From contig NC_010424.1 in the NCBI RefSeq assembly GCF_000018425.1, positions 1,814,501 through 1,878,500 of the forward strand: 64,000 bases of DNA, written 5' to 3'. Source of the DNA: Candidatus Desulforudis audaxviator MP104C (GTDB taxonomy: Bacteria; Bacillota; Desulfotomaculia; Desulfotomaculales; Desulforudaceae). The position numbers and the translations under genes were made by a program. Below the pieces are notes generated by a model. That model worked only from the letters and a program-made list of their open reading frames with translations. It was not told where the DNA came from and searched no databases. How positions within the stretch are numbered: position 1 is the stretch's first letter; the number at the start of each line of letters is the position of its first letter. Shown here one piece after another: positions 1 through 64,000 of the stretch.

Positions 1-222
1 GGGCTGACCAGGGTCCGTCTCGGCAATGTACCCCTGCTCTCTTAAAGCCGGGCCGTTCCCAGATAGACAAGAATCTCGCGGATGAAAGGTATCCGGATAA
101 ATCTTTAGCCACAGTTCGCTCCAACCAGCGATTCGCTGCCAGCCTGATGTGCCGGGCCGGTGGCGAAGCCCTTCAGTCTTTATCCTCAACCTAAGCGCAC
201 CCACATACCACGATTAACGGGT
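1..222. other. Window edge, no gene recognised
   Basis: No reading frame in this stretch looks like a known protein and no RNA gene or clear hairpin is visible. It lies downstream of the minus-strand response regulator that ends at 223 and may hold the end of a neighbour cut by the window edge. Confidence 0.4.
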
Positions 223-1095
223 TCACTGAGTATTTACGATATTCCTTTTTGCGGCAGAGAATTGTTCTTTGAAGTCTATTTCTAATTTTGAGATCAGTTC
301 ATCAGGTTTTTCGCTGTCCTTCGGAAAGGTGGCCGTCCCTATTACCATGATTAGGGTGTTTCGTTCTTCCTCGGGAATGAGTTCGCAATAGATCTTTTCC
401 AGCTTCTTTTTGACGGCAAGGATACCTTCGCTGTCAGTAAAGGGGAGAATCAAGAAGTATTCGCTGGGGGAAAGGTTTATTATGCTGTCCGTCTCTCTCA
501 TTATGCCCCGCAGTTTTTCCGGATACTTACTCTTTAGGTCGATGATCCGATGGTAGCTGCTTTCCTTGTAGAGGGCGTGGAAGGTTTCGGTGGTAAAAAT
601 ACCGGCCAGGAGCAGGCTCAGCGGATACTTCGCCCTCTGGGCCCGCTTGACTTCAACCTTGACCTGGTCGTAATACTCTATCACCGACGCTCGCTCCTTG
701 AGTCTGTATTCCGACAAAAGGATAGCGTCTACCTTTTCCCTCAGTTTCTCCAGGTTTACCGGTTTGGCTATGATACCCTTAGCGCCTGTCTTGAGGGCAA
801 GAGCGGCCGAACTGCTGTCAATTCGCGCGCTGACAAGAAGAAAGGGGATTTCTTTGCCGCCGGAAACCTCCCGGTATTGATGCAGGACTTCGAGCCCGTT
901 GCCATCGGGAAGATAGAGGTCAATGATGATTAGCAAAAGGTTATCCACGCCAAAAGTACTGAGATAGCGGGACAGTTCCCGGGTCGAAGTGATCTCCTCA
1001 ATTTCCAGGGAATACTTGCTGTTGATAAAATTCTTCAAGTAAGCCCTGAAAAGAGGCGAGTCATCGACCAGTAGGATTTTCCCATTTGTTGACAT
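223..1095 (-). CDS. Response regulator with receiver and degenerate GGDEF-like domain
   Basis: About 290 residues. An N-terminal receiver domain (residues 5-125) has the acidic pair in LLVDD, the phosphoacceptor Asp in IIIDLYLPDG and the conserved Lys in IAKPV, so it should accept phosphate from a histidine kinase. The C-terminal half resembles a GGDEF fold (ending in VIGTATFPKDSEKPDELISK), but the signature position reads LSPSEYF, so cyclase activity is unlikely. I chose the ATG at 1095 because AAGGTGG lies just upstream; a TTG seven codons earlier is in frame but has no Shine-Dalgarno. The output may be protein interaction or binding of a nucleotide rather than c-di-GMP synthesis. No cognate kinase is adjacent. 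Confidence 0.75.
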   Translation of the reverse strand: MSTNGKILLVDDSPLFRAYLKNFINSKYSLEIEEITSTRELSRYLSTFGVDNLLLIIIDLYLPDGNGLEVLHQYREVSGGKEIPFLLVSARIDSSSAALALKTGAKGIIAKPVNLEKLREKVDAILLSEYRLKERASVIEYYDQVKVEVKRAQRAKYPLSLLLAGIFTTETFHALYKESSYHRIIDLKSKYPEKLRGIMRETDSIINLSPSEYFLILPFTDSEGILAVKKKLEKIYCELIPEEERNTLIMVIGTATFPKDSEKPDELISKLEIDFKEQFSAAKRNIVNTQ

Positions 1096-1136
1096 GATAG
1101 TCCCCACCTTATTCAAACCGACCCCCAGGACGGAAT

Positions 1137-1835
1137 TTACGTCGCTTTTTCCAGCGCCTCTTCCAGGAAATCCATCAGCAGGGCCTGTTCGGATTGGTTA
1201 AGCTCGGCTAGGTTGTCTTGGAACCTGTCCAGGTGGCTGGCGATCTGGGAAAGCAGCGGGAACTGAGTGGCTGTTTTCAGCATGCTGCCCATGGCGGCGC
1301 CGGCAAACATAGCCAAGCTCGTTTCGGCCTTCGCCGCGCCCAGCACCACACTCTTGGCCAGCTCGAGCTTCTTCGCGCTCAGGGTTTGCAGTTGCGCGAT
1401 AAAGAGGGCGATTATGTACGCACTGAAAATCAAAGGACGTTCCAGACCGGGCAGTTCCGCCATCAACTGTTGCACGAACTCCCTGGGATTGTTCTTTTTT
1501 TGCTCTGCACACAGGGACAACAACCGTTGTTTGACTTGTCGCCACTCCTTGTCCGGAGCTTTCTCTTCCAGGGCTTTTTCCGTCAACACCGCATCAGCCA
1601 GGCGGGTAGGCGCGAACAGCACCATCGCCCGCCCGGGGAACTTTTTTGCCTGGTTCACTTCATACTGCCTAGCCAAAAAGCCTTCCTTTTCCAACGTCTT
1701 CAGCATCTCATAAGCACTCCACTTGCTGACTCCCAACAGTTCGGCCATCCGCGTGTAGTGCACCGGCAGGTTAGTAGTTTCGTAAAGCTGTTTAACCTTC
1801 TGCAGGAAGTCTATTCGCCGCCGGGTAATGCGCAT
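1137..1835 (-). CDS. Winged-helix transcriptional regulator
   Basis: About 232 residues. Residues 1-65 form a clear helix-turn-helix with wing: a short helix, then MAELLGVSKWSAYEMLKTLE and a basic wing with LARQYEV, in the style of MarR or DtxR-like regulators. The remaining 165 residues are mostly helical with no recognised ligand domain. They contain alanine-rich stretches (FAGAAMGSML) that could pack as an effector or dimerisation bundle. The start is the ATG preceded by GGAGG at 8 bases; a GTG/ATG five codons upstream overlaps that ribosome site. It stands alone between the response regulator and a spacer, so its targets cannot be read from context. Confidence 0.65.
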   Translation of the reverse strand: MRITRRRIDFLQKVKQLYETTNLPVHYTRMAELLGVSKWSAYEMLKTLEKEGFLARQYEVNQAKKFPGRAMVLFAPTRLADAVLTEKALEEKAPDKEWRQVKQRLLSLCAEQKKNNPREFVQQLMAELPGLERPLIFSAYIIALFIAQLQTLSAKKLELAKSVVLGAAKAETSLAMFAGAAMGSMLKTATQFPLLSQIASHLDRFQDNLAELNQSEQALLMDFLEEALEKAT

Positions 1836-2118
1836 TAAAGTTCCTCCCATTTAACCGTAACGTTCCCAGCCGTGCATGGTTCGGAGCTTGAGTCGCATCT
1901 GGTCGCGCATCAAGGTTGGACCTGGCCGGTCTGTCCCTGGCAACAGTACGGTGTCCGCGGCCCATGTTACGTATTCGACACCAAAGCCAAAAAATCATAC
2001 CTGATCGATGAAATGTTTTGAGAAAATCTTGTACAAACTGTCAATCAAGAGCTGTCATATTTTGGACGGGATGCCGCGTCAACGAGTGCCGCCCCGGGCC
2101 CGCTCAGCTTTGTTGCGT
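1836..2118. other. Intergenic spacer upstream of the winged-helix gene
   Basis: A 283-base spacer. On the minus strand a TTGACA lies at 2044-2039, but the -10 at 17 bases (TCAAAA) is poor, so I do not call a promoter. On the plus strand an open frame of about 55 codons without a good start ends at TGA 2022 with the peptide VFDTKAKKSYLIDEMF. It may be the remnant of a lost gene, but I cannot name it. Confidence 0.35.
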
Positions 2119-3501
2119 TCAGGATCCGGTCTTCACGGCTTGCCGAGACCGTACCTCCGCAACTGCCGCCGCCCAAGCCGCCGCCCGCCGGTCGAGATGT
2201 TCTCCCACTTTCTCTTTCAGCACGTCGCCGGCACCGTCGTGGGTGGGCTTGGCCCCGCTTTCCGTCATTATTTCTCGGAGGGCTGAAGGTACATCGATAA
2301 TGGGACACGGCCGCAGGTGGTCCCCGCAGAAAGGCTGCCTTTTTTGGAAGGCGGTAAACAAAGGCGAGCGCAAGACCTCCTCCAGACTGTGATGGTAAAT
2401 ATCGTGAGTGGAAAAGTGAACAAAGGCGCACGGCTGCACCGCGCCGCTGGCGGTAACATGGAAGTACCGCCTCCCACCGGCGATACACCCCTGGGTCAGT
2501 TCTCCGTCGTTCCAGAAGTCGGCCAGCATGATGGGCTTGTTCCTGCGGACGGCGGGCACGCGCGTGGCCATGTAGGCTCGCTGCTCCGGTGTCAGCATCA
2601 GGTCCGGATTGGGGTTACGGCCGATGGGGATGTAGTGGAAGATCCAGCCGTACCGGGCTCCCTTCTCCACCAGGAAGTCCACAAAGCCGTCGGAGGTAAT
2701 CTCTTCCACGTTTTCCCGGGTGGCGGTAAGGGAAACGCCGAATACTGCTCCCCGTTCCCGCAACCGGTCCATGGCGGCGACTACCTTTTTGAACACCCCC
2801 GGCCCCCGCCGGCGGTCGGTCCTTTCCTCCCAACCCTCCAGGCTGAATGCCGGGGATAGGTTGCCCACCTCCACAATCCGGTCTGCTACCCGATCATCGA
2901 TCCTGGTGCCGTTGGTATACAACATGAAGGCCATGTCGCTGTGTTTGGCGGCCAAGTCGAACAGGCGCGGGTACAAGAAGGGCTCCCCGCCGGACATCAC
3001 GATCCAGTAGATGCCCAGTTCCTTGGCCTCACTGCAGAGGCTGTCCAGCCGTTCATACTCCAGTTCGTCATGCATGGCGTAGGCGCCGGCCCAGCAGCCT
3101 TCGCACCGCAGGTTGCAGGCGCTGGTCGGGTCCACCAGGATAAGGTAAGGCACGTTGAACCCCTTTTTCTCCGACAGGCGGCGCTGCAAGGGGATGCCCA
3201 GCAGGGTAGAGTTGATAAACCAGTTATAAAGCAGCCGGTGCCGTACGTTGGGATGGGTATCTTTCAATAACCCTTCCGCCAGCCGGCGCATAGCCTGGTT
3301 GGAGGCGATGGCGTTTTCCACCACGGCCACGTTCCGCCGGTGTTCTTCCCGCCGGGCTAAAAGCTTGCCGAGGCCCAGCAACCGCTCCATGTGCGTAACC
3401 GGATCCTTGCTCAGGTAACTCAACAGTTCCTGCAGTGCCTTCTCGCTTACGTAACGCTTGGCAAATTCCAGGTTACACTCCCACTTTTTCATCTTTTTCA
3501 T
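2119..3501 (-). CDS. Radical SAM protein
   Basis: About 460 residues. After a 125-residue helical N-terminal part, the radical SAM core starts at LILVDPTSACNLRCEGCW with the CxxxCxxC 4Fe-4S motif. It is followed by the SAM-binding SGGEPFLYP and the YTNGTRI strand. Later cysteines (GCIAGG, QPCAFVHF, PFCGDH, PCPI) resemble the SPASM-type C-terminal region that often binds a second cluster. The reaction cannot be read from sequence; the HpnH/MoaA-like general family is the safest label. The start is ambiguous between GTG and the adjacent ATG behind GGGGGG. It precedes the patatin and PlsC genes, so a role in lipid or envelope metabolism is possible but unproven. Confidence 0.8.
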   Translation of the reverse strand: MKKMKKWECNLEFAKRYVSEKALQELLSYLSKDPVTHMERLLGLGKLLARREEHRRNVAVVENAIASNQAMRRLAEGLLKDTHPNVRHRLLYNWFINSTLLGIPLQRRLSEKKGFNVPYLILVDPTSACNLRCEGCWAGAYAMHDELEYERLDSLCSEAKELGIYWIVMSGGEPFLYPRLFDLAAKHSDMAFMLYTNGTRIDDRVADRIVEVGNLSPAFSLEGWEERTDRRRGPGVFKKVVAAMDRLRERGAVFGVSLTATRENVEEITSDGFVDFLVEKGARYGWIFHYIPIGRNPNPDLMLTPEQRAYMATRVPAVRRNKPIMLADFWNDGELTQGCIAGGRRYFHVTASGAVQPCAFVHFSTHDIYHHSLEEVLRSPLFTAFQKRQPFCGDHLRPCPIIDVPSALREIMTESGAKPTHDGAGDVLKEKVGEHLDRRAAAWAAAVAEVRSRQAVKTGS

Positions 3502-3586
3502 CACGGTGATCCCCCCATTAATAATTTGAGACTAGGCAGCCAGCATCTTTCCCGGTTCACGATTTGTCAGCTCTTTCTCACCCGAT

Positions 3587-4522
3587 TCAATGGCCGGCTC
3601 CTCCGGCAAGGTCCTCTGTTTTCAGTAAGGCTTTGATCTGATCGGCCGCCTGCCTTCCCACTGCTTCCCCTGCCTGGATGCACTCCCTGACCCGGTGAAA
3701 CTCGTACCACCTCACGTCTTCCACCGCCGGCCTTAACAGCCAGCGGCGCACGGAGGGAGTCACCCGCGGGGAAGTGTTGACATAGCGGTCATACAGGTCC
3801 AGTGAGCGGCTGACAATGTTGACACTCTCGGGCAGCACCGGCTTCAGGAAACGCCAGAAACCCGGTGCGCCCGTCAGGCGATACGCTTTCTTGGAAGGCA
3901 TCTCCTTCCAGCACTTCCATGCCTGCACCAGGACATCAGTCCGGTCCACCGGTGAGCAAACATCTACGGCCACCACCACCGCCGCCCCCGCTTCTGCGGC
4001 TGCTGCCAGCGGCACCGGCGAGGTTACCGACCCATCCACCAGTATCCGCCGACCTGACTTGACCGGGCAAAAGATGCCCGGCACCGCGGTGCTGGCCCGT
4101 AAGGCCCGGGCCACCGGCCCGGAATTGATGCGCACCTCCTCTCCGGTGGCAATGTCGGCGGCAACCACGATTAAGGTTTTTTCCAGTTGATTAAACTCTC
4201 TACCCATGGTCAAAGCGTCAAAATACTTTTCCAACCGGTTGCCGGCAATCACCCCTTGGCGGGGTATAGTCGGGTCTGCCAGGCTAACCAACCGCCGCCA
4301 TCGGATCTGGAGGGCCATATCTATCAATTCATCGATCCGGTATCCCGAGGCATAGGCGGCACCCACTACTGCTCCCATACTGGTCCCGGCGATAACGTCA
4401 ATAGGGATGTTCGCCTCCCGGAAAGCCTTGAGCACCCCCAGGTGGGCATAACCCCTGGCGCCGCCGCCCCCTAGGGCCAGGCCGATTCGCGGCCTTTCTT
4501 CAACCGTTCGCCTTTCCTCCAT
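3587..4522 (-). CDS. Patatin-like phospholipase (RssA-type)
   Basis: A 311-residue lipid acyl hydrolase. It shows the oxyanion-hole motif GGGGARG near residue 20, the nucleophile elbow GTSMG with Ser48, and the dyad Asp in LVDGSVTSPVP. These are the features of bacterial patatin/RssA proteins, which hydrolyse acyl esters of phospholipids at or near the cytoplasmic membrane. The C-terminal 110 residues are helical and family-specific. GGAGG lies 9 bases upstream of the start. It lies 20 bases downstream of a PlsC-like acyltransferase, so the pair probably forms an operon that removes and adds acyl chains. The substrate is unknown. Confidence 0.85.
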   Translation of the reverse strand: MEERRTVEERPRIGLALGGGGARGYAHLGVLKAFREANIPIDVIAGTSMGAVVGAAYASGYRIDELIDMALQIRWRRLVSLADPTIPRQGVIAGNRLEKYFDALTMGREFNQLEKTLIVVAADIATGEEVRINSGPVARALRASTAVPGIFCPVKSGRRILVDGSVTSPVPLAAAAEAGAAVVVAVDVCSPVDRTDVLVQAWKCWKEMPSKKAYRLTGAPGFWRFLKPVLPESVNIVSRSLDLYDRYVNTSPRVTPSVRRWLLRPAVEDVRWYEFHRVRECIQAGEAVGRQAADQIKALLKTEDLAGGAGH

Positions 4523-4542
4523 ATTTCAACGACCTCCAGCGT

Positions 4543-5148
4543 CTACATCTCACTCAGCATTTGCTCCATTTGGTTCATCAGTCTCATATTCATAGCTGCC
4601 AATGTTTCCTGTTCCGGTCGCCGGACCTTTTCCAGCGTCCACGGAGCAGCGATTTGCATGAAGATTTTACTGCGGCGCGGGAAGACGGCACCTACCGGCA
4701 GTGCCGTTCTGGTTCCCTTGATCGCCACCGGCAGCACCGGCGCCCCTGTCTTCAGGGCAAGATACGCCCATCCTGTTTGGAATGGACAAAGCTTGTCCGT
4801 TTGACAAACCCGGCCCTCAGGGAAAAGCCCGAGGGTACCCCCTCCCTGCAATACCCGTAAGGCTGCCCTCATTCCCGCCAACTCGCTCCTCTCGTTTTGC
4901 ACCTGGATGGCGCCGATAGCACGCAAAAACGCTCCCACTACCGGCAACCTGAACAAGTAGGCTGCGGAGAGAAACGTGATCCGCCGCGGCCAAAAAGCCG
5001 CCAAGAGGAAGCCGTCCAAAAGACTGGTGTGGTTGGCCACCACAATCACCGGGCCTGTGCGGGGGATGTTTTCTTGCCCGGCAATTGCCGGTTTCCCCAA
5101 AAACCACAAAAAGTACTTAGAAATCAACTTAGCCAACGTGTAGGTCAT
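4543..5148 (-). CDS. plsC: PlsC-like 1-acylglycerol-3-phosphate acyltransferase
   Basis: About 201 residues from the chosen ATG. It carries the acyltransferase block I NHTSLLD (the HX4D motif), a hydrophobic stretch after it, and block III LFPEGRV, so it should acylate lysophosphatidic acid or a related lysolipid on the inner face of the membrane. A longer reading frame extends 33 codons upstream, but a strong sigma-A promoter lies inside that extension, so transcription would start after it. The ATG at 5148 has GGTGAG at 10 bases. The gene is likely cotranscribed with the patatin-like gene. Confidence 0.8.
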   Translation of the reverse strand: MTYTLAKLISKYFLWFLGKPAIAGQENIPRTGPVIVVANHTSLLDGFLLAAFWPRRITFLSAAYLFRLPVVGAFLRAIGAIQVQNERSELAGMRAALRVLQGGGTLGLFPEGRVCQTDKLCPFQTGWAYLALKTGAPVLPVAIKGTRTALPVGAVFPRRSKIFMQIAAPWTLEKVRRPEQETLAAMNMRLMNQMEQMLSEM

Positions 5149-5205
5149 CAGGCCATTTCTCACCCGTAAGCAAACCCCAATTTCCCCAACATCCCCGTTT
5201 TCCCA

Positions 5206-5235
5206 ACTATAATACGTATGCCGGATTGATGTCAA
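5206..5235 (-). promoter_or_regulatory. Sigma-A-type promoter for the plsC-patatin pair
   Basis: TTGACA (5235-5230) and TATAGT (5211-5206) are separated by 18 bases. Both hexamers are near consensus. Expected transcription begins near 5199, giving a leader of about 50 bases before the plsC ATG. Confidence 0.6.
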
Positions 5236-5433
5236 GATGCCTAACATGCGGTGTGATAAGGAAGTTCTACAATCGGGAGATTAAAGCTGCGGCAGCCTGA
5301 AAACCGAGGTTTTGAAGTGTCCACGGAACCGGAGCAACTCCGGCTGCGGGTATCCTGCGATTCTGCAGGGGAGGTGCTTTATATTTTTCCTTCCCTCCGG
5401 GCCGGGCTTGGTTGTTGGTAGATTAGCAGCAAA

Positions 5434-8400
5434 TTATTCCGGTTCGAGTATTTGCAGGAACACCTCTACCACCCGGGGGTCGAAGTGCCGGCCGGCCTGC
5501 TCCCGCAAGTAGGCCAGCGCCTTCTCTTTCGGCCAGGCGGGGCGGTAGGGGCGATCGCTGGTCAGGGCGTCGTAGGCGTCCACCACCGCGAAGATCCGCG
5601 CCGCCAAGGGGATCTCCTCGCCCTTCAGGCCGCGCGGGTATCCCGTGCCGTCCCATTTCTCGTGGTGGCAGTAGGGGATGTCCAGGGCCGGGCGCAGGTA
5701 GTCAATGCGCGAGAGCATCTGGTAGGCGTACACCGGGTGCCGGCGCATGATCTCCCATTCTTCGTCCGTCAGCGAGCCGGGCTTGAGGAGGATGGCGTCC
5801 GGAATGCCCATCTTGCCAATGTCGTGCAAAAGCGCCCCGCGCCGGATATGGGCCAGCTCTTCGGCGGTAAGGCCCATCTCCCGGGCGATGCGCAGCGTCA
5901 TCTCGGTGACGCGCCGGCTGTGGCCCTCGGTCTCTTCATCCTTCAGGTCGAGGGCGTACGCCCAGCCCTCGAGGGTGAGGTCGTAGGCCTGGGTCAGCTC
6001 AACGTTGGCGCGCTCCAGCCGGTGGAAGAGTTCCGCGTCGTCGATGGCCACGGCCGCCTGGCCGGCCAGGGTCTCCAGGAATTCCAGCCATTCCCCATCG
6101 GGCACGGCAGGTTTGCGACGGAAGACCTCCAGCACGCCCTGGACGTGACCCTTGGCAATGAGGGGCACGGCGTAGTAGGCGGCGAAACCTTCCCCGGCGA
6201 GAAGGTGCCCCTGGGCCGGATCCGGTTCGGCTTCGCGAAGGTCGGGGAGGAAAAGCGCGCGCCGCTCCAGAGCCGCCCGGCCGGCGTAGCCCTCGTTCAA
6301 GCGCAAGCTCAGGTGCTCCGGACTTACGGCGTGAAAACCCCGCCAGGCCTCGTAGCGCAGCGTCCCGGTGTAGGGGTCGCGGCGCAAAATGGCGGCGGCG
6401 TCCACGCCCAGTTGGCCGGTGACCTCGTCCAGGATGACCCTGAAGGTGACGCGCAGGTCGAGGCTGCCGGTGATGGCCATATCGATGTTGCGCAGGGCCT
6501 GTGTCTGGCGCAGGCGGCGCGCGGCCTCTTCGTACAGCTGCATGCGGCGCAGGGCGTTGCCGACCATCTCGCCGACGGCGGTTAAAAGGTGCATCTCGGC
6601 CGGGGTGAAGGTCCGGGCCCCCGGCTCCCGGCGGCTGGCGACGGCCAGCACGCCCAACAGTTCCTCCTCCGATTTCAGCGGCACGAAGGCCGCCGGGCCG
6701 ATTTCCTTTTCCGCGCCGCCCTCCAGGGGAAGAGCCCGGGCCTCGGCGCCGTAGTCTTCGCTCACGTAGGGCTTTCCGGTATCCAGCACGAGGCCGCACA
6801 GTCCCCGGTCCGCCGGGAAGGTCCGGCCGGTGCTGTCCTCCCAAAGTCCCGCGCCCAAGGTGATAATAAAGCGCGTCCGGTCCGGCGAGACGAGGGTGAC
6901 GGCAGCGGCGGCGGCCCGGAGCAAGCGGCGGACATTGTCCAGCACAATGGGCAATAGGTCGGCGCTGCTTTTGGCGGCGCGTATGTGGGTGGAGAGTTCG
7001 TACAGGGCGGCCAGTTCGGCGTGGCGGGCGCGGATTTCTTCTTCATTTTCCCTGCGCGCGGTGATGTCCAGTATGGTGCCGATCATTCTGACCGGATTCC
7101 CTTTTTCATCGCGCTCAATTTTGCCCGCCTGATAAACCCACCGCTCTTCTCCGTCGCTTTTCCGGATTATTTTGTATTCCTGCCGGAACTGCGCACCTTT
7201 TTCCAGGGCTTCTTCGCGTGCCCGGAGTACATGTTCCCGCCAGTCCGGGTGGATAACGGCAGACCATTCTTCCAGGGAATGCTCGTCTTTCCGGTTGATT
7301 CCCAAAATATCGGCCAGCACGGCCGAGCTTTTCCAGGTGCCCGCGGGGATATCCAAAACATAGTTTCCTATCCCGGCCAACTCCTGGGATTCCCGCAACA
7401 ACCTTTCGCTTTCTCTGAGTGTCTCCTCCGCCCGCACCTGTCCGGTAATGTCGCGAACAATGCCTAAGAGCAACCCGCTTTCGAGCTTGGTGACCCTGGC
7501 TTCGGTGATTATTAAGGTTCCGTCTTTGCGCCGAAACTTGCGCTTGAAAGAAAGGGGTTTTCCCAGCGCCTGGTCGATCCGTAAGGGCTCGACCGCCAGG
7601 TCTTCAGGCGAAATCAGGTCTTGCAGGTTTTTCGTGAGCATTTCCGCGCGGTCATACCCCAGCACGGCGCAAGCGGCCGGGTTGCAGTCCCGGATGCGCC
7701 CCCGGGCATCGACCAGGAAGATGACGTCGGTGGCCCGCTCGAAGAGGCCGCGGTAGCGGTTCTCGCTTTTCTTTAGCGCACCCCGGTCTCGCAGCTTATT
7801 AATTCCCAGGGACAAAGTATTGGCCAACCGACCAAGCAAGTCTACTTCGTCTGAGTCAAAAGCATCCGGCTCCGCGGCGTAGATATTCAGCGCGCCGAAC
7901 GTTCCTTTTTCGTCGGCAAGCGGCAGCGCGATGGAGGAGGCATAGCCGCGCCTCGTAGCTTCGCTGCGCCAGGGAACATAGGCTGGGTCCGCAAGCATGT
8001 TCCGGCAAACTACTGGCTGGCCGCTTGAAATGGCGGTGCCGGTAGGGCCTCGCCCTGTTTCGGCATCGTCCCAGGTTACGGAAATGGCCTCCAGGTACCC
8101 CGCTTCGAACCCGGCCTGGGCCACCGGGAGCACCCTTTTCCCCGGCTCCTCCTCGGCAAAGCCTACCCAGGCCATCCGGTAACCCCCCTCCTCCACAAGA
8201 AGACGGCAGATTTCTTCCGTGAGCGCACCTTCCTCCTCCGCCAGGGCAATGGCCTCGTTACACCTGCTGAGCATTCGGAAGGAACGCGCTGCCCTTTGTT
8301 TTTCTTTCTCCTTTTCCTTAAGCGCGGTAATGTCGGTCCAGGCGCCGACAATTTCTTGCCCCTGCCCGTCCCGGGCGGCGGCGTCGCTCACCATTCTCAG

Positions 8401-8958
8401 CTCATCGCGCACCCAGAGCACCCGGCCATCCTTGTGGAAGAAGCGGTATTCGTGCGCGAGCGAACCCGCTTCCAACAAAAGGGACTGGTTGGCCAGGACC
8501 CGCTCCCGGTCTTCCGGGTGCAAATGGGCGGCCCACCAGCCGGGCTGCAGGGCTTCCTCCGGCGGGTAGCCCAGGAGCGGCCGGATGTTCTCACTCACCC
8601 AGACCGGCCGCGCCGCCCCGCCTTCCACCTTCAGGGCGTAGATGACGGTGGGGCTGGCGGCGAGGTAGTGCTGCAGGCGCTCCGCCAGTCCCCGCTCCCG
8701 AGCTTGGGCCGCCAAACGCGCCCCGTGGGCCTCTTCCAGCGCCCGAAGCCGGCGTTGCAGGACAAAGTACAAAAGCACGGCCGTGACGGCGACAAAGGCC
8801 CAGCCCTTGTAGGTTTCCAGGCGAACAAGCCAGGCCAGGTCAGTCACCAGCCAGGCCAGCAGCCAGTCGGAGAAAAAAATCCAGGCGCCGGCGAAGAGCG
8901 TGTAGAGCAGGGCCATCCGGAAGGCCGCAACTTCCCCTTGGGTCTTCAAGAACCGCAC
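5434..8958 (-). CDS. Membrane PAS/GAF sensor with HD-GYP phosphodiesterase domain
   Basis: 1174 residues. Two hydrophobic segments (about 12-40 and 50-68) anchor the N terminus. They are followed by a PAS domain with PAC (about 98-215), a GAF domain (235-395), two further PAS/PAC units (405-515, 520-640), two GAF domains (655-800, 815-960) and a C-terminal HD-GYP domain (985-1170). The HD-GYP signature is complete: HDIGKMGIPD, then HHEKWDGTGYP, then DAYDALTSDRPYR. The family hydrolyses c-di-GMP to pGpG or GMP using a metal centre. With five or six sensory modules it should integrate several small-molecule or redox inputs. Its start overlaps the end of a broken receiver gene by 13 bases, so the two formed one operon. 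It is a plausible partner of the PilZ protein and the GEMM-I leader in this window. Confidence 0.9.
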   Translation of the reverse strand: MRFLKTQGEVAAFRMALLYTLFAGAWIFFSDWLLAWLVTDLAWLVRLETYKGWAFVAVTAVLLYFVLQRRLRALEEAHGARLAAQARERGLAERLQHYLAASPTVIYALKVEGGAARPVWVSENIRPLLGYPPEEALQPGWWAAHLHPEDRERVLANQSLLLEAGSLAHEYRFFHKDGRVLWVRDELRMVSDAAARDGQGQEIVGAWTDITALKEKEKEKQRAARSFRMLSRCNEAIALAEEEGALTEEICRLLVEEGGYRMAWVGFAEEEPGKRVLPVAQAGFEAGYLEAISVTWDDAETGRGPTGTAISSGQPVVCRNMLADPAYVPWRSEATRRGYASSIALPLADEKGTFGALNIYAAEPDAFDSDEVDLLGRLANTLSLGINKLRDRGALKKSENRYRGLFERATDVIFLVDARGRIRDCNPAACAVLGYDRAEMLTKNLQDLISPEDLAVEPLRIDQALGKPLSFKRKFRRKDGTLIITEARVTKLESGLLLGIVRDITGQVRAEETLRESERLLRESQELAGIGNYVLDIPAGTWKSSAVLADILGINRKDEHSLEEWSAVIHPDWREHVLRAREEALEKGAQFRQEYKIIRKSDGEERWVYQAGKIERDEKGNPVRMIGTILDITARRENEEEIRARHAELAALYELSTHIRAAKSSADLLPIVLDNVRRLLRAAAAAVTLVSPDRTRFIITLGAGLWEDSTGRTFPADRGLCGLVLDTGKPYVSEDYGAEARALPLEGGAEKEIGPAAFVPLKSEEELLGVLAVASRREPGARTFTPAEMHLLTAVGEMVGNALRRMQLYEEAARRLRQTQALRNIDMAITGSLDLRVTFRVILDEVTGQLGVDAAAILRRDPYTGTLRYEAWRGFHAVSPEHLSLRLNEGYAGRAALERRALFLPDLREAEPDPAQGHLLAGEGFAAYYAVPLIAKGHVQGVLEVFRRKPAVPDGEWLEFLETLAGQAAVAIDDAELFHRLERANVELTQAYDLTLEGWAYALDLKDEETEGHSRRVTEMTLRIAREMGLTAEELAHIRRGALLHDIGKMGIPDAILLKPGSLTDEEWEIMRRHPVYAYQMLSRIDYLRPALDIPYCHHEKWDGTGYPRGLKGEEIPLAARIFAVVDAYDALTSDRPYRPAWPKEKALAYLREQAGRHFDPRVVEVFLQILEPE

Positions 8959-9337
8959 TTCGCTCCCTCCTTCTCCCGGTGGAAGGCAAACTTTTTATCG
9001 GAAAAGAGGCGGAGGCAGGCTTCAACCACCTCCGGGCGGTAAAAAGCGCGCGCCTCGGCCGCCAGCACGGTGTAGACGAGCACCGGCACGGCGCGCGTCA
9101 CCGCTTCGGCTTTCAGCCGGCGGCAAAGCTGAAAGCCGTCCAGCATCGGCGGCAGTACCTCCAGGATGATGAGATCGGGGGGGTTTTGCGCGCGCCCGGG
9201 CCAAAAGCTCCGCCCCGTCTTCCACAAACACAAAATTCAAATTGGCCCTTGAGGATGTGCTCCAGCGTGCGCTGCGTGATCGGGTCGCGCTCGCCGACAA
9301 GTAGACGGGGTAACTGGGTCGGCACAAGGCACCTCAA
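8946..9337 (-). pseudogene. Receiver-domain protein with two frameshifts
   Basis: Three overlapping frames rebuild one receiver-like protein of about 129 residues. Frame one gives LLVGERDPITQRTLEHIL, frame two VEDGAELLARARAKPP and frame three DLIILEVLPPMLDGFQLCRR. Both shifts fall in homopolymers: four T's (9225 region) and seven C's (G's at 9177-9183 on the plus strand), each one base too long. The position of the phosphoacceptor Asp is Glu (LIILEVLPPMLDG), so even the intact form would not be phosphorylated normally. It overlaps the start of the HD-GYP gene. It may be a true pseudogene or may reflect homopolymer errors in the assembly. Confidence 0.65.
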
Positions 9338-9496
9338 TATCCAAAAGTCTTTAGTCCGGCAACCGTGCGGGTTGTTAAGTGCTCAAATTCGTGGAGTGGC
9401 AAAAGCCTTGCTCATAACTGCAAAAACTCATAAATTTTATGCGCTTTCGACGCGCATCACCATACGTCCTGCCTGTGATCACAGTGACTTCCTCCA

Positions 9497-9512
9497 GTCC
9501 CCTGAAGGGGAC
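9497..9512. repeat. Right-end hairpin of the IS200/IS605 element
   Basis: GTCCCC-TGAA-GGGGAC forms a six-base-pair stem with a tetraloop. In this family the subterminal hairpin is recognised by the Y1 transposase. The region between it and the tnpB stop is also where a TnpB-associated guide RNA would be encoded on the minus strand, with the guide reading out past the element end. Confidence 0.6.
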
Positions 9513-9640
9513 GGGCTTCCCGCCTGGGCGAATGGAACCCTTGGCGCGGTTACAGTGGTAAGCGCCCCCTTTTAACCCGTTGCCGGAGGGGCTCCCACAG
9601 GCGACCGTCACACCGTCGCAACTACTCCAGGTACACCGGC

Positions 9641-10972
9641 TCACGCCGATGCCCTTGGAGATACTTTTACAAACCTGTTCAACCTTTTATTCCACCGATA
9701 CACTTCCGGCGGCTTGAGCGGGAAAGGCTGCTCTATACCACAGTGCCCGAACAGGTAATTCTTCATGATGCCGTTAACACCGTTTAAATCGGCGTGCATC
9801 GTCGCACGGCACTTCTTGCAGCACCAAAGGCCCCGGTGGACCCGGTAAGATTTGTTCCTCGTCCCGCAATGACTGCACGTCTGAGAGCTGTATCTCTCGC
9901 TCGCTTTGTCCGGATATACCTGCCTGAGCAGGGACTTGTACGCGTGCTGCTGCTCGATTTGAGCGTAAGGTAACTGGTTAATCTTCTGGCTGGCTTTTTT
10001 GTCCTTGTCGCCGGACCTGGACTTCCGCCTGATGTCGGTTAAGTCACCTAGGACAGAGAAGGTTATGTCTTCCGCCTGATCCAGTCCGGCCATCAGTTTG
10101 GTCAAGGCGTTGGTCAACTGGTTAATCCGGCGCTCCAATTTCTTAAGGGCTTTGCGCTTGGCGCTTAAAAGAGCTTTCCACCTGCGGGAACGTTCCTTGC
10201 ACCGGGACATCTTCTGCTGGAACTCGGCGATTACTTTGTTCCGGTACTGGATTAAAGAGAGCAGTTCCCGGCAGACGAGTAACTGCTGGCTGCCTTCGGT
10301 GGAACCCCTGGCGACCAGGGCGGCGTTTAAATCGTAGGCCGACACCTTGCCGGCCAGCACCATCGGCACCACGCCGAAGTCCCAGGTGACGTGCATCTCT
10401 AAACCAACCACTTTCCCCTTGCGGTAAACCGCTTTCACCTTGACCTCGACAGGCGTCCCCTTCAAAACTGTGCCGTCGGGCAATTCCAGGGTGTCAAAGC
10501 CCTCGGGAAGTGACACTCCGATGTCGTCCAGCTTGCGGGAGAGCTTCAGGGTCAAAAGGCCTTCCCGGCACTCGAAGCCCTGCCGCTTCCAGGTTATAGT
10601 GCGCAAGGTAGCTTTGGGCTTGAATCCGGGCGGGCGCATCTCGTCGCGTCCGTTGTCTTTATGTTTGACGTAGGAGCGCACCGCCTCGAAATACTCTTCC
10701 ACCACAGACTGGGAACTCTGGGAGTGGAGCCGTTTCCAGGACTCGTAGCCCTTGAACTTTTCCTTCATCTCGCTTTCAGTCGGGTACTTTGTGCCGTTTT
10801 TGCGGGCTTCCCGGCTCTCCCACACGCAGGAGTTCCACAGCTTCGTCCCAGCAAGCATGGGTATCTCAAAGACGGGCAGCCATTTATCCAGCGGAAGCGG
10901 CGCTACCCTGGTCAGGTACAGCCGGTTTTCCTGCTTCTTGCCTTTTTTCTTTGCCCAGCCTACTGTTCTCAC
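9641..10972 (-). CDS. tnpB: TnpB (IS605 OrfB) RNA-guided nuclease-type protein
   Basis: 443 residues. A RuvC-like fold is indicated by YDLNAALVARG (first Asp) and ADLNGVNGI (last Asp). A C-terminal zinc ribbon CSHCGTRNK...CCKKCRA lies between them, in the usual TnpB order. The family acts as an RNA-guided DNA endonuclease that helps retain IS200/IS605 elements. The RuvC-II motif reads SVLGDLTDIR where most members have a Glu before Asp-Leu, so the catalytic Glu is absent from its usual place. Some TnpB clades have a relocated Glu, and one occurs here in AQIEQQ. The start is a GTG directly after tnpA with GGAG almost touching it, so translation probably depends on coupling. Confidence 0.85.
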   Translation of the reverse strand: MRTVGWAKKKGKKQENRLYLTRVAPLPLDKWLPVFEIPMLAGTKLWNSCVWESREARKNGTKYPTESEMKEKFKGYESWKRLHSQSSQSVVEEYFEAVRSYVKHKDNGRDEMRPPGFKPKATLRTITWKRQGFECREGLLTLKLSRKLDDIGVSLPEGFDTLELPDGTVLKGTPVEVKVKAVYRKGKVVGLEMHVTWDFGVVPMVLAGKVSAYDLNAALVARGSTEGSQQLLVCRELLSLIQYRNKVIAEFQQKMSRCKERSRRWKALLSAKRKALKKLERRINQLTNALTKLMAGLDQAEDITFSVLGDLTDIRRKSRSGDKDKKASQKINQLPYAQIEQQHAYKSLLRQVYPDKASERYSSQTCSHCGTRNKSYRVHRGLWCCKKCRATMHADLNGVNGIMKNYLFGHCGIEQPFPLKPPEVYRWNKRLNRFVKVSPRASA

Positions 10973-10975
10973 CTC

Positions 10976-11371
10976 CTACTCGTCCTGGCACTCTTCGATG
11001 TAGCGTTTGATGGTCTCAGCGGATACAGTGCCGGCTGTGCCGACATAGTAAGTGCGCGTCCACAGTCCTTTTCCTGTCTGTTTGCTCAACTCGGGGAATT
11101 TTTGGCGCAAATACCGGGACGTGTAGCCCTTGAACGTGTTGACCAGTTCAGAGGGCGCGTACCTGGGCGGCGCGGACACAAACAGGTGCACATGGTCGGG
11201 CTGCACGGACAGGTCCAGTATCTCGACTTCCCGGTCTTTGCAGACTTTCCGCAGCAACTGCTCGAATTCTTCCGCTACTTTTCCAACTAAAATCCTTCTC
11301 CGGTACTTGGGTATCCAAACAAAGTGGTAGTTGATGTTGTAGTGTGCATACCTGGTTTTCTTTGTTTCCAT
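10976..11371 (-). CDS. tnpA: TnpA, IS200/IS605 Y1 transposase
   Basis: 131 residues, the normal length for a single-tyrosine HUH transposase. The metal-binding HUH motif is PDHVHLFV near residue 65. The catalytic Tyr lies in the C-terminal helix around ETIKRYIEEC. FVWIPKYRRRIL near the N terminus is also typical. The enzyme cuts and joins single-stranded DNA at the hairpin ends of the element. Its -10 hexamer ends only 9 bases from the ATG and there is no Shine-Dalgarno, so the message could be leaderless or poorly translated, in keeping with the low expression usual for IS200. Confidence 0.9.
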   Translation of the reverse strand: METKKTRYAHYNINYHFVWIPKYRRRILVGKVAEEFEQLLRKVCKDREVEILDLSVQPDHVHLFVSAPPRYAPSELVNTFKGYTSRYLRQKFPELSKQTGKGLWTRTYYVGTAGTVSAETIKRYIEECQDE

Positions 11372-11380
11372 GGTAAGCTA

Positions 11381-11409
11381 AGTATACCAAAATTTTTGCC
11401 GGGAAACAA
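11381..11409 (-). promoter_or_regulatory. Promoter of tnpA
   Basis: TTGTTT (11409-11404) and TATACT (11386-11381) are spaced by 17 bases. The -35 lies inside a 13-base perfect inverted repeat (11393-11405 with 11413-11425, loop of 7), so hairpin formation would hide it. Confidence 0.45.
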
Positions 11410-11436
11410 GCGTTCCCGGCAAAAAGCTGCTTTCCT

Positions 11437-11458
11437 CCCGCCCCCTGAAGGGGGCGGG
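11437..11458. repeat. Left-end hairpin of the IS200/IS605 element
   Basis: CCCGCCCCC-TGAA-GGGGGCGGG is a nine-base-pair stem with the same TGAA loop and the same flanks as the right-end hairpin. It should be the left-end recognition structure for the Y1 transposase. Confidence 0.6.
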
Positions 11459-11652
11459 TCTTCCCGCAGCGATTTTATAATGATTTCGGGCAGGCAACGG
11501 AAATGCTCCCGCAGCGCGGCCAGCCAGACAATGGAATGAGACTGCCGTTTGTGTTGGTAGAGCTGTCCCGGTCATGCTGGAAGGAATGGTTCCAGTGGCT
11601 TGCCCCACTCTGTTTCGACCCGGTGCCGGATATTTTCCGCCGACGGCCGGGA

Positions 11653-14070
11653 TCACTTCACTTTTTGCAGGACCGGCAGTTCCCTGATCCCGGCGTAAAT
11701 CCCGGGCGCTTCCGGGTTCAGTTTCCCGGCTTCGGCCAGGAACGCGCCCGCTTGCTCCGTGTCCCCCTGCGCCTCGGCCACCACGGCCTGCCAGACCAGG
11801 ATCTCACCCCGGGCGGTTTCATCTTCTTCGGTGCCGGCGGCCGCTTCGAAGGCGGCGGCGGCGGCCTCGAACTCGCCCAGGAAATAATGGGCGGCGCCGA
11901 GCGGGAACTGCATGGCGCCGGTCACCCCCAGTTGAGGTCCCGACCAGAGACGTTTTTCGGTGTCGGAGAGCCCGGCCATGACCGCCTCCATCCGTGCCGG
12001 CACGGCCAGGACGGCCTCGAAGTACTCTCGGGCCGCTTCCGGGTCGTCCCCTTGAATCTCCCCGTAGCCGGCCGTGAAATAGGTGCGCACCAGAGCCTCG
12101 TAGCGGCCCACGGCCAGTGGGGCTTTGGTCACCGCCTCCTCGGCGCCGGCCGCAGCGGCTTCGTAGTCGCCCCGGGCGCTCAGGAGGTGCGCCCGGAATT
12201 CGTGGTAGGCCGGGTTGTACCGGCTCTTGTTGACGGCCCGCTCGATCTCCGCCAGCGCGGCGTCCTGGTCGCCGCGGGCCTGGTAGATCTGGGCAAGCAG
12301 GTAGTTGTAATCGCCGTTGAACGGGTTGTAGGCCGCCGCAAGCTGCACGGCCCCGAGTCCTTCCTTCAACTGCCCCTGCTGCAGAAGCGCCGCGCCCTGG
12401 GCCGCCTTCGCGGAAGCAGCGGACAGGACCAGCACGCCGCAGACAAGCAGCCCGGCGCAGATGCCTACGGCGGTCAGCCGGTTGTAGTCCGGCGGTACGT
12501 AGGACGACAGTTTACGCTTCTTCCGGCGCACCGCCTCCACCGCCGCCGCGGCGGTTCGTGCTTCCCGCTCCAGGCCTACCAGCGCCCCGAACAGGACCCA
12601 GACCACCAGCGCCAGGGCCCCGAGCGAGAAGTTGAAGTCGAGCGCCGAGTGAATGCCGACGGCCAGGCAGGCCAGCACCATCGTCCAGACCAGGGTGCGC
12701 CGCCCGGGGTCTTTGGCGCTTTTCAGGTACAGACGGTAGGCCGTCCAGAGAAAAACCCCCCAGATCGCCGCAAACAGGAACATCCCAAGGATACCGGTCT
12801 CCACGCCCACCTGCAGGTAGTGGCCGTGCACCTGCCGGCTGGTGAACAGGTAGGGCAGAAAGGCCTGATAGGCCTCCGCCCAGCCGCCGCCTCCCCAGCC
12901 GGTGAGGGGCCTCGCCAGCACCATTTCCCAGGCGGTGGCGATGAAGTAAACACGGTGTTCCAGGTTATGCCACTTGACCATAGCCTGGAACCTTTCCCAG
13001 TTGACCAGGATGAAAACGGCCGCGCCCGCCAGGCCCAGGGCCAGCCCGCCCAGGGCCGCGGCCGGACCGCGCTGCTCGACCCACGCCCGCAGGGAAGACC
13101 GGTATAGCCGCCCCCACAGGAGCTGCCCCAAGGCGACCAGGAACAGCCCCAGGAGTACCCAGAGCCAGGCCGGCTCAAGCCGTCCGTCCGCAACGGCGGC
13201 CAGGAAACGGTTAATAGCCAGGAGGGCCGGCACAGCCACCAGCAGTAGATGGACCGCCACCGGAAAGCGCCGTTCGGCAGGCAGCCCGAACACAAATAGC
13301 GGCAACAGCAGGCCGAAGACGATGAAGCCGCCCTGGGATTTCGTCCCGAAGAATACGGCCATGAGCAAAAAGTTACCAAGGGCGTAGTAGTAGGGGTAGG
13401 GGTCGAAATTCTTAAGCCATTGCGGCACGCCCATCTGGATGAAGGGGTTTTGTCCCTCTGGGGGCGGTTCCACCACCCGGCGCTGCCACAGGTAGAACCC
13501 CAGGAAGAGCACGGCCATGAGGTAGTTCGCCAGGGCGTTCGGGTACTGGAAAGTGGAGTAGATGCGCCCCCCCAGGAAGCCGTCCCGGATTTCAATGATG
13601 CCGGTGGCGGTGGCCAGTCCGGCCAAGGCCACGCCGGCGGCGCTCAGGTAGATGACGTGGAATACCCGGTGCAGGTCGTCGGCGGAGCTGATCACCCGAG
13701 CCGCGATCCAGAAGGCCAGGAAGTACAGGACAGCCCTGACGATCTCGTCCACGGCCATTCCGGTGTTCACCGCGAAGAAGGCGCTGAAGAGGTAGAGCGC
13801 CGGCAGGACCGGCATGAGGTAGTCCAGGGGGTGTTCAAACATCCGGTTCTCATGGGTGGCGACTTTCCCGACCCAGACAAAAAAGAACAGCACCGCGGCC
13901 AGGGCCACAGCCCAGTACTGTTCCGCAGCAAAGAAAAGGCCCCGCAGATAGGGACTCGCAAAGAGGATGGTCATCAGGCCCCAGAAGGCGAAGGTGAAGG
14001 AAAACGGCTGGGCGGTCCGGGTGACAGCGGCGAGGGGAACGGTCGTGGTTCTGGCGCCTGCTCTGGTCAT
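11653..14070 (-). CDS. O-antigen ligase-like membrane protein with TPR tail
   Basis: About 805 residues. The first 500 are a multispanning membrane domain with the Wzy/WaaL pattern: FQYPNALANYLM in a loop, then GWGGGGWAEAYQAFLP and VHGHYLQVGVETGILGM in the large outer loop. The C-terminal 300 residues contain tetratricopeptide-like repeats (AAAYNPFNGDYNYLLAQIY, ARGDQDAALAEIERAV and later units). Proteins of this type polymerise or transfer lipid-linked glycans outside the membrane. In a monoderm host, S-layer, flagellar or wall glycans are the likely acceptors. The start is taken at an ATG behind AAGGAG with a rather long spacer; a TTG ten codons upstream is the alternative. It has no glycan genes beside it. 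Confidence 0.75.
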   Translation of the reverse strand: MTRAGARTTTVPLAAVTRTAQPFSFTFAFWGLMTILFASPYLRGLFFAAEQYWAVALAAVLFFFVWVGKVATHENRMFEHPLDYLMPVLPALYLFSAFFAVNTGMAVDEIVRAVLYFLAFWIAARVISSADDLHRVFHVIYLSAAGVALAGLATATGIIEIRDGFLGGRIYSTFQYPNALANYLMAVLFLGFYLWQRRVVEPPPEGQNPFIQMGVPQWLKNFDPYPYYYALGNFLLMAVFFGTKSQGGFIVFGLLLPLFVFGLPAERRFPVAVHLLLVAVPALLAINRFLAAVADGRLEPAWLWVLLGLFLVALGQLLWGRLYRSSLRAWVEQRGPAAALGGLALGLAGAAVFILVNWERFQAMVKWHNLEHRVYFIATAWEMVLARPLTGWGGGGWAEAYQAFLPYLFTSRQVHGHYLQVGVETGILGMFLFAAIWGVFLWTAYRLYLKSAKDPGRRTLVWTMVLACLAVGIHSALDFNFSLGALALVVWVLFGALVGLEREARTAAAAVEAVRRKKRKLSSYVPPDYNRLTAVGICAGLLVCGVLVLSAASAKAAQGAALLQQGQLKEGLGAVQLAAAYNPFNGDYNYLLAQIYQARGDQDAALAEIERAVNKSRYNPAYHEFRAHLLSARGDYEAAAAGAEEAVTKAPLAVGRYEALVRTYFTAGYGEIQGDDPEAAREYFEAVLAVPARMEAVMAGLSDTEKRLWSGPQLGVTGAMQFPLGAAHYFLGEFEAAAAAFEAAAGTEEDETARGEILVWQAVVAEAQGDTEQAGAFLAEAGKLNPEAPGIYAGIRELPVLQKVK

Positions 14071-14238
14071 ATAGGCTTCTAACGCTCCTTTGTTGGTCAA
14101 CTGTCGTAAGTGTGAGACACTTGCGCCCGGCAGTGGGGCCTGAAAGAACGGCTCTATACCGCCACCGCTGTGGTAAAGGCTTGTGTCACATCACCAGTTT
14201 ACGGCGGAAAACCCCGCAAAGTCAACATTTTCCGACCT

Positions 14239-14286
14239 GGAAAGAAAAAGGGAAAGAAAAAGGGAAAGAAAAAGGGAAAGAAAAAG
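14239..14286. repeat. Four tandem copies of a 12-base unit
   Basis: Four exact copies of GGAAAGAAAAAG run head to tail and flow straight into a perfect 23-base palindrome. The array lies between two divergent genes. It is purine-only on the plus strand, so it might form unusual DNA structure or vary in copy number. There are no spacers, so it is not a CRISPR. Confidence 0.9.
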
Positions 14287-14303
14287 GGGCCAGGCCCCTT
14301 TTT
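14281..14303. repeat. Palindromic element, family 1 (terminator-like form)
   Basis: AAAAAGGGGCC, one base, then the exact complement: an 11-bp stem with A and T tails, able to terminate transcription in either direction. It has the same architecture as the elements at 35029 and 63230. Here it lies between divergent promoters, where a terminator is not expected. Confidence 0.75.
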
Positions 14304-14370
14304 CTCGCCCCGGAGGCACAGGCGGTTATATTATAATAAAAATTGACAGGCTAACGGGTGCGGGGGGATC

Positions 14371-16047
14371 GTGTTGTTCGTTGGACTGCGCCGGCGCTAC
14401 CGGATGGTGAAGCGCTACCGTGAGATCGCCCGGATCCTAACCAGGCACGGGTTCGATTACCTGCTCCACCAGTTGGGGCTGGCCGACCTGATCGCCCTCC
14501 CGCGCCGCACCATCGGCCGCCGCCCCCGCGAGGTCATGAAGCGCTCCTCCCCCGAGCGGCTGCGCCTGGTGCTCGAAGAGCTGGGGGCGACCTTCATCAA
14601 GCTGGGCCAGCTCTTGTCCACCCGGGCCGACCTCCTTTCCGCGGAGTACATCGAACAGCTGGAACGGCTGCAGGACGACGTGCCCCCGATTCCAGCCGCC
14701 GAAGTCCGGCGCGTCGTGGAACGGGAACTGGGCCAACCCCTGGAGGCGCTTTACGCCCGCTTCGACCCCGAGCCCCTGGCGGCCGCCTCCATCGCCCAGG
14801 TCCACCGGGCAGCCATGCACGACGGCACCGACGTGGTAGTCAAGGTGCAGCGCCCGGGAGTGAAGGAACAGATCCACCTGGACCTCCTGATCATGCTCGA
14901 TTTTGCCCGCCTAGCCGACCGGCACACCCCCTGGGGCCGGATGTATAACTTCACCAACATGGCCGAGGAGTTCCGGGAAGCGATCGCCGAGGAGACCGAC
15001 TTCCGGGCCGAGGCCCGGCACGCCGACGCCATCCGCCGCAACCTGGAGGGCGACCCGCGGGTGTTGGTGCCCCGGGTCCAGTGGAGCCACACCTCCGAGC
15101 GGGTGCTGACCCTGGAGTACGTGGAGGGTATCAAACTCTCGAACCTGGAGGCGCTGGAAGCGGCGGGGATGGACCGCAAGCGGCTGGCCCGGGTGCTGGC
15201 GGACGTGCTCCTGAAGCAGATGCTGGTGGACGGCATCTTTCACGCCGACCCCCATCCCGGGAACATCTCGGTCCTGCCGGGGGAACGGCTCGCGCTGATC
15301 GACTTCGGGATCATCGGGCGCTTAAGTCCGGAGAACCGGGACAACCTGGGGCAGATCATGCTGGGGATGATCCGGAGGAACGCGGACATGGTGGTGCGAA
15401 GCGTACTGCGCTCGGGCGCCGTGCCCGACACCGTGGATTTGAACCTGCTGCGCCGCGACATCGAGCGGCTGCAGCAAAAATACTACGACGTCCCGGTGAA
15501 CCAGATCAACGTGTCCGAATCCATGCAGGACTTTCTGGTGCTGGCCTACCGGCACCGGGTGCGCCTGCCCAATGAGCTGACCATGCTGATCAAGTCGATC
15601 ATCACGGCCGACGGCCTGGTCCGGCAGTTGGACCCCGAAATCAGCGTGGTCGACGTGGCTCGGCCCCTGGGCAAGCGCCTGCTGGCCGAGCGCTACAGCA
15701 TCAAGCGCCTGCGGCGCCTCTGGGGCGAGAGCCTCCCGGAGTACGCCCAAATCGCGTCCCGGGTGCCGTTCCAGCTGCACGACGTCCTGGAGCAGCTAGC
15801 CCGGGGCGAACTCCGGATCAAGCAGGACAACCCCGGCCTGGACCGGCTCGGAGGCCGGATTTCGGCCCTCGCCAACCGGCTGGTGCTCGCCGCGCTGGTG
15901 GGTATCCTTTTTTTGAGTTCTGCCCTCTTCGCCTACATGGACTACCGGTTCGCCGACTCCGTTTCGGCCGCCGACCTGACCTTCTTCTCCGGGCTGGTGC
16001 TCGGTGCCTGGCTCCTGTATAAGGTCCTGCGTTCCGGATGCCTGTAG
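14371..16047 (+). CDS. AarF/ABC1/UbiB-family atypical kinase
   Basis: 558 residues starting at GTG. The ABC1/UbiB landmarks are all present: the KxGQ motif in [15 protein letters not shown], the Ala-rich loop [11 protein letters not shown], the invariant ADPHPGN and the metal-binding LIDFGIIG. Two C-terminal hydrophobic segments (about residues 500-520 and 530-552) anchor it in the membrane. Family members are ATPases or kinases linked to quinone and lipid homeostasis. Here it may support menaquinone metabolism, but no quinone genes are near. It is divergent from the O-antigen ligase-like gene and convergent with the end of the flagellar operon. Confidence 0.85.
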
Positions 16048-16123
16048 CCGGTAATTCTGGCCGGCAACCTCAACGGCCGGGATTTGGTGCTCAGAAGTAT
16101 TGGTATGATCTGTCTCGACCGTG

Positions 16124-16304
16124 TTACTTGAACGGTTGGCTGCGCGGAGGTGTATTTCGGAGGTTCTGGATTCGGTCGCGGGGGCTGATGATTGAGGTGA
16201 TCCGCACGCCGAAGTTATCGTTCACGACCACCACTTCGCCCCAGGCCACGAGCGCCCCGTTCACCAGGATTTCCACCGGTTCGTCGGCCAGGTTGGACAA
16301 CTCC
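16124..16304 (-). pseudogene. fliY: 3' fragment of fliY (FliN-type SpoA domain)
   Basis: About 60 codons reading [16 protein letters not shown], then [17 protein letters not shown], the typical C terminus of FliN/FliY. It is cut off from the rest of fliY by the 1.8-kb IS at 16310-18102. Removing the IS and one copy of the 5-base repeat ATGAT joins it in frame to the upstream part ([16 protein letters not shown]). No ribosome site precedes the fragment, so it is probably silent. Confidence 0.85.
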
Positions 16305-16309
16305 ATGAT

Positions 16310-18102
16310 AAGCCATTTGCGATGTTCGGGAGAAAAGATAAATAGGCTGTTTTAGAGTTGCGGAAAAAACATTTTACCCCGGTCCAATCCGGATTTTATG
16401 CGGTTTGCAGGGATGGGTAACGGGCGGATCGGCAAAATTGACCCCAAGGGAGAAAAGCGGAGAAAAAGCGAAGGAGAATGAGAAATAAGAAGGGAAAACC
16501 CCCTTTTGTGGAGAATCCTTTTTGTAACCACCAAAAAAGAACCACGAAGGAGGTTTCCCTTATGGCCATTATACCACAACAGCGGCTTTTTGGGTGGCAG
16601 GAAATCGACGAACTCGGTGACTTGGAACGTTTTTTGCTTGTAGTGAACCACCTGCCCGATGAGCAGTTGATGCAAAAGCTGGAGAGAGAGCGTGGTAAGG
16701 GACGGGATGATTACCCGGTGCGGGCGGTTTGGAACTCCATCCTGGCCGGGATCGTATTTCAGCACGTGTCTGTGGAGAGCCTGCGGCGGGAACTCTGCCG
16801 GAACGGCCAGTTGCGGGAACTTTGCGGTTTTGATCCGGCCCGGGGCGAGGATGCCGTTCCGCCTTCTTACATATACAGCCGCATCTTGGTGAAACTGATG
16901 CGGCACGCCGACGAAGTGGAAAACATATTTACGCGGCTGGTGGATGAAATAAGAGTGCTGCTACCGGATTTCGGTCGAATTTTGGCCATAGACAGCAAAG
17001 CCGTCAGCAGTCTGGCCCGGGGCAAAAAGCGGGATGAAGAAGAGAAGGTCCAAAAGCCTGACGGGCGCCGGGACACCGATGCGGACTGGGGCCGGAAAAC
17101 ATACCGGGGGCGTAAGAAAGGCGGCACCCTATGGGAAAAAGTCGTGTGGTGGTTTGGCTACAAACTCCACCTTGTAGTTGACGCTGTTTATGAACTGCCG
17201 GTGGGATTTGCGGTGACAAAGGCGTCGGCCAGCGACGTGAAAGAGGGACATATACTCATTGATCGGGTGGCGAAAGAGCATCCGGAGATTGTGGCCCGCT
17301 GCGAGGCATTGGCGGCGGACAAAGCCTTTGACGACATCAAGCTAAACGTGAAACTCTGGGACGAATACCGGATCAAGCCCGTGATTGACATCCGCAACAC
17401 GTGGCGGGACGGCGAGGAGACGTGGCTTGTAACCGGTAAGGAGAACATCGTTTACGATTACCGTGGAACGGTTTATTGTTGCTGCCCCGAGACAAACAAA
17501 CGTCGCGAGATGGCCTTCGGGGGATTTGAGAAAGACCGGGAAACCTTGAAATACCGCTGTCCGGCCCGGCACTACGGAGTAGAGTGCCGGGGCATGGAAC
17601 AATGTGCCGCAACCGGTGGGATACGTATTCCCCTGGTGGAAGACCGGCGGATCTTCACCCCGCTGGCGCGGTCCAGCTACAAGTGGAAAACACTCTACAA
17701 AAAGCGTACGGCGGTAGAAAGGGTAAATGCCCGCCTGGACGAGGCCTACGGATTTGAAAAGCATTTCATTCGGGGCTTGAAGAAGATGAAGCTGCGTTGC
17801 GGGTTGGCCCTGATGGTGATGCTGGCGATGGCCGTGGGCCGACTGCGACAAAAACAAGGAATAGACTTAAGGAGCCTGGTGAAGGCGGCCTGACGGGGCT
17901 CAACCGGAAAACAGATTACCTGCCAAGAGACGCCCAGAGTGGCGCTGGGGTAAGTTTGCCCTTTGGCAGAGCGGCATAGTCTATATACTCCATTTACCCC
18001 AATATTAGGTTGCTAACTGTGTTTTGTGGCTTGGGGAACAGCCGGTGCCGGGTGTGGGCGTTGCCTTGTCGGGACCAAAAATGCTTACAACGCAAAACGC
18101 TG
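16310..18102 (+). mobile_element. DDE insertion sequence, copy 1 (inside fliY)
   Basis: About 1793 bases. The ends are imperfect inverted repeats: left AGCCATTTGCGATGTT and right (reverse complement) AGCGTTTTGCGTTGTA match at 12 of 16 positions. ATGAT flanks it on both sides (16305-16309 and 18103-18107), and deleting the element plus one ATGAT restores the fliY frame. Copy 2 at 31650-33434 is nearly identical; copy 1 has one extra A near 16496 and seven extra bases near 18002. Near-identity means recent movement of one from the other or from a common source. Confidence 0.92.
16562..17893 (+). CDS. IS transposase, DDE_Tnp_1 (IS4/IS5-like superfamily), copy 1
   Basis: 443 residues from an ATG with GGAGG at 9 bases. 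The catalytic Asp lies in ILAIDSKAVSS, a second in LAADKAFDD, and the Glu in the Y-R-E pattern YKKRTAVERVNARLDEAYG, as in IS4/IS5-type RNase H-fold transposases. The central region between the first and second Asp carries a basic segment with RKTYRGRKKGG. It is encoded opposite to the flagellar operon it interrupts. The protein is identical to copy 2 as far as I compared. Its exact IS family needs a database search. Confidence 0.9.
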   Translation: MAIIPQQRLFGWQEIDELGDLERFLLVVNHLPDEQLMQKLERERGKGRDDYPVRAVWNSILAGIVFQHVSVESLRRELCRNGQLRELCGFDPARGEDAVPPSYIYSRILVKLMRHADEVENIFTRLVDEIRVLLPDFGRILAIDSKAVSSLARGKKRDEEEKVQKPDGRRDTDADWGRKTYRGRKKGGTLWEKVVWWFGYKLHLVVDAVYELPVGFAVTKASASDVKEGHILIDRVAKEHPEIVARCEALAADKAFDDIKLNVKLWDEYRIKPVIDIRNTWRDGEETWLVTGKENIVYDYRGTVYCCCPETNKRREMAFGGFEKDRETLKYRCPARHYGVECRGMEQCAATGGIRIPLVEDRRIFTPLARSSYKWKTLYKKRTAVERVNARLDEAYGFEKHFIRGLKKMKLRCGLALMVMLAMAVGRLRQKQGIDLRSLVKAA

Positions 18103-19115
18103 ATGATGGAACCCGGGGTAAGGCCGAGCACGTCCTTGATCGGTCGTTTGGACCGGCCGAGGATCACGGTCACCTTCAGCGGCAAATCGAGGATCAGGTC
18201 CAGCTTCTCGAGAGCAAGCTCCGAAAAGCCGGCGCCCGCATCCGGTGCGGTCCCCGGCGCTTCCTGGGACCATGCCGGCGCCGGTGCCGGGTCTGGTGCC
18301 GGAGTCGTTTTCGGGTACGGAACCTGGTAAACGGTCGCGGTTTGACCCGCGGGTTGCCGGGGCGGCGCGGCGGGCTCGGGCTTGGGCTCGGCGGCCGCGG
18401 CCGGTTCGGCTGAAGTATCCAACCCCCGCAGGAGCAGATCAGCCTCATTCCGGGCCGTATCCACGGTCATTATCTGAAAGATGCTGGTATCGATCAGGTC
18501 CCCTACCTGCATGTTAAAGGAAACTACCACCATGACCGCTTCGAATTCACCGACCACCTTTTCAGCATCAGCGTTAATCTGCAGCACCCTCGCCCGCGGC
18601 GGCGAAATGCTCACGGTACGCCCGACCAGCTGGGCCAGAGCGGTAGCCGATGTCCCGATCATCTGGTTCATCGCCTCGGAGGCGGCGCTGATCTCCATCT
18701 CTCCCAGTTCCGGCGGCGGGTTCTTGCCGTCGTTGCCCATCATCAGGTCGGCGACGACCGCCGCGTCCTTCACCTCGATCACCAGCAGAACGGAACCTTC
18801 CAGCCCCGCCGTAAACTTGACCTCAATCGCGAGGTAGGGCACGGTGAACTGTTTCAGAAGCTCCTCCCGCGGCTTGACCGTCACCACCGGACTGGTGATG
18901 CTAACCTTTTGGCCCAAAAGCGCCGAGAGGGTGGTGGCCGCTGATCCCATGCAGATGTTACCGATTTCGCCCAAGGTATCTTTCTCCACATCGGTCAGCT
19001 CACCCGCCGGGTCCTTCCGGACACCCTCCCTTTCCCCGGGGGCTTTCGCCCCTCCGGCCTTGAGCAGGGCGTCTATTTCCTCCTGGTCCAGGATCTTATC
19101 CAACAGCCCGGTCAC
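17994..19115 (-). pseudogene. fliY: fliY, 5' part truncated by IS (CheC-type phosphatase domains kept)
   Basis: About 337 native residues, then about 36 codons read out of the IS. The N terminus LLDKILDQEEIDALL matches the FliM/FliY CheY-binding peptide. Two CheC-type sites follow: DTLGEIGN and SAASEAMN. A Pro/Ala-rich linker leads into the start of the SpoA domain (LEKLDLILDLPLKVTVILGRSKRPIKDVLGLTPGSI), where the IS enters. In Gram-positive bacteria FliY is both a C-ring component and a CheY-P phosphatase. The truncated product may keep phosphatase function but cannot complete the FliN fold. It starts inside the end of fliM (20-base overlap). An intact short fliN at 34624 may cover the structural role. 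Confidence 0.88.
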
Positions 19116-20094
19116 CGCCTTCCACCAGGGAGGTCACCTGCACCGCCAGGTAGCGGCCCAGAACACCCGCCTGTGCCTTGAATTTCAGCTGGTCGCTCAC
19201 GTAGAGGTCCAGATCCTGGGTCACCCGCCGCGACAGGGGCACTACGTCCCCCACCTGCAGCTGCAGCAAATCCTGAACCGTGATCTCGCTCTCCCCGACC
19301 ACCGCGCTCAGTTCGACCGGCGCCCGCTCAATCCAGTACTCCATCCGCTTTCCCTCGGTACCGTCCGGCACCAGCGCGCCGTGCACATGCCGGTAAAACG
19401 AGGACAGGTGCATGAGCACCGGGTCCAGCATGATGTGCGGCAGGCAGATGTTGATCAGGCCCCGCGCCGTAGCGCCTACGACCGCGGTCAGGGTGATCAC
19501 CGCCACGATTTCGCTCGGCGAAATGATCTGGTGCAGCCGCGGGTTGGTTTCGACGGATTCTATTTCGGGCTCCATCCGGTAAATGTCCTGCCAGGCTAGC
19601 TGGAAATTCTCCAGCAGTTTTTTGTTCAGCTTCCGGACCACGGACAACTCGATGTCGGTCAGTTCCCGGACCCTTTTGGGTGGTTCGCCCGGCCCTCCGA
19701 ACAGGAGGTCGATGATCGGGAACAGGAACTGCGGGTTGGTTTCCATCACCGCCATTCCCTTCAGCGGCTTGAGGGTGATGATGGTCAGCACGGTCGGGAT
19801 GGGCACGGAGCGCACGAAGTCGTCGAAGGTGAACTGGTCAACCGAGGCCACCCGGACCACAATCGTGGATCGGAGATAGCCGGACAGGAAGTTCGAAAGG
19901 ATGCGTGCATATCCCTCGTGAACGGTCTGCAGGGTGCGAAGCTGCTCCTTGGAGAACTTGTTCGGCCGCCGGAAGTCGTACAGTTTGTACGGAGTCTGCA
20001 ACTCCAGTTCCCGGAGGTCCTCCGCCTTGATATGGCCGGTGGCCACCGCCGACAACAGCGCGTCGATTTCCCCCTGGGTCAGGATTTCCTTCAA
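19096..20094 (-). CDS. fliM: Flagellar motor switch protein FliM
   Basis: 332 residues. It begins with the CheY-P-binding segment LTQGEIDALL. The CheC-like middle domain follows (KLYDFRRPNKFSKEQLRTLQ, then PFTFDDF-type strands and the GG at FGGPGEPPKRVRELT). It ends in a C-terminal SpoA domain (APVELSAVVGESEITVQDLLQLQVGDVVPLSR). It forms the middle of the cytoplasmic C ring and transmits CheY-P binding to rotation. It is followed by the broken fliY and preceded by cheY at 31 bases, giving a switch/adaptation block at the operon's distal end. Confidence 0.95.
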   Translation of the reverse strand: MKEILTQGEIDALLSAVATGHIKAEDLRELELQTPYKLYDFRRPNKFSKEQLRTLQTVHEGYARILSNFLSGYLRSTIVVRVASVDQFTFDDFVRSVPIPTVLTIITLKPLKGMAVMETNPQFLFPIIDLLFGGPGEPPKRVRELTDIELSVVRKLNKKLLENFQLAWQDIYRMEPEIESVETNPRLHQIISPSEIVAVITLTAVVGATARGLINICLPHIMLDPVLMHLSSFYRHVHGALVPDGTEGKRMEYWIERAPVELSAVVGESEITVQDLLQLQVGDVVPLSRRVTQDLDLYVSDQLKFKAQAGVLGRYLAVQVTSLVEGGDRAVG

Positions 20095-20125
20095 GTGATC
20101 CCCCCCTCTCCACCGGTTTTCCGTA

Positions 20126-20494
20126 CTAGTTCCGCATCAGCACTCTTTCGATCGCCTGGAGAATGCGCTCCTGTTGGAACGGCTTCACGATGAAGTCCTT
20201 GGCTCCGGCCTGGATGGCTTCCATCACCATGGCCTGCTGACCCATCGCGCTGACCATAACGATGTTCGCCTTGGGATCCTGGGCCAGTATAGCCTTCGTG
20301 CTTTCAATCCCGTCCATCACGGGCATGGTGATGTCCATGGTCACCAGATCCGGGCGCAAGTCCTTGTACAGCTTGACAGCCATCGAACCGTCCTCGGCCT
20401 CCCCCACGATCTCGTATCCGTACTTGGTGAGGATGTTCTTGATCATCATCCGCATGAAAGCCGCATCGTCCACTATCAGAATCCGCTTGGCCAT
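20126..20494 (-). CDS. cheY: Chemotaxis response regulator CheY
   Basis: 122 residues, a stand-alone receiver. It has the acidic pair VDD (9-10), the phosphoacceptor Asp54 in TMDITMPVMDG, Ser in MVSAMGQ and Lys in DFIVKPFQQ. It lacks any output domain and should bind FliM (and FliY) when phosphorylated by CheA. CheA itself is not in this window. It sits directly upstream of fliM and downstream of cheC, its predicted phosphatase. Confidence 0.95.
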   Translation of the reverse strand: MAKRILIVDDAAFMRMMIKNILTKYGYEIVGEAEDGSMAVKLYKDLRPDLVTMDITMPVMDGIESTKAILAQDPKANIVMVSAMGQQAMVMEAIQAGAKDFIVKPFQQERILQAIERVLMRN

Positions 20495-20565
20495 TTCCTT
20501 CCCTCCTTAGATGAGTGAAAACGCTTTTACGACCTGCGAGATCGGGCGGAACCCGCCGGAGGTCA

Positions 20566-21183
20566 TCAGCCCGCCGCCGCCACCCCCAGCGCCTCGAAAA
20601 GGTGGTCCAGGGAATCGATGTCGGGGAGCAGGATCATGTGGCTGTCCACCTGGTCCTGATTGAACGCCCCCAGGAAGCTGGTCTGGATGCATAAAACCCG
20701 TTCATCCAGGTAACCGCTGGAGGCCACCGAATCGGTAAACAGCGCCCCCAACATGTCGTGCGCCAGCACCGGCACGGACGGGACCAGCCGCAGCCCGGTC
20801 ATGGTGGCGATCGCACCGGTGAACGAGCCGGTCAGGATGTTGCCGATCTCCATCACGACCGAGCGGCCCATTTCGTCGAGGGCTGTTACTGTCCCCTTCT
20901 CACGATCCAAGAGCAGTTCCACCAGGGCGCACGCGCTCTCCTGGTCAAAGATGAAAAGCAGGGTGGCCGAAATATCCCCACCGACCTGCAAGTTCACACA
21001 GACCACCGGCTGCTCCAGCCCCCCGATCGATTCGATGGCCTCCTCCAGTTCGAGGAATGCCACCCGCGGCAACTTGATACTCACTTTGGCCTGCAAAAGA
21101 GACGCCAGCGCCGTTGCCGCGTTGCCCACCCCAATGTTCCCGATTTCCCGGAGGACGTCGATCTCCGAGTTAGAGAATTTCAC
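20566..21183 (-). CDS. cheC: CheY-P phosphatase CheC
   Basis: 205 residues with two CheC active-site repeats, D-x3-E-x2-N in DVLREIGN near residue 9 and S-x3-E-x2-N in SVVMEIGN near residue 111. Both keep the Glu and Asn needed for dephosphorylation of CheY-P. In the Bacillus-type system CheC is stimulated by CheD, and cheD lies two genes upstream. Its start overlaps the cheR stop by four bases (ATGA), so translation is coupled. The C-terminal 50 residues contain SYLDERVLCIQTSFLGAF-type strands usual for the family. Confidence 0.93.
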   Translation of the reverse strand: MKFSNSEIDVLREIGNIGVGNAATALASLLQAKVSIKLPRVAFLELEEAIESIGGLEQPVVCVNLQVGGDISATLLFIFDQESACALVELLLDREKGTVTALDEMGRSVVMEIGNILTGSFTGAIATMTGLRLVPSVPVLAHDMLGALFTDSVASSGYLDERVLCIQTSFLGAFNQDQVDSHMILLPDIDSLDHLFEALGVAAAG

Positions 21184-21989
21184 TGTCCTTTGCTCACCCC
21201 CTGCTTGAATCTGCTCCCGGCATCCGTCCGGCGGTAGAAGGAAATCGCCATGCGTTCCAGTCCGAATTCAGCAGCGTTTAAGATCGTTTCGCTCGCTCCC
21301 AGGAAAAGCACCCCGCCAGGCCGCAGCGCCTGGCTGAAACGGCTGTTCACCCGCCACTGGGCCTCTCTGGTGAAGTAAATCTGCACGTTCCGGCACACGA
21401 TCAGGTCGAAGCCTTGCCCGTAAGGGTCCGCCAGGAGGTCGTGCTGGCGGAAGGTGACCCTTTTCTTGATCTGCGGGTCAAGGGCGTAGCGGCCGTTCTC
21501 GTTCCGGAAGTATTTCTCCAGGCGGCTTTGCGGCATGTTCCGCAACAGGTCGGGCGGGTACAAGCCCCGGACCGCCGTCTGCAGCACGTTGGGATCAAGA
21601 TCGGTGGCCTCGATCCGATGGTGTATTCCCGGAGTCAACTCGTCCAGGATGATCGCCAACGAATACGGCTCCGCGCCGTTTGAACAGGCCGCGCTCCAGA
21701 TCTTCAACCGCCGGTTGCCGGCCAGCAGTTCCGGAAGCACCCTTTTTTCCAGTTCCTGAAAAGCCCGGATATCTCTGAAAAACTCGGTGACGTTGATCGT
21801 CAAAAAATCAACAAAATCCGCAAAGCTCTGCCGGTCTCCGGAAATGATCCGGTAGTACTCCGCGTAGCTCCCGATTTTCTTCCGGATCATCAGGGTGTTG
21901 ATCCTCCGCCGCAGCTGAGCGTCCTTGTAGCTGTTCAGATCAAGCTTCAAGTCCCTGGCCACCCGGTTCTTGAATTCCTGGAAATCCAT
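21180..21989 (-). CDS. cheR: Chemoreceptor methyltransferase CheR
   Basis: 269 residues. An N-terminal all-helical domain (Lys/Arg-rich YKDAQLRRRINTLM) is followed by the SAM-dependent domain with VTEFFRD, KIWSAACSNGAEPYSLA (SAM-binding loop) and DLIVCRNVQIYFT. It methylates glutamates of chemoreceptors during adaptation. It starts one base after the cheD stop and overlaps cheC. No cheB is visible nearby, so the demethylase must lie elsewhere. Confidence 0.95.
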   Translation of the reverse strand: MDFQEFKNRVARDLKLDLNSYKDAQLRRRINTLMIRKKIGSYAEYYRIISGDRQSFADFVDFLTINVTEFFRDIRAFQELEKRVLPELLAGNRRLKIWSAACSNGAEPYSLAIILDELTPGIHHRIEATDLDPNVLQTAVRGLYPPDLLRNMPQSRLEKYFRNENGRYALDPQIKKRVTFRQHDLLADPYGQGFDLIVCRNVQIYFTREAQWRVNSRFSQALRPGGVLFLGASETILNAAEFGLERMAISFYRRTDAGSRFKQGVSKGQ

Positions 21990-21990
21990 T

Positions 21991-22506
21991 TCAGATCACC
22001 CGCACCGGCAGTCCGAGGGTACGGACGGTAAGGGAACCGTTGGACGTGTCCAGGCTGATCGTCCGCCCTTTGTCCCCCCCGACATCCTCGGCCACGATTG
22101 CGATCCCCAATTCTTTCAGGATACTGCGGACCGCCTCAATGTTTCGTTCACCAATGGCCATCTGCGCCGCCCGGTTGTTTCCGAAAAACATCTGGGCCCC
22201 GCCCGCCAGTTTCGCCACCACCCGCCCGTTCCGGACACCGGCCAGCCGCAGGTCATGGACCAGGTTCTTCACCGCCAGATCCGCAAACTTGGCCGGTTTG
22301 CCCCCGGTGCGGAACTGCGTGCTGTCCGGAAGCATGACGTGGGCCAGACCACCCACCCGGATCACCGGGTCATACAGCGCCACGCCAACACACGAACCCA
22401 GACCGAGGGTGAGCAGGCGGTGCGGACTGCGGGCGATACCGTACTCCGCAATCCCAACGTGTATTTCTTGTATTTGCTCCGTTCTCATTAATACTCTGTC
22501 AGACAT
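21991..22506 (-). CDS. cheD: Chemoreceptor glutamine deamidase CheD
   Basis: 171 residues. The catalytic Cys lies in LTLGLGSCVGVALYD and the His in GLAHVMLPDS, the CheD signature. It deamidates receptor glutamines and partners with CheC to raise its CheY-P phosphatase activity. ATG codons at residue 1 and residue 7 are both possible; neither has a strong ribosome site. The FFGNNRAAQMAIGERNIEAV segment is typical of the family's C-terminal half. Confidence 0.93.
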   Translation of the reverse strand: MSDRVLMRTEQIQEIHVGIAEYGIARSPHRLLTLGLGSCVGVALYDPVIRVGGLAHVMLPDSTQFRTGGKPAKFADLAVKNLVHDLRLAGVRNGRVVAKLAGGAQMFFGNNRAAQMAIGERNIEAVRSILKELGIAIVAEDVGGDKGRTISLDTSNGSLTVRTLGLPVRVI

Positions 22507-22605
22507 TGCGCTCTGGGCACAAAACCTCCGTTCTTCTCCCGAACCGGCGGGCCAAGGCGCCCACCCGGCGGGTCTTTGACGGCAGGTGAATCCTCATTCC
22601 GGTAC

Positions 22606-23346
22606 CTACCGGAGTGCGCCGACCTGGTTGATCGCCTTTTCAACTAGCGTGTCTTGAGTCCTGGCCACACGCTGGTTGGCCGCATAAAGCCGCGATGCCA
22701 GCAACAGATCCACCAGTTCCACGGCCAGGTGTACGTTGGACCCCTCCAGGTAGCCCTGGTGCACCCGGGTGTTTATGGCCGGCGCGGTCGCCTCCCCGGT
22801 CATCAGGTAACCGTCCGGAGTACGCACCCACGTCTCCCGGCCGGGCAGTGCTGTCAGACGCAAACGATCCAGTTCTTCCCCCGTGGACGAGAATACCCGC
22901 CCGTCCGCGCTCACCGTGAAGCCATCGTGCCCCACCTTCAGCGGCCCGCGCTCCCCCAGCACCGGGTCCCCCGCCCGGGTGACGAGAATACCGGACGCGT
23001 CTACCTTGAATGACCCGGCCCGGGTGTAGAGCTGTTGTCCCTCCCGTTCCACCGTGAAAAACCCTTCCCCCTCCAGGGCCAGGTCCATGGTACGCCCGGT
23101 TTGGACCACCGGTCCCCCGGTCAGATCGGTCACCAGGGCCGTGGGCACGGTCCCTAGGGAAGTGGTGCCGATAGGGGTCACCCGTTTTTCATGCCGCCCA
23201 ACCGCCGTCTGTAGATAGGGCGCAAAGACCGGTACCTGTCGCCGGAAACCCGTGGTATTGACGTTGGCGATATTATGGGCCACCGCATCCAGGCGGGTCT
23301 GCCCGGCGAGCATGCCCGAAGCCGCAGTGTAGACTCCCCTGATCAT
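22606..23346 (-). CDS. flgG: Flagellar rod protein of the FlgF/FlgG family
   Basis: 246 residues. The N terminus IRGVYTAASGMLAGQTRLD plus VAHNIANVNTTGFRR is the conserved rod/hook D0 motif. The C terminus SNVHLAVELVDLLLASRLYAANQRV is the matching D0 helix. Length fits FlgF or FlgG (Bacillus FlhO/FlhP). Which rod segment it builds cannot be told from this single copy. It overlaps the SwrB-like gene by four bases and precedes cheD by about 100 bases. Confidence 0.85.
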   Translation of the reverse strand: MIRGVYTAASGMLAGQTRLDAVAHNIANVNTTGFRRQVPVFAPYLQTAVGRHEKRVTPIGTTSLGTVPTALVTDLTGGPVVQTGRTMDLALEGEGFFTVEREGQQLYTRAGSFKVDASGILVTRAGDPVLGERGPLKVGHDGFTVSADGRVFSSTGEELDRLRLTALPGRETWVRTPDGYLMTGEATAPAINTRVHQGYLEGSNVHLAVELVDLLLASRLYAANQRVARTQDTLVEKAINQVGALR

Positions 23347-23780
23347 CCGCTTTCACCCTCCCGGCGCATGCGCCGCAGATTGAGCATTAGTTCAATTTCC
23401 CCCTTATGCCGGCCGAACTGGCGGGCCAGTTCGGTGACCGGCTTGCCCCGGTCGAAAGCCTGGTACACCTGCTCATGCAGGGGCACCTTCCTTCCGGGAC
23501 GGCCGCCCTGGGCCATCAGGGCCGAGAGTTGGCCTTCCATCCACTTCAGCCGCTCATTCATCTCGGTGTTGACCCTGATTAGTTTTTCGATCTGGTTCTC
23601 TAAATTCTTGAGTTGGATTTCCGGTTCGGGTTCACGGGCCGCCCGCAGTTCCAGTTCCTCGTCGAAAGACCGGCGCTGGCGGCGCAGCCAGACGAAAAAC
23701 CCGCCGGCCAGCACCGCGAACATTACAAGCACCCCACCCAGATAGAGCATGGTGAACAACCAGGGATTGTCAACCACCAC
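23343..23780 (-). CDS. SwrB-like membrane coiled-coil protein (DUF6115-like)
   Basis: About 145 residues. One N-terminal transmembrane helix (LFTMLYLGGVLVMFAVLAGGFFVWL) is followed by a basic/acidic coiled coil (about 35-85). A C-terminal helix-turn-helix-like part reads VYQAFDRGKPVTELARQFGRHKGEIELMLNLRR. Its place right after the motility sigma factor, its size and its layout match SwrB of Bacillus, which promotes flagellar type III secretion activation. The start is one of two adjacent GTG codons overlapping the fliA stop, preceded by AAGGGGG; a much earlier ATG inside fliA is less likely. Homology is by architecture and position rather than clear sequence match. Confidence 0.6.
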   Translation of the reverse strand: MVVDNPWLFTMLYLGGVLVMFAVLAGGFFVWLRRQRRSFDEELELRAAREPEPEIQLKNLENQIEKLIRVNTEMNERLKWMEGQLSALMAQGGRPGRKVPLHEQVYQAFDRGKPVTELARQFGRHKGEIELMLNLRRMRREGESG

Positions 23781-24543
23781 TCCGTCCCCCTTTTTCGGCC
23801 ACCGCTTGTGCGATCTTTTCCCGCAGCCGGGCAATTGCCCGGGCGTGCAGTTGGCAGGCCCGGGATTCGGTAACCTCGAGCACCCGTCCGAGTTCCTTCA
23901 ACGTCAACCCCTCCTGGTAGTACAAGGCCAAGACCAACCGGTCTTTTTCCTCCAGCTGGGTGATCGCCGCCACCAGAGTCTGGTGGTCCTCCTCCTCCAA
24001 AACCTGTTCCAACGGATCCGGGCTGCCGGTATCCTCGATCAGGCTTCCCCAGGGTACCGCTTCTCCGTTCCGGGTCGTCCGGACGTCGTCCAGGGACATG
24101 ACTGAAACCGAACGAAAGTGATTCGCCAGGCGGTGGAACTCCAGATCGGTCATCCCCAAGCTTGCGGCCACCTCGGCGTCCGTGACCGAGGCCCCGGTTT
24201 CCCGCTCCAATCGGGCGCGGGCTTCGTTAATCTCCTGGAGCTTGTGCCAGAGTGAGCGGGGCAGCCAGGACTGGCGGCGCACCTCGTCCAGAATGGCCCC
24301 GCGAATCCGGTGGTACGCAAAAGTCCTGAAGTCGGTGCCGTGGTTTGGGTCGTACTTTTCCACGGCCTCGATCAGTCCGAAGATCCCCCAGCCCTCCAGG
24401 TCCTCCTGAGCAATGAAAGACGGCGGCCGCACCGCCAGGCGTCCGGCGATGAGCCGGACCAGGGGCAGGTGCTCCACAATGAGCTGCTCGCGCAACCCGC
24501 TGTTTCGGGTGTCCCGGTACCGGCGCCAGATTTCAATGGCCAT
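23770..24543 (-). CDS. fliA: Motility sigma factor FliA/SigD
   Basis: About 257 residues with the sigma-28 layout. Region 2 includes EHLPLVRLIAGRLAVRPP, DLEGWGIFGLIEAVEKYDP and TFAYHRIRGAILDEVR. Region 3 is KLQEINEARARLERETGASVTDAEVA, and region 4 is LVLALYYQEGLTLKELGRVLEVTESRACQLHARAI. It directs RNA polymerase to late flagellar genes; two matching promoters stand before the flagellin and flaG genes in this window. The ATG behind GGGGG was chosen over a GTG three codons earlier. Its anti-sigma FlgM is not in the window. Confidence 0.95.
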   Translation of the reverse strand: MAIEIWRRYRDTRNSGLREQLIVEHLPLVRLIAGRLAVRPPSFIAQEDLEGWGIFGLIEAVEKYDPNHGTDFRTFAYHRIRGAILDEVRRQSWLPRSLWHKLQEINEARARLERETGASVTDAEVAASLGMTDLEFHRLANHFRSVSVMSLDDVRTTRNGEAVPWGSLIEDTGSPDPLEQVLEEEDHQTLVAAITQLEEKDRLVLALYYQEGLTLKELGRVLEVTESRACQLHARAIARLREKIAQAVAEKGGRSGG

Positions 24544-24548
24544 TTCCT

Positions 24549-25196
24549 TCACCCCCTACTACGCCGCTCCTCAGCCATCCTCCGGAAAATGAAAGCGACG
24601 ATCGCATCCTCATCGGCTTTGGACAACCCCTGAAATCTGATCCCCACCGCGAAACGTGTCTCGCCATCGTTTCCTTCCAGCCGCTGGACTCGTTTCACCT
24701 GACCATCGGCGAAAATATGCCGGAGCCGGCCGTGGACCGGAATGGAGAACTCCAGGACCAGCTTGGTACCCACCGCCGGAGGGTTCTCCAAGATCAGGCT
24801 CATCCCGCCCGCGCTGATGTCCGACGTGTACCAGCGGCTGTATTCCTGCACGCTGCCGTAGTTCGGTTTCTCCCCGCCGCGGACCTCCAGGGCTACCGGC
24901 AGGCGTACCAAACGCCGCCTCTGGATCCGCTCCACCTGTTCCGGCCGGCCCAGTATGTACAAGGGAACCCGGTCCATGCGGCGTCCCCGGCACACGGTGG
25001 AAAACCGGTACACACCGTCAGTGCCGACGTAGGTCACCAATATCGCGTCGCCCTGCATCAGGATCAAGGGCTGACCGAGGTAGTAGGGGATACCGATCAA
25101 AAGATACTCCCCGGTCATGTCCTGGAGCGAGGTCACGTAGCTGTCCGCGTCTTCGTCGCGGGCCACATACATTTTCTGGCCGATTTCCAGTTGCAT
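24549..25196 (-). CDS. YcgR/YpfA-type PilZ flagellar brake protein
   Basis: About 215 residues. An N-terminal YcgR-like barrel (LEIGQKMYV to RFSTVCRGRR) leads to a PilZ domain with the c-di-GMP-binding RxxxR in QRRRLVRLPV and DISAGGMSL for the D/NxSxxG motif. Binding of c-di-GMP lets such proteins slow or bias the flagellar motor. I favour the ATG at 25196 with GAGGTGG in front; the ATG eight codons upstream overlaps the flhG stop. It lies between flhG and fliA, the usual clostridial position. Confidence 0.88.
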   Translation of the reverse strand: MQLEIGQKMYVARDEDADSYVTSLQDMTGEYLLIGIPYYLGQPLILMQGDAILVTYVGTDGVYRFSTVCRGRRMDRVPLYILGRPEQVERIQRRRLVRLPVALEVRGGEKPNYGSVQEYSRWYTSDISAGGMSLILENPPAVGTKLVLEFSIPVHGRLRHIFADGQVKRVQRLEGNDGETRFAVGIRFQGLSKADEDAIVAFIFRRMAEERRSRG

Positions 25197-25216
25197 TGGC
25201 CAAACCACCTCATTAA

Positions 25217-26089
25217 TCATCTGAACAGCCGGAAGAGCCGGCCGATAAAGCTGTCCACCGCGCCGGTCGTCGCCTGAATTTGCCCGCTCAGGAAATACCG
25301 GGCCAGGTTCTGGACGTCCCGGGCCGCCACCGAGTTGGGCGCGGCCGTAATGAACGGCTCCTGGTTCTTCACCGCCCGAACCACCGCCGGGTCCTCACCG
25401 ATGGAGCCGATGTGCCGCACGGTGAACTTCAGGAATTCGCCGCACACCAACTGCATTTTAGCCGCGGCCTGCTCGGCCTCGTGCTCACTGGTGGCCCGGT
25501 TCACCACCAGGCTGATTTCACTGTGCACCCTGTGCCGGGCCAGGATCTTGATCAGACTGTAGGCGTCGGTCAGGGACGTGGGCTCCGGAGTGACGACGAG
25601 GACCACCTCCCGGGCGGCCGCCACGAAACCCAAAACGTTCCGGGAGATGCCCGCACCCGTGTCAATCAACAGGAAGTCGGCCGTACGCAGGTACGATAAC
25701 ATGTTGATCAGCCGCCCCCGCTGCGCGCTGTCCAGGTTCGCCAACTCCTGAATGCCCGCTCCCCCGGGGATGACCTGTACGTCGAACGGCCCGGTCACCA
25801 CGATATCCTCCAGCCTTTTGACCCCGTACAGTACGTCGTACAGGCTGTGGGTAGGAGTCAGGCCCAAGAGCACGTCAATATTCGCCAGGCCCAGGTCGGC
25901 GTCCAGCAGGAACACGCGCCTGGAGGTCCGGGCCAGGGCGAGCCCCAGGTTCACCGTCAGGTTGGTCTTACCCACACCGCCCTTGCCGCTGGTGATCGCA
26001 ATCACCCGCGTGGCCGCGGGATCGAGCTCTACCCGCGGCCGAATGATCCCGTGGGCGAGGGAACGGAGATTGTGTGCCTGGTCACGCAT
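25217..26089 (-). CDS. flhG: FlhG/YlxH MinD-like ATPase
   Basis: About 290 residues. The deviant Walker A ITSGKGGVGKTNLTVNLG, the switch LLDADLGLANIDVLLG and the hydrophobic DFLLIDTGAGISRNVL are those of FlhG/MinD ATPases. It controls flagellar number and C-ring assembly together with FlhF. The N-terminal DQAHNLRSLA segment is the DQAxxLR motif that stimulates the FlhF GTPase. The start may be this ATG or a GTG four codons earlier inside flhF. It is directly coupled to flhF (upstream) and the PilZ gene (downstream). Confidence 0.93.
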   Translation of the reverse strand: MRDQAHNLRSLAHGIIRPRVELDPAATRVIAITSGKGGVGKTNLTVNLGLALARTSRRVFLLDADLGLANIDVLLGLTPTHSLYDVLYGVKRLEDIVVTGPFDVQVIPGGAGIQELANLDSAQRGRLINMLSYLRTADFLLIDTGAGISRNVLGFVAAAREVVLVVTPEPTSLTDAYSLIKILARHRVHSEISLVVNRATSEHEAEQAAAKMQLVCGEFLKFTVRHIGSIGEDPAVVRAVKNQEPFITAAPNSVAARDVQNLARYFLSGQIQATTGAVDSFIGRLFRLFR

Positions 26090-27323
26090 CGGGTTCCACA
26101 CCCTTCGTAAGGAGCTTCGCCAGTTTCTTGGGGTACATGTTCTGGATGTCGTCCGGGACGTTCTGACCGTCGGTGATCTGGATCACCGGCATTCCGGTAT
26201 GGCAAATCATATTCAAAATGCATCCCAGAGTATCGGTTTCGTCAACCTTGGTGAAGATCAACTTCGAATAGTTCACCTTTCCGAAATGCCGCACTGCCCG
26301 CAGCAAGTCGCGGTGCTTGGTGTTCGAACTCAAGACCAGGATAACGTCGGCTGGCTCGTCCAGCACGGCGAAATACGAGTGCAGTTCGGCCACCTTTTCA
26401 CTGTTCCGCGCCGGCCGGCCGGCTGTGTCCACGAAAATGAATTCTTTGTTCTGGTGCCTCTGAACCGCCTTCGCAAAATCCTGGGGTGACATGGCGATTT
26501 CCAAGGGCACTCCCATTATCTCGGCGTAGATGTTCAACTGCTCGACCGCCCCGATCCGGTACGTGTCGATGGTGATAATGGCGCAGCTCTTGCCGTGAAA
26601 CAGAGTGTACTGGGCCGCCATCTTGGCCAGGGTCGTCGTCTTGCCCACGCCCGTGGGCCCGACAAAGGCCATGATCCGCTTCTGGGCCGCCTGCGCGTAG
26701 GCCGGTTCCACCAGCCGAACAATCTCGTTCTGAAGACAGATCCGGGCCAGGTCGTTCCGTTGGATGTGGAGCGGATCGACCTGACGGCGCAGTTCGGCAA
26801 TCAGGTGGGTCGTAAGATCCGGCAGGATTTCCACTTCCTCAAGGAGCCGCTGCCACTCTCCGTAGAAAGCCTCGCCGTCCTCCCCGACCCGCTGACCCGA
26901 CCCGCTAACGCGGGTACCCCGAGCGGGTACCTCCGGGTGCCCCGCCTGAACGCCCGAGGAGAAACGGGAGAGCATGCCCTTGATTTCGGTCAGTTCACGG
27001 TGTAACTCGGACACCGGTTCCGGCACCGGGACGATAGTCGGTCCACTGCCCCCGGTGGGTACCGCCGACTCATGAGCAGTCCGGACCACCGCAGCGGCAC
27101 CCGGCTCCGGCCAAGGGGGATAGTCCCCTTTGGGCCCCAGGGGGACTGTCTCCTTCTCGTCCAAGGCGGCCGTCACTTCCAGGCGCCGGGGTCGGAAAAA
27201 GCCGAAAAGCCCCTTGGACCGCACCTTCCGGCTGGAGATGATCACCGCGTCCGGGCCGAGGTCCGCCTTGATCAATCCTACGGCCTCACTCATGTCTCGA
27301 GCCAGGTAGCGCTTAATCCTCAT
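26082..27323 (-). CDS. flhF: SRP-like GTPase FlhF, with two inserted palindromic elements
   Basis: 413 residues. The N-terminal B region (IKRYLARDMSEAVGLIKADLGPDAVI) and the C-terminal NG domain are clear. The NG domain has G1 FVGPTGVGKTTTLAKM, IDTYRIGAVEQL, G3 FVDTAGRP and TKVDET. FlhF places flagella at the cell surface by recruiting the first basal-body parts. The linker between B and NG contains two unusual stretches, about residues 57-70 (TVPLGPKGDYPP) and 127-146 (VPARGTRVSGSGQRVGED). Each is encoded by a palindromic repeat found elsewhere in the window. Both lie outside the GTPase fold, so the protein should tolerate them. It overlaps flhA by 11 bases. Confidence 0.95.
   Translation of the reverse strand: MRIKRYLARDMSEAVGLIKADLGPDAVIISSRKVRSKGLFGFFRPRRLEVTAALDEKETVPLGPKGDYPPWPEPGAAAVVRTAHESAVPTGGSGPTIVPVPEPVSELHRELTEIKGMLSRFSSGVQAGHPEVPARGTRVSGSGQRVGEDGEAFYGEWQRLLEEVEILPDLTTHLIAELRRQVDPLHIQRNDLARICLQNEIVRLVEPAYAQAAQKRIMAFVGPTGVGKTTTLAKMAAQYTLFHGKSCAIITIDTYRIGAVEQLNIYAEIMGVPLEIAMSPQDFAKAVQRHQNKEFIFVDTAGRPARNSEKVAELHSYFAVLDEPADVILVLSSNTKHRDLLRAVRHFGKVNYSKLIFTKVDETDTLGCILNMICHTGMPVIQITDGQNVPDDIQNMYPKKLAKLLTKGVEPDA
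26884..26940. repeat. Palindromic element, family 2, inside flhF
   Basis: Contains the hairpin ACCCGC-TAAC-GCGGGT in its core GACCCGCTAACGCGGGT, followed by ACCCCGAGCGGGTACC. The core matches copies in fliF (43131, opposite strand) and maf (58000, opposite strand) with at most two differences over about 26 bases. It reads in frame and encodes part of the FlhF linker. Confidence 0.75.
27113..27154. repeat. Palindromic element, family 1, inside flhF
   Basis: Double palindrome: a GGGGATAGTCCCC-like unit, TTTGGGCCCCA, then GGGGGACTGTCTCC. It matches the fliP element (opposite strand) and the intergenic element at 48887 over about 38 bases with a few changes. In FlhF it encodes TVPLGPKGDYPP. Confidence 0.8.
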
Positions 27324-29391
27324 CCAGGGTCACCGTCCCTACCGCCTCCACATCAATCTGCGGCGCAATCTCCTGCAGCGCCAGGATGGACAGGTGCGGG
27401 AAATGCCTCTCGGTCAGGCGCCGGAACGGCAGCCGTACCCGGCTCGAGCAGAGCACCGCCGGGAGGTGACCCTTACTCTGCGCCTTTTCCACCGCGGCCC
27501 CCAGGCTTTGAATGACTCTCTGGGCCGTGCCGGGCTCCAGAACCGGGAAAGCGCCCAGCGCCGTCGGCTGCACGGCGTCGATGAGTCGCTGTTCCAGCCG
27601 CGGGTGCAGGGTGATCACCCGGATCTTCCCGCCCTCCCGGGCGTGCAGGCGGGAGATGGTCCGGGACAGGGCCTTACGGGCCGCTTCGGTCAGGGCGTCC
27701 TCGTTCCGGTCCTGCCGGGCGCAGTCGGCCAGCGCCTCGAGGATGGACACCATATCGCGGATCGGAACACGTTCTTTAAGCAGATTCTGCAGCACCTTCT
27801 GCACCTCACCCAGTGACAACAGCCCGGGAACCAATTCCTCGACCACCGCCGGGTTCTTCTCCTTGACCACGTTCAGCAGTTCCTGCACCTCCTGCCGTCC
27901 CAGCAATTCATGCCCGTGCCGCTTGATGAACTCCGAAAGGTGCGTGGCCAGGACGGTCGCCGGATCGACCACGGTAAACCCGTCGATCTCGGCCGCTTCG
28001 CGGTTCTCGGGCGCGATCCACCAGGCCGGCAGCCCGAAGGTCGGTTCCCGGGTGGGAATGCCCTGTAGAGTCCGGTCCCCCGTCGGGTCCATCGCCAGAT
28101 ACCGCCCGGGCTCCAGTTCGCCCTCCGCCGCTTCCACCCCGCGCATCTTAAAAACGTAGGTGTTCGGCTTAAGTTGCAGGTTGTCCCGGATCCGGATCGG
28201 GCGGACGTAAATGCCCAACTCCTGGGCACACTGGCGTCGCACACCCGCCACCCGGTGCAAGAGGTCTCCGCCCTGTTCCTCGCTTGCCAGGGGGATCAAG
28301 TTGTATCCGATCTCCACCTCCAGCGGGTCGACCTGGAAGTAGGTAAGCACGTTTTCCGGCTCGCGTTTTTGCTCGCGCACCTCCCGGGCGGCCGCCTGCT
28401 CCGCCGCCGCCACCTCCCGCCGGCGCTCCTCCCGGTTCAGGTTGTATGCCAGGAGGCCCAGGGCCGCGCCCATCCCCAGAAACAAGAGGTTCGGCATGGC
28501 CGGGATCAGGCCCATCACCACCAGCACTCCCGCGGCCACCACCAACACCCGGGGGAAACTCAAGAACTGCCGGGAAACGTCGCCCCCGAAGCTCGTGTCC
28601 GAAGCGGCCCTGGTCACCAGGATGCCGGTGGCGGTGGATACCAGCACGGCCGGAATCTGGGTGACCAGGCCGTCGCCGATGGTCAAGATGGTGAAAGTGG
28701 TCAGCGCCTGCTGGGCGTCCATCTGCATTACCGCGATGCCAATCACCAGCCCCCCGATGATGTTGATGAACACAATCACCAGCCCGGCGATGGCGTCCCC
28801 GCGCACGAACTTGGTGGCGCCATCCATCGCCCCATAGAAGTCCGATTCCCGCTGCAGCCGCCGGCGCCGCTCCCGGGCCTCCTGCTCGGTGATCAGCCCG
28901 GCGTTGAAATCGGAGTCGATCGCCATCTGCTTCCCGGGCATGGCGTCCAGGGTGAACCGGGCGGCCACCTCAGCCACCCGGCTGGAGCCGTTCGTGATGA
29001 CCACGAACTGAACCAGGGTGATGATCAGGAATACAATGAACCCAACGATATAGCTCCCGCCGACCACGAACTCGCCGAAAGCGGCGATCACCTTGCCGGC
29101 CTCCGCCTCGCCTAGGATGAGCCGGGTGGAGGAGATGTTCAACGCCAAACGGTACAGGGTGACCACCAGGAGCAGCGTGGGAAACACCGAAAACTCCAGC
29201 GCGTCGGTCACAAAAAGGGTGATCAGGAGGATGATCATCCCGAGCCCCAGGCTGATGACCAGGAAGAAGTCCAGGGCGGCCGGCGGCAGGGGGATGATGA
29301 TCAGGAGCACGATCCCGATGATCAGGCCCGCGATGACCATGTCTGCGTACCGCTTGATCCAGGACTGCCGTTCCACCACCGCCACCTCCAT
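27313..29391 (-). CDS. flhA: Flagellar export gate protein FlhA
   Basis: 692 residues. About eight N-terminal transmembrane helices end near residue 315. The cytoplasmic FHIPEP loop region reads FTLDAMPGKQMAIDSDFNAGLI and ARERRRRLQRESDFYGAMDGATKFVRGDAIAG, the FlhA/SctV signature. The C-terminal half is the soluble nonameric ring that docks export chaperones. It belongs to the type III secretion gate with FlhB, FliP, FliQ and FliR, all in this operon. The upstream spacer to flhB carries GTCGTCGG-type repeats. Length is normal. Confidence 0.96.
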   Translation of the reverse strand: MEVAVVERQSWIKRYADMVIAGLIIGIVLLIIIPLPPAALDFFLVISLGLGMIILLITLFVTDALEFSVFPTLLLVVTLYRLALNISSTRLILGEAEAGKVIAAFGEFVVGGSYIVGFIVFLIITLVQFVVITNGSSRVAEVAARFTLDAMPGKQMAIDSDFNAGLITEQEARERRRRLQRESDFYGAMDGATKFVRGDAIAGLVIVFINIIGGLVIGIAVMQMDAQQALTTFTILTIGDGLVTQIPAVLVSTATGILVTRAASDTSFGGDVSRQFLSFPRVLVVAAGVLVVMGLIPAMPNLLFLGMGAALGLLAYNLNREERRREVAAAEQAAAREVREQKREPENVLTYFQVDPLEVEIGYNLIPLASEEQGGDLLHRVAGVRRQCAQELGIYVRPIRIRDNLQLKPNTYVFKMRGVEAAEGELEPGRYLAMDPTGDRTLQGIPTREPTFGLPAWWIAPENREAAEIDGFTVVDPATVLATHLSEFIKRHGHELLGRQEVQELLNVVKEKNPAVVEELVPGLLSLGEVQKVLQNLLKERVPIRDMVSILEALADCARQDRNEDALTEAARKALSRTISRLHAREGGKIRVITLHPRLEQRLIDAVQPTALGAFPVLEPGTAQRVIQSLGAAVEKAQSKGHLPAVLCSSRVRLPFRRLTERHFPHLSILALQEIAPQIDVEAVGTVTLDED

Positions 29392-29395
29392 TTGG

Positions 29396-29506
29396 TCGTC
29401 GGTCGTCGGTGAATAACCCCTTTTGGTCGTTAGTCATCGGCCTCTATACTATACGTCGCCGGTCGCCGGCAGCCCGACCACCGACCACTGACAACCAACC
29501 ACCGAA
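29396..29506. repeat. GTCGTCGG-type simple repeats between flhB and flhA
   Basis: Imperfect 7-base units of the type GTCGTCGGTGGTC occur at 29398-29412 and, inverted, at 29475-29505, flanking CATCGGCCTC...CGTCGCC. A similar run stands at 60319-60350 before fliD. The spacing of 115 bases is unusual in an operon where most genes overlap. Confidence 0.55.
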
Positions 29507-30586
29507 TTACCCCGCTTCCCTCTTCGCTTTCAGGCGGTAGATCATCGCCAGGATTTCGGCCACCGCCTGGTACACGGCCACCGGGACGCTCTCGCCCACC
29601 GGCACCCGACGGTAAAGGTACTGGGCCAGTTCCCGGTTTTCCACCACCGGCACCTTGTGCTGCGCGGCCAGTTCCTTGATCCGCTCCGCCAGGTACCCCG
29701 CGCCTTTGGCCGTCACCAGCGGCGCGTCCATCTCCCCCTCCCGGTAGCGCAGGGCCACCGCCACGTGGATCGGATTTGTGACCACCACGGTCGCGCGCGG
29801 CACCTCGTCCTTGATCCGGTTCATGGAGATCTCCCGCTGCCGCTTGCGGAGCCAACTCTTCAGGTGCGGGTCGCCCTCCGTCTGGCGGTACTCGTCGCGG
29901 ACTTCGAACCGGGTCATCATCAGGCTCTTGTGATGCGCGTACCGCTGGTACACCAGGTCCAGCACCGCGATCAGGAGATAGGCGCCGGCCGCCGCGGCCG
30001 CCACCGTAAGCAGCACGTTGTGCAACAGGTACAGCCCCTGCCCGGGGCTGGTGACGGAAAGGACGAGCAAATCCCCGACGCGGGCGTACAGTACCCAAAA
30101 ACAAAGGATACCAACAAAGCAGATTTTCAGTATCGCCTTCGCGAACTCGAACAGGCCCCGGCTGCTGAAGATCCGCTTGAACCCCTGCACCGGGTTCAGC
30201 CGCTCGAGTTTCACCGCCAGCACGCTCGGGGCGAAGATGAAGCCCACCTGGGCGAAACTAACCAGCACCGTAACGAAAAACGCAACGGCCACCGCCGGCA
30301 GGACCGCCCCCCCCAAAAGGGCCAGCGACTGCAGCACGAGGTAGTTCACGTTTTCGGCCGTCAGGCTGTAGCTGGTGAAATTTTGCAGGTACACCAAGAA
30401 CAACCGCTGCAGGCGAATGATGAACCACTCCAGCCCCACGAAGAACAGTAGCAGGAGCGCGGCCAGAGTCACCGCCCCGGTGAGGTCCAGGCTCTTGGCC
30501 ACCTGGCCTTTGCGCCGGGCCTCCTGGAGTCTCCGTGGTGTAGGTTGTTCCGTTTTCAGTTGCCCTGAATCTCGCGTCTCCGCCAT
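29507..30586 (-). CDS. flhB: Flagellar export switch protein FlhB
   Basis: 359 residues. The N terminus ESGQLKTEQPTPRRLQEARRKGQVAKS, four transmembrane segments, and the cytoplasmic tail with the autocleavage site VTNPIHVAVALRY (NPxH; most members have NPTH) identify FlhB. Cleavage at Asn-Pro switches export from rod/hook to filament substrates together with FliK. The two-base gap to fliR indicates cotranscription. The Ile in place of Thr is a mild departure that should not prevent cleavage. Confidence 0.95.
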   Translation of the reverse strand: MAETRDSGQLKTEQPTPRRLQEARRKGQVAKSLDLTGAVTLAALLLLFFVGLEWFIIRLQRLFLVYLQNFTSYSLTAENVNYLVLQSLALLGGAVLPAVAVAFFVTVLVSFAQVGFIFAPSVLAVKLERLNPVQGFKRIFSSRGLFEFAKAILKICFVGILCFWVLYARVGDLLVLSVTSPGQGLYLLHNVLLTVAAAAAGAYLLIAVLDLVYQRYAHHKSLMMTRFEVRDEYRQTEGDPHLKSWLRKRQREISMNRIKDEVPRATVVVTNPIHVAVALRYREGEMDAPLVTAKGAGYLAERIKELAAQHKVPVVENRELAQYLYRRVPVGESVPVAVYQAVAEILAMIYRLKAKREAG

Positions 30587-30587
30587 C

Positions 30588-31349
30588 TCAACCGCTCCCG
30601 AAAAGCCTCATTAATACCAGCAGGTCCTCGGTCATCCGCCCGAAAACCCGGGTCAGGGCCCAGCCGATCACCGGGATGGTCACCATCAGGGCGAACAGAC
30701 CGGCGAAGACCTTGAACGGGAAACCGAGCATAAACACGTTGATCTGGGGCACCATCCGGACCATCAGACCCAGGATCGCGTCGGTCACCAACAGCACCGC
30801 CATCACCGGCGCGGCGATGGTCAGGGCGATCACGAACAGTCCCCCGTAGGCCTTGGCCATGAACAGGGTGGTTTTCATCTGGGCGACCGCTGCGCCCAGG
30901 GGCACTAGCTCGAAGCTCTTGGCCAGCCCGGCGATGAGCAGGTGGTGCCCGTCGATGGACACGAAGAACACCAGGGCGAAAAGCCACATCAACCGGGAGA
31001 CGATCGCCCGCTCCCCTTCCGTGCCCGGACTCATCATCTCGGCTATGGCGAAGCCGATCTGGAACCCGATGTACTGCCCGGCCAGCAGGAGGCCGTGGAA
31101 CACCAGGCTGGTGAAAATCCCCAGCCCCAACCCCACGGCCGCCTCTTTGGCCAGCGCCAGGGAGAACCCCAGGAAGCTGTCCAGCGGCGGCGCCGCCGTC
31201 CCGGCAGACGGCAACAACGCCAGCGAAAGCACGAAAGCCAGGCCCGCCTTCACCGTGGGCGGAATCTCCCGCATGGCGAACACCGGACAAGCGGCGATGA
31301 ACGCCGCGAGCCGGGTGAACACCAGCAGGAAAGTGACCAGTTGCTCCAT
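30588..31349 (-). CDS. fliR: Flagellar export protein FliR
   Basis: 253 residues with six predicted transmembrane helices. The family marks include FTRLAAFIAACPVFAMREIPPTVKAGLAFVL near the N terminus and GLGIFTSLVFHGLLLAGQYIGFQIGFAIAEMMSP in the middle. It forms the export gate with FliP and FliQ. It lies 7 bases after fliQ, the standard order. Confidence 0.95.
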   Translation of the reverse strand: MEQLVTFLLVFTRLAAFIAACPVFAMREIPPTVKAGLAFVLSLALLPSAGTAAPPLDSFLGFSLALAKEAAVGLGLGIFTSLVFHGLLLAGQYIGFQIGFAIAEMMSPGTEGERAIVSRLMWLFALVFFVSIDGHHLLIAGLAKSFELVPLGAAVAQMKTTLFMAKAYGGLFVIALTIAAPVMAVLLVTDAILGLMVRMVPQINVFMLGFPFKVFAGLFALMVTIPVIGWALTRVFGRMTEDLLVLMRLFGSG

Positions 31350-31356
31350 TCCGGCC

Positions 31357-31620
31357 TCAAACCCCGGATATACGTCCGAACAGCTCGGCGGTGTACCCGG
31401 TGAGTATCCTCACGTACCATGGTGCCAAAAGCAACAGGGACAGGAACACCGCCACAATCTTGGGTACGAAGGTGATCATCTGGTCCTGGATCTGGGTGGC
31501 CGCCTGCAGGATGCTGATCACCAACCCAACCACGAGGCTCACCAGAAGGGGCGGCGCCGTTAGGAGCAGGACCATCATCAGCGCTTTCTGCGTCAGTTCC
31601 ACCGCCAGGCTGTCGGTCAT
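31357..31620 (-). CDS. fliQ: Flagellar export protein FliQ
   Basis: 87 residues with two transmembrane helices (ALMMVLLLTAPPLLVSLVVGLVISIL and the second near the C terminus) and the conserved QAATQIQDQMITFVPKIVAV between them. It normally follows fliP directly. Here the second IS copy lies about 30 bases upstream of its start, so its transcription from the flgB promoter is probably reduced unless the IS is read through or supplies a promoter. Confidence 0.95.
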   Translation of the reverse strand: MTDSLAVELTQKALMMVLLLTAPPLLVSLVVGLVISILQAATQIQDQMITFVPKIVAVFLSLLLLAPWYVRILTGYTAELFGRISGV

Positions 31621-31649
31621 CGGCCTTGGTCACACTCCCCCACATAATT

Positions 31650-33434
31650 AAGCCATTTGCGATGTTCGGGAGAAAAGATAAATAGGCTGTTTTAGAGTTG
31701 CGGAAAAAACATTTTACCCCGGTCCAATCCGGATTTTATGCGGTTTGCAGGGATGGGTAACGGGCGGATCGGCAAAATTGACCCCAAGGGAGAAAAGCGG
31801 AGAAAAAGCGAAGGAGAATGAGAAATAAGAAGGGAAACCCCCTTTTGTGGAGAATCCTTTTTGTAACCACCAAAAAAGAACCACGAAGGAGGTTTCCCTT
31901 ATGGCCATTATACCACAACAGCGGCTTTTTGGGTGGCAGGAAATCGACGAACTCGGTGACTTGGAACGTTTTTTGCTTGTAGTGAACCACCTGCCCGATG
32001 AGCAGTTGATGCAAAAGCTGGAGAGAGAGCGTGGTAAGGGACGGGATGATTACCCGGTGCGGGCGGTTTGGAACTCCATCCTGGCCGGGATCGTATTTCA
32101 GCACGTGTCTGTGGAGAGCCTGCGGCGGGAACTCTGCCGGAACGGCCAGTTGCGGGAACTTTGCGGTTTTGATCCGGCCCGGGGCGAGGATGCCGTTCCG
32201 CCTTCTTACATATACAGCCGCATCTTGGTGAAACTGATGCGGCACGCCGACGAAGTGGAAAACATATTTACGCGGCTGGTGGATGAAATAAGAGTGCTGC
32301 TACCGGATTTCGGTCGAATTTTGGCCATAGACAGCAAAGCCGTCAGCAGTCTGGCCCGGGGCAAAAAGCGGGATGAAGAAGAGAAGGTCCAAAAGCCTGA
32401 CGGGCGCCGGGACACCGATGCGGACTGGGGCCGGAAAACATACCGGGGGCGTAAGAAAGGCGGCACCCTATGGGAAAAAGTCGTGTGGTGGTTTGGCTAC
32501 AAACTCCACCTTGTAGTTGACGCTGTTTATGAACTGCCGGTGGGATTTGCGGTGACAAAGGCGTCGGCCAGCGACGTGAAAGAGGGACATATACTCATTG
32601 ATCGGGTGGCGAAAGAGCATCCGGAGATTGTGGCCCGCTGCGAGGCATTGGCGGCGGACAAAGCCTTTGACGACATCAAGCTAAACGTGAAACTCTGGGA
32701 CGAATACCGGATCAAGCCCGTGATTGACATCCGCAACACGTGGCGGGACGGCGAGGAGACGTGGCTTGTAACCGGTAAGGAGAACATCGTTTACGATTAC
32801 CGTGGAACGGTTTATTGTTGCTGCCCCGAGACAAACAAACGTCGCGAGATGGCCTTCGGGGGATTTGAGAAAGACCGGGAAACCTTGAAATACCGCTGTC
32901 CGGCCCGGCACTACGGAGTAGAGTGCCGGGGCATGGAACAATGTGCCGCAACCGGTGGGATACGTATTCCCCTGGTGGAAGACCGGCGGATCTTCACCCC
33001 GCTGGCGCGGTCCAGCTACAAGTGGAAAACACTCTACAAAAAGCGTACGGCGGTAGAAAGGGTAAATGCCCGCCTGGACGAGGCCTACGGATTTGAAAAG
33101 CATTTCATTCGGGGCTTGAAGAAGATGAAGCTGCGTTGCGGGTTGGCCCTGATGGTGATGCTGGCGATGGCCGTGGGCCGACTGCGACAAAAACAAGGAA
33201 TAGACTTAAGGAGCCTGGTGAAGGCGGCCTGACGGGGCTCAACCGGAAAACAGATTACCTGCCAAGAGACGCCCAGAGTGGCGCTGGGGTAAGTTTGCCC
33301 TTTGGCAGAGCGGCATAGTCTATATACTCCATTTACCCCAGTTGCTAACTGTGTTTTGTGGCTTGGGGAACAGCCGGTGCCGGGTGTGGGCGTTGCCTTG
33401 TCGGGACCAAAAATGCTTACAACGCAAAACGCTG
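31650..33434 (+). mobile_element. DDE insertion sequence, copy 2 (between fliP and fliQ)
   Basis: About 1785 bases with the same terminal inverted repeats as copy 1. ATAATT occurs on both sides (31644-31649 and 33435-33440), read as a target duplication of 5 or 6 bases; the exact edge is ambiguous by one base. It lies between the fliP stop and the fliQ start, breaking no gene. Orientation is opposite to the operon. Confidence 0.9.
31901..33232 (+). CDS. IS transposase, DDE_Tnp_1 (IS4/IS5-like superfamily), copy 2
   Basis: 443 residues with the same sequence as the copy at 16562 as far as compared, including IDSKAV, ADKAFDD and YKKRTAVERVNARL. GGAGG precedes the ATG. A one-base shorter C run upstream of the gene (near 31838) changes only the leader. 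The intact frame suggests the element could still move. Confidence 0.9.
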   Translation: MAIIPQQRLFGWQEIDELGDLERFLLVVNHLPDEQLMQKLERERGKGRDDYPVRAVWNSILAGIVFQHVSVESLRRELCRNGQLRELCGFDPARGEDAVPPSYIYSRILVKLMRHADEVENIFTRLVDEIRVLLPDFGRILAIDSKAVSSLARGKKRDEEEKVQKPDGRRDTDADWGRKTYRGRKKGGTLWEKVVWWFGYKLHLVVDAVYELPVGFAVTKASASDVKEGHILIDRVAKEHPEIVARCEALAADKAFDDIKLNVKLWDEYRIKPVIDIRNTWRDGEETWLVTGKENIVYDYRGTVYCCCPETNKRREMAFGGFEKDRETLKYRCPARHYGVECRGMEQCAATGGIRIPLVEDRRIFTPLARSSYKWKTLYKKRTAVERVNARLDEAYGFEKHFIRGLKKMKLRCGLALMVMLAMAVGRLRQKQGIDLRSLVKAA

Positions 33435-33455
33435 ATAATTTAAGACCTCTTGACG

Positions 33456-34238
33456 TCAGGCGAAGCTCTCCACCAGGGACCGGACCACCAGATACCAGCC
33501 GTCCACCAGCACAAACAAAAGGAGTTTGAACGGCAGTGAAATCATGACCGGCGGCAGCATGAACATGCCCATCGAGAGCAGGATGCTGGCCACCACCATG
33601 TCGATGATCAAAAACGGCAAGTACAGCATAAAGCCCATTGTAAACGCCGTCTTCAATTCGCTGATGATGAAGGCCGGGATGACCACCGTGAGCGGCAGTT
33701 CGTTTGGCACCGGGTTTTCGATTTCGGCCATGCGCACGAAAAGGTCCAGGTCCTTTTCCCGGGTGTGCCGGAGCATGAACTCCCGCAGCGGCCCCGCCGC
33801 CCTTTCCTGGGCCTCCACCTGGTCGATCTCTCCCCTTAGAAACGGCTCGATGGCTTGCTCGTTGACCTGCGCGTAAACCGGCGCCATGATGAACACGGTC
33901 AGGAACAGGGCCAGGCCGATCAGTACCGAACCCGGCGGCGCCTGGTAGATGCCCAGCCCGGCGCGCAGGAACGCGAGCACCACCACGATCCGGGTAAAAG
34001 ACGTAACCATCACCAGGAAAGCCGGGAGAAGCGAGATTACGGTAAGAAAGAGCAAGAGCCGGACGCTCGAGACCACTTCGGCCGGCGATTCCGGTTCGCC
34101 GATGGTCAGCTCGATGCTCGGAATGGGCACCGGCTGGGCCCAGGCGGCCGAGGGGGACAGTCCCCCTAAGGCCCAAAGGGGACTGTCCCCAGCCGCCAGT
34201 CCGACGGCGGCCGCCAATATAAACATCGTCCGGTTCAT
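33456..34238 (-). CDS. fliP: Flagellar export protein FliP, with palindrome-derived insert in the signal peptide region
   Basis: 260 residues. After a cleavable signal peptide come the family motifs LLFLTVISLLPAFLVMVTSFTRIVVVLAFLR, PPGSVLIGLALFLTVFIMAP and FMLPPVMISLPFKLLLFVLVDGW. FliP is the core of the export gate. Residues 16-30 (GDSPLWALGGLSPS) are encoded by a family 1 palindromic element placed between the hydrophobic core MNRTMFILAAAVGLAA and the AWAQ cleavage region. The leader is therefore abnormally long and proline-bearing. It overlaps fliO by four bases. The IS sits just after its stop. Confidence 0.95.
   Translation of the reverse strand: MNRTMFILAAAVGLAAGDSPLWALGGLSPSAAWAQPVPIPSIELTIGEPESPAEVVSSVRLLLFLTVISLLPAFLVMVTSFTRIVVVLAFLRAGLGIYQAPPGSVLIGLALFLTVFIMAPVYAQVNEQAIEPFLRGEIDQVEAQERAAGPLREFMLRHTREKDLDLFVRMAEIENPVPNELPLTVVIPAFIISELKTAFTMGFMLYLPFLIIDMVVASILLSMGMFMLPPVMISLPFKLLLFVLVDGWYLVVRSLVESFA
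34151..34190. repeat. Palindromic element, family 1, inside fliP
   Basis: GGGGGACAGTCCCCC, then TAAGGCCCAAA, then GGGGACTGTCCCC. It is the reverse complement of the flhF and 48887 elements with few changes. It is in frame and encodes GDSPLWALGGLSPS of the FliP leader. Confidence 0.82.
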
Positions 34239-34627
34239 CGGCCGCGTCCCGCACGGAACCGCGCGTATTTCCCGAGGAGTACGCGCCCCCCGAAGGGGGG
34301 ACTGTCCTCTTTACTGTCCCCTTTCCCCGGCGCAAGCAGCCCGTCCGGCGTTTCCGTCCCGCAGGCCTCCGGCAACTCGTCCATTTCCTTCACCACCGTC
34401 ACCGCACCCTCGTGGTAGGCCAAAAGATAGTATCGTCCCCCCACCCGGACTAGGCTCATCCCGGTCTTCGGACCGAGCGATAGCTGCTCGATCACCCGCA
34501 TGCGCCGCCCACCGGCAAAACCGGACAGCGTCCGCGGCACCAGGTACTTCAAGACCACCACGCAGAGCAGGAGTACCAGCGGCAGGGCCACCGCCAGCCT
34601 CAGAAAGGCCAGTGTGCCCTCGCTCAC
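34235..34627 (-). CDS. fliO: Flagellar assembly protein FliO
   Basis: 130 residues. One N-terminal transmembrane helix (LRLAVALPLVLLLCVVVLKYLV) is followed by the small soluble domain RRMRVIEQLSLGPKTGMSLVRVGGRYYLLAYHEGAVTVVKEM, the FliO/FliZ pattern. FliO chaperones assembly of the FliP ring. Residues 101-112 (GKGDSKEDSPPF) come from a degenerate family 1 palindrome in the tail. Four-base overlaps link it to fliN and fliP. Confidence 0.88.
   Translation of the reverse strand: MSEGTLAFLRLAVALPLVLLLCVVVLKYLVPRTLSGFAGGRRMRVIEQLSLGPKTGMSLVRVGGRYYLLAYHEGAVTVVKEMDELPEACGTETPDGLLAPGKGDSKEDSPPFGGRVLLGKYARFRAGRGR
34293..34325. repeat. Palindromic element, family 1 (degenerate), inside fliO
   Basis: GGGGGGACTGTCCTCTTTACTGTCCCCTTTCC keeps two GACTGTCC-type half units in the same order as the other copies but with a shorter centre. 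It is in frame, in the FliO tail. Confidence 0.55.
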
Positions 34628-35016
34628 GGCTGCCTCTCCACGCCCGGCGCCTGGGGGTGGGCAATGGAATGGATCCGCAGCACGAACAGGTCGTTGATGA
34701 CCAGCACCTCGCCCCGGGCCAGTTTCACCCCGTTCACCACCACATCAATGGTTTCACCCGCCGCCCGGTCCAGGCCGATAACCGAACCTTCGTGCAAACT
34801 GAGGAATTCCCGGACGGTCATGGCCGTTTGCCCCAACTCCGCGGACACGTCCACCTCAACGTCGTCCAGGTACTCCAGGGAAATCCGCACTCCGGGCATC
34901 CCGGGTGTCCCGGCCTGCTCAAACCGGGGAAACTGCACTTTCTTCACGGTAGGGCCCGGCTCTCGGTCCAGGCCGGACAGAAACTGCCTGATCTCTTCCT
35001 CATTCATCAACGCCAA
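34624..35016 (-). CDS. fliN: Flagellar motor switch protein FliN
   Basis: 130 residues. The C-terminal SpoA domain is clear: YLDDVEVDVSAELGQTAMTVREFLSL, EGSVIGLDRAAGETIDVVVNG and KLARGEVLVINDLFVLRI. The N-terminal 45 residues are a short acidic/proline-bearing leader. This is a second SpoA protein besides the broken fliY, so the C ring may still be completed. It is coupled to fliO by a four-base overlap. It is more divergent than the lost FliY domain. Confidence 0.88.
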   Translation of the reverse strand: MALMNEEEIRQFLSGLDREPGPTVKKVQFPRFEQAGTPGMPGVRISLEYLDDVEVDVSAELGQTAMTVREFLSLHEGSVIGLDRAAGETIDVVVNGVKLARGEVLVINDLFVLRIHSIAHPQAPGVERQP

Positions 35017-35028
35017 ATCACCTGCCTG

Positions 35029-35052
35029 AAAAAGGGGTCGAGTCCCCTTTTT
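35029..35052. repeat. Palindromic element, family 1 (terminator-like form), between fliL and fliN
   Basis: AAAAAGGGG-TCGAGT-CCCCTTTTT fills most of the fliL-fliN gap. A strong stem with a T run inside an operon should cause partial termination or set mRNA ends. Confidence 0.75.
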
Positions 35053-35057
35053 ATGGA

Positions 35058-35543
35058 CTACTGAATAAGGAACTCGGTAAAGTACACTTCCTCGATTTCA
35101 CCCTTTTCCAGATGCCGGTTGATCTCGCGGAGAATCTCCTCCCGGATTGTCTCCGGCACCTCCGGACCCTTCAGATCGAAGCTGCTTTTCTGCCGCAGGA
35201 GGAAAACCAACCCGTCCCGGATCCGGTGCTCCTTTTCTTTGAGTTCCGTCTCCAGGGTCCCGGAATCAACGTACTCCAGTGTTAGCGCCACTCGGAAGTA
35301 ACGGCTGCCGGGAGGATCCGCCAGGTTCACCACCAGGCTCCCGAAACTCATCGTCTTGGTGACCGCCGGCTTCTCCGCCTTCCGGTCCGACTTTTCCCCG
35401 CCGGGATTGGAAAGGGTGAAGGCGGCCGCCGCTCCGGCGGCCGCCAACAAAACCAGCACCACCAGCAGGAGCTTGCCCCGCTTCTTCTTTTTTTTCGGGG
35501 TGGCGGCGTTCTGTACCGCGTTTGGTCCCTGGTCCTCAGCCAT
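35058..35543 (-). CDS. fliL: Flagellar basal body-associated protein FliL
   Basis: 161 residues. A basic leader (KKKKKRGK) precedes a single transmembrane helix (LLLVVLVLLAAAGAAAAFTL) and a periplasmic-side domain with FGSLVVNLADPPGSRYFRVALTLEYV, RDGLVFLLRQKSSFDLKGPE and EVYFTEFLIQ at the C terminus. FliL supports stator function near the motor. It follows flgE by 36 bases. Confidence 0.93.
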   Translation of the reverse strand: MAEDQGPNAVQNAATPKKKKKRGKLLLVVLVLLAAAGAAAAFTLSNPGGEKSDRKAEKPAVTKTMSFGSLVVNLADPPGSRYFRVALTLEYVDSGTLETELKEKEHRIRDGLVFLLRQKSSFDLKGPEVPETIREEILREINRHLEKGEIEEVYFTEFLIQ

Positions 35544-35579
35544 TGCTTCTACTCCCCCACTCCCCCTGGTCTCTTGTCA

Positions 35580-36512
35580 CTACCGCTTCAGGTTGATCAG
35601 CTCCTGCAGCATCTCGTCCGAAACGGTGATCACCCGTGCGTTGGCCTGGAAACCACGCTGGGTCGTAATCATGTTGGCGAACTCGGCGGACAGGTCCACG
35701 TTGGACATCTCCAGGGCCCCGGAGACGAGCCTGCCCTGGCCGCCCCCGCTGTCGGGCACGCCCCAGCCTTCGTTATAGGGTGTGGGCTCGGCATTCTGGC
35801 CCCGCAGCGGCACCTCGTACAGGTTGCCGCCCAGGCGGGTGAGGTTCTCCGGGTTGCCGTAGTTGTCGATCAGAATCAGAGCCGCCCGGTCGGTACGGCC
35901 GTTAACGAAAATGAGCCCGTTGGGGTCAATGCGCAGGGTGGTCAGGTTGTTCTCCAGGCCGGGGTCCACCCCGCTCGGATCGAACAGGCGGATGCGCTCG
36001 CCGGAGAAGCCCGCCTCGACAGAGTAGGTCCGGTTCACCACGGTCTTAATGGCGTCCTCAGTGAGCCAACTGGCCCCGTTCTGGCCGACACCCAGCACGT
36101 GTAAACCGCCCGAACTCACCAGATAGCCGTCGTTGTCGACATAGAAGGCACCGTCGCGGGTGTAGTAGTACTCGATGATGCCCTCATCACTGTATTTGCC
36201 CAGCCGGAAGAATCCGTTCCCGTCAATGGCCATGTCCAGCACCCGGTAGGTGGTGGTCAGCGCACCCTGGCCGAACAGTATGTCGATGGACTGCACGGAC
36301 ATCCCAAGTCCGATCTGGGCCGGATTGATCGAGTCCACGCCGATGGTCGACGCTGAGGTGCCGCGGATGTTCTGGCTTAAGATCTCCTGGAAGTTCACCC
36401 GACCCGCTTTGAAGGCCGTGGTGTTCACATTGGCGATGTTGTTGGCGATGACGTCCATACGAACCTGGTGGTTGCGCAGGCCCGAAACGCCCGAGGTCAA
36501 GGATCTGATCAT
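35580..36512 (-). CDS. flgE: Flagellar hook protein FlgE (short form)
   Basis: 310 residues. The N terminus IRSLTSGVSGLRNHQVRMDVIANNIANVNTTAF and the C terminus SNVDLSAEFANMITTQRGFQANARVI are the D0 pieces of hook/rod proteins. Its position after flgD and the TIGR02530 gene marks it as the hook subunit. At 310 residues it is near the minimum for FlgE and lacks the extra outer domains of enteric hooks. A separate small FlbD gene, common next in Bacillus, is missing here. Confidence 0.88.
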   Translation of the reverse strand: MIRSLTSGVSGLRNHQVRMDVIANNIANVNTTAFKAGRVNFQEILSQNIRGTSASTIGVDSINPAQIGLGMSVQSIDILFGQGALTTTYRVLDMAIDGNGFFRLGKYSDEGIIEYYYTRDGAFYVDNDGYLVSSGGLHVLGVGQNGASWLTEDAIKTVVNRTYSVEAGFSGERIRLFDPSGVDPGLENNLTTLRIDPNGLIFVNGRTDRAALILIDNYGNPENLTRLGGNLYEVPLRGQNAEPTPYNEGWGVPDSGGGQGRLVSGALEMSNVDLSAEFANMITTQRGFQANARVITVSDEMLQELINLKR

Positions 36513-36592
36513 TATGAATGTCCTCCTTAATTAACCAAATATGGGTTGCTTCCGTCGTTCGGCAACCCGCAGCCTCCAGAAGGACCGGCTGC

Positions 36593-36967
36593 CTACTTCA
36601 CGATCACCGCGCTGTCAATATTGGTAAACACGTTATTCGCCGCCGCCTCACCGTTGACGGCCGTGACCACCGTCCGGTTGGCGATGCTGGTCACCAGGGC
36701 CAGGTCACCGTAAATCAATAGCGACCGGCGGGACCCCTTCGCCTCGGCCAGGGAAGCGGCCTGGTTGATCTTCTCCAGGTCGTGCGGCCCGAGGCTGATC
36801 TGCCGCTCGGCCAGCCGCCGCTCGGCGTGCGCCGAGAATTTCAGCTCGGCCTGCCGGATTTCCCGGCGCAGTATCTCGCCGAAAGCCGGTTCGCCGCTTT
36901 TCCGCACCCCGACCGCCGGAGCGGGCGTGGGCGGCGCCGGCACCTCACCAATCTTCTTGACCATCAC
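36593..36967 (-). CDS. Flagellar operon protein, TIGR02530 family
   Basis: 124 residues. The segment AELKFSAHAERRLAERQISLGPHDLEKINQAASLAEAKGSRRSLLIYGDLALVTSIANRTVVTAV is characteristic of this small family found between flgD and flgE in Firmicutes. Its molecular role is unknown. It overlaps flgD by one base. A proline-rich N-terminal 35 residues look disordered. Confidence 0.85.
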   Translation of the reverse strand: MMVKKIGEVPAPPTPAPAVGVRKSGEPAFGEILRREIRQAELKFSAHAERRLAERQISLGPHDLEKINQAASLAEAKGSRRSLLIYGDLALVTSIANRTVVTAVNGEAAANNVFTNIDSAVIVK

Positions 36968-37371
36968 TACCTGACCTCCACAACCCGGTTGATGTCGTAG
37001 CTCTCTGCCCCGAGCACCACCCGGGCGCCGCGCTCGTTCAGGAGCACTCGTTCCACCGTGCCTGATATCTGCCGGTCACCGGCCAGGACGACCACTTCCC
37101 GGCCCACGATCTCCGCGGCCTGGGCCAGGTACGCCGCCCGGCTCATTTCCCGGAGCGCCTCCTCCACCTTGACCAGGCGCTCAAGCATCCCGAATTGCGC
37201 CGCCTGCTCCATCATTTTGTCGGTGTCGGGCGGAGAGAACGGGCTCGGGTTTTTCAACTGCGCCACCAGGAGCTTTAGGAAAGTGTCCTGGTCGAACAAA
37301 CCGCTCGACGGACGGGGGGGCGTTGTCTTCCCGGGCAGCGCGTACTCGCTGCCTACTCCCTGTACAGTCAC
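36967..37371 (-). CDS. flgD: Hook-capping scaffold protein FlgD
   Basis: 134 residues, the short Firmicute form. The conserved N-terminal motif LFDQDTFLKLLVAQLKNPSPFSPPDTDKMMEQAAQFGMLERL is complete. The C terminus (VVLAGDRQISGTVERVLLNERGARVVLGAESYDINRVVEVR) is a small barrel. FlgD caps the growing hook and is removed later. It is coupled to the TIGR02530 gene. Confidence 0.93.
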   Translation of the reverse strand: MTVQGVGSEYALPGKTTPPRPSSGLFDQDTFLKLLVAQLKNPSPFSPPDTDKMMEQAAQFGMLERLVKVEEALREMSRAAYLAQAAEIVGREVVVLAGDRQISGTVERVLLNERGARVVLGAESYDINRVVEVR

Positions 37372-37388
37372 TCGTCACTACCTCCTTC

Positions 37389-38942
37389 CTAAACCAGGTA
37401 ATCCACGCCGCTCCGCCTCGGTTCCACCTGCCTCCCGTTGTCTAACTGCTCACCAGCCGGTTCACCCGGAGCCACCGGCCCGGGCCACAGACCACGGTAG
37501 AACCGCGGCGCCTGGCCCCGCGCCTCCTCGTGGCCCAGGAACACGGTGGTGTTGCCTACATCGATCTCCTGGCGGGCCAGCGCCTCCCGCAGCTGGGGCA
37601 GCGCCTGCTCGATGACCGCCTTGACCGACCGGTCCGCGGTGTAGAACAGGGCCTCCAGCCCCTGACGACCGAAAGTCAATTTTATGGTCACCTGCCCGAG
37701 TTCCGGTGGTTCCAGCGCGATGCTCACCCGGACCGCCTGTCCGGCCTTAACCTGCAGTTGCCGGACGTGGTGCACCACCGCCTCGGCAAGCTGCCGCGCC
37801 ACCGGGTGGGGGTCCACGGCTCGCGCCGGGGGATGCATCCCCGGCGGGGAAACGTCCGGCACACTCCAGCCCGTTCCCTGGGCTGGGACCTGCCGGTCGA
37901 CAGGCGCGTGCACAACTCCCCGGTCCGGTGTTGCCGGCCGCACCATCTGGGGTGCTCCGTCCGGTCCCGACCGGTCGGTCGCCGCCTCGGCACGGAAAGC
38001 CGCGGGCCGCGACTTTAAGCCGTCATCCGGCGTCTCCCCCGGCAGGATCCGAACCGGCTCCGCTCTTTCCGGAACCGTCTCGGCCCACACGCCCGCAGAC
38101 TGCGCGTACCCCGGGGACTTCACGTCATGTGGAACCGCGCTCGCACTCGGTGCCGCAGATAAACCGGTCTGAACCGAAACTCTGCCGGGACGGTTCTCCG
38201 CCGCTCCGCGGCCGGACGGCTGCGCCTCCCGGGCCAGTGGTTCCGCCCCGGGCGTGCCGGGCATGGGTATCGGCGGCCTTGCTCCTTCCGGGGGCCGCCC
38301 CGGGAAACCCTGCGGGTCCGGCTCCGCGGGCACACTCGCCGCGCGCTCCGGTACCGGGACGGACGGTAGTACCAACCGCCCCCCAGGCTCCGAAGGCGGT
38401 ACATCCGCCCCCGCTGCGTTGGGAAGAACGTACGACTGGGACATGTAATCCGTACCCGCAGGCGGTGAGCCCGCCGCCGCACCCCCGCCGGGAACACCGG
38501 GCACGGCCCCGACGGCCGCTCCCGGTCTTGAAGCTTGTACCGCACCGGACGCCGGGGAAAGGTTCTCTACGGCCGATAAGGTCGGTGGGTACGCCGGGCC
38601 GGCCGGCACCTCCGCTTTCGCGTTCAGCCCGGCCGGGATGACACCGGTGTTCACTTCCGCGCCGGACGGGTGCTGATGAGCCTGCGTTGCCGCTTCCGGG
38701 CCTTCCGCCGCGCACCCCGGAGGCGGGATACCGTCCACCACGTCAAATACAGAACCAAAGGACGGTGTTTCCCACACCGGCGTACCGGTTTCCGGACCAC
38801 GGTGCAGCACGCTCAACAAGCACGCCACGAAATCCGCGGCCGGCAGGGTGCCGCCGCCCCGGCGGCACCCGCTGGGCCCGGACCTGCCTTGCGGAACCGC
38901 GGGACTTGATTCACCGGGGATCACTGTCGCCGTCAAATTCAT
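37389..38942 (-). CDS. fliK: Flagellar hook-length control protein FliK
   Basis: 517 residues. The first 380 are proline/alanine/glycine-rich and of low complexity, as expected for the extended ruler part. The last 120 form the Flg_hook domain: AVRVSIALEPPELGQVTIKLTFGRQGLEALFYTADRSVKAVIEQALPQLREALARQEI. FliK measures hook length and triggers FlhB switching. High GC in the ruler segment produces long open frames on the other strand, which I regard as artefacts. It adjoins fliJ without a gap. Confidence 0.88.
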   Translation of the reverse strand: MNLTATVIPGESSPAVPQGRSGPSGCRRGGGTLPAADFVACLLSVLHRGPETGTPVWETPSFGSVFDVVDGIPPPGCAAEGPEAATQAHQHPSGAEVNTGVIPAGLNAKAEVPAGPAYPPTLSAVENLSPASGAVQASRPGAAVGAVPGVPGGGAAAGSPPAGTDYMSQSYVLPNAAGADVPPSEPGGRLVLPSVPVPERAASVPAEPDPQGFPGRPPEGARPPIPMPGTPGAEPLAREAQPSGRGAAENRPGRVSVQTGLSAAPSASAVPHDVKSPGYAQSAGVWAETVPERAEPVRILPGETPDDGLKSRPAAFRAEAATDRSGPDGAPQMVRPATPDRGVVHAPVDRQVPAQGTGWSVPDVSPPGMHPPARAVDPHPVARQLAEAVVHHVRQLQVKAGQAVRVSIALEPPELGQVTIKLTFGRQGLEALFYTADRSVKAVIEQALPQLREALARQEIDVGNTTVFLGHEEARGQAPRFYRGLWPGPVAPGEPAGEQLDNGRQVEPRRSGVDYLV

Positions 38943-39398
38943 CTATTCACCCCCCTTCTTCTTTGCCTGCTGGAACTGAAAGGACCGGGTGCCCGCGTCG
39001 TCCAGTTCCCTGGTCTCCCGGGCGGTCTCCTGAGCACAAAAATGCGAATACTGCTTCTCTTTGAGCCGCTCCAGAACCGCCCGTGCCCGCCTGGCCTCCA
39101 CCACGCGGGCGCGCCGTTCTTCCACCTCCTTTTCCCGCCGGGCCAGGACCCGGACTTCCTCTGTACCGCGTCTGCCCAAGTATTCGCGGTAGCAGTCCAG
39201 GTACAGACCCGTCTTCAGGTCGAAGCTGGACCCCGGGTTTTGTTCCAGGGTTTCCGCGAGCAGCCGCCGGGTTTCGGCCAGCCGGTCCTCGCAGGCCCGC
39301 TTCCGCGCGTCGGCGGACGCCAGTTCCTGCCGGGCCGATTCTTCTTTTCGTGTCCGCACCCCGAGTACCGGATCAAGCCGGAAAACGAATTTAGGCAC
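38943..39398 (-). CDS. fliJ: Flagellar export coiled-coil protein FliJ
   Basis: About 151 residues starting at a GTG that overlaps the fliI stop (GTGCCTAA). It begins PKFVFRLDPVLGVRTRKEESARQELA and is helical throughout with Arg/Glu/Lys heptads, as for FliJ, the stalk protein of the export ATPase. A reading frame extends 53 codons further upstream, but this is fliI read in another frame and lacks a start signal. Confidence 0.85.
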   Translation of the reverse strand: MPKFVFRLDPVLGVRTRKEESARQELASADARKRACEDRLAETRRLLAETLEQNPGSSFDLKTGLYLDCYREYLGRRGTEEVRVLARREKEVEERRARVVEARRARAVLERLKEKQYSHFCAQETARETRELDDAGTRSFQFQQAKKKGGE

Positions 39399-40767
39399 CG
39401 GCGGCACCCGCTTCCCCCGCGAGGTATTGCAGCCGGGCCAGGGACTCGGCAAAACCGCCGAACTCCGTATGGTCCTGCCGCAGGAACTCCATAATCGCTT
39501 CGTGCTTGGCCAGGGCCTCGTCCACCAGGGGGTTCGAACCGGACACGTACGCCCCAATGTTCACCAGGTCCTCCGCCTGTTTAAAGGCGGCCAGCAACCG
39601 CCGGAGCTTCGCCGCGCAGCGCTGGTGCTCCGGGGCCGTGATGTCGGGCATCAGGCGGCTCACGCTCTGCAGAACGTCGATGGCCGGGTAGTGGTTTTTC
39701 GCCGCCAACTCCCGGTCCAGGACGATATGGCCGTCCAGGATGCTCCGCACCGCGTCCGCCACCGGTTCCTGCAGGTCGTCCCCCTCCACGAGCACGGTGT
39801 AAAAGCCGGTGATCGAACCCGCCGGGCTCGTCCCGGCGCGCTCCAGAAGCTTGGGGAGCAAGGCGAACACCGAGGGGGTGTACCCCCGGGTGGTCGGCGG
39901 CTCGCCCACCGCCAGGCCCACCTCCCGCTGCGCCAGCGCAAACCGGGTGACCGAATCCATCAGGAACAAAACGTCTTTGCCCCGGTCCCGGAAGTACTCG
40001 GCAATCGCCGTGGCCACCATCGCCGCCCGCAGCCGGATCAGCGCCGGCTGATCGGAGGTGGCCACCACGACCACCGAGCGGGCCAAGCTCTCCGGCCCCA
40101 GGTCGCGCTCGATGAAATCCTTGACCTCGCGGCCCCGCTCGCCCACCAGAGCTACTACGTTGACATCGGCGCTGCAGTGTCGGCAAAGCATCCCCAAAAG
40201 CACGCTCTTGCCCACGCCGCTCCCCGAGAAAACCCCCAGGCGCTGCCCTCGCCCGCAGGTCAGAAAACCGTCGATCGCCCGCACCCCCGTCTCCAGCGGG
40301 CGGTCGATGCGGCGCCGGCTGAGCGGGTCAGGCGGCGCGTTGTGCACCGGGTACTCTTCAGCCCCATCCGGGCGGGTGCCGTTTCGGGTATCGCCGCCGT
40401 TAGCCAGCGGGTACCCGAGGCCGTTCACCACCTGCCCAAGGAGGTGTTCCCCCACCCGGACCGTGAGCGCCCGGCCGAGCGGTTCCACCCGGCAGCCCGG
40501 CCTGATCCCCCGCAACTCACCCAGCGGCATGAGCAGGGAAGTCCCGCCCCGGAAACCGACAACCTCGCCCCGGACCGGCTGGATCTCCCCCGGAACGTAC
40601 ACCTCACAGATCTCCCCGATAAAAGAGTTCAAGCCCTCCACTTCCACCGTCAGGCCGACCACTTTGGTCACCCGGCCGAGCAGCCGGAACGGACGTACCG
40701 CGTTCACCCGGGCGCGCCAGGCATTCAAGTCCAGATTTTGGGTCCTTTCCGACAACTCTGCGCTCAC
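39391..40767 (-). CDS. fliI: Flagellar export ATPase FliI
   Basis: 458 residues. The F1-beta-like core has Walker A FSGSGVGKSVLLGM, the EYPVHNAPPDPLSRRRID segment, Walker B KDVLFLMDSVTRFALAQREVGLAVGEPPTTRGYTPSVFALLPKLLERAG and the C-terminal helical domain. It energises export with FliH and FliJ, its neighbours on both sides. The loop VVNGLGYPLANGGDTRNGTRPDG is longer than usual. Confidence 0.95.
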   Translation of the reverse strand: MSAELSERTQNLDLNAWRARVNAVRPFRLLGRVTKVVGLTVEVEGLNSFIGEICEVYVPGEIQPVRGEVVGFRGGTSLLMPLGELRGIRPGCRVEPLGRALTVRVGEHLLGQVVNGLGYPLANGGDTRNGTRPDGAEEYPVHNAPPDPLSRRRIDRPLETGVRAIDGFLTCGRGQRLGVFSGSGVGKSVLLGMLCRHCSADVNVVALVGERGREVKDFIERDLGPESLARSVVVVATSDQPALIRLRAAMVATAIAEYFRDRGKDVLFLMDSVTRFALAQREVGLAVGEPPTTRGYTPSVFALLPKLLERAGTSPAGSITGFYTVLVEGDDLQEPVADAVRSILDGHIVLDRELAAKNHYPAIDVLQSVSRLMPDITAPEHQRCAAKLRRLLAAFKQAEDLVNIGAYVSGSNPLVDEALAKHEAIMEFLRQDHTEFGGFAESLARLQYLAGEAGAAGA

Positions 40768-40870
40768 CCACCATAAGTTAAGGGTTAGGACAATAACTTA
40801 CGCAAACCTGGAGTTTCATCTCCAGGCGGCGCCGCGCGCGGCACGGTCATCTAAGGATAAGTCCACGGAA

Positions 40871-41560
40871 CTACAGGAGTTCCAGGGCGCGCAGCACTTC
40901 GCGCCAGCGCACTTCCGTGGTGGCGTCCACTAGGCCCTGTTCCGTCTCTACCAAGCAGCCGCCCCGGTCCAGCCCAGCGTCGCCGATGACGCGCAGGGCC
41001 GCTCCCTCCGACAGAAGTGCGCTTTTTAGCTTCGGGACCGCCTCCCGCAGCGTGGCGGCGTGCGACGGGTGAACGTACAGCACCACGCTCTCGCGCTCCC
41101 GGACCGCTTCCAGGGCCTCCCGGGCCACGGCGGTAATGGTCTCCGGGTTCTGTTCCAACTCCCCGGCCACCAATTTCTCGGCGATCGCCACCGCCAGGGT
41201 CCGGATCTCCGGGCTGAGATCATCCAGGGTGCGCCGCCGCAGTTCCTCGGCCTCCCGCAACACGCTGCGGGCGGCTTCCCGGAGCTTGCCCGCCTCGTGC
41301 CGCGCCTGTTCGAACCCTTCCCGGTACCCCTGCTGCCAACCCTCTTCGTAGGCACGCTTCCTGATCTCATCCGCTTCGATTCGGGCCAATTCCAGCACAA
41401 CCGCCGGGTCAGCGGTACCCGCCGGTTCGGTCCCGCTCATGAGCTCGTCCGGCGCCGCGCCGTCCGCCCGCTTCAGCGTGAGTTCAAACGGTTGCTGGGC
41501 CCCGACGGCCGCGCCTTTCAAAATCCGCCCCGCCGCGCTAGATGATGAGGGCGTCTTCAC
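40871..41560 (-). CDS. fliH: Flagellar export regulator FliH
   Basis: About 229 residues from a GTG overlapping the end of fliG; the start is uncertain and several in-frame starts precede it. The middle is an Arg/Glu-rich helical stretch with GWQQGYREGFEQARHEAGKLREA, and the C terminus reads AIAEKLVAGELEQNPETITAVAREALEAVRERESVVLYVHP, matching FliH/YscL. It binds and restrains FliI. There is a gap of about 100 bases to fliI containing no recognised signal. Confidence 0.85.
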   Translation of the reverse strand: MKTPSSSSAAGRILKGAAVGAQQPFELTLKRADGAAPDELMSGTEPAGTADPAVVLELARIEADEIRKRAYEEGWQQGYREGFEQARHEAGKLREAARSVLREAEELRRRTLDDLSPEIRTLAVAIAEKLVAGELEQNPETITAVAREALEAVRERESVVLYVHPSHAATLREAVPKLKSALLSEGAALRVIGDAGLDRGGCLVETEQGLVDATTEVRWREVLRALELL

Positions 41561-42548
41561 CGCCACGCGAGACCACCACCTCTCCGGTCTCCTCCAGAGC
41601 ACGGATCACCTTCACGATCCGCTGCTGGGCCTCTTCCACTTCTTTCAGGCGCACCGGACCCATGTACTCGATTTCCTCCCGAAGCATCTGGGAAGCGCGC
41701 TGGGACTGGTTCTTGTAGATCTTCTGCCGCACCTCGTCGTTCGCCCCCCGCAGCGCCAGCGCCAGATCCTTGTTGTTGACCTCCCGCAGGATCCGCTGGA
41801 TGGACACGTCGTCCAGTTTCACGATATCCTCGAAGACGAACATTCGCTGGCGAATCTCTTCCGCCAGCCGCGGGTCGTCGCGCTCCAACTCCTCCAGGAT
41901 CGACTTCTCCGTCGACCGATCGGCCATGTTCAGCATGCGCACCAGGGTCTGCACCCCGCCCACATCCAGCATGTCCTCGGTCATGACGATGGAGAGCTTG
42001 CGCTCGAGGACCCGCTCCACGTCCTGGACCACCTCCGGTGAGGCCCGCTCCATGGTGGCGATCCGCCGGGCCACCTCGCTCCGCTGCTCGGGCGGCAAGG
42101 CCCCCAGGATGGCGGTGGCCTGGGACGGCTCCAGGTACGCCAGAATCATGGCGATCGTCTGCGGGTGTTCCTCCCGGATGAAACTCAACAGGTGCTTCGG
42201 GTCGGTCTTCCGCAGCGAGTAGAATGGGATCGTCCTCTGCGTGGCAGTCAGTCTTTTCAAAATGCTTTCGGCCTTCTCCCGACCGACCGCCTTCTCCAGC
42301 ATCTCCTTGCAGTACTTTGGCCCGCCCTGGATCAGGTACTGCCGGGCCTGGTAAAGCTCGGTGAATTCATCTAGGACCGTGTCCCGCACCTCGGGCGGCA
42401 CCCGCTCCATCTGGTTGATCATGAACGAGATTTCCTCGATCTCTTCGTCGAAGAAATCATGTTTTAGAACCCGGGCAGATAGGTCCGACCCGAGCGAGAT
42501 TAAGAAGATGGCCGCTTTTTTCAGTCCCGGCTTGGTCGTCGCCGCCAC
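41538..42548 (-). CDS. fliG: Flagellar motor switch protein FliG
   Basis: 336 residues. All three armadillo-like domains are recognisable. The middle domain has IREEHPQTIAMILAYLEPSQA (the EHPQ motif) and the C-terminal torque domain has MFVFEDIVKLDDVSIQRILREVNNKDLALALRGA with the charged helix residues. FliG contacts the stator and FliM. It is 13 bases after fliF. Confidence 0.97.
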   Translation of the reverse strand: MAATTKPGLKKAAIFLISLGSDLSARVLKHDFFDEEIEEISFMINQMERVPPEVRDTVLDEFTELYQARQYLIQGGPKYCKEMLEKAVGREKAESILKRLTATQRTIPFYSLRKTDPKHLLSFIREEHPQTIAMILAYLEPSQATAILGALPPEQRSEVARRIATMERASPEVVQDVERVLERKLSIVMTEDMLDVGGVQTLVRMLNMADRSTEKSILEELERDDPRLAEEIRQRMFVFEDIVKLDDVSIQRILREVNNKDLALALRGANDEVRQKIYKNQSQRASQMLREEIEYMGPVRLKEVEEAQQRIVKVIRALEETGEVVVSRGGEDALII

Positions 42549-42561
42549 CGTTCTGACACCC

Positions 42562-44118
42562 CTATTTCTCGGTCAGCCAGACCTTAATGATCTGTGCCAC
42601 TTCCTCCGGTTTTTGCCTAGCCAGTTCCCGGGCGCCCCGCTGCTTGTCGCTCAGGAAAAACACCGGGTCCGCGGCCGCCGCAGCCACCGACAGCGGCGAG
42701 AGTTCCTCCACCTCGGGCTGCGGCTGCGGGCGCGGAGCCCGCTGGAGGCGCCGGCCCACCACCACGCCGGCAATGATCAGGATTATGAGCAGGAGCAGCA
42801 CGCCCCCGGCCAGCGCCGCGTAGTAGATCAACTGGCGGCGCTCCCGTTCCGCGGCCAGCGCCTCAGCCCGGCGCAGATCTTCCTCCAACTGCTCCTGGTA
42901 AGTGGTGTCAAAAGCCATCGGTGCCACCAGGATCTGGTCGCCCCGTTCCGGGTTGTACCCCAGGGCAGCGGTGACCACACCCTGGATCTGCTCGGCCCGG
43001 GCGGCGCTTAAGTCCCCGTCCACCACCACCGAGGTGGACAGGCGCCGAACCTCTCCCGGCGGCTGAATCACCGTTTGCTGGAGCGTGCCCACCTGGTAGT
43101 TCGCCGTCCGCTCCTCCCGCACGAACGATGTCGGGGCACCCGCGTCAGCGGGTCGGCCGGCCAGCGGGTAGGTGGCGGGCAGGTTGGCATCGGTGCCGGG
43201 CACGCCGCCCCCGGTGCCGGAACCCTCGCTCTCTTCCCGCACCGTCTGCTCGCTCACCACCTGCGCTTCCCCGTATGGTACCGTGGACACCGATTGCTGC
43301 TGGGAAAAGTCCAGATCCGCGGAGACCATGACCACCACCCGGTCGGGGCCCACGATCCGCTGGAGCATATTCTGGAGCCGCATTTCCAACTCGCGCTCGT
43401 AGTTGCGCTTGATTTCCTGGTGGGTAAGCGCCAGGCCCGAAACCGGATCCTGATGCCCGTCCGGGTGTAGAAGCCGGCCCCGCATGTCGACAAGGTGCAC
43501 GTTTTCCGGCGTCAACCCCTCCACACTGCCGGCGACCAAGGCCACCACCCCCCGGACCTGGCTCTGGTTTAGGTCCGTGCCGGGGCGGAGTTTTACGGCC
43601 ACCGACGCGGTCGGGGGAGCCTTTTCGGTGGCGAAAATGCTTTTTTCGGGCAGTACCAGGTGCACCCGCGCCGCTTCCACCTCGTCCAACTGGACGATGG
43701 TACGACGCAGTTCCTCCTGAAGGGCCCGCTGGTAGTTGACCTGCTGTTCGAATTCGGTAACGCCCAGCTTGGTGCGGTCAAAAAGTTCCCATCCTGCGCC
43801 GTCCGCCCCGAGGGCCCCGGAGGTTGCCAGCTGAATCCGGGCCTGGTCCACTTGGGCGCGGGGAACTTGGATGGTCGTACCCCCGTCGCTTAGCATATAG
43901 GGGATGCGCATCCCGTCCAACTGCTCCACGATCGCCCCGGCCTCTCTGGGCTCCAAACCGGCAAAGAGCGTAGTGTAATTCATCTGCCGGACAAACTGTG
44001 CCAGATAGTACAGAACCAACAGGGACCCTATGACCAGCAAGACGAGCGCAACCTTGTGGGTGGTGCTCAAGGCCTGCCACCGCTCGTTCATCCTGGCCGC
44101 TACGGCCTGCCCTTTCAT
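42562..44118 (-). CDS. fliF: Flagellar MS-ring protein FliF
   Basis: 518 residues. There are transmembrane helices near 25-45 and 430-455. Ring-building motifs lie between them, including YTTLFAGLEPREAGAIVEQLDGMRIPY and TASVAVKLRPGTDLNQSQVRGVVALVAGSVEGLTPENVHLVD. The C terminus binds FliG. Residues about 319-330 (LAGRPADAGAPT) are encoded by a family 2 palindrome in the hypervariable segment before the second transmembrane helix, a disordered part in other FliF proteins. Confidence 0.95.
   Translation of the reverse strand: MKGQAVAARMNERWQALSTTHKVALVLLVIGSLLVLYYLAQFVRQMNYTTLFAGLEPREAGAIVEQLDGMRIPYMLSDGGTTIQVPRAQVDQARIQLATSGALGADGAGWELFDRTKLGVTEFEQQVNYQRALQEELRRTIVQLDEVEAARVHLVLPEKSIFATEKAPPTASVAVKLRPGTDLNQSQVRGVVALVAGSVEGLTPENVHLVDMRGRLLHPDGHQDPVSGLALTHQEIKRNYERELEMRLQNMLQRIVGPDRVVVMVSADLDFSQQQSVSTVPYGEAQVVSEQTVREESEGSGTGGGVPGTDANLPATYPLAGRPADAGAPTSFVREERTANYQVGTLQQTVIQPPGEVRRLSTSVVVDGDLSAARAEQIQGVVTAALGYNPERGDQILVAPMAFDTTYQEQLEEDLRRAEALAAERERRQLIYYAALAGGVLLLLIILIIAGVVVGRRLQRAPRPQPQPEVEELSPLSVAAAAADPVFFLSDKQRGARELARQKPEEVAQIIKVWLTEK
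43131..43160. repeat. Palindromic element, family 2, inside fliF
   Basis: Hairpin ACCCGC-GTCA-GCGGGT within TCGGGGC...CGGCCGG. Same core as the flhF and maf copies, with one change in the loop. In frame. Confidence 0.7.
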
Positions 44119-44274
44119 CCGACCACCTCCAGGTGTTCCACCGCGGGAAAGCGCGGCTCGCGCACTCTACCGGGTAATGATCAGGCCCTAAACGCCGGCT
44201 CTACCTCGGCCGCTCGCCAGCCGGCGGCACCCGCACTCTCGAAACACGTCCCTGAAATCACCGTGCCCGCCGGG

Positions 44275-44583
44275 TTAAAGCGGTGTGCGGCTCAACTCCT
44301 GGTAGGCTTCCAGAATTCTGTTCCGCACCTCCACGGCGAGCTGCATCGTCAGTTCCGCTTCGCGCAAGGCGATAATCACCTGGTGTACGTCCTGCACTTC
44401 GCCGGCCAGAAACTGGCGCACGGCGGTGTCCGCCCGGACCTGACTCTCGTTCAGCCGGTTCACCGCCTCGTTCAAAATTCGCCCGAAGTCCCCGCCGGTG
44501 TGTGCGGCCTGGCCGCCGGAACGGCGGCACCCGTCCGTCCCCAAGGCCGGAACCAGGGGCGCCCACGCGGTTTCCTTGATCAC
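44275..44583 (-). CDS. fliE: Flagellar hook-basal body protein FliE
   Basis: 102 residues. The C-terminal half DFGRILNEAVNRLNESQVRADTAVRQFLAGEVQDVHQVIIALREAELTMQLAVEVRNRILEAYQELSRTPL is the FliE consensus. FliE connects the MS ring to the rod. It is 18 bases after flgC and about 150 bases before fliF. That 150-base spacer (44119-44274) shows nothing I recognise. Confidence 0.93.
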   Translation of the reverse strand: MIKETAWAPLVPALGTDGCRRSGGQAAHTGGDFGRILNEAVNRLNESQVRADTAVRQFLAGEVQDVHQVIIALREAELTMQLAVEVRNRILEAYQELSRTPL

Positions 44584-44601
44584 GCGCCTTCCCCCCTCAC
44601 C

Positions 44602-45021
44602 TTAACCGCGGCCCAGTTCCAGGGCGCGCTGGACCATCTGCTTCGCGGCGTCGAACGCGGCCGCGTTCGCCTCGTATGCCCGGCTCGCCCCCATCAGGTC
44701 CACGAATTCCCGGTTTAAGTCCACGTTCGGGTACTGTACGAATCCGGCCGCGTCGGCGTCCGGGTGCTCCGGTTCGTGCACCGCTCGAAGCGGACTCGGA
44801 TCCTTGACCACCGCCGTGACCCGCACGCCGGCACCGGCGAAGCCCCGCCCCCGGAACCGTTCCAGGTACTGGGCGAAAACCGGCACTTCACGCCGGTAGG
44901 GACCGCCTTCCCGGGTCCGGGTGGTATGCGCGTTGGCGATGTTGTTGCTGATCAGGTCCAGGCGCAGGCGCTCCGCGGTCATCCCCGAACCGCTGATCCC
45001 GAAACTCTTGAACAAGCTCAC
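44602..45021 (-). CDS. flgC: Flagellar proximal rod protein FlgC
   Basis: 139 residues. It has the N-terminal D0 motif FGISGSGMTAERLRLDLISNNIANAHTTRT and the C-terminal VQYPNVDLNREFVDLMGASRAYEANAAAFDAAKQM. A rod component exported before the hook. It is six bases after flgB. Confidence 0.95.
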   Translation of the reverse strand: MSLFKSFGISGSGMTAERLRLDLISNNIANAHTTRTREGGPYRREVPVFAQYLERFRGRGFAGAGVRVTAVVKDPSPLRAVHEPEHPDADAAGFVQYPNVDLNREFVDLMGASRAYEANAAAFDAAKQMVQRALELGRG

Positions 45022-45027
45022 GCTGAC

Positions 45028-45432
45028 CTACCTCCCGCCCCTGATAACCTGGGAGTAAATGCCGTACTTGCTGGACCAAAACTGGCCGATCGCCCGGTAC
45101 CCCAGGACGTTGTCCACCAACTCCACCATTTCCCGCTCCAGATCGACGTTGTTGCCGTCCGCCCGCTGGGAAGTCCCCCGGACAATCTCCACCTGCGGCC
45201 CGTTATCGTCACCGGCCCGCCCCGCCAAATGGCGGGGATCGGTCCGCTTCATTCGAACGGCGGAATCGTCGAGGGCCGCCTGCATGAATGCCTGGAAATC
45301 GACCCGGGAGCGCTTGAAACCGGGGGTGTTCAGGTTGGCGATGTTGTGCGCGATCACCCGCTGCCGGACGGCTTGCCCGTCCAGCGCCCGCGCCAGCAGG
45401 GACATCACCGGATCCTTGCCGATCATCTCCAT
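45028..45432 (-). CDS. flgB: Flagellar proximal rod protein FlgB, first gene of the operon
   Basis: 134 residues. VRQRVIAHNIANLNTPGFKRSRVDFQAFMQAA and NVDLEREMVELVDNVLGYRAIGQFWSSKYGIYSQVI mark FlgB. Its ATG follows AAGGGGGAATGGAG. The 5' leader contains a GEMM-I riboswitch and an intrinsic terminator, so expression of the whole operon can be set by c-di-GMP. Confidence 0.95.
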   Translation of the reverse strand: MEMIGKDPVMSLLARALDGQAVRQRVIAHNIANLNTPGFKRSRVDFQAFMQAALDDSAVRMKRTDPRHLAGRAGDDNGPQVEIVRGTSQRADGNNVDLEREMVELVDNVLGYRAIGQFWSSKYGIYSQVIRGGR

Positions 45433-45466
45433 TCCCCCTTGTTCAGATTACGGTCATTCGACACAT

Positions 45467-45482
45467 TGGTACATCTTTCCCC
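45467..45482. repeat. 16-base direct repeat, copy A (before flgB)
   Basis: TGGTACATCTTTCCCC; copy B at 45718-45733 differs at one base. Adjacent bases are also alike (TTGTTGAAAG.. and TTGTTAAACT.. on the minus strand), so about 38 bases may be duplicated on either side of the riboswitch. Confidence 0.7.
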
Positions 45483-45557
45483 TCTTGGACAGAACTTTCA
45501 ACAATTATCTTATAGGTCCTGCTTTGTGCGCAACTGCACAGTTAAATCGGAACCGAT

Positions 45558-45580
45558 AAAAACCGCCCCATAGGGCGGCT
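45558..45580 (-). terminator. Intrinsic terminator downstream of the riboswitch
   Basis: CCGCCC-TATG-GGGCGG followed by TTTTT on the minus strand. It lies 15 bases after the aptamer and about 125 bases before flgB, the layout of a riboswitch expression platform. Confidence 0.85.
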
Positions 45581-45594
45581 CCGCGAAAGTAATA

Positions 45595-45690
45595 ACCCCA
45601 GCGGCTCAGCCGTCCTATTCCCCATGGAACTTAAGGACCCGTAGCTTTGCGTCCCGGACTTTCGTACCGGTTTGCCCTTTCGGGGTATAT
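45595..45690 (-). promoter_or_regulatory. c-di-GMP-I (GEMM-I) riboswitch
   Basis: The minus strand carries the conserved GEMM-I pieces in order: closing stem ACCCC/GGGGT, GGGCAAACC, a P2 hairpin capped by a GAAA tetraloop, GGGACGCAAAGC, then ACGGGTCCTTAAG with its partner AATAGGAC forming the tetraloop-receptor helix, and GGCTGAGCCGC. Such aptamers bind c-di-GMP (some variants cGAMP). Followed by a terminator, it should control read-through into the flagellar operon. The direction of control cannot be fixed without modelling the alternative pairing. Confidence 0.88.
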
Positions 45691-45725
45691 GCAGCTAGTG
45701 GCACTTTTTCTCCAGGCTGGTACAT
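45615..45725 (-). CDS. Possible 36-codon leader ORF overlapping the riboswitch
   Basis: AAGGGGAAGG stands just before ATG-TAC-CAG, and the frame runs 36 codons through the aptamer to TAG. A near copy of the same ribosome site and first codons (GAGGGGAAAG ATG-TAC-CAA) occurs after the terminator at 45475, where the frame is only six codons. If translated, ribosomes would unfold the aptamer. Coding by chance is quite possible. Confidence 0.3.
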   Translation of the reverse strand: MYQPGEKVPLAAYTPKGQTGTKVRDAKLRVLKFHGE

Positions 45726-45733
45726 CCTTCCCC
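45718..45733. repeat. 16-base direct repeat, copy B (upstream of the riboswitch)
   Basis: TGGTACATCCTTCCCC, one mismatch from copy A at 45467-45482. It contains the Shine-Dalgarno and start of the possible leader ORF. Confidence 0.7.
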
Positions 45734-45734
45734 T

Positions 45735-45955
45735 TTGCGTACAGTTTAACAACTTCTTTCGAATTCCTTCCTTACAGACGCAGAAAAATCTGCAAAACAA
45801 GCAATTTTTTTTCATTATTCCGAACCTTATTCCGCGCTCAGGGGGGGGGGCACCGCCGGCCGCCAGTTCGTATTAACTTATATTGATCGGTTGGTATTAA
45901 TTGACGGGTTTGACTGGTGGGAACGCGGGTCGTAACGAGCCAACGCTTTTTGTGG
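45735..45955. other. Divergent intergenic region upstream of flgB leader and the MNT-HEPN gene
   Basis: AT-richer than its surroundings, with a run of ten G's at 45841-45850 and TATTAACTTATATTG nearby. I see no confident flgB promoter hexamers; one should lie here on the minus strand. Confidence 0.4.
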
Positions 45956-45961
45956 TACAAT
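45956..45961 (+). promoter_or_regulatory. Possible -10 box for the MNT-HEPN gene
   Basis: TACAAT sits 35 bases before the ATG; a -35 at 17 bases (TAACGA) is poor. No strong ribosome site follows (AACGGGATGAAGCACG). Confidence 0.3.
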
Positions 45962-45995
45962 ACAGAAAAACCCGGCTTGAACGGGATGAAGCACG

Positions 45996-46874
45996 ATGAG
46001 CACGGTTGCAGAACAAATCCGAAACCAGATCAATCTGCCCGGGACGTTTTTCCGGCGTCACGGCATACAATTGGCCTTTGTGTTCGGCTCCGCCGTAGAT
46101 GGCGGAACACAGCCGCCAAAAGACCTGGACGTGGCCGTGTTGTTTGCGCATTATAGCTTTCCGCGCTACCTCGGCGCCCGGGATGAGCTGCAGCTCCGCT
46201 TAAATCGCCGGAATGTGGACTTGGTCGTTTTGAACCGCAGCAGCCCGGCGCTGAAAATGGAGGCCCTGATCAAGGGGGTTTTAGTATACAGTAAGGATAC
46301 ACGGGCATTTGCTGATTTTGCCGTCAACACCTGCTTTGAGTTCGAGGACTACCTCTTTTTTAAGCGGGAATACCAGATGTTCTGGAGGAAGCGACTGCGG
46401 GAGGGGCTGCTGGTGGCTGAAAAACGCCTGAATCAGGAACGGATTGAAACGTACTTGTCACAAGTGGAGCAGGCGGTGCAGCGCTTGCAGGAACTAAACG
46501 AACGCTTTTCGTCTTTTGTGGAATTTGAGCGCGACCCGGACACACGGGATTTGTGTATCCACCACCTGCGCATCGCTCTGGAATCGGTGCTTGATGTCTG
46601 CCGGCACTTTCTCGCCGTCAAAGGCGTCGCTCTGAATGAGTACGACACCACCCGTCTGATCGCACTGGCCGGCGAAAAAGGACTACTTGACCGTCAATTC
46701 GCCCAGCAGATCAAGGGTATGGCCGGTATGCGCAACGCAATCGTGCACGTATACTGGCGCTTGGACTACCATGCGATCTATGAAGCAGTCACCAGGAACT
46801 TAAACGATTTCGGTGAATTCGCCCGCCAGGTGACTCTGTACCTGGATCGCTCCCAACCGGCAGCGGGTAGATGA
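45996..46874 (+). CDS. Fused MNT nucleotidyltransferase and HEPN (MntA-HepT-like) protein
   Basis: 292 residues. Residues 1-110 form a minimal nucleotidyltransferase with GS-x10-DxD spelled GSAVDGGTQPPKDLDVAV, followed by LNRRNVDLVVLNRSSPALKMEAL. Residues 150-285 form a HEPN (DUF86/HepT) domain with RX4HXY spelled RNAIVHVY. In the known toxin-antitoxin system these are two proteins: HepT is an RNase and MntA silences it by AMPylating the Tyr of RX4HXY. Here both lie in one chain joined by about 40 residues (TRAFADFAVNTCFEFEDYLF). It lies between the flagellar operon and the pse cluster, in the direction of pseC. Confidence 0.85.
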   Translation: MSTVAEQIRNQINLPGTFFRRHGIQLAFVFGSAVDGGTQPPKDLDVAVLFAHYSFPRYLGARDELQLRLNRRNVDLVVLNRSSPALKMEALIKGVLVYSKDTRAFADFAVNTCFEFEDYLFFKREYQMFWRKRLREGLLVAEKRLNQERIETYLSQVEQAVQRLQELNERFSSFVEFERDPDTRDLCIHHLRIALESVLDVCRHFLAVKGVALNEYDTTRLIALAGEKGLLDRQFAQQIKGMAGMRNAIVHVYWRLDYHAIYEAVTRNLNDFGEFARQVTLYLDRSQPAAGR

Positions 46875-46942
46875 GCGGTTGTTACGAACCGGCAAACAAG
46901 TCTCGTTCCGCTCCACCCCCGCCCAAAACCAGGGAGGAAGGC

Positions 46943-48106
46943 ATGCGCTTTATTCCGTACGGCCGGCAAGCCATCGATGAAGAGGACATCCGGTCCGTTG
47001 TAGAAGTCTTGCGCTCGGACCGGCTGACCCAGGGTCCGAAAGTGGCCGAATTTGAAGAAGCATTGGCCGCCTACTGCGGAGCCCGTTATGCCGTCGTCTT
47101 TTCCAGCGGCACGGCCGCCCTGCACGGGGCCTACTTCGCGGCCAGGGTGCAACCCGGGAGCGAGGTGATCACCTCGCCCATTACCTTCGCGGCCACCGCC
47201 AATGCCGCCCTTTACCTGGGCGCGAAGCCGGTTTTCGCCGATATTGAACCGGACACGGCCAACATCGATGTCACGCGGATCGAGAATCTCATCAACAAAC
47301 GCACTCGTGCCATTGCCCCGGTACATTTCGCGGGGCAGCCCTGCGACATGGACGAAATCCACCAAATCGCCCGGCGCCACGGCCTCTACGTGATCGAAGA
47401 CGCCTGCCACGCCTTGGGCGCGACCTACAAAGGGCAGCGTATAGGCAGCCTTTCCGATATGACCGTCTTCAGCTTCCACCCAGTGAAGCACATCGCCACC
47501 GGCGAAGGCGGTGCCGTCCTGACCGATAACCCGGATTTCGTCCACAAACTCCGGATGTTCCGGGAACATGGGATCACCCGCGACGCTGCCTTACCTGGGA
47601 GCACCAACCCCGAAACAGAACCGGACCCCTGGTATTACGAAATGCAGCACCTCGGGTACAACTACCGCCTCACTGACATCCAGTGCGCCCTGGGCATATC
47701 GCAGTTGAAAAAACTGGACGGGTTTTTGGAAAGGAGAAGGGAAATCGCCCGCACCTACGACCGGGCGTTCGCCGAAGTACCGGCCATCCGCCCGCCGGCC
47801 CAAAAGCCGGACCGGGAATCCGCCTACCACATCTACGTGGTGCAGATAGACTGGAAGGCAATCGGCAGAACGCGCCGCGAGGTGTGCGCCCTGCTGCGGC
47901 AAAACGGCATCGGCACCCAGGTGCACTACCTGCCCGTTTACCGCCACCCCTACTACCGGAGCCTCGGCTATCCGGCCGGCCTCTGCCCGCGCGCCGAGGC
48001 CTACTACGAGGCCGCCCTCACCCTGCCGCTGTTCCCGGCCATGACGGACGAAGAAGTCCAATGGGTCATCAAGGCGGTGGGCCGGCTCGCCACCGGCACC
48101 CGTTGA
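46943..48106 (+). CDS. pseC: PLP-dependent aminotransferase PseC
   Basis: About 387 residues from an ATG with GGAGG in front; a longer frame overlapping the previous gene lacks a ribosome site. The DegT/DnrJ/EryC1 fold shows VVFSSGTAALHGAYFA, VIEDACHALGATYKG and the PLP Lys in FSFHPVKHIATGEGGAV. PseC transaminates the 4-keto product of PseB to UDP-4-amino-4,6-dideoxy-N-acetyl-altrosamine. It is encoded on the opposite strand to the rest of the pse genes. Confidence 0.88.
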   Translation: MRFIPYGRQAIDEEDIRSVVEVLRSDRLTQGPKVAEFEEALAAYCGARYAVVFSSGTAALHGAYFAARVQPGSEVITSPITFAATANAALYLGAKPVFADIEPDTANIDVTRIENLINKRTRAIAPVHFAGQPCDMDEIHQIARRHGLYVIEDACHALGATYKGQRIGSLSDMTVFSFHPVKHIATGEGGAVLTDNPDFVHKLRMFREHGITRDAALPGSTNPETEPDPWYYEMQHLGYNYRLTDIQCALGISQLKKLDGFLERRREIARTYDRAFAEVPAIRPPAQKPDRESAYHIYVVQIDWKAIGRTRREVCALLRQNGIGTQVHYLPVYRHPYYRSLGYPAGLCPRAEAYYEAALTLPLFPAMTDEEVQWVIKAVGRLATGTR

Positions 48107-48123
48107 TTTATAAGGTCGGCCGG

Positions 48124-48855
48124 CTACACCACCTTCTGCCGCACGTGGGCGTTGATCTTCAAAAGCTCCGGCTCCCGGTCCAGGAGCGCCAGTACGTCGC
48201 GGATCTCTATGATTCTCCCCGGCCGGTACAGGCGGTTGTAGATTTCTTCGATTAGTCTAAAGTCAGCTTCCTCGTCCACACATAGGCGCCAACCAAGGCG
48301 CTGCAATTCCGGCGGCGCCGGATACCGGGCGCACCGGAACAGTTCCGGATGCCGGTAAATATACAGTGTGACGTGCTCGCGCGCCGGGGCGCCTTGAGCC
48401 AGGCGGTGGGCCCGGTCCAATGCCTGGCGGCTGAAGACCTCGGTATCCAGCCCCCGGGGCAAACCGCTTGAAACCCCGGCTCCCACGTAGTCGAAATCAT
48501 GGGCCAGGAAATACCGTACTACCCCGTCAACCGTATTTGGATCGATCAGGGGACAGTCTCCGGTCACTCTCACCACTAAGTCGGCCCGCACCATTTCCGC
48601 CGCCTCCGCATACCTGGCCAGCACATCTTCTTCGCTGCCGGCATACCACGCCACGCCGGCCTGCTCGGCCAGGTCAATTATAGGTTGGTCCTGGGGCAAG
48701 GCGGTGGTGGCAATCACAATAGTGTCTAAAGTCCTGGCTGATCGCAAACGCTCAATTATGTGAGATAGCATAGGCCGCCCGGCAATCGGTTTGAGGACTT
48801 TCCCCGGGAAACGTGTAGAACCGGTGCGGGCCTGGACGATGCCCACTGTATACAA
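48124..48855 (-). CDS. SpsF/PseF-like cytidylyltransferase
   Basis: 243 residues from TTG with AGGAGG at 9 bases. The NTP-transferase motif IVQARTGSTRFPGKVLKPIAGRPML and the metal-binding RVTGDCPLIDP fit the SpsF/CMP-sugar synthetase family. In this cluster it probably makes CMP-pseudaminic (or related nonulosonic) acid, the donor for Maf. The SpsF-type N terminus differs from the usual PseF, so activity is inferred from context. It is convergent with pseC. Confidence 0.75.
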   Translation of the reverse strand: MYTVGIVQARTGSTRFPGKVLKPIAGRPMLSHIIERLRSARTLDTIVIATTALPQDQPIIDLAEQAGVAWYAGSEEDVLARYAEAAEMVRADLVVRVTGDCPLIDPNTVDGVVRYFLAHDFDYVGAGVSSGLPRGLDTEVFSRQALDRAHRLAQGAPAREHVTLYIYRHPELFRCARYPAPPELQRLGWRLCVDEEADFRLIEEIYNRLYRPGRIIEIRDVLALLDREPELLKINAHVRQKVV

Positions 48856-48886
48856 AGCTCAAAACCTCCTAAACGATATGCCGCTT

Positions 48887-48929
48887 AAGGGGTCGAGTCC
48901 CCTTTGGGCCCCAGGGGGACTGTCCCCTT
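48887..48929. repeat. Palindromic element, family 1, between pseI and pseF-like gene
   Basis: Composite of both forms: AAGGGGTCGAGTCCCCTT, then TGGGCCCCA, then GGGGGACTGTCCCCTT. It links the terminator-like form (35029) with the coding form (27113, 34151). Confidence 0.82.
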
Positions 48930-48939
48930 CCTTAAAATA

Positions 48940-49992
48940 TCAACCCACCATATTCCAGGTAAGAGGGGTGCCGGCAGGAATATCTCTCGTGGCTCTGCGT
49001 CCCCGTACATCTTTTAAGTGCCGCGGATGCAAGCCGTGTCCCGGCCGGATGGAACGTACGTTTTCGGCGGTAAAAACTTCTCCGGTCTTCATATCTTTCA
49101 CCACAAAAAGCGAGCGCCTAAAAACCCTGTTCGCAGCTTCCCGTTCGCTCACGCCGTAGTGAACTTCACCCAAGGCTTTTTCAGCGGTACGGATAGCCTC
49201 CACCATTGCTTTGAACTCGCGCGGTTCTAGTGAAAAAGCGCAGTCCGGACCCGGCATGTTCCGCGAAAGCGTAAAGTGTTTCTCCACGATACAGGCACCC
49301 AGGACCACGGCGGCCACGGGTACGGCAATGCCAAGGGTATGGTCGGAAAGTCCCACCGGCACACCGAAGGATTCAGCCAGATGTGGAATGGTACGCAGGT
49401 TCATCTCTTCAGGCGGAGAAGGATAGGCACTGGTGCACTTAAGCAGGGCGATCTGGGGCGCTCCGGCATTACGGGCCGCCCGGACAGCTTCTTCGATCTC
49501 CCCCAAGGTAGCCATGCCTGTAGAGATAATCAATGGCTTGCCGGTACGAGCCATCTTTTCTATGAGGGGGATATCCACAATCTCAAAAGAGGCGATCTTG
49601 TGCACCGGTACCCCTATCTCTTCCAGGAAATCCACGGCCGTTGGGTCAAAGGCCGTTGAAAACAACTCTATACCAATTTCGTCCGCAATCTTTTTAAGCT
49701 TAGGCTGCCACTCCCAAGGCATGTAGGCTTCGCTGTAGAGTTCATAAAGGGTTCTTCCGGCCCATAGGCTGCCGTCTTGGTGGCGAAACAGGGGAGATTC
49801 AGAGTTGACCGTAATAGTATCTGGCGTATAAGTCTGTAGTTTAACCGCATCGGCTCCAGCTTCCTTTGCCCCTTTTACAAGGGCAACTGCGTGTTCGAAC
49901 GACTGGCTGTGGTTGGCAGAAAGCTCAGCCACTATGTAAGTCGGGTACCCGGGACCAACAATTCGGCCGTTAATTGCAAAATCAAACAGCAT
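48940..49992 (-). CDS. pseI: Pseudaminic acid synthase PseI
   Basis: 350 residues. The NeuB-type barrel has YIVAELSANHSQSFEHAVALV, GADAVKLQTYTPDTIT, STAFDPTAVDFLE and EKHFTLSRNMPGPDCAFSLEPREF. The C-terminal SAF (antifreeze-like) domain covers about residues 290-350 (FTAENVRSIRPGHGLHPRHL). It condenses the deacetylated hexose with phosphoenolpyruvate. The HAD gene ends 14 bases upstream of its start. Confidence 0.92.
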   Translation of the reverse strand: MLFDFAINGRIVGPGYPTYIVAELSANHSQSFEHAVALVKGAKEAGADAVKLQTYTPDTITVNSESPLFRHQDGSLWAGRTLYELYSEAYMPWEWQPKLKKIADEIGIELFSTAFDPTAVDFLEEIGVPVHKIASFEIVDIPLIEKMARTGKPLIISTGMATLGEIEEAVRAARNAGAPQIALLKCTSAYPSPPEEMNLRTIPHLAESFGVPVGLSDHTLGIAVPVAAVVLGACIVEKHFTLSRNMPGPDCAFSLEPREFKAMVEAIRTAEKALGEVHYGVSEREAANRVFRRSLFVVKDMKTGEVFTAENVRSIRPGHGLHPRHLKDVRGRRATRDIPAGTPLTWNMVG

Positions 49993-50006
49993 CGTTCCCT
50001 CCTTGA

Positions 50007-50690
50007 CTAATGATGTATGAGATTAAAAAGTTGAAGCAACTCCGCAAGTTCAGTGATATGAACCTCGGCCTCACAATCGGTTTCTTCTATGAGGTTGTCG
50101 TTTCGCTTTAGATGAACGGGTAACATACCTATAGCTTTCGGCCCAGCGAAATCCTTGCTTGGGTCATTACCAACGTATGCCGCCTCGGTCGGTTGTACAG
50201 CCAGTCTCTCCAAAGCGTGCAGAAAACCAGTAGGGTCGGGTTTCCAATGATTAGGCCCTAGTTCATCCGTATAAACGATGACGTCAACTAGTCCCTCTAA
50301 GCCAAGCGCTTCTATCTTGCGCTTCTGAACCGAATGTAATCCATCTGTGACAATTCCCAATTTCACACCGTATTCTTTCAGCGTGGCAAGCACTGGTATA
50401 ACATCAGGATATAATGTGATCTGCGGCTGGTGCGATCGATAGACACCTACTAGTTCCTCAACAAGTGCCGGACTATACAGGCCATAGCGATCCAGGGCCT
50501 TATCAAAGACCTTACCACGGCCTTCCGTAGAGAGGACCTCCATCATGGTCAAAAAGATGCCTTGCTCATCCACAGGAAACCTGTCGGCCACATAAGCAAC
50601 AACAGCACGGAATCCACTGATGACAAAGGTACGCTCGTCGTAAAGCGTGTCGTCCAAATCAAATAATACCGCTTTAATGTAACCGGTCAA
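50007..50690 (-). CDS. HAD-family phosphatase
   Basis: 227 residues from TTG with AGGAGG at 9 bases. Motif I is VLFDLDDTLYDE, motif II LGIVTDG, motif III the Lys in HWKPDPTGF and motif IV YVGNDPSKDFAGPKAIGM. The cap type resembles YjjG/HAD-IA. Its start overlaps the ATP-grasp gene by 17 bases, so they are coupled. It may dephosphorylate a nonulosonate-9-phosphate or an intermediate made by the neighbouring ATP-grasp enzyme. The substrate is not known. Codon use is AT-richer than in the flagellar operon. Confidence 0.8.
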   Translation of the reverse strand: MTGYIKAVLFDLDDTLYDERTFVISGFRAVVAYVADRFPVDEQGIFLTMMEVLSTEGRGKVFDKALDRYGLYSPALVEELVGVYRSHQPQITLYPDVIPVLATLKEYGVKLGIVTDGLHSVQKRKIEALGLEGLVDVIVYTDELGPNHWKPDPTGFLHALERLAVQPTEAAYVGNDPSKDFAGPKAIGMLPVHLKRNDNLIEETDCEAEVHITELAELLQLFNLIHH

Positions 50691-51645
50691 TGTTATTTAC
50701 CTCCTGCTCCCTAAGGAAGAGATCTGCCGTATACCGGAGCATAAGGTATCCATCTTCAAACTCGCCGATGGCTGGCTTAACCTCTTTTCCCATTACGAGA
50801 CGGACCAACAAACGGGGCGTAAACGCACCGGCAGCGAAACCTAGGCTGGCCCCTCCACCATATCTAGGATTTACCTCTATGAACTTAACCTTGCCATCGT
50901 GCCAAAAGCATTGAATGGTATTATGTCCTATTAGCCTCAACGTGCTGGCAAGACGGACGGCCTCGTTGATGATATCCCAGTTCTTGCGCGTCCTACCAAT
51001 GAACGACTCTCCGCCAAATACTGAGAGACGTTCCCGTGGAACCACGGTCAGTACATTCCCAGAAAAATCAGCAAACAGATCCATGGTATATTCCTGAGCC
51101 TCTATGTATTCTTGGATGATAGGCTCCTTCAGGCGATGCAGTAAGTAATCCAAGTCCTGAATGGAATCCACCCGGAAGGCCCACTTGCTTCCCTTTCCGA
51201 ACCTTTCTTTAACAAAGACTGGGAATCGAGTGATGTTCTCCGTAGATGCATACGTTTTTGGAACAGAGAATCCATAAGTCTGACAGAACTCAATGAACAA
51301 GCGTTTGTCCTGGCATACCCTGACTACATCCACTTCTGGAACCATCACGCTAACACCCATGTTTTGGAACATCTCACGCAATTTTGCAAAGAATGGCAGT
51401 TCTTCATCCCGCGTGGGGATAATAAGTTTCACATCATGCCTTTGGCAGATCCTCTGGGCAACCACCAAGAAACCATGGTCGAGGCCAGGGGGGACTATGT
51501 AGCCCTTATCAGCAAAGTACAAGGCAGCAGACAATGGGCTGGCATCTATGGCTATCACCTGGCCGCCGCCTTCTTCAGACAAAGCACGCTGGAAGGCTTT
51601 GATCAACCCCACTTTGCGGGATGCGCTGGTAATTAATACGTTCAT
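50674..51645 (-). CDS. ATP-grasp ligase-like protein
   Basis: 323 residues. The N terminus MNVLITSASRKVGLIKAF is a Rossmann-like pre-ATP-grasp domain. The ATP-grasp fold shows FPVFVKERFGKGSK, IIQEYIEAQEYTMDLFAD and the metal-binding VKFIEVNPRYGGGASLG. It resembles carbamoyl-phosphate synthase-like ligases of sugar clusters, which join a carboxylate to an amine through an acyl phosphate. Here it could attach an acyl or amino-acyl group to a sugar amine, but this is only inference. Confidence 0.78.
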   Translation of the reverse strand: MNVLITSASRKVGLIKAFQRALSEEGGGQVIAIDASPLSAALYFADKGYIVPPGLDHGFLVVAQRICQRHDVKLIIPTRDEELPFFAKLREMFQNMGVSVMVPEVDVVRVCQDKRLFIEFCQTYGFSVPKTYASTENITRFPVFVKERFGKGSKWAFRVDSIQDLDYLLHRLKEPIIQEYIEAQEYTMDLFADFSGNVLTVVPRERLSVFGGESFIGRTRKNWDIINEAVRLASTLRLIGHNTIQCFWHDGKVKFIEVNPRYGGGASLGFAAGAFTPRLLVRLVMGKEVKPAIGEFEDGYLMLRYTADLFLREQEVNNIDRLH

Positions 51646-51648
51646 TGG

Positions 51649-52545
51649 CTATTTCACCATTTTAGCAAATAATAGACAATTACGGCCCACGCCGTTCCTG
51701 GCAAAGCACCTGTAAAGATTCCGGCGCAACTGCACTGGAATAGACAACTCAAAAGCCACGCGCTTCTCGTGACATTGGCTACCGACCTCAGGATTGCCCA
51801 CATACACATCACCAAAGAGCAGGAATACTTCCATCGGGAAGTCCCCAAACATATCTACTACTTGGAAACCCAGCCGCTCCATAAATTGTGCTAGCGTCTC
51901 AAAGTTGAAGTAGTTGATGTGGTCCGGGATAGCAACCCACCACGGCTCCCCTCCCCCCAGTCTGCGGTAAGCACAGTCCTGGAGGACTGAGAAGTCGTTA
52001 GGAACCCTAACAGCCAACATGCTCTCCTCGTGCGTGAGCGAGCGGAGCTCTTGTAACAAGCCTGGGGGATCAAGCACATGTTCCAACACATTCAAGAGAG
52101 TCACAGCGTCAAAACGTTGTTCTGTTTTGCGGGAGCACTCCTCTATGGAATCGTATACGGTGATGCCAAATGACCTGGCTATCTCCGCTGCATCCCTCGA
52201 TGGCTCCACACCCACCACGTGCCACCCCGCCTGTTGCATATATCGACAAAAGTGGCCAGGACCACAGCCCATGTCCAGCAACCAACGCTCCTGTTTATGG
52301 ACTAAATGCTCGTCCAAAATGTCCCTTATGTCGCGCCACAAGGTTTGCGATAGCCATGCCAATTCTGAATCTGATTCTTCACCACCCTTTATCAAGCGTC
52401 GCAACTCAGGAACGCGCCCGCCAGTTTCCATGAAAGCGTAGTAATGTTCCCGGTAGAAATGCTCTAATTCCTTCTTGGTAGGGAGGGGGTCCAATCGGCG
52501 GTAGATATACTTCGGATCTACCACTACCGAGTAGTGCTTCTTCAT
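51649..52545 (-). CDS. SAM-dependent methyltransferase
   Basis: About 298 residues from the ATG that overlaps the stop of the upstream SDR gene (ATGA). A class I fold is indicated by WLLDMGCGPGHFCRYMQQAGW (SAM loop), VVGVEPSRDAAEIA and FDAVTLLNVLEHVLDP. The first 60 residues may be a small binding domain. It probably methylates a hydroxyl or amine of the cell-surface sugar. Confidence 0.82.
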   Translation of the reverse strand: MKKHYSVVVDPKYIYRRLDPLPTKKELEHFYREHYYAFMETGGRVPELRRLIKGGEESDSELAWLSQTLWRDIRDILDEHLVHKQERWLLDMGCGPGHFCRYMQQAGWHVVGVEPSRDAAEIARSFGITVYDSIEECSRKTEQRFDAVTLLNVLEHVLDPPGLLQELRSLTHEESMLAVRVPNDFSVLQDCAYRRLGGGEPWWVAIPDHINYFNFETLAQFMERLGFQVVDMFGDFPMEVFLLFGDVYVGNPEVGSQCHEKRVAFELSIPVQLRRNLYRCFARNGVGRNCLLFAKMVK

Positions 52546-53474
52546 CGCCCGATCCTTTTCTTCTCGTACAATATAATCCGGTGTATTCCGTCTTCCAAGG
52601 ATATACTGGGCAACCATCCAGTTAAATTTTTGAATAGCGCCATATCCGCGCAACTAGCCTCAACCGGACCATCATACGGGAGGTCCTTCACTTGCAGGCT
52701 GCCCAGCTCTGATTGCAAGATAGCAACTACATCATCTATGCTTCTAGGTACACCAAAGCCTAGATTGATGACCCCACAGGCCCCACTGGATTCAGCAAGT
52801 CTAAGTAATCCTTCGGCTACATCGTCCGCGTAGATATAATCAAAACGATTGTTTCTGCCGTACACCTCAATCGGTTCTTCTTGCAGGGCGGAACGGATCC
52901 ATCGTGAGATCACGTCCCGCGACCCGCAACCATACACCCGAAAGATGCGCGCTGAAACCGTGCGAAACCGCCCCTCGGTGTGTTGGATGAAATTCAACTC
53001 TCTTTCCGTAAAATACTTGGCCAAGCCCACGAGGTTCCTGGGGGCAATACGATCCGATTCTCTCAAGTAGCATACCTGTGGGACATTCAGATATTGCTCC
53101 GGGTCATAAACAAGGTAACTGGAGGCGAAAACGAAAACCTTCAGAGATGGCATAAGAGAGAGTGCTTCCAACAGCCTGTGCGATAACAAAACATTGTTCT
53201 CGAAACTTGTCTTCCAATAGCCCGGTGCTTCTTCGGTACGCTCGAAAGTTGCTGCTAAATGGAAGACGACCTCCGGGTTGAAGGTACAAACTTGCGCAGG
53301 TATCTCCCTGGAAAGGTCCACCTGAATATGGTCTACTTGATGTCCTAACTCATTGCCTGAAGCGATGTCTACAGAAAGCACTTCGGCTCCCAGAGAAATC
53401 AGACGCCCAACAAGCATTCTGCCAATGCCCCCTGCTGATCCGGTTACTAAGACTTTCTTATCTTGCCATTTCAT
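52542..53474 (-). CDS. Extended SDR (NAD-dependent epimerase/dehydratase-like), catalytic Tyr missing
   Basis: 310 residues. The nucleotide-binding loop VLVTGSAGGIGRML, VVFHLAATFERTEE and VFASSYLVYD fit extended SDR proteins such as NAD-sugar epimerases. The YxxxK motif reads V-GLA-K (NLVGLAKYFTE): the Lys is present but the Tyr is Val. It may be a non-catalytic or redirected enzyme, or use another acid. It is coupled to pseG by a four-base overlap. Confidence 0.78.
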   Translation of the reverse strand: MKWQDKKVLVTGSAGGIGRMLVGRLISLGAEVLSVDIASGNELGHQVDHIQVDLSREIPAQVCTFNPEVVFHLAATFERTEEAPGYWKTSFENNVLLSHRLLEALSLMPSLKVFVFASSYLVYDPEQYLNVPQVCYLRESDRIAPRNLVGLAKYFTERELNFIQHTEGRFRTVSARIFRVYGCGSRDVISRWIRSALQEEPIEVYGRNNRFDYIYADDVAEGLLRLAESSGACGVINLGFGVPRSIDDVVAILQSELGSLQVKDLPYDGPVEASCADMALFKNLTGWLPSISLEDGIHRIILYEKKRIGR

Positions 53475-54631
53475 GCCTGATTCTCCTTCTCTAAAGTTAT
53501 TACCCGTGCAGAGCCAAACCCGTCCACCAAGGCACGCCCCGCCCTGCTCATAGCTGCACGCTGATCTCTGTTGCTAACTAACCCAGTTAGCACTTCAGCA
53601 ATCCGACGCGGCTCGATATACCGATGCCCTCCCAGATTTACCGAAATGCCAGAGTTGGTAGATCCTTGGAGAAGCACTTTCTCCTGCTCTGCTTGACTCA
53701 GCCCAACAATTGGAACCCCCATAAAAGCCAACTCCCATACAGTGATTCCCCCCGCAGAAATCGCCACATCAGACCAAGCCATCAGTTCGGGCATGTTTGG
53801 CACATTGCTTTCGAGCCGGATATAAAATCTTAGTTGCTCCACAGCGGATTGCAATTCCTTATAATGCGAATTAGTTCCGCCAACTACAACCACCGCTTCC
53901 ATCCCGTCTACCTCTACGAGTTGCAGTGCTTGGATTACCTTAAGGGTCACATTGTCAGGATCACTTCCGCCCAGCGTAACCAGCACCTTACGTGCCATCT
54001 CCGGGATGTTGCGTTGCCAGCCCTGCCACTTCAAAAACTCTCGGCGCAAGAGCACGTACCTGGTTCCCAGGAGGAGGCGGGTATATGATTCGCAAGAATA
54101 ATTCAATTCTTCTGCGTGCAAGTTTTGATTCAAAACTACATCGGCGTAGTAGTGCTCAAGATGAGCCATATCGTCAATAATCAAGAGTTTATGTCCAGAT
54201 GTTTTGACTCTTCGCTGATATTCTGAATCAAAGTGGTAGCCATCCAACACCACCCATGCTCCAGGATGTTGCGCCAACACATCCGAGGTGACCTTCCAAT
54301 CAACAGGATTGGGATATGGTTGTGTCAACTTGATAACTATAAGCCCCTCATCGTGCAGACGCTGAAGCAGACCCTCACTTTCGCAGGCGGTAATTAATAC
54401 CACACGCCCGCCACGATCTTTCCAGGCTTGAGCCAGGGCCAGGCAGCGCATTAGATGGCCTGTACCGATCCGCGTATTTGCATCGGCACGAATGATTAGT
54501 GTTCGGTTGTACCTCGATCCGGCAAGTAACAACTGTTTTCCCTTTCGCCGCCCGGTCAGCAAGAATGCCGCCTGTTCGGCAATGGACAAATCCGGTGCCT
54601 TTGAGTCGGCATCCATCGCCACCAGGCGCAT
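53471..54631 (-). CDS. pseG: UDP-sugar hydrolase PseG with N-terminal extension
   Basis: 386 residues, about 40-45 more than usual. PseG proper begins at LIIRADANTRIGTGHLMRCLALA (near residue 44). It continues with WVVLDGYHFDSEYQ, VLVTLGGSDPDN and ISAGGITVWELAFMGVP, a GT-B fold. It removes UDP from the 2,4-diacetamido-trideoxy hexose before PseI acts. The extension LSIAEQAAFLLTGRRKGKQL is unfamiliar and has no other start after it. It follows pseB by 16 bases. Confidence 0.88.
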   Translation of the reverse strand: MRLVAMDADSKAPDLSIAEQAAFLLTGRRKGKQLLLAGSRYNRTLIIRADANTRIGTGHLMRCLALAQAWKDRGGRVVLITACESEGLLQRLHDEGLIVIKLTQPYPNPVDWKVTSDVLAQHPGAWVVLDGYHFDSEYQRRVKTSGHKLLIIDDMAHLEHYYADVVLNQNLHAEELNYSCESYTRLLLGTRYVLLRREFLKWQGWQRNIPEMARKVLVTLGGSDPDNVTLKVIQALQLVEVDGMEAVVVVGGTNSHYKELQSAVEQLRFYIRLESNVPNMPELMAWSDVAISAGGITVWELAFMGVPIVGLSQAEQEKVLLQGSTNSGISVNLGGHRYIEPRRIAEVLTGLVSNRDQRAAMSRAGRALVDGFGSARVITLEKENQA

Positions 54632-54647
54632 ACCGCTTCTGTGGGCT

Positions 54648-55700
54648 TTAAGAATGCTGGGAGAACTGATTGATCAGCTTCTGCAGCTGACCTTTTTCAA
54701 GCCATTGTTCGTTAGTATTGCTTGCATATTCCCATTCCTCCGGAACCGGTTGCCCTTGCTGTTCAATCTTGGACATCCAAAACGGAAAAGACGGTTTTAC
54801 AACGAAAAAATCTCCACAATCCACAACGTTACGTGCCTCATCCTTAGAGATGAGCAATTCGTGCAGCTTCTCTCCCGGGCGGACGCCGATAAACCGAATC
54901 TCGCAGTGGGGACAAACAGTTTGGGCAAGATCCATAATCCGCATACTAGGAATCTTTGGTACAAAAACCTCGCCGCCCTGCATGTTCTCAATGCAATTGA
55001 GAACAAAAGAAACCCCCTGTTCCAGGGTGATCCAAAAACGGCTCATCCGCTCGTCAGTGACGGTCAAAGTCCCCGTCTTTTTCTGCTTGAGGAACACGGG
55101 CACCACGCTGCCCCGGCTGCCGACCACGTTGCCGTAGCGGACCACGCTGAATCTGGTGCGGCCACCGGCGTAAGAATTGGCCGCCACGACCAGTTTCTCC
55201 AAGCACAACTTGGTCGCCCCATAAAGGTTTACCGGGTTCACCGCCTTATCAGTGCTCAGGGCGATGACCTTTTGGACCCCGTTGTCGATGGCGGCGTCAA
55301 TAACATTCTGTGTGCCGATTATGTTGGTCTGGACTACTTCAAAGGGGTTATACTCGGCCGCCGGCACCTGTTTGAGCGCCGCCGCGTGCACCACAACATC
55401 AACGCCGTAGAACGCCCGGTACAACCGGTTCTTGTCGCGCACATCGCCAAGGAAGTAACGTAGGCAATCGTATTTGGCTGGATCGAAAACCTGCTGCATT
55501 TCGTATTGTTTCAGTTCATCCCGGCTTAAGATAATCAGCCGGCGCGGTTTGTACCGTTGGAGCACCGTCTCCACAAATTTCTGCCCGAACGAGCCCGTAC
55601 CCCCCGTGACCAGAACAGATCCGCCGTTTAGCACGCCTGCCCCGCCTCCGACCTTCACATCTTGAGATAATGAGCCTGGTTGCGTATTCTTAAGTGACAT
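54648..55700 (-). CDS. pseB: UDP-GlcNAc 4,6-dehydratase (inverting) PseB
   Basis: About 350 residues from an ATG with GGAG at 7 bases. VLVTGGTGSFGQKFVETVL, VHAAALKQVPAAEYNPFE and the catalytic YGATK in NLYGATKLCLEKLV are the FlaA1/PseB signature. It starts nonulosonate synthesis from UDP-GlcNAc. The first 25 residues (LKNTQPGSLSQDVKVGGGAG) are an unusual unstructured lead. Confidence 0.93.
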   Translation of the reverse strand: MSLKNTQPGSLSQDVKVGGGAGVLNGGSVLVTGGTGSFGQKFVETVLQRYKPRRLIILSRDELKQYEMQQVFDPAKYDCLRYFLGDVRDKNRLYRAFYGVDVVVHAAALKQVPAAEYNPFEVVQTNIIGTQNVIDAAIDNGVQKVIALSTDKAVNPVNLYGATKLCLEKLVVAANSYAGGRTRFSVVRYGNVVGSRGSVVPVFLKQKKTGTLTVTDERMSRFWITLEQGVSFVLNCIENMQGGEVFVPKIPSMRIMDLAQTVCPHCEIRFIGVRPGEKLHELLISKDEARNVVDCGDFFVVKPSFPFWMSKIEQQGQPVPEEWEYASNTNEQWLEKGQLQKLINQFSQHS

Positions 55701-55842
55701 ACTTCTACTCCAACCAGGAAAACCCTGCCCAACTGGAGAATTGTGCAAGATAGCGGGCGGCTGACAACTGAAAGATCGTCAAGATGCCTGGACAAGCAGC
55801 CGATTATGATTGCAGAGAGTAACACTGTTGTTGGCGGCCGAA

Positions 55843-55880
55843 CAGGGACTGTCCCCCTGCGGGAAGGGGGCTGTCCCCCT
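55843..55880. repeat. Palindromic element, family 1, upstream of the maf operon
   Basis: GGGACTGTCCCCC-TGCGGGAA-GGGGGCTGTCCCCC: two GACTGTCCCC-type units with a centre differing from the other copies. It ends directly before the ribosome site of the next gene. Confidence 0.7.
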
Positions 55881-55898
55881 AAAAGGAGTTGGTCTTGG

Positions 55899-56447
55899 TT
55901 GAAAAAGGTATCATTAACCGTTTCGGAGGCTTTGAGCCGATTGCATGAATTAATCTCCGACCACTTCCAAAAAGGCCTTTACCTTTACTGCGCCGAGGCG
56001 GGGGAACAAGTTTTCTATACCGAAATAGAAGACAACCTCCAACAGCTTGATGGCAAAACACAGATAACGCTGGTGTTTTACACCGAATCCGAACTGCTCT
56101 CCGCCACGCTCGCCGACGCCCGTGGCTTTCTCGATCGTTGGCTCCACCAGCTGCCCGGTATCGCGGACCGTTTTTACGGCGGGCAGGGTTCCCCGGACAT
56201 GCTGGTCCAATTAGCGGAGGCCTTGCAGTATCTGCAAACGGTAAGCATTCAGCTTTCGGCCCGCGGTTACGGCCTCGCCGGCTGGCCGGAGCGCCTGCGG
56301 GACGCGGCCCGGGAGTTGCTCCAAGTCACGGAGGCGAACCGGGCTGTCCAACAGGGAGATTTTCTGCTTTATGAGTTGCAGGGTGCCTTGGAGGGACTGC
56401 GGGACCGGCTGGCCCGCATTGAAGTTGTGGCTGGTGATCACCAATGA
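55899..56447 (+). CDS. Uncharacterised protein coupled to the flagellin glycosyltransferase
   Basis: About 182 residues from TTG, with AAGGAG 10 bases upstream; the frame is open for 52 more codons but these include the palindromic element. Mostly helical, beginning LKKVSLTVSEALSRLHELISDHFQKG, with a leucine-rich region (LAEALQYLQTVSIQLSARGYG) and an Arg-rich tail. It overlaps the maf start by four bases. No family recognised; a role as partner or chaperone of Maf or flagellin is suggested only by position. Confidence 0.6.
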   Translation: MKKVSLTVSEALSRLHELISDHFQKGLYLYCAEAGEQVFYTEIEDNLQQLDGKTQITLVFYTESELLSATLADARGFLDRWLHQLPGIADRFYGGQGSPDMLVQLAEALQYLQTVSIQLSARGYGLAGWPERLRDAARELLQVTEANRAVQQGDFLLYELQGALEGLRDRLARIEVVAGDHQ

Positions 56448-58324
56448 TTTGGGAACAGAATCTGCGCGCCATCCGGCGTCGCGATCCGGCATTGGCCGAA
56501 CTGCTCGAAAACACTCCCTCCGCGGACGGTTTAGACGTAATTACCGCCAAAAACGGCGACCCGGTTCCGGTGTGGCGGAATCAGCCGCTCGCCAGCCGGT
56601 ACGATCCGCGCCGTGAGGCGCAAGCCTGGGCGGCGGGTATAGTCAATGATGTTCCCTCGGCCGGCCGGGCCTATCTCGTTTTCGGGCTGGGTCTGGGCTA
56701 TCATCTGGAGGCGCTGCTCCAAAAGGACCCCGGCGCCCACTTTATGGTTTTTGAAATCGAACCCGGGTGGTGGCGGCGGCTGCTGGAACTCCGTGACGTG
56801 CGCCACCTCATCAAGCATAAGCGGGTGTTCATCCAGCCCGCTTTTGACTTCTCTGCCGGCAGTCCGGTTTTTGACTGGCTGCTGCAGGGCACTTTTGCCG
56901 GGGAAGTGAAGGTGGCGGAAATACCGGCTTATCGCGACCTGTTTCCGGAAGCCCACCACCAATGGCGGCAAGGAGTATTGGATTCTTTACACCACCTCCG
57001 GGTGGGACTGGCGACCCGGGAGCACTGGAAAGATGTGTGGCTGCAGAACAGCATCGCCAATCTGTTCGCGATTTTCGCCAATCCCGGCGTCTCCGACCTC
57101 CTGGACAGTTTGACCGCTACCCCGGCGGTGATGGTGGCCGCCGGCCCTTCGCTGAACGAACACCTGGAGACTCTGCGCGGCCTGGTCGGCCGGGTACCGA
57201 TCATCGCGGCCGGCACCGGCGTGGTCCCCCTGGTCCAGGCCGGCATTCATCCTGATTATATGGTTTCCATCGACCCCGGCGAGGCCAACTACGCCGCCCT
57301 GAAGGATTACCTGGACCTGCCCGATACCACCCTGGTCTTCTTTTCCTCCCTGCACCCCCGGGTGGCGGCCGAATTCCGGGGACCGAAAGTGTCCGCCTTC
57401 GCCGACCAGGAGCACCTGCCCCAGTGGCTGGGCGAACTGGCCGGCTGGAACCATAAGGGCGTCCTGCCCGACGCCGCCTCGGTGGCCATCCCCACTTTCA
57501 AGTTCATCCTCGACCTCGGCTGTCCGGAAATCATCCTCCTGGGCCAGGACTTGTCCTTCCTGGACCCGGAGAATTTCTACGCCGGCCGGCGAAAAATCAC
57601 GGTCACCGACTACCTGCCCCGGACCAACATCGCCGGGGAAACGGCCTACACCACCAGGCAACTGCTGACCATGCGGCGCGAGCTGGAAATGTACATCGCC
57701 CAGGCCAACCAGCGCGGCCGCCGGGTTTATAACGCTTCGCGCACCGGCCTGCCCATCGCGGGCGCCGCCCCGGTGGACTTCGCGGCCTGGGCCCGGGAAC
57801 AGGCCGGCCGGCGCTTCACCCGCCCGGAATCAATCCTCGGGCAGCCGTCCCCGGAGGAAATCCTGGAAAAACTTCGGGAGCCGCTGGCCACCGTACGCCG
57901 GGAACTATCCACCCTGCGCGAGACGGCCGCCGCCGCCACACTGGCGCTGGCCCCCCTGCGCGACCAAAACCGGCCGCCCGACCCGCTCGGGGCACCCGCG
58001 TTAGCGGGTCGGGTACCCCCGGGTACCCCGGGCGGGTACCCCCAGGCCGCCCGCAAAGCGACGGCCGACCAGCTGAGCACGGCGGTGCCCCGGCTCAACC
58101 AAATACTGAACCACACCGCCTACCAGAAAATCATCCGGCGCACGGTCAGCAACCTGGACCTCCTGGTGCGCACCCGCAAACTGGACCTGGACACTGCTGA
58201 CGCCGCCCAGGTCCGGGACTTTGTCACCATGCTGTACAACTTCGCCACCGCGGTGGGCGGCCGCGCCGAACGCTACCACGCCGAACTGAGGAAGATCGAA
58301 CCCGGGAAACCGGACGCGCTCTAA
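56444..58324 (+). CDS. maf: Maf-family flagellin glycosyltransferase (DUF115)
   Basis: 626 residues. The core has YLVFGLGLGYHLEALL (Rossmann-like), the Maf motif MVAAGPSLNEHLETLRG, AAGTGVVPLVQAGIHPDYMVSIDPGEANYAALK and GCPEIILLGQDLSFLDPENFYAG. Maf proteins transfer CMP-activated nonulosonates to flagellin Ser/Thr before export. The adjacent flagellin and pse genes support this. Residues about 514-534 (LGAPALAGRVPPGTPGGYP) come from a family 2 palindrome in a linker before the C-terminal helices. Confidence 0.88.
   Translation: MIWEQNLRAIRRRDPALAELLENTPSADGLDVITAKNGDPVPVWRNQPLASRYDPRREAQAWAAGIVNDVPSAGRAYLVFGLGLGYHLEALLQKDPGAHFMVFEIEPGWWRRLLELRDVRHLIKHKRVFIQPAFDFSAGSPVFDWLLQGTFAGEVKVAEIPAYRDLFPEAHHQWRQGVLDSLHHLRVGLATREHWKDVWLQNSIANLFAIFANPGVSDLLDSLTATPAVMVAAGPSLNEHLETLRGLVGRVPIIAAGTGVVPLVQAGIHPDYMVSIDPGEANYAALKDYLDLPDTTLVFFSSLHPRVAAEFRGPKVSAFADQEHLPQWLGELAGWNHKGVLPDAASVAIPTFKFILDLGCPEIILLGQDLSFLDPENFYAGRRKITVTDYLPRTNIAGETAYTTRQLLTMRRELEMYIAQANQRGRRVYNASRTGLPIAGAAPVDFAAWAREQAGRRFTRPESILGQPSPEEILEKLREPLATVRRELSTLRETAAAATLALAPLRDQNRPPDPLGAPALAGRVPPGTPGGYPQAARKATADQLSTAVPRLNQILNHTAYQKIIRRTVSNLDLLVRTRKLDLDTADAAQVRDFVTMLYNFATAVGGRAERYHAELRKIEPGKPDAL
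57980..58042. repeat. Palindromic element, family 2, inside maf
   Basis: Hairpin ACCCGC-GTTA-GCGGGT followed by GGGTACCC units. The reverse complement matches the flhF copy over about 33 bases with few changes. In frame. Confidence 0.78.
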
Positions 58325-58379
58325 CTCCGGGCCACCACCCGTGCGGCGTTTGTGATGTAAAATTCTCGGCGGTGGGGGC

Positions 58380-58406
58380 TAAAGTTTGGCGGCCGAGCAC
58401 CGAAAT
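58380..58406 (+). promoter_or_regulatory. Sigma-28 (FliA/SigD) promoter of flagellin
   Basis: TAAAGTTT, then after 15 bases from TAAA, ACCGAAAT. The -35 is perfect and the -10 keeps CCGA. It lies 78 bases before the flagellin start, leaving a long leader. Confidence 0.75.
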
Positions 58407-58483
58407 AGAGGTTAGGGAGATCGACTCCCGGAAGTAGACGTGGCCACGCTCTAACTTCAACGAAACAATTTAAGGGGGGGATA

Positions 58484-59746
58484 ATGATGAGAGTACAAAC
58501 CAATATCGCGGCCCTCAATACCCACCGGAATTTGGGCGTCAACCAGATGATGGCCGGGCGGGCCTTGGAAAAACTGTCCTCGGGCTTCCGGATCAACCGG
58601 GCGGCCGACGATGCCGCCGGGCTGGCCATCTCCGAGCAGATGCGCGGCCAGATCCGGGGTCTCGGCCAGGCCGTCCGCAACGCCCAGGACGGCATCTCGA
58701 TGGTCCAAACGGCCGAGGGCGCACTCCAGGAAATACACACCATCCTGCAGCGCATGCGTGAGTTGGCCGTCCAGGCCGCCAACGACACCCTGGCCGCCTC
58801 CGACCGGGCGCAAATCCAGGGAGAGGTTGACCAGTTGGTGTCCGAAGTGAACCGGATCAGCAACAACACCGAGTTCAATGCCCGGATCCTGCTCGACGGT
58901 TCGCTCTCGGCGGCGACCACGTTACAGGCCACCAGGCTTGAGGGGCCGGTGTTGTGGAGGGCAGCAGTCGGCGGCTTGGCTACGGGTGCCACTGTGCTGA
59001 CCGCTTTGCACGACACCGCCGGCAACCCTCTGGGCATCGCCACCGGTGATGTGATCACCTTCGAGGCCGTCGTAAATGGAGTACATAAGACCGGATCCTT
59101 CACCGTACCAGCAGCAGCCAGCGGGATGGAGCTGCAAGATCTGACCGCCAGGATGAACGCCACCGGTTGGATCACCGGCGCCACCGTATCCGCCGGCAAG
59201 ATCACCTTCCAGGGCCAAAACCAGGGCGAAGTGCACCACATCGCCGGGTTCACCATGAGGGTAGTCGATAGTGCAGGTAACGAAAAGACCACGGCCAGCC
59301 GGTACCTCAACCAGTTCGTGATTACCCAGGTCGCTCAGAACGCCTCGGCCGACGATGCCGCCCGCCTGATGGTCGGCGCCAACGAGGGCCAGTTGATGAC
59401 AGTGAGCATCGCAAAGACCAACGCCACCACCTTGGCCATCCAAGGCATTAGGGTAGATACCCAGCCGCAGGCCAACATCGCCGTCAAGGTCATCGATGAG
59501 GCCCTCGGTACGGTTTCCACGAACCGGGCCCGCCTCGGCGCCGTCCAGAACCGGCTGGAGCACACCATCGCCAACCTGGGGGCCACCGCCGAGAACCTGA
59601 CGGCCGCCGAATCCCGGATCCGCGACGCGGACATGGCCGCCGAGATGATGGAGTTCACCAAGTTCAACATCCTGAGCCAGGCCTCCATCGCCATGCTGGC
59701 ACAGGCCAACCTGCAGCCGCAGGCCGTATTGCAGTTGCTCGCCTAG
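58484..59746 (+). CDS. fliC: Flagellin
   Basis: 420 residues behind AAGGGGGG; the first two codons are both ATG and the second is also possible. The D0/D1 regions are complete: RVQTNIAALNTHRNLGVNQ and AADDAAGLAISEQMRGQIRGL at the N terminus, LSQASIAMLAQANLQPQAVLQLL at the C terminus. The centre (about 145-330) is the variable surface domain, with many Thr and Ser that could carry the Pse-type sugar. Transcription from the sigma-28 promoter and placement after maf suggest glycosylation during filament growth. Confidence 0.96.
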   Translation: MMRVQTNIAALNTHRNLGVNQMMAGRALEKLSSGFRINRAADDAAGLAISEQMRGQIRGLGQAVRNAQDGISMVQTAEGALQEIHTILQRMRELAVQAANDTLAASDRAQIQGEVDQLVSEVNRISNNTEFNARILLDGSLSAATTLQATRLEGPVLWRAAVGGLATGATVLTALHDTAGNPLGIATGDVITFEAVVNGVHKTGSFTVPAAASGMELQDLTARMNATGWITGATVSAGKITFQGQNQGEVHHIAGFTMRVVDSAGNEKTTASRYLNQFVITQVAQNASADDAARLMVGANEGQLMTVSIAKTNATTLAIQGIRVDTQPQANIAVKVIDEALGTVSTNRARLGAVQNRLEHTIANLGATAENLTAAESRIRDADMAAEMMEFTKFNILSQASIAMLAQANLQPQAVLQLLA

Positions 59747-59801
59747 CCGGAGTGAAGAGAGAGGCAAGGTAAGGGCATCGGGGGAATGAAAAAGTGGTCG
59801 A

Positions 59802-59829
59802 GGGAGCCATCCGCGAGGATGGCTCCCGG
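59802..59829 (+). terminator. Stem-loop after flagellin
   Basis: GGGAGCCATCC-GCGA-GGATGGCTCCC, an 11-bp stem with no T run after it. It may end or stabilise the flagellin message rather than act as a classic intrinsic terminator. Confidence 0.55.
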
Positions 59830-59883
59830 TCATGACATAAACGCTGTCTTCGACACCTGTACATCCAGTTCCTGCCGGACAGC

Positions 59884-59910
59884 TAAAGATTTTCGCGCAC
59901 CACCCGATAT
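59884..59910 (+). promoter_or_regulatory. Sigma-28 (FliA/SigD) promoter of flaG-fliD-fliS-fliT
   Basis: TAAA, 15 bases, CCCGATAT: an almost perfect match, 33 bases before flaG. Spacing is identical to the flagellin promoter. Confidence 0.82.
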
Positions 59911-59942
59911 ATTTACTAAGATTCTGTGAGGAGGTACTCCCA

Positions 59943-60314
59943 ATGCGGGTGGAATCGGTAACACCGAGCAGACCCCCGGAAGAGGCGGTGCAGCGCCGGC
60001 AGCAGCCGCCGCGGACCGAGGCACCGGAAAGCGCCCGGCACGAAGCCAAGAACGAAGCCAAAAGGGACGAACCGCGCGCCGTGCAGTCCCTGGAACAGGA
60101 ACTGACCGCCGCGATCGAGCTGGTGAACCGGGTCCTGCAAACCCGGAACCGGAGTTTTGAGTTTTCCGTGCACGAGCCCACCAAGGAGATCATTGTGCGG
60201 GTGATCGATACGAAAAGCAATGAAGTGGTCAAGGAGATCCCGCCGGAAGAGATTCTGGACCTGGTGGCCAAGCTGTGGGAAATGGCGGGGCTTTTTGTGG
60301 ATGAACGCCGCTGA
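59943..60314 (+). CDS. flaG: FlaG-family protein
   Basis: 123 residues behind GAGGAGG. The N-terminal 55 residues are charged and disordered. The C-terminal part LTAAIELVNRVLQTRNRSFEFSVHEPTKEIIVRVIDTKSNEVVKEIPPEEILDLVAKLWEMAGLFVDE is FlaG. It affects filament length and lies between flagellin and the cap gene, as usual. Confidence 0.92.
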   Translation: MRVESVTPSRPPEEAVQRRQQPPRTEAPESARHEAKNEAKRDEPRAVQSLEQELTAAIELVNRVLQTRNRSFEFSVHEPTKEIIVRVIDTKSNEVVKEIPPEEILDLVAKLWEMAGLFVDERR

Positions 60315-60318
60315 AGTA

Positions 60319-60350
60319 GTCGTCGGTCGTCGGTGGTCAGTCGTCGGACC
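60319..60350. repeat. GTCGTCGG-type simple repeat before fliD
   Basis: GTCGTCGGTCGTCGGTGG-TCAGTCGTCGG, of the same style as the units between flhB and flhA. It begins right after the flaG stop. The 150-base gap shows no clear second promoter. Confidence 0.6.
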
Positions 60351-60465
60351 GGCGTAAAATGGGGACTGGCTCGTTTTCCGGCAAGTAACGCCGTTCCACC
60401 TGGCATCATTATCGCTTCGGGAAAGGTGCCTATCTCTATTCTACGGTTCTTAAGGAGGCGGAAGG

Positions 60466-62286
60466 ATGAGTGTCATCCGTATCGGCGGGTTGGCCACGGG
60501 CCTGGACACCTACCAGATGATCCAGGATCTGATGAAGGTGCACCGCAAGCCGGTGGACAGGCTGCGCCAGGAGCGCCAGGTGCTGGAGTGGCGGCGGGAG
60601 GACTACCGCGGTATCAACTCCGCCTTGCTCAACTTCCGCAACGGCACGGTCTTTTCGATGCGCCTCAGTTCCACGTTCCTGGCCAAGACGGTGGCATCGT
60701 CAAACCCCGCGGCGGTGACCGCCACGGCCTCGCCGGGGGCCGCAAAAGCCGATTATGCCGTCACGGTGACCTCCCTGGCCACGACCGCCTACAAGGCCAG
60801 TACCGGCACGGTGTCGGCGAGCGGCGCGGACAAGGTGGATCCGGATGCAACGCTCTGGTCCCAGCGCGCTAAGTTCGGCAGCAATCAGTTTGGGTGGAAC
60901 CTTGCCTCGGTCGCCGGCGAGAACATCGCGGGCACCGGCACGAACTTCTACCAACTGGCGCACGCCTGGATCACCCCAGGCAGCGCGGCGGTGAAAGTGG
61001 TGTACGGGACGGGAGGTGAACAAGTCTACCAGGTTTACTACACCCGCGAGGCCTACAACGCGGGCGTTGAGGCCCACAAGGTTCTGGTCGATACCAACAC
61101 CGGGGCGCTTGAGTTCAACCAGGTCGTGGCCGAAGGGGACACGGTGGTGGCCGGCTACGAGTACAACACCCGCACCTTCGACTTCAGCCTCACCACCTAC
61201 AACCAGAACGGCACGCCCAACAACAGGACTTTCACCGTGGACGCGGTTACGGAAACCCTGAACGGGGTGCTCAACCGCATCTCGGCGGACAGCGCGCTGG
61301 GGCTCGTGGCCTTCTACGAGGGGTCCTCGGACCGGGTGTCCGTATCCACGACCCGTACCGGCGACAACAATGCCGCGGGTGATGAAATCGGGGTGGGGAC
61401 CACCGGGTTCCTGGCCGAGGTGTTGAGACTCGGTACCGCCGTCGAGCAGGGGGGCACCAACGCCCGGATCACGCTCAACGGCCTGGACATCACCCGCCCC
61501 ACCAATGAATTCAGCCTGAACAACGTGCATTTCAGCCTGAAGGCGACAGGCACCGCCACCCTGACTGTCCGCAGCGACACCGCGTTCGTGTTTCAGCATA
61601 TCAGGGGTTTCATTGACGCCTACAACGGTATTCTGGATCTGCTCAACGGCAAATTGCAGGAGGAGCGTTTCCGCGATTACCTCCCGCTCCTGGACGACGA
61701 CCCTGCCCGGGAACGCATGACCGAGAAGCAGATTGATCAGTGGGAGCAGAAGGCCCGCAGCGGCCTGCTGCGCCACGACAGCCTCCTGAGCAGCATCGTC
61801 AACCGGCTGCGGACGGACGTCTTCACCCCGGTTTCCGGCCTCGGCGCTTCGCTGAACCACCTGGTGCACATCGGCATTACGGTCGGCAGCTTCGCCGACC
61901 AGGGCAAGCTGGTGATCGACGAGGCCAAGCTCCGGCGCGCCATCGAGCAGGACCCGGAGGGCGTGGCCCGGCTTTTCAACCAGAGCGGCACCACCAATGA
62001 GGAACAGGGTATCGGGCACCGGCTGTACGGCTACCTGGATACGGCCATCAAGCAGCTCACCGCCCGGGCGGGATCGCCAACCTACGCCTCGTCCTATGAT
62101 CCCAGCTGGTTGGGCCGCCAGATCAGCATGCTCGATGAACGGATGCAGAGGACCGAAGAACGCCTGGAGAAGTTGGAAGACCGCTACTGGAAACAGTTCA
62201 CCGCCCTGGAGCGGGCCATTTCCCGGATGAACGCTCAGAGCATGTGGCTCGCGCAGCAGTTCGGCGGGGGAATGTTCCAGGGGTAG
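60466..62286 (+). CDS. fliD: Flagellar filament cap protein FliD
   Basis: 606 residues behind AAGGAGGCGGAAGG. The N terminus VIRIGGLATGLDTYQMIQDLMKVHRKPVDRLRQERQVLEWRREDYRGINSALLNFRN and the C-terminal FliD_C part (RLRTDVFTPVSGLGASLNHLVHIGITVGSFADQGKLVIDEAKLRRAIEQDPEGVARLF, then the coiled tail ERLEKLEDRYWKQFTALE) are typical. It caps the growing filament and assembles flagellin. A large middle domain (180-400) is variable. Confidence 0.95.
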   Translation: MSVIRIGGLATGLDTYQMIQDLMKVHRKPVDRLRQERQVLEWRREDYRGINSALLNFRNGTVFSMRLSSTFLAKTVASSNPAAVTATASPGAAKADYAVTVTSLATTAYKASTGTVSASGADKVDPDATLWSQRAKFGSNQFGWNLASVAGENIAGTGTNFYQLAHAWITPGSAAVKVVYGTGGEQVYQVYYTREAYNAGVEAHKVLVDTNTGALEFNQVVAEGDTVVAGYEYNTRTFDFSLTTYNQNGTPNNRTFTVDAVTETLNGVLNRISADSALGLVAFYEGSSDRVSVSTTRTGDNNAAGDEIGVGTTGFLAEVLRLGTAVEQGGTNARITLNGLDITRPTNEFSLNNVHFSLKATGTATLTVRSDTAFVFQHIRGFIDAYNGILDLLNGKLQEERFRDYLPLLDDDPARERMTEKQIDQWEQKARSGLLRHDSLLSSIVNRLRTDVFTPVSGLGASLNHLVHIGITVGSFADQGKLVIDEAKLRRAIEQDPEGVARLFNQSGTTNEEQGIGHRLYGYLDTAIKQLTARAGSPTYASSYDPSWLGRQISMLDERMQRTEERLEKLEDRYWKQFTALERAISRMNAQSMWLAQQFGGGMFQG

Positions 62287-62304
62287 ATTTAAGGAGGTAG
62301 TACC

Positions 62305-62709
62305 GTGGCCGTCACCAACCCGTTCGCACATTACCAACAAAACGCTGTTTTGAACGCAGGGCCGGGACAACTGGTACTGATGCTTTTTAACGGCATTCTG
62401 AGGTTCGTCAAACAGGCCGACCTGGCGCTGGAAAACGGAGATCTGCCGCGGGCGCACAACGCCCTGGTAAGGGCCCAGGATATCGTTTCCTATCTGCGGG
62501 AGACGCTGAACACTGACTTCAAAATCGGGCAGGATCTGGATGCGCTCTACGACTACATCTACAACCGGCTCGTCCAGGCCAACCTAAAAAAGGAACGGGA
62601 GATGCTGGCCGAGGTGGACCGGATGGTCCGGGAACTGAAAGAAGCCTGGAGCCAGGCCTTGAAGCCGAGAAGCGCCCCGGAACAGGAGCCCGCGAAACGT
62701 GAAGGATAG
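62305..62709 (+). CDS. fliS: Flagellin export chaperone FliS
   Basis: 134 residues behind AAGGAGG. NPFAHYQQNAVLNAGPGQLVLMLFNGILRFVKQADLALENGD and LYDYIYNRLVQANLKKEREMLAEVDRMVRELKEAW define FliS, which binds the flagellin C terminus to prevent polymerisation in the cytosol. It overlaps the next gene by 11 bases. Confidence 0.95.
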   Translation: MAVTNPFAHYQQNAVLNAGPGQLVLMLFNGILRFVKQADLALENGDLPRAHNALVRAQDIVSYLRETLNTDFKIGQDLDALYDYIYNRLVQANLKKEREMLAEVDRMVRELKEAWSQALKPRSAPEQEPAKREG

Positions 62710-63184
62710 CCCGGGCGTAAAGGGCACAGGGTGCGGCCCGGCGGCCTGGAGCCCGATCGCGGACGAGCAGCTCCAACTCGCGCGGCGGATACTGGAGATC
62801 GTGCGGGAACAACGCGAAGCGATCGCCGGGCTTCCGGAAGAAGAAACCCTGGACCGTTTCATGGCGTTGGCGGGAGAGCGGCAGGAGTGCATGGACCGCT
62901 TCGACCGCCTCCAGGCGGTACGATCGGCCGCAACAGCAGTACAGCCGCCGGGTGACGGGTTGGATGCCGAAGTCCGGCAGGTGTCGGCTGCGATCGAGGC
63001 TCTGTTCCGGGAGGCGGCGGAGATAGACGCGGCCAACCGGCAGCGCCTGGAGGAAAGCCGTGACCTGGTGCGGGAAGAAATCCGGCGGGCGCGGCAGGGC
63101 CGGGATGCTCTCCGGAGCTACGGGCGGCAGGAACTCGGGGGCAGAGGCCTGACCGACGGAGCTTTTGTGGACCGGAAGGAGTAA
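62699..63184 (+). CDS. FliT-like flagellar chaperone
   Basis: 161 residues from GTG inside the end of fliS. All-helical, with ARRILEIVREQREAIAGLPEEETLDRFMALAGERQECMDRFDRL and EIRRARQGRDALRSYG. The place after fliD-fliS, the size and the helical make-up fit FliT, a FliD chaperone, but sequence identity to the family is weak. The first 20 residues (Pro/Gly) look unstructured. Confidence 0.6.
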   Translation: MKDSPGVKGTGCGPAAWSPIADEQLQLARRILEIVREQREAIAGLPEEETLDRFMALAGERQECMDRFDRLQAVRSAATAVQPPGDGLDAEVRQVSAAIEALFREAAEIDAANRQRLEESRDLVREEIRRARQGRDALRSYGRQELGGRGLTDGAFVDRKE

Positions 63185-63229
63185 GAAAGGGTCTGAAATC
63201 AGGAGTCGGTAGAAAGGATTAGCTAAGCT

Positions 63230-63252
63230 GAAAAAGGGGTCAGACCCCTTTT
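63230..63252. terminator. Bidirectional terminator, family 1 palindrome
   Basis: AAAAAGGGGTC-A-GACCCCTTTTT, a perfect 11-bp stem with T runs on both strands, set between two convergent genes. It shares design and most bases with the elements at 14281 and 35029, so a mobile-type repeat appears to serve as the terminator. Confidence 0.8.
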
Positions 63253-63256
63253 TCCT

Positions 63257-63607
63257 TTAGGTTTCGGTGTCGATGACCAGCCCCACCGCGTTGGAGAACT
63301 GCCGCGCCAGGGCGGGAAGTTCCTTGACGTCCACCTCCAGGATGGTCGCGCCGGTCTCCTTGTTCATCATCCGGATCCGGTGGCGCTTCCCTTCGCGGTC
63401 GCGGTTCAGGCGAAAGATGACCTGCTGGTTGAACATCTCGGCCATCCGGTTCAGCCGTTCCACGGCCCGCACCATATCCCGCAGATCGTTCGGGGGCGGG
63501 TTTTGCGCCAGTTCACGGGCCGGGTTCACCCGGTCCGCGCCCTCGATCCGGCGGGCCATCGCGTCGTACTGGGCCAGAGACTGCAGGCCGCCGGCCCCGA
63601 TTTTCAT
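63257..63607 (-). CDS. Second FlaG-like protein
   Basis: 116 residues. The C-terminal 75 residues (AVERLNRMAEMFNQQVIFRLNRDREGKRHRIRMMNKETGATILEVDVKELPALARQF) align in pattern with FlaG, including the E-D/V-P strand and final VIDTE. It is encoded with flgL on the minus strand, so it may belong to the hook-junction group. Its product differs clearly from the FlaG at 59943. Confidence 0.65.
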   Translation of the reverse strand: MKIGAGGLQSLAQYDAMARRIEGADRVNPARELAQNPPPNDLRDMVRAVERLNRMAEMFNQQVIFRLNRDREGKRHRIRMMNKETGATILEVDVKELPALARQFSNAVGLVIDTET

Positions 63608-63668
63608 GGCGGATCACCCCCAATGAGAGTCTTAGAAAGACCGTCCCCAGTCTCCCTGGAGGTGCTTT

Positions 63669-64000
63669 TTAGCGCAGGTAGTTGAGCAGGCTGACGTGCA
63701 TCAGCCGGGCCGCGGTGGACAGGGTGGCCTGGAGCACCAGTTCGTGCCGGTTGATCCGGATCACGGCCTCAGCCACGTCCGTGTCCCCGATCTTGGACAG
63801 CACCTCGGTCAACTGCTCGTTCTGGATCTGGATCTGGGCCTGGAGCTTCTCCAACTGGTAGCCGCGGCTGCCCAGGTCACCGCGGCCCTGCAACAGGGTG
63901 TCGATGTGGCCTTCGAGGACGCCGATCAGGCCCGCCACCCCGCTCTGCTCGCCCGCCATCAGGCGGTCACGCAAGTCGAACAGGGCGTCGAACATGGTGG
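63669..64000 (-). CDS. flgL: 3' end of hook-filament junction protein FlgL (partial)
   Basis: About 110 C-terminal residues are visible; the gene continues past the window edge. GRGDLGSRGYQLEKLQAQIQIQNEQLTEVLSKIGDTDVAEAVIRINRHELVLQATLSTAARLMHVSLLNYL matches the flagellin-like D0/D1 C terminus of FlgL (DTDVAEA, SLLNYL). It joins hook and filament. It lies 61 bases before the second FlaG-like gene. Confidence 0.88.
   Translation of the reverse strand, partial: TMFDALFDLRDRLMAGEQSGVAGLIGVLEGHIDTLLQGRGDLGSRGYQLEKLQAQIQIQNEQLTEVLSKIGDTDVAEAVIRINRHELVLQATLSTAARLMHVSLLNYLR

Follow-up and report, generated by a model that had tools for sequence, protein, structure and literature searches.

A single gene of Candidatus Desulforudis audaxviator MP104C, whose genome consists of 2,349,476 bases in one contig, joins an MntA-like nucleotidyltransferase (MNT) and a HepT-like HEPN toxin domain in one protein, which raises the question of whether such a gene makes one protein or two. 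The stretch of DNA that we analysed, here called the window, covers 64,000 nucleotides (NC_010424.1, positions 1,814,501 to 1,878,500 of the forward strand), and positions given below refer to the window unless another locus is named. A preliminary description of the locus had reported MntA and HepT fused into a chain of 292 residues with intact GS-x10-DxD and RX4HXY motifs, which was borne out exactly, with Pfam and NCBIfam in agreement. The gene, its domains and its catalytic motifs are as follows.

45996..46874, + strand: full MNT-HEPN fusion gene, 292 amino acids and a stop in an open frame; the orthologues are also fused and uninterrupted.
46050..46301, + strand: MNT (MntA-like nucleotidyltransferase) domain, residues 19-102, Pfam Polbeta, E-value 1.6e-13.
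46086..46130, + strand: GSX10DXD catalytic motif, G31 and S32, ten residues, then D43-L-D45; exact in the sequence.
46467..46832, + strand: HEPN (HepT-like) domain, residues 158-279, Pfam PF01934, E-value 6.4e-25.
46731..46754, + strand: RX4HXY motif, R246-NAIV-H251-V-Y253, the predicted RNase site and the predicted AMPylated Tyr.

The protein matched both the MntA_antitoxin model NF047752 (67.8 bits) and the HepT_toxin model NF047751 (80.3 bits) above the cut-off of 60 for each, and the third metal-binding Asp, D75, was also kept. It thus contained an MNT-family antitoxin with GSX10DXD and a HEPN/DUF86-family toxin with RX4HXY, as in type VII systems, but a single uninterrupted frame was found in the window and in the orthologues where those systems have two neighbouring separate genes. 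The AlphaFold model showed two confident domains (mean pLDDT 86.2, pTM 0.51) whose relative placement is uncertain, with the MNT half extending via a long helix to residue 138. The HEPN half could be superposed on solved HEPN toxins with TM-scores by target of up to 0.91. A solved full-length homologue was not found in the PDB, where the good matches covered single halves and those extending beyond one half were weak and of the aminoglycoside nucleotidyltransferase type. Neither a sigma-70 promoter nor a terminator consensus was found near the gene. A run of ten G residues at 45841-45850, approximately 145 bases upstream of the gene, is a possible slippage site.

The same fusion was identified in 8 of 100 relatives, at 56-67% identity, all of which belong to the same order and contain it without an internal stop, the TAG in the G085 copy being the terminal stop. 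Counted at the class level, 9 of 113 genomes contained the fusion, the window genome included, and two other matches in the class were separate pairs in which a stop codon divides the genes. A scan of GTDB contigs provided members from Dehalococcoidia and Methylomirabilota in addition to those from Desulfotomaculia, and one more full-length copy came from the small phylum of the MAG Yes70-08. The preliminary description had suggested a search of relatives for the same fusion, and its uninterrupted presence in these eight genomes and across several phyla rules out a sequencing error or frame artefact between the domains. In a tree of the HEPN domains the family formed a single clade with support values of 100/99, and the tree overall required more than one fusion event, the number of changes being approximate because the L097 row was labelled as separate although its frame is fused. 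Carriage by phages or plasmids was rejected: fusion orthologues were not found in IMG/VR or in phages, and the plasmid search gave just one divergent MNT-HEPN frame (Cytobacillus) and one Pseudanabaena match with separately annotated genes.

Residues G31, S32, D43, D45, D75, R246 and H251 were invariant across the family, and fewer residues separated GS from DxD in the members from Dehalococcoidia and Methylomirabilota. The Tyr of RX4HXY was missing only in L009 (G054), where it is naturally replaced by Cys (RNAIVHVC) while the remaining catalytic residues are all kept. Purifying selection acts on both halves, since dN/dS in pairs of close orthologues was 0.05-0.17 when computed on the MNT half and 0.19-0.30 on the HEPN half. 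It was also noted that a Dehalococcoidia MAG (L050, 1664-2083) contained a HEPN remnant from which the MNT half has apparently been deleted, and in which RX4HXY reads as intact.

The gene had been described as a single gene between motility and glycan loci with no second partner. At the locus itself this holds, and a partner gene conserved next to the fusion was not found across the family, but elsewhere the genome contains MntA/HepT pairs encoded by separate genes, together with another MNT-HEPN fusion that is frameshifted. The motility and glycan setting is not conserved: the flgB-degT region was present without the fusion gene in a congener (G002) and in a family relative (G004), so the gene is patchy in its distribution. 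The neighbours of the orthologues varied between glycan genes, a cas gene cluster, short VapBC-like pairs and efflux genes, the VapBC-type and efflux labels being judged by eye. In Dehalococcoidia (L045 and L047, 7947-16828), the fusion was located directly upstream of a cluster of Cas_TM1802, Cas7, Cas5, Cas3 and Cas1 genes. A conserved glycan or flagellar partner was rejected, since the neighbours differ and the site is empty in two relatives. The degT-like aminotransferase frame downstream was listed from 46871, and its homologues suggest a start at the ATG at 46943-46945, preceded by a GGGAGG site.

Absent from the preliminary description was a conserved start signal at the seam between the two domains, where four further features were recognized.

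46400..46404, + strand: internal Shine-Dalgarno sequence GGAGG where the two domains meet; shared by the initial set of 15 fused orthologues and by L098, and assessed by shuffle tests.
46404..46421, + strand: linker between the folded domains, residues 137-142, modelled by AlphaFold with pLDDT values under 50.
46413..46415, + strand: in-frame start codon inside the gene, here GTG (V140), conserved as GTG, ATG or TTG throughout the family.
46413..46874, + strand: predicted nested free HepT frame, 153 amino acids and a stop, starting at the HEPN boundary; HepT_toxin 82.7 bits.

Apart from the C-terminal tail, the linker was the only part of the model with pLDDT values below 50, and codon 140 falls inside it, so that initiation at V140 would give the whole HEPN domain. 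Each of 12 representative fusions, the other members of which are 44-67% identical to the window protein, contained GGAGG followed after 7-8 nucleotides by an in-frame NTG at the position of V140. The seam reads R-E-G-x-x-V in Desulfotomaculia, with the Glu always encoded by GAG and the Val always by GTG, except for a TTG-coded Leu in G064; the corresponding residues of the Dehalococcoidia and Methylomirabilota members are G-G-x-x-M, and GGA is the codon of the first Gly in every case. The residue at the start position thus varies between Val, Met and Leu and the residue at the Shine-Dalgarno sequence changes from Glu to Gly, while the RNA signal stays constant.

To estimate how often such a pattern would arise by chance, synonymous codons were permuted within each gene, with protein and codon usage held constant. 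The signal was observed in 11 of 11 representatives in the first test, against a mean of 1.2 and a maximum of 5 in 2000 shuffles, and all remaining alignment columns had a Shine-Dalgarno sequence and start in fewer than 2 sequences. L098, which was discovered after the pattern had been noticed, matched it, and with this sequence added the count was 12 of 12 (mean 1.25 and maximum 6 in 5000 shuffles). The test assumes independent lineages and its p-values are therefore too small, though the signal was still seen in 8 of 8 of the most deeply branching lineages (mean 1.06, maximum 5), which are close to saturation at synonymous sites and mostly use the same codon for a shared residue about as often as expected by chance. 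Codon 140 had the highest synonymous-conservation score of the gene (z = 7.4), the 8-codon window 136-143 ranked first by the same measure, and in 14 of 15 sequences no other internal NTG had anti-Shine-Dalgarno pairing as strong as that of the seam NTG. Around the internal start the RNA was not unusually open in comparison with synonymous shuffles. We take these patterns as evidence for selection at the nucleotide level on the internal Shine-Dalgarno sequence and start codon, and the conserved start suggests that the toxin may also be made alone.

The possible origin of the site is indicated by a two-gene relative (L062), in which the last part of mntA contains the Shine-Dalgarno sequence of hepT and a single stop codon separates the two genes, which share one frame, so that loss of this stop could create the fused layout. 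The internal site probably served as the ribosome-binding site of hepT when the ancestor still had two genes, and was retained when the stop codon of mntA disappeared. Among other MNT-HEPN fusions, an SD-like stretch and a start at the seam were found together with an intact RX4HXY in L092, L097 (where the stretch is GGGGGG and not GGAGG), L102, L103 and the second fusion of the window genome. A clear internal site was not found in L093 and L099, in which RX4HXY is intact, and the sites in L100-L101 were weak. L099-L103, from the phylum of G499, represent a further fused family that has kept RX4HXY, and 2 of these 5 contain AAAGGAG and an ATG at the seam. The second fusion of the window genome (G000:C1:398435-399189; L004 1357-1992, L006 1300-1773) reads AAGGAGGGGCGGGCA-ATG at the seam and has kept RX4HXY, with a frameshift interrupting its HEPN half.

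A separate MNT-HEPN fusion family was identified in 14 Chloroflexota genomes (L078-L091), in which RX4HXY is decayed and the GS often lost, and an internal start was not found at the seam of these 14 fusions. They are likely to be a domesticated counterpart. These other fusions point in the same direction as the window family, which is supportive but not decisive, given the few independent events. With several other fused groups found, fusion of the two domains is less unusual than the preliminary description had implied.

On the balance of these observations we consider that the gene is probably a one-frame type VII HepT/MntA-like module that makes both the fusion and free HepT. Translation from 45996 would yield the MNT-HEPN chain, and an internal ribosome-binding site at the seam would restart translation at V140 to yield the free HEPN protein of 153 amino acids. 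HEPN subunits from the two products could pair into the RNase dimer, in which the fusion chain would most likely be the antitoxin-bearing form and free HepT an extra toxin subunit. The MNT domain, on its short flexible linker, would AMPylate Y253 of its own chain and of free HepT and so turn the RNase off, whereas toxin without a working MNT domain, be it lost, inhibited or under-produced, would be active. Here we infer AMPylation, RNase activity and dimer formation from the family (PMC7641770, PMC11586414).

The preliminary description had proposed instead a self-regulated RNase switch in which the 292-residue chain is the sole product and the MNT domain AMPylates the Tyr of the HEPN domain in the same polypeptide. 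The fusion does keep both active sites intact in one chain and the linker is short, but a strictly intramolecular modification, and with it the loss of control by antitoxin loss, is doubtful given the conserved seam signal. A free HEPN toxin made from that signal would have no antitoxin domain of its own and would still need modification in trans. A single product also leaves unexplained why the Shine-Dalgarno sequence and start persist where the amino acid sequence of the seam varies. Moreover, the solved complexes contain an excess of HepT over MntA, 6:2 in Shewanella (PMC7641770) and 4:1 in Legionella (PMC11586414), which a strict 1:1 chain would not match and a fusion supplemented with free HepT could. 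We regard the single-product switch as unlikely. That GGAGG acts without initiation, as a pause site favouring folding of the MNT domain before the HEPN domain is synthesized, would fit its position between two folded domains. Pausing needs no start codon 7-8 nucleotides downstream, yet the NTG is kept through Val, Met and Leu and no codon of the gene is more conserved at the synonymous level, which makes this explanation very improbable.

Rather unlikely, too, is a domesticated nucleotidyltransferase, in which the HEPN domain would serve in substrate binding or regulation and the MNT domain would modify another substrate, in the manner of aminoglycoside nucleotidyltransferases or GlnD/GlnE. 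The Chloroflexota fusions appear to be of that type, and according to Anantharaman et al. 2013 (PMC3710099), who propose domestication, HEPN domains in fusions have typically lost the RNase residues. In the window family, R246 and H251 do not vary, HEPN is the more conserved half, and there is no constant neighbour pointing to a pathway.

We lean towards the view that a whole type VII-like system is contained in this one frame, with the antitoxin made only as a fusion, the free toxin made from a conserved nested start and the ratio of initiation setting the antitoxin dose, and that this layout may have survived more than one independent fusion. If so, one gene could accommodate a two-protein toxin-antitoxin system and still yield the toxin as a protein of its own, and proteins listed as fused toxin-antitoxins in databases could conceal a second product. 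The relative amounts of fusion and free toxin would then also provide a handle on how the excess of HepT over MntA is set.

MNT-HEPN fusions were already noted in 2013 (PMC3710099), and the HEPN-M (DUF86)-MNT fusions described there have the same domain order and families as the window protein. The window family is an exception to the remark on lost RNase residues in that text, whose passages on such fusions do not mention an internal start. The fusion itself is thus already known, and in the open-access literature we found no description of an internal toxin start, predicted here, in MNT-HEPN or other toxin-antitoxin fusions.

The type VII HepT/MntA system of Shewanella oneidensis (SO_3166/SO_3165; PDB 5yep, 6m6u, 7aer) shares both NCBIfam matches, both motifs and the HEPN fold with the window protein, but consists of two separate genes, whereas the window contains one frame with a predicted nested toxin start. 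Toxin and antitoxin domains are also joined in one protein in the fused defence protein CapRel (PMC9712102). Its toxin and antitoxin families differ from those of the window gene. To our knowledge, an internally started free toxin is not part of the CapRel system. Production of Cas11 from cas8 (e.g. PMC11899642) involves unrelated proteins, and the internal start has been experimentally shown for Cas11 whereas it is predicted for the window gene, but the window gene would resemble cas8 in having an in-frame internal start that adds a subunit consisting of the C-terminal domain and sets the subunit ratio.
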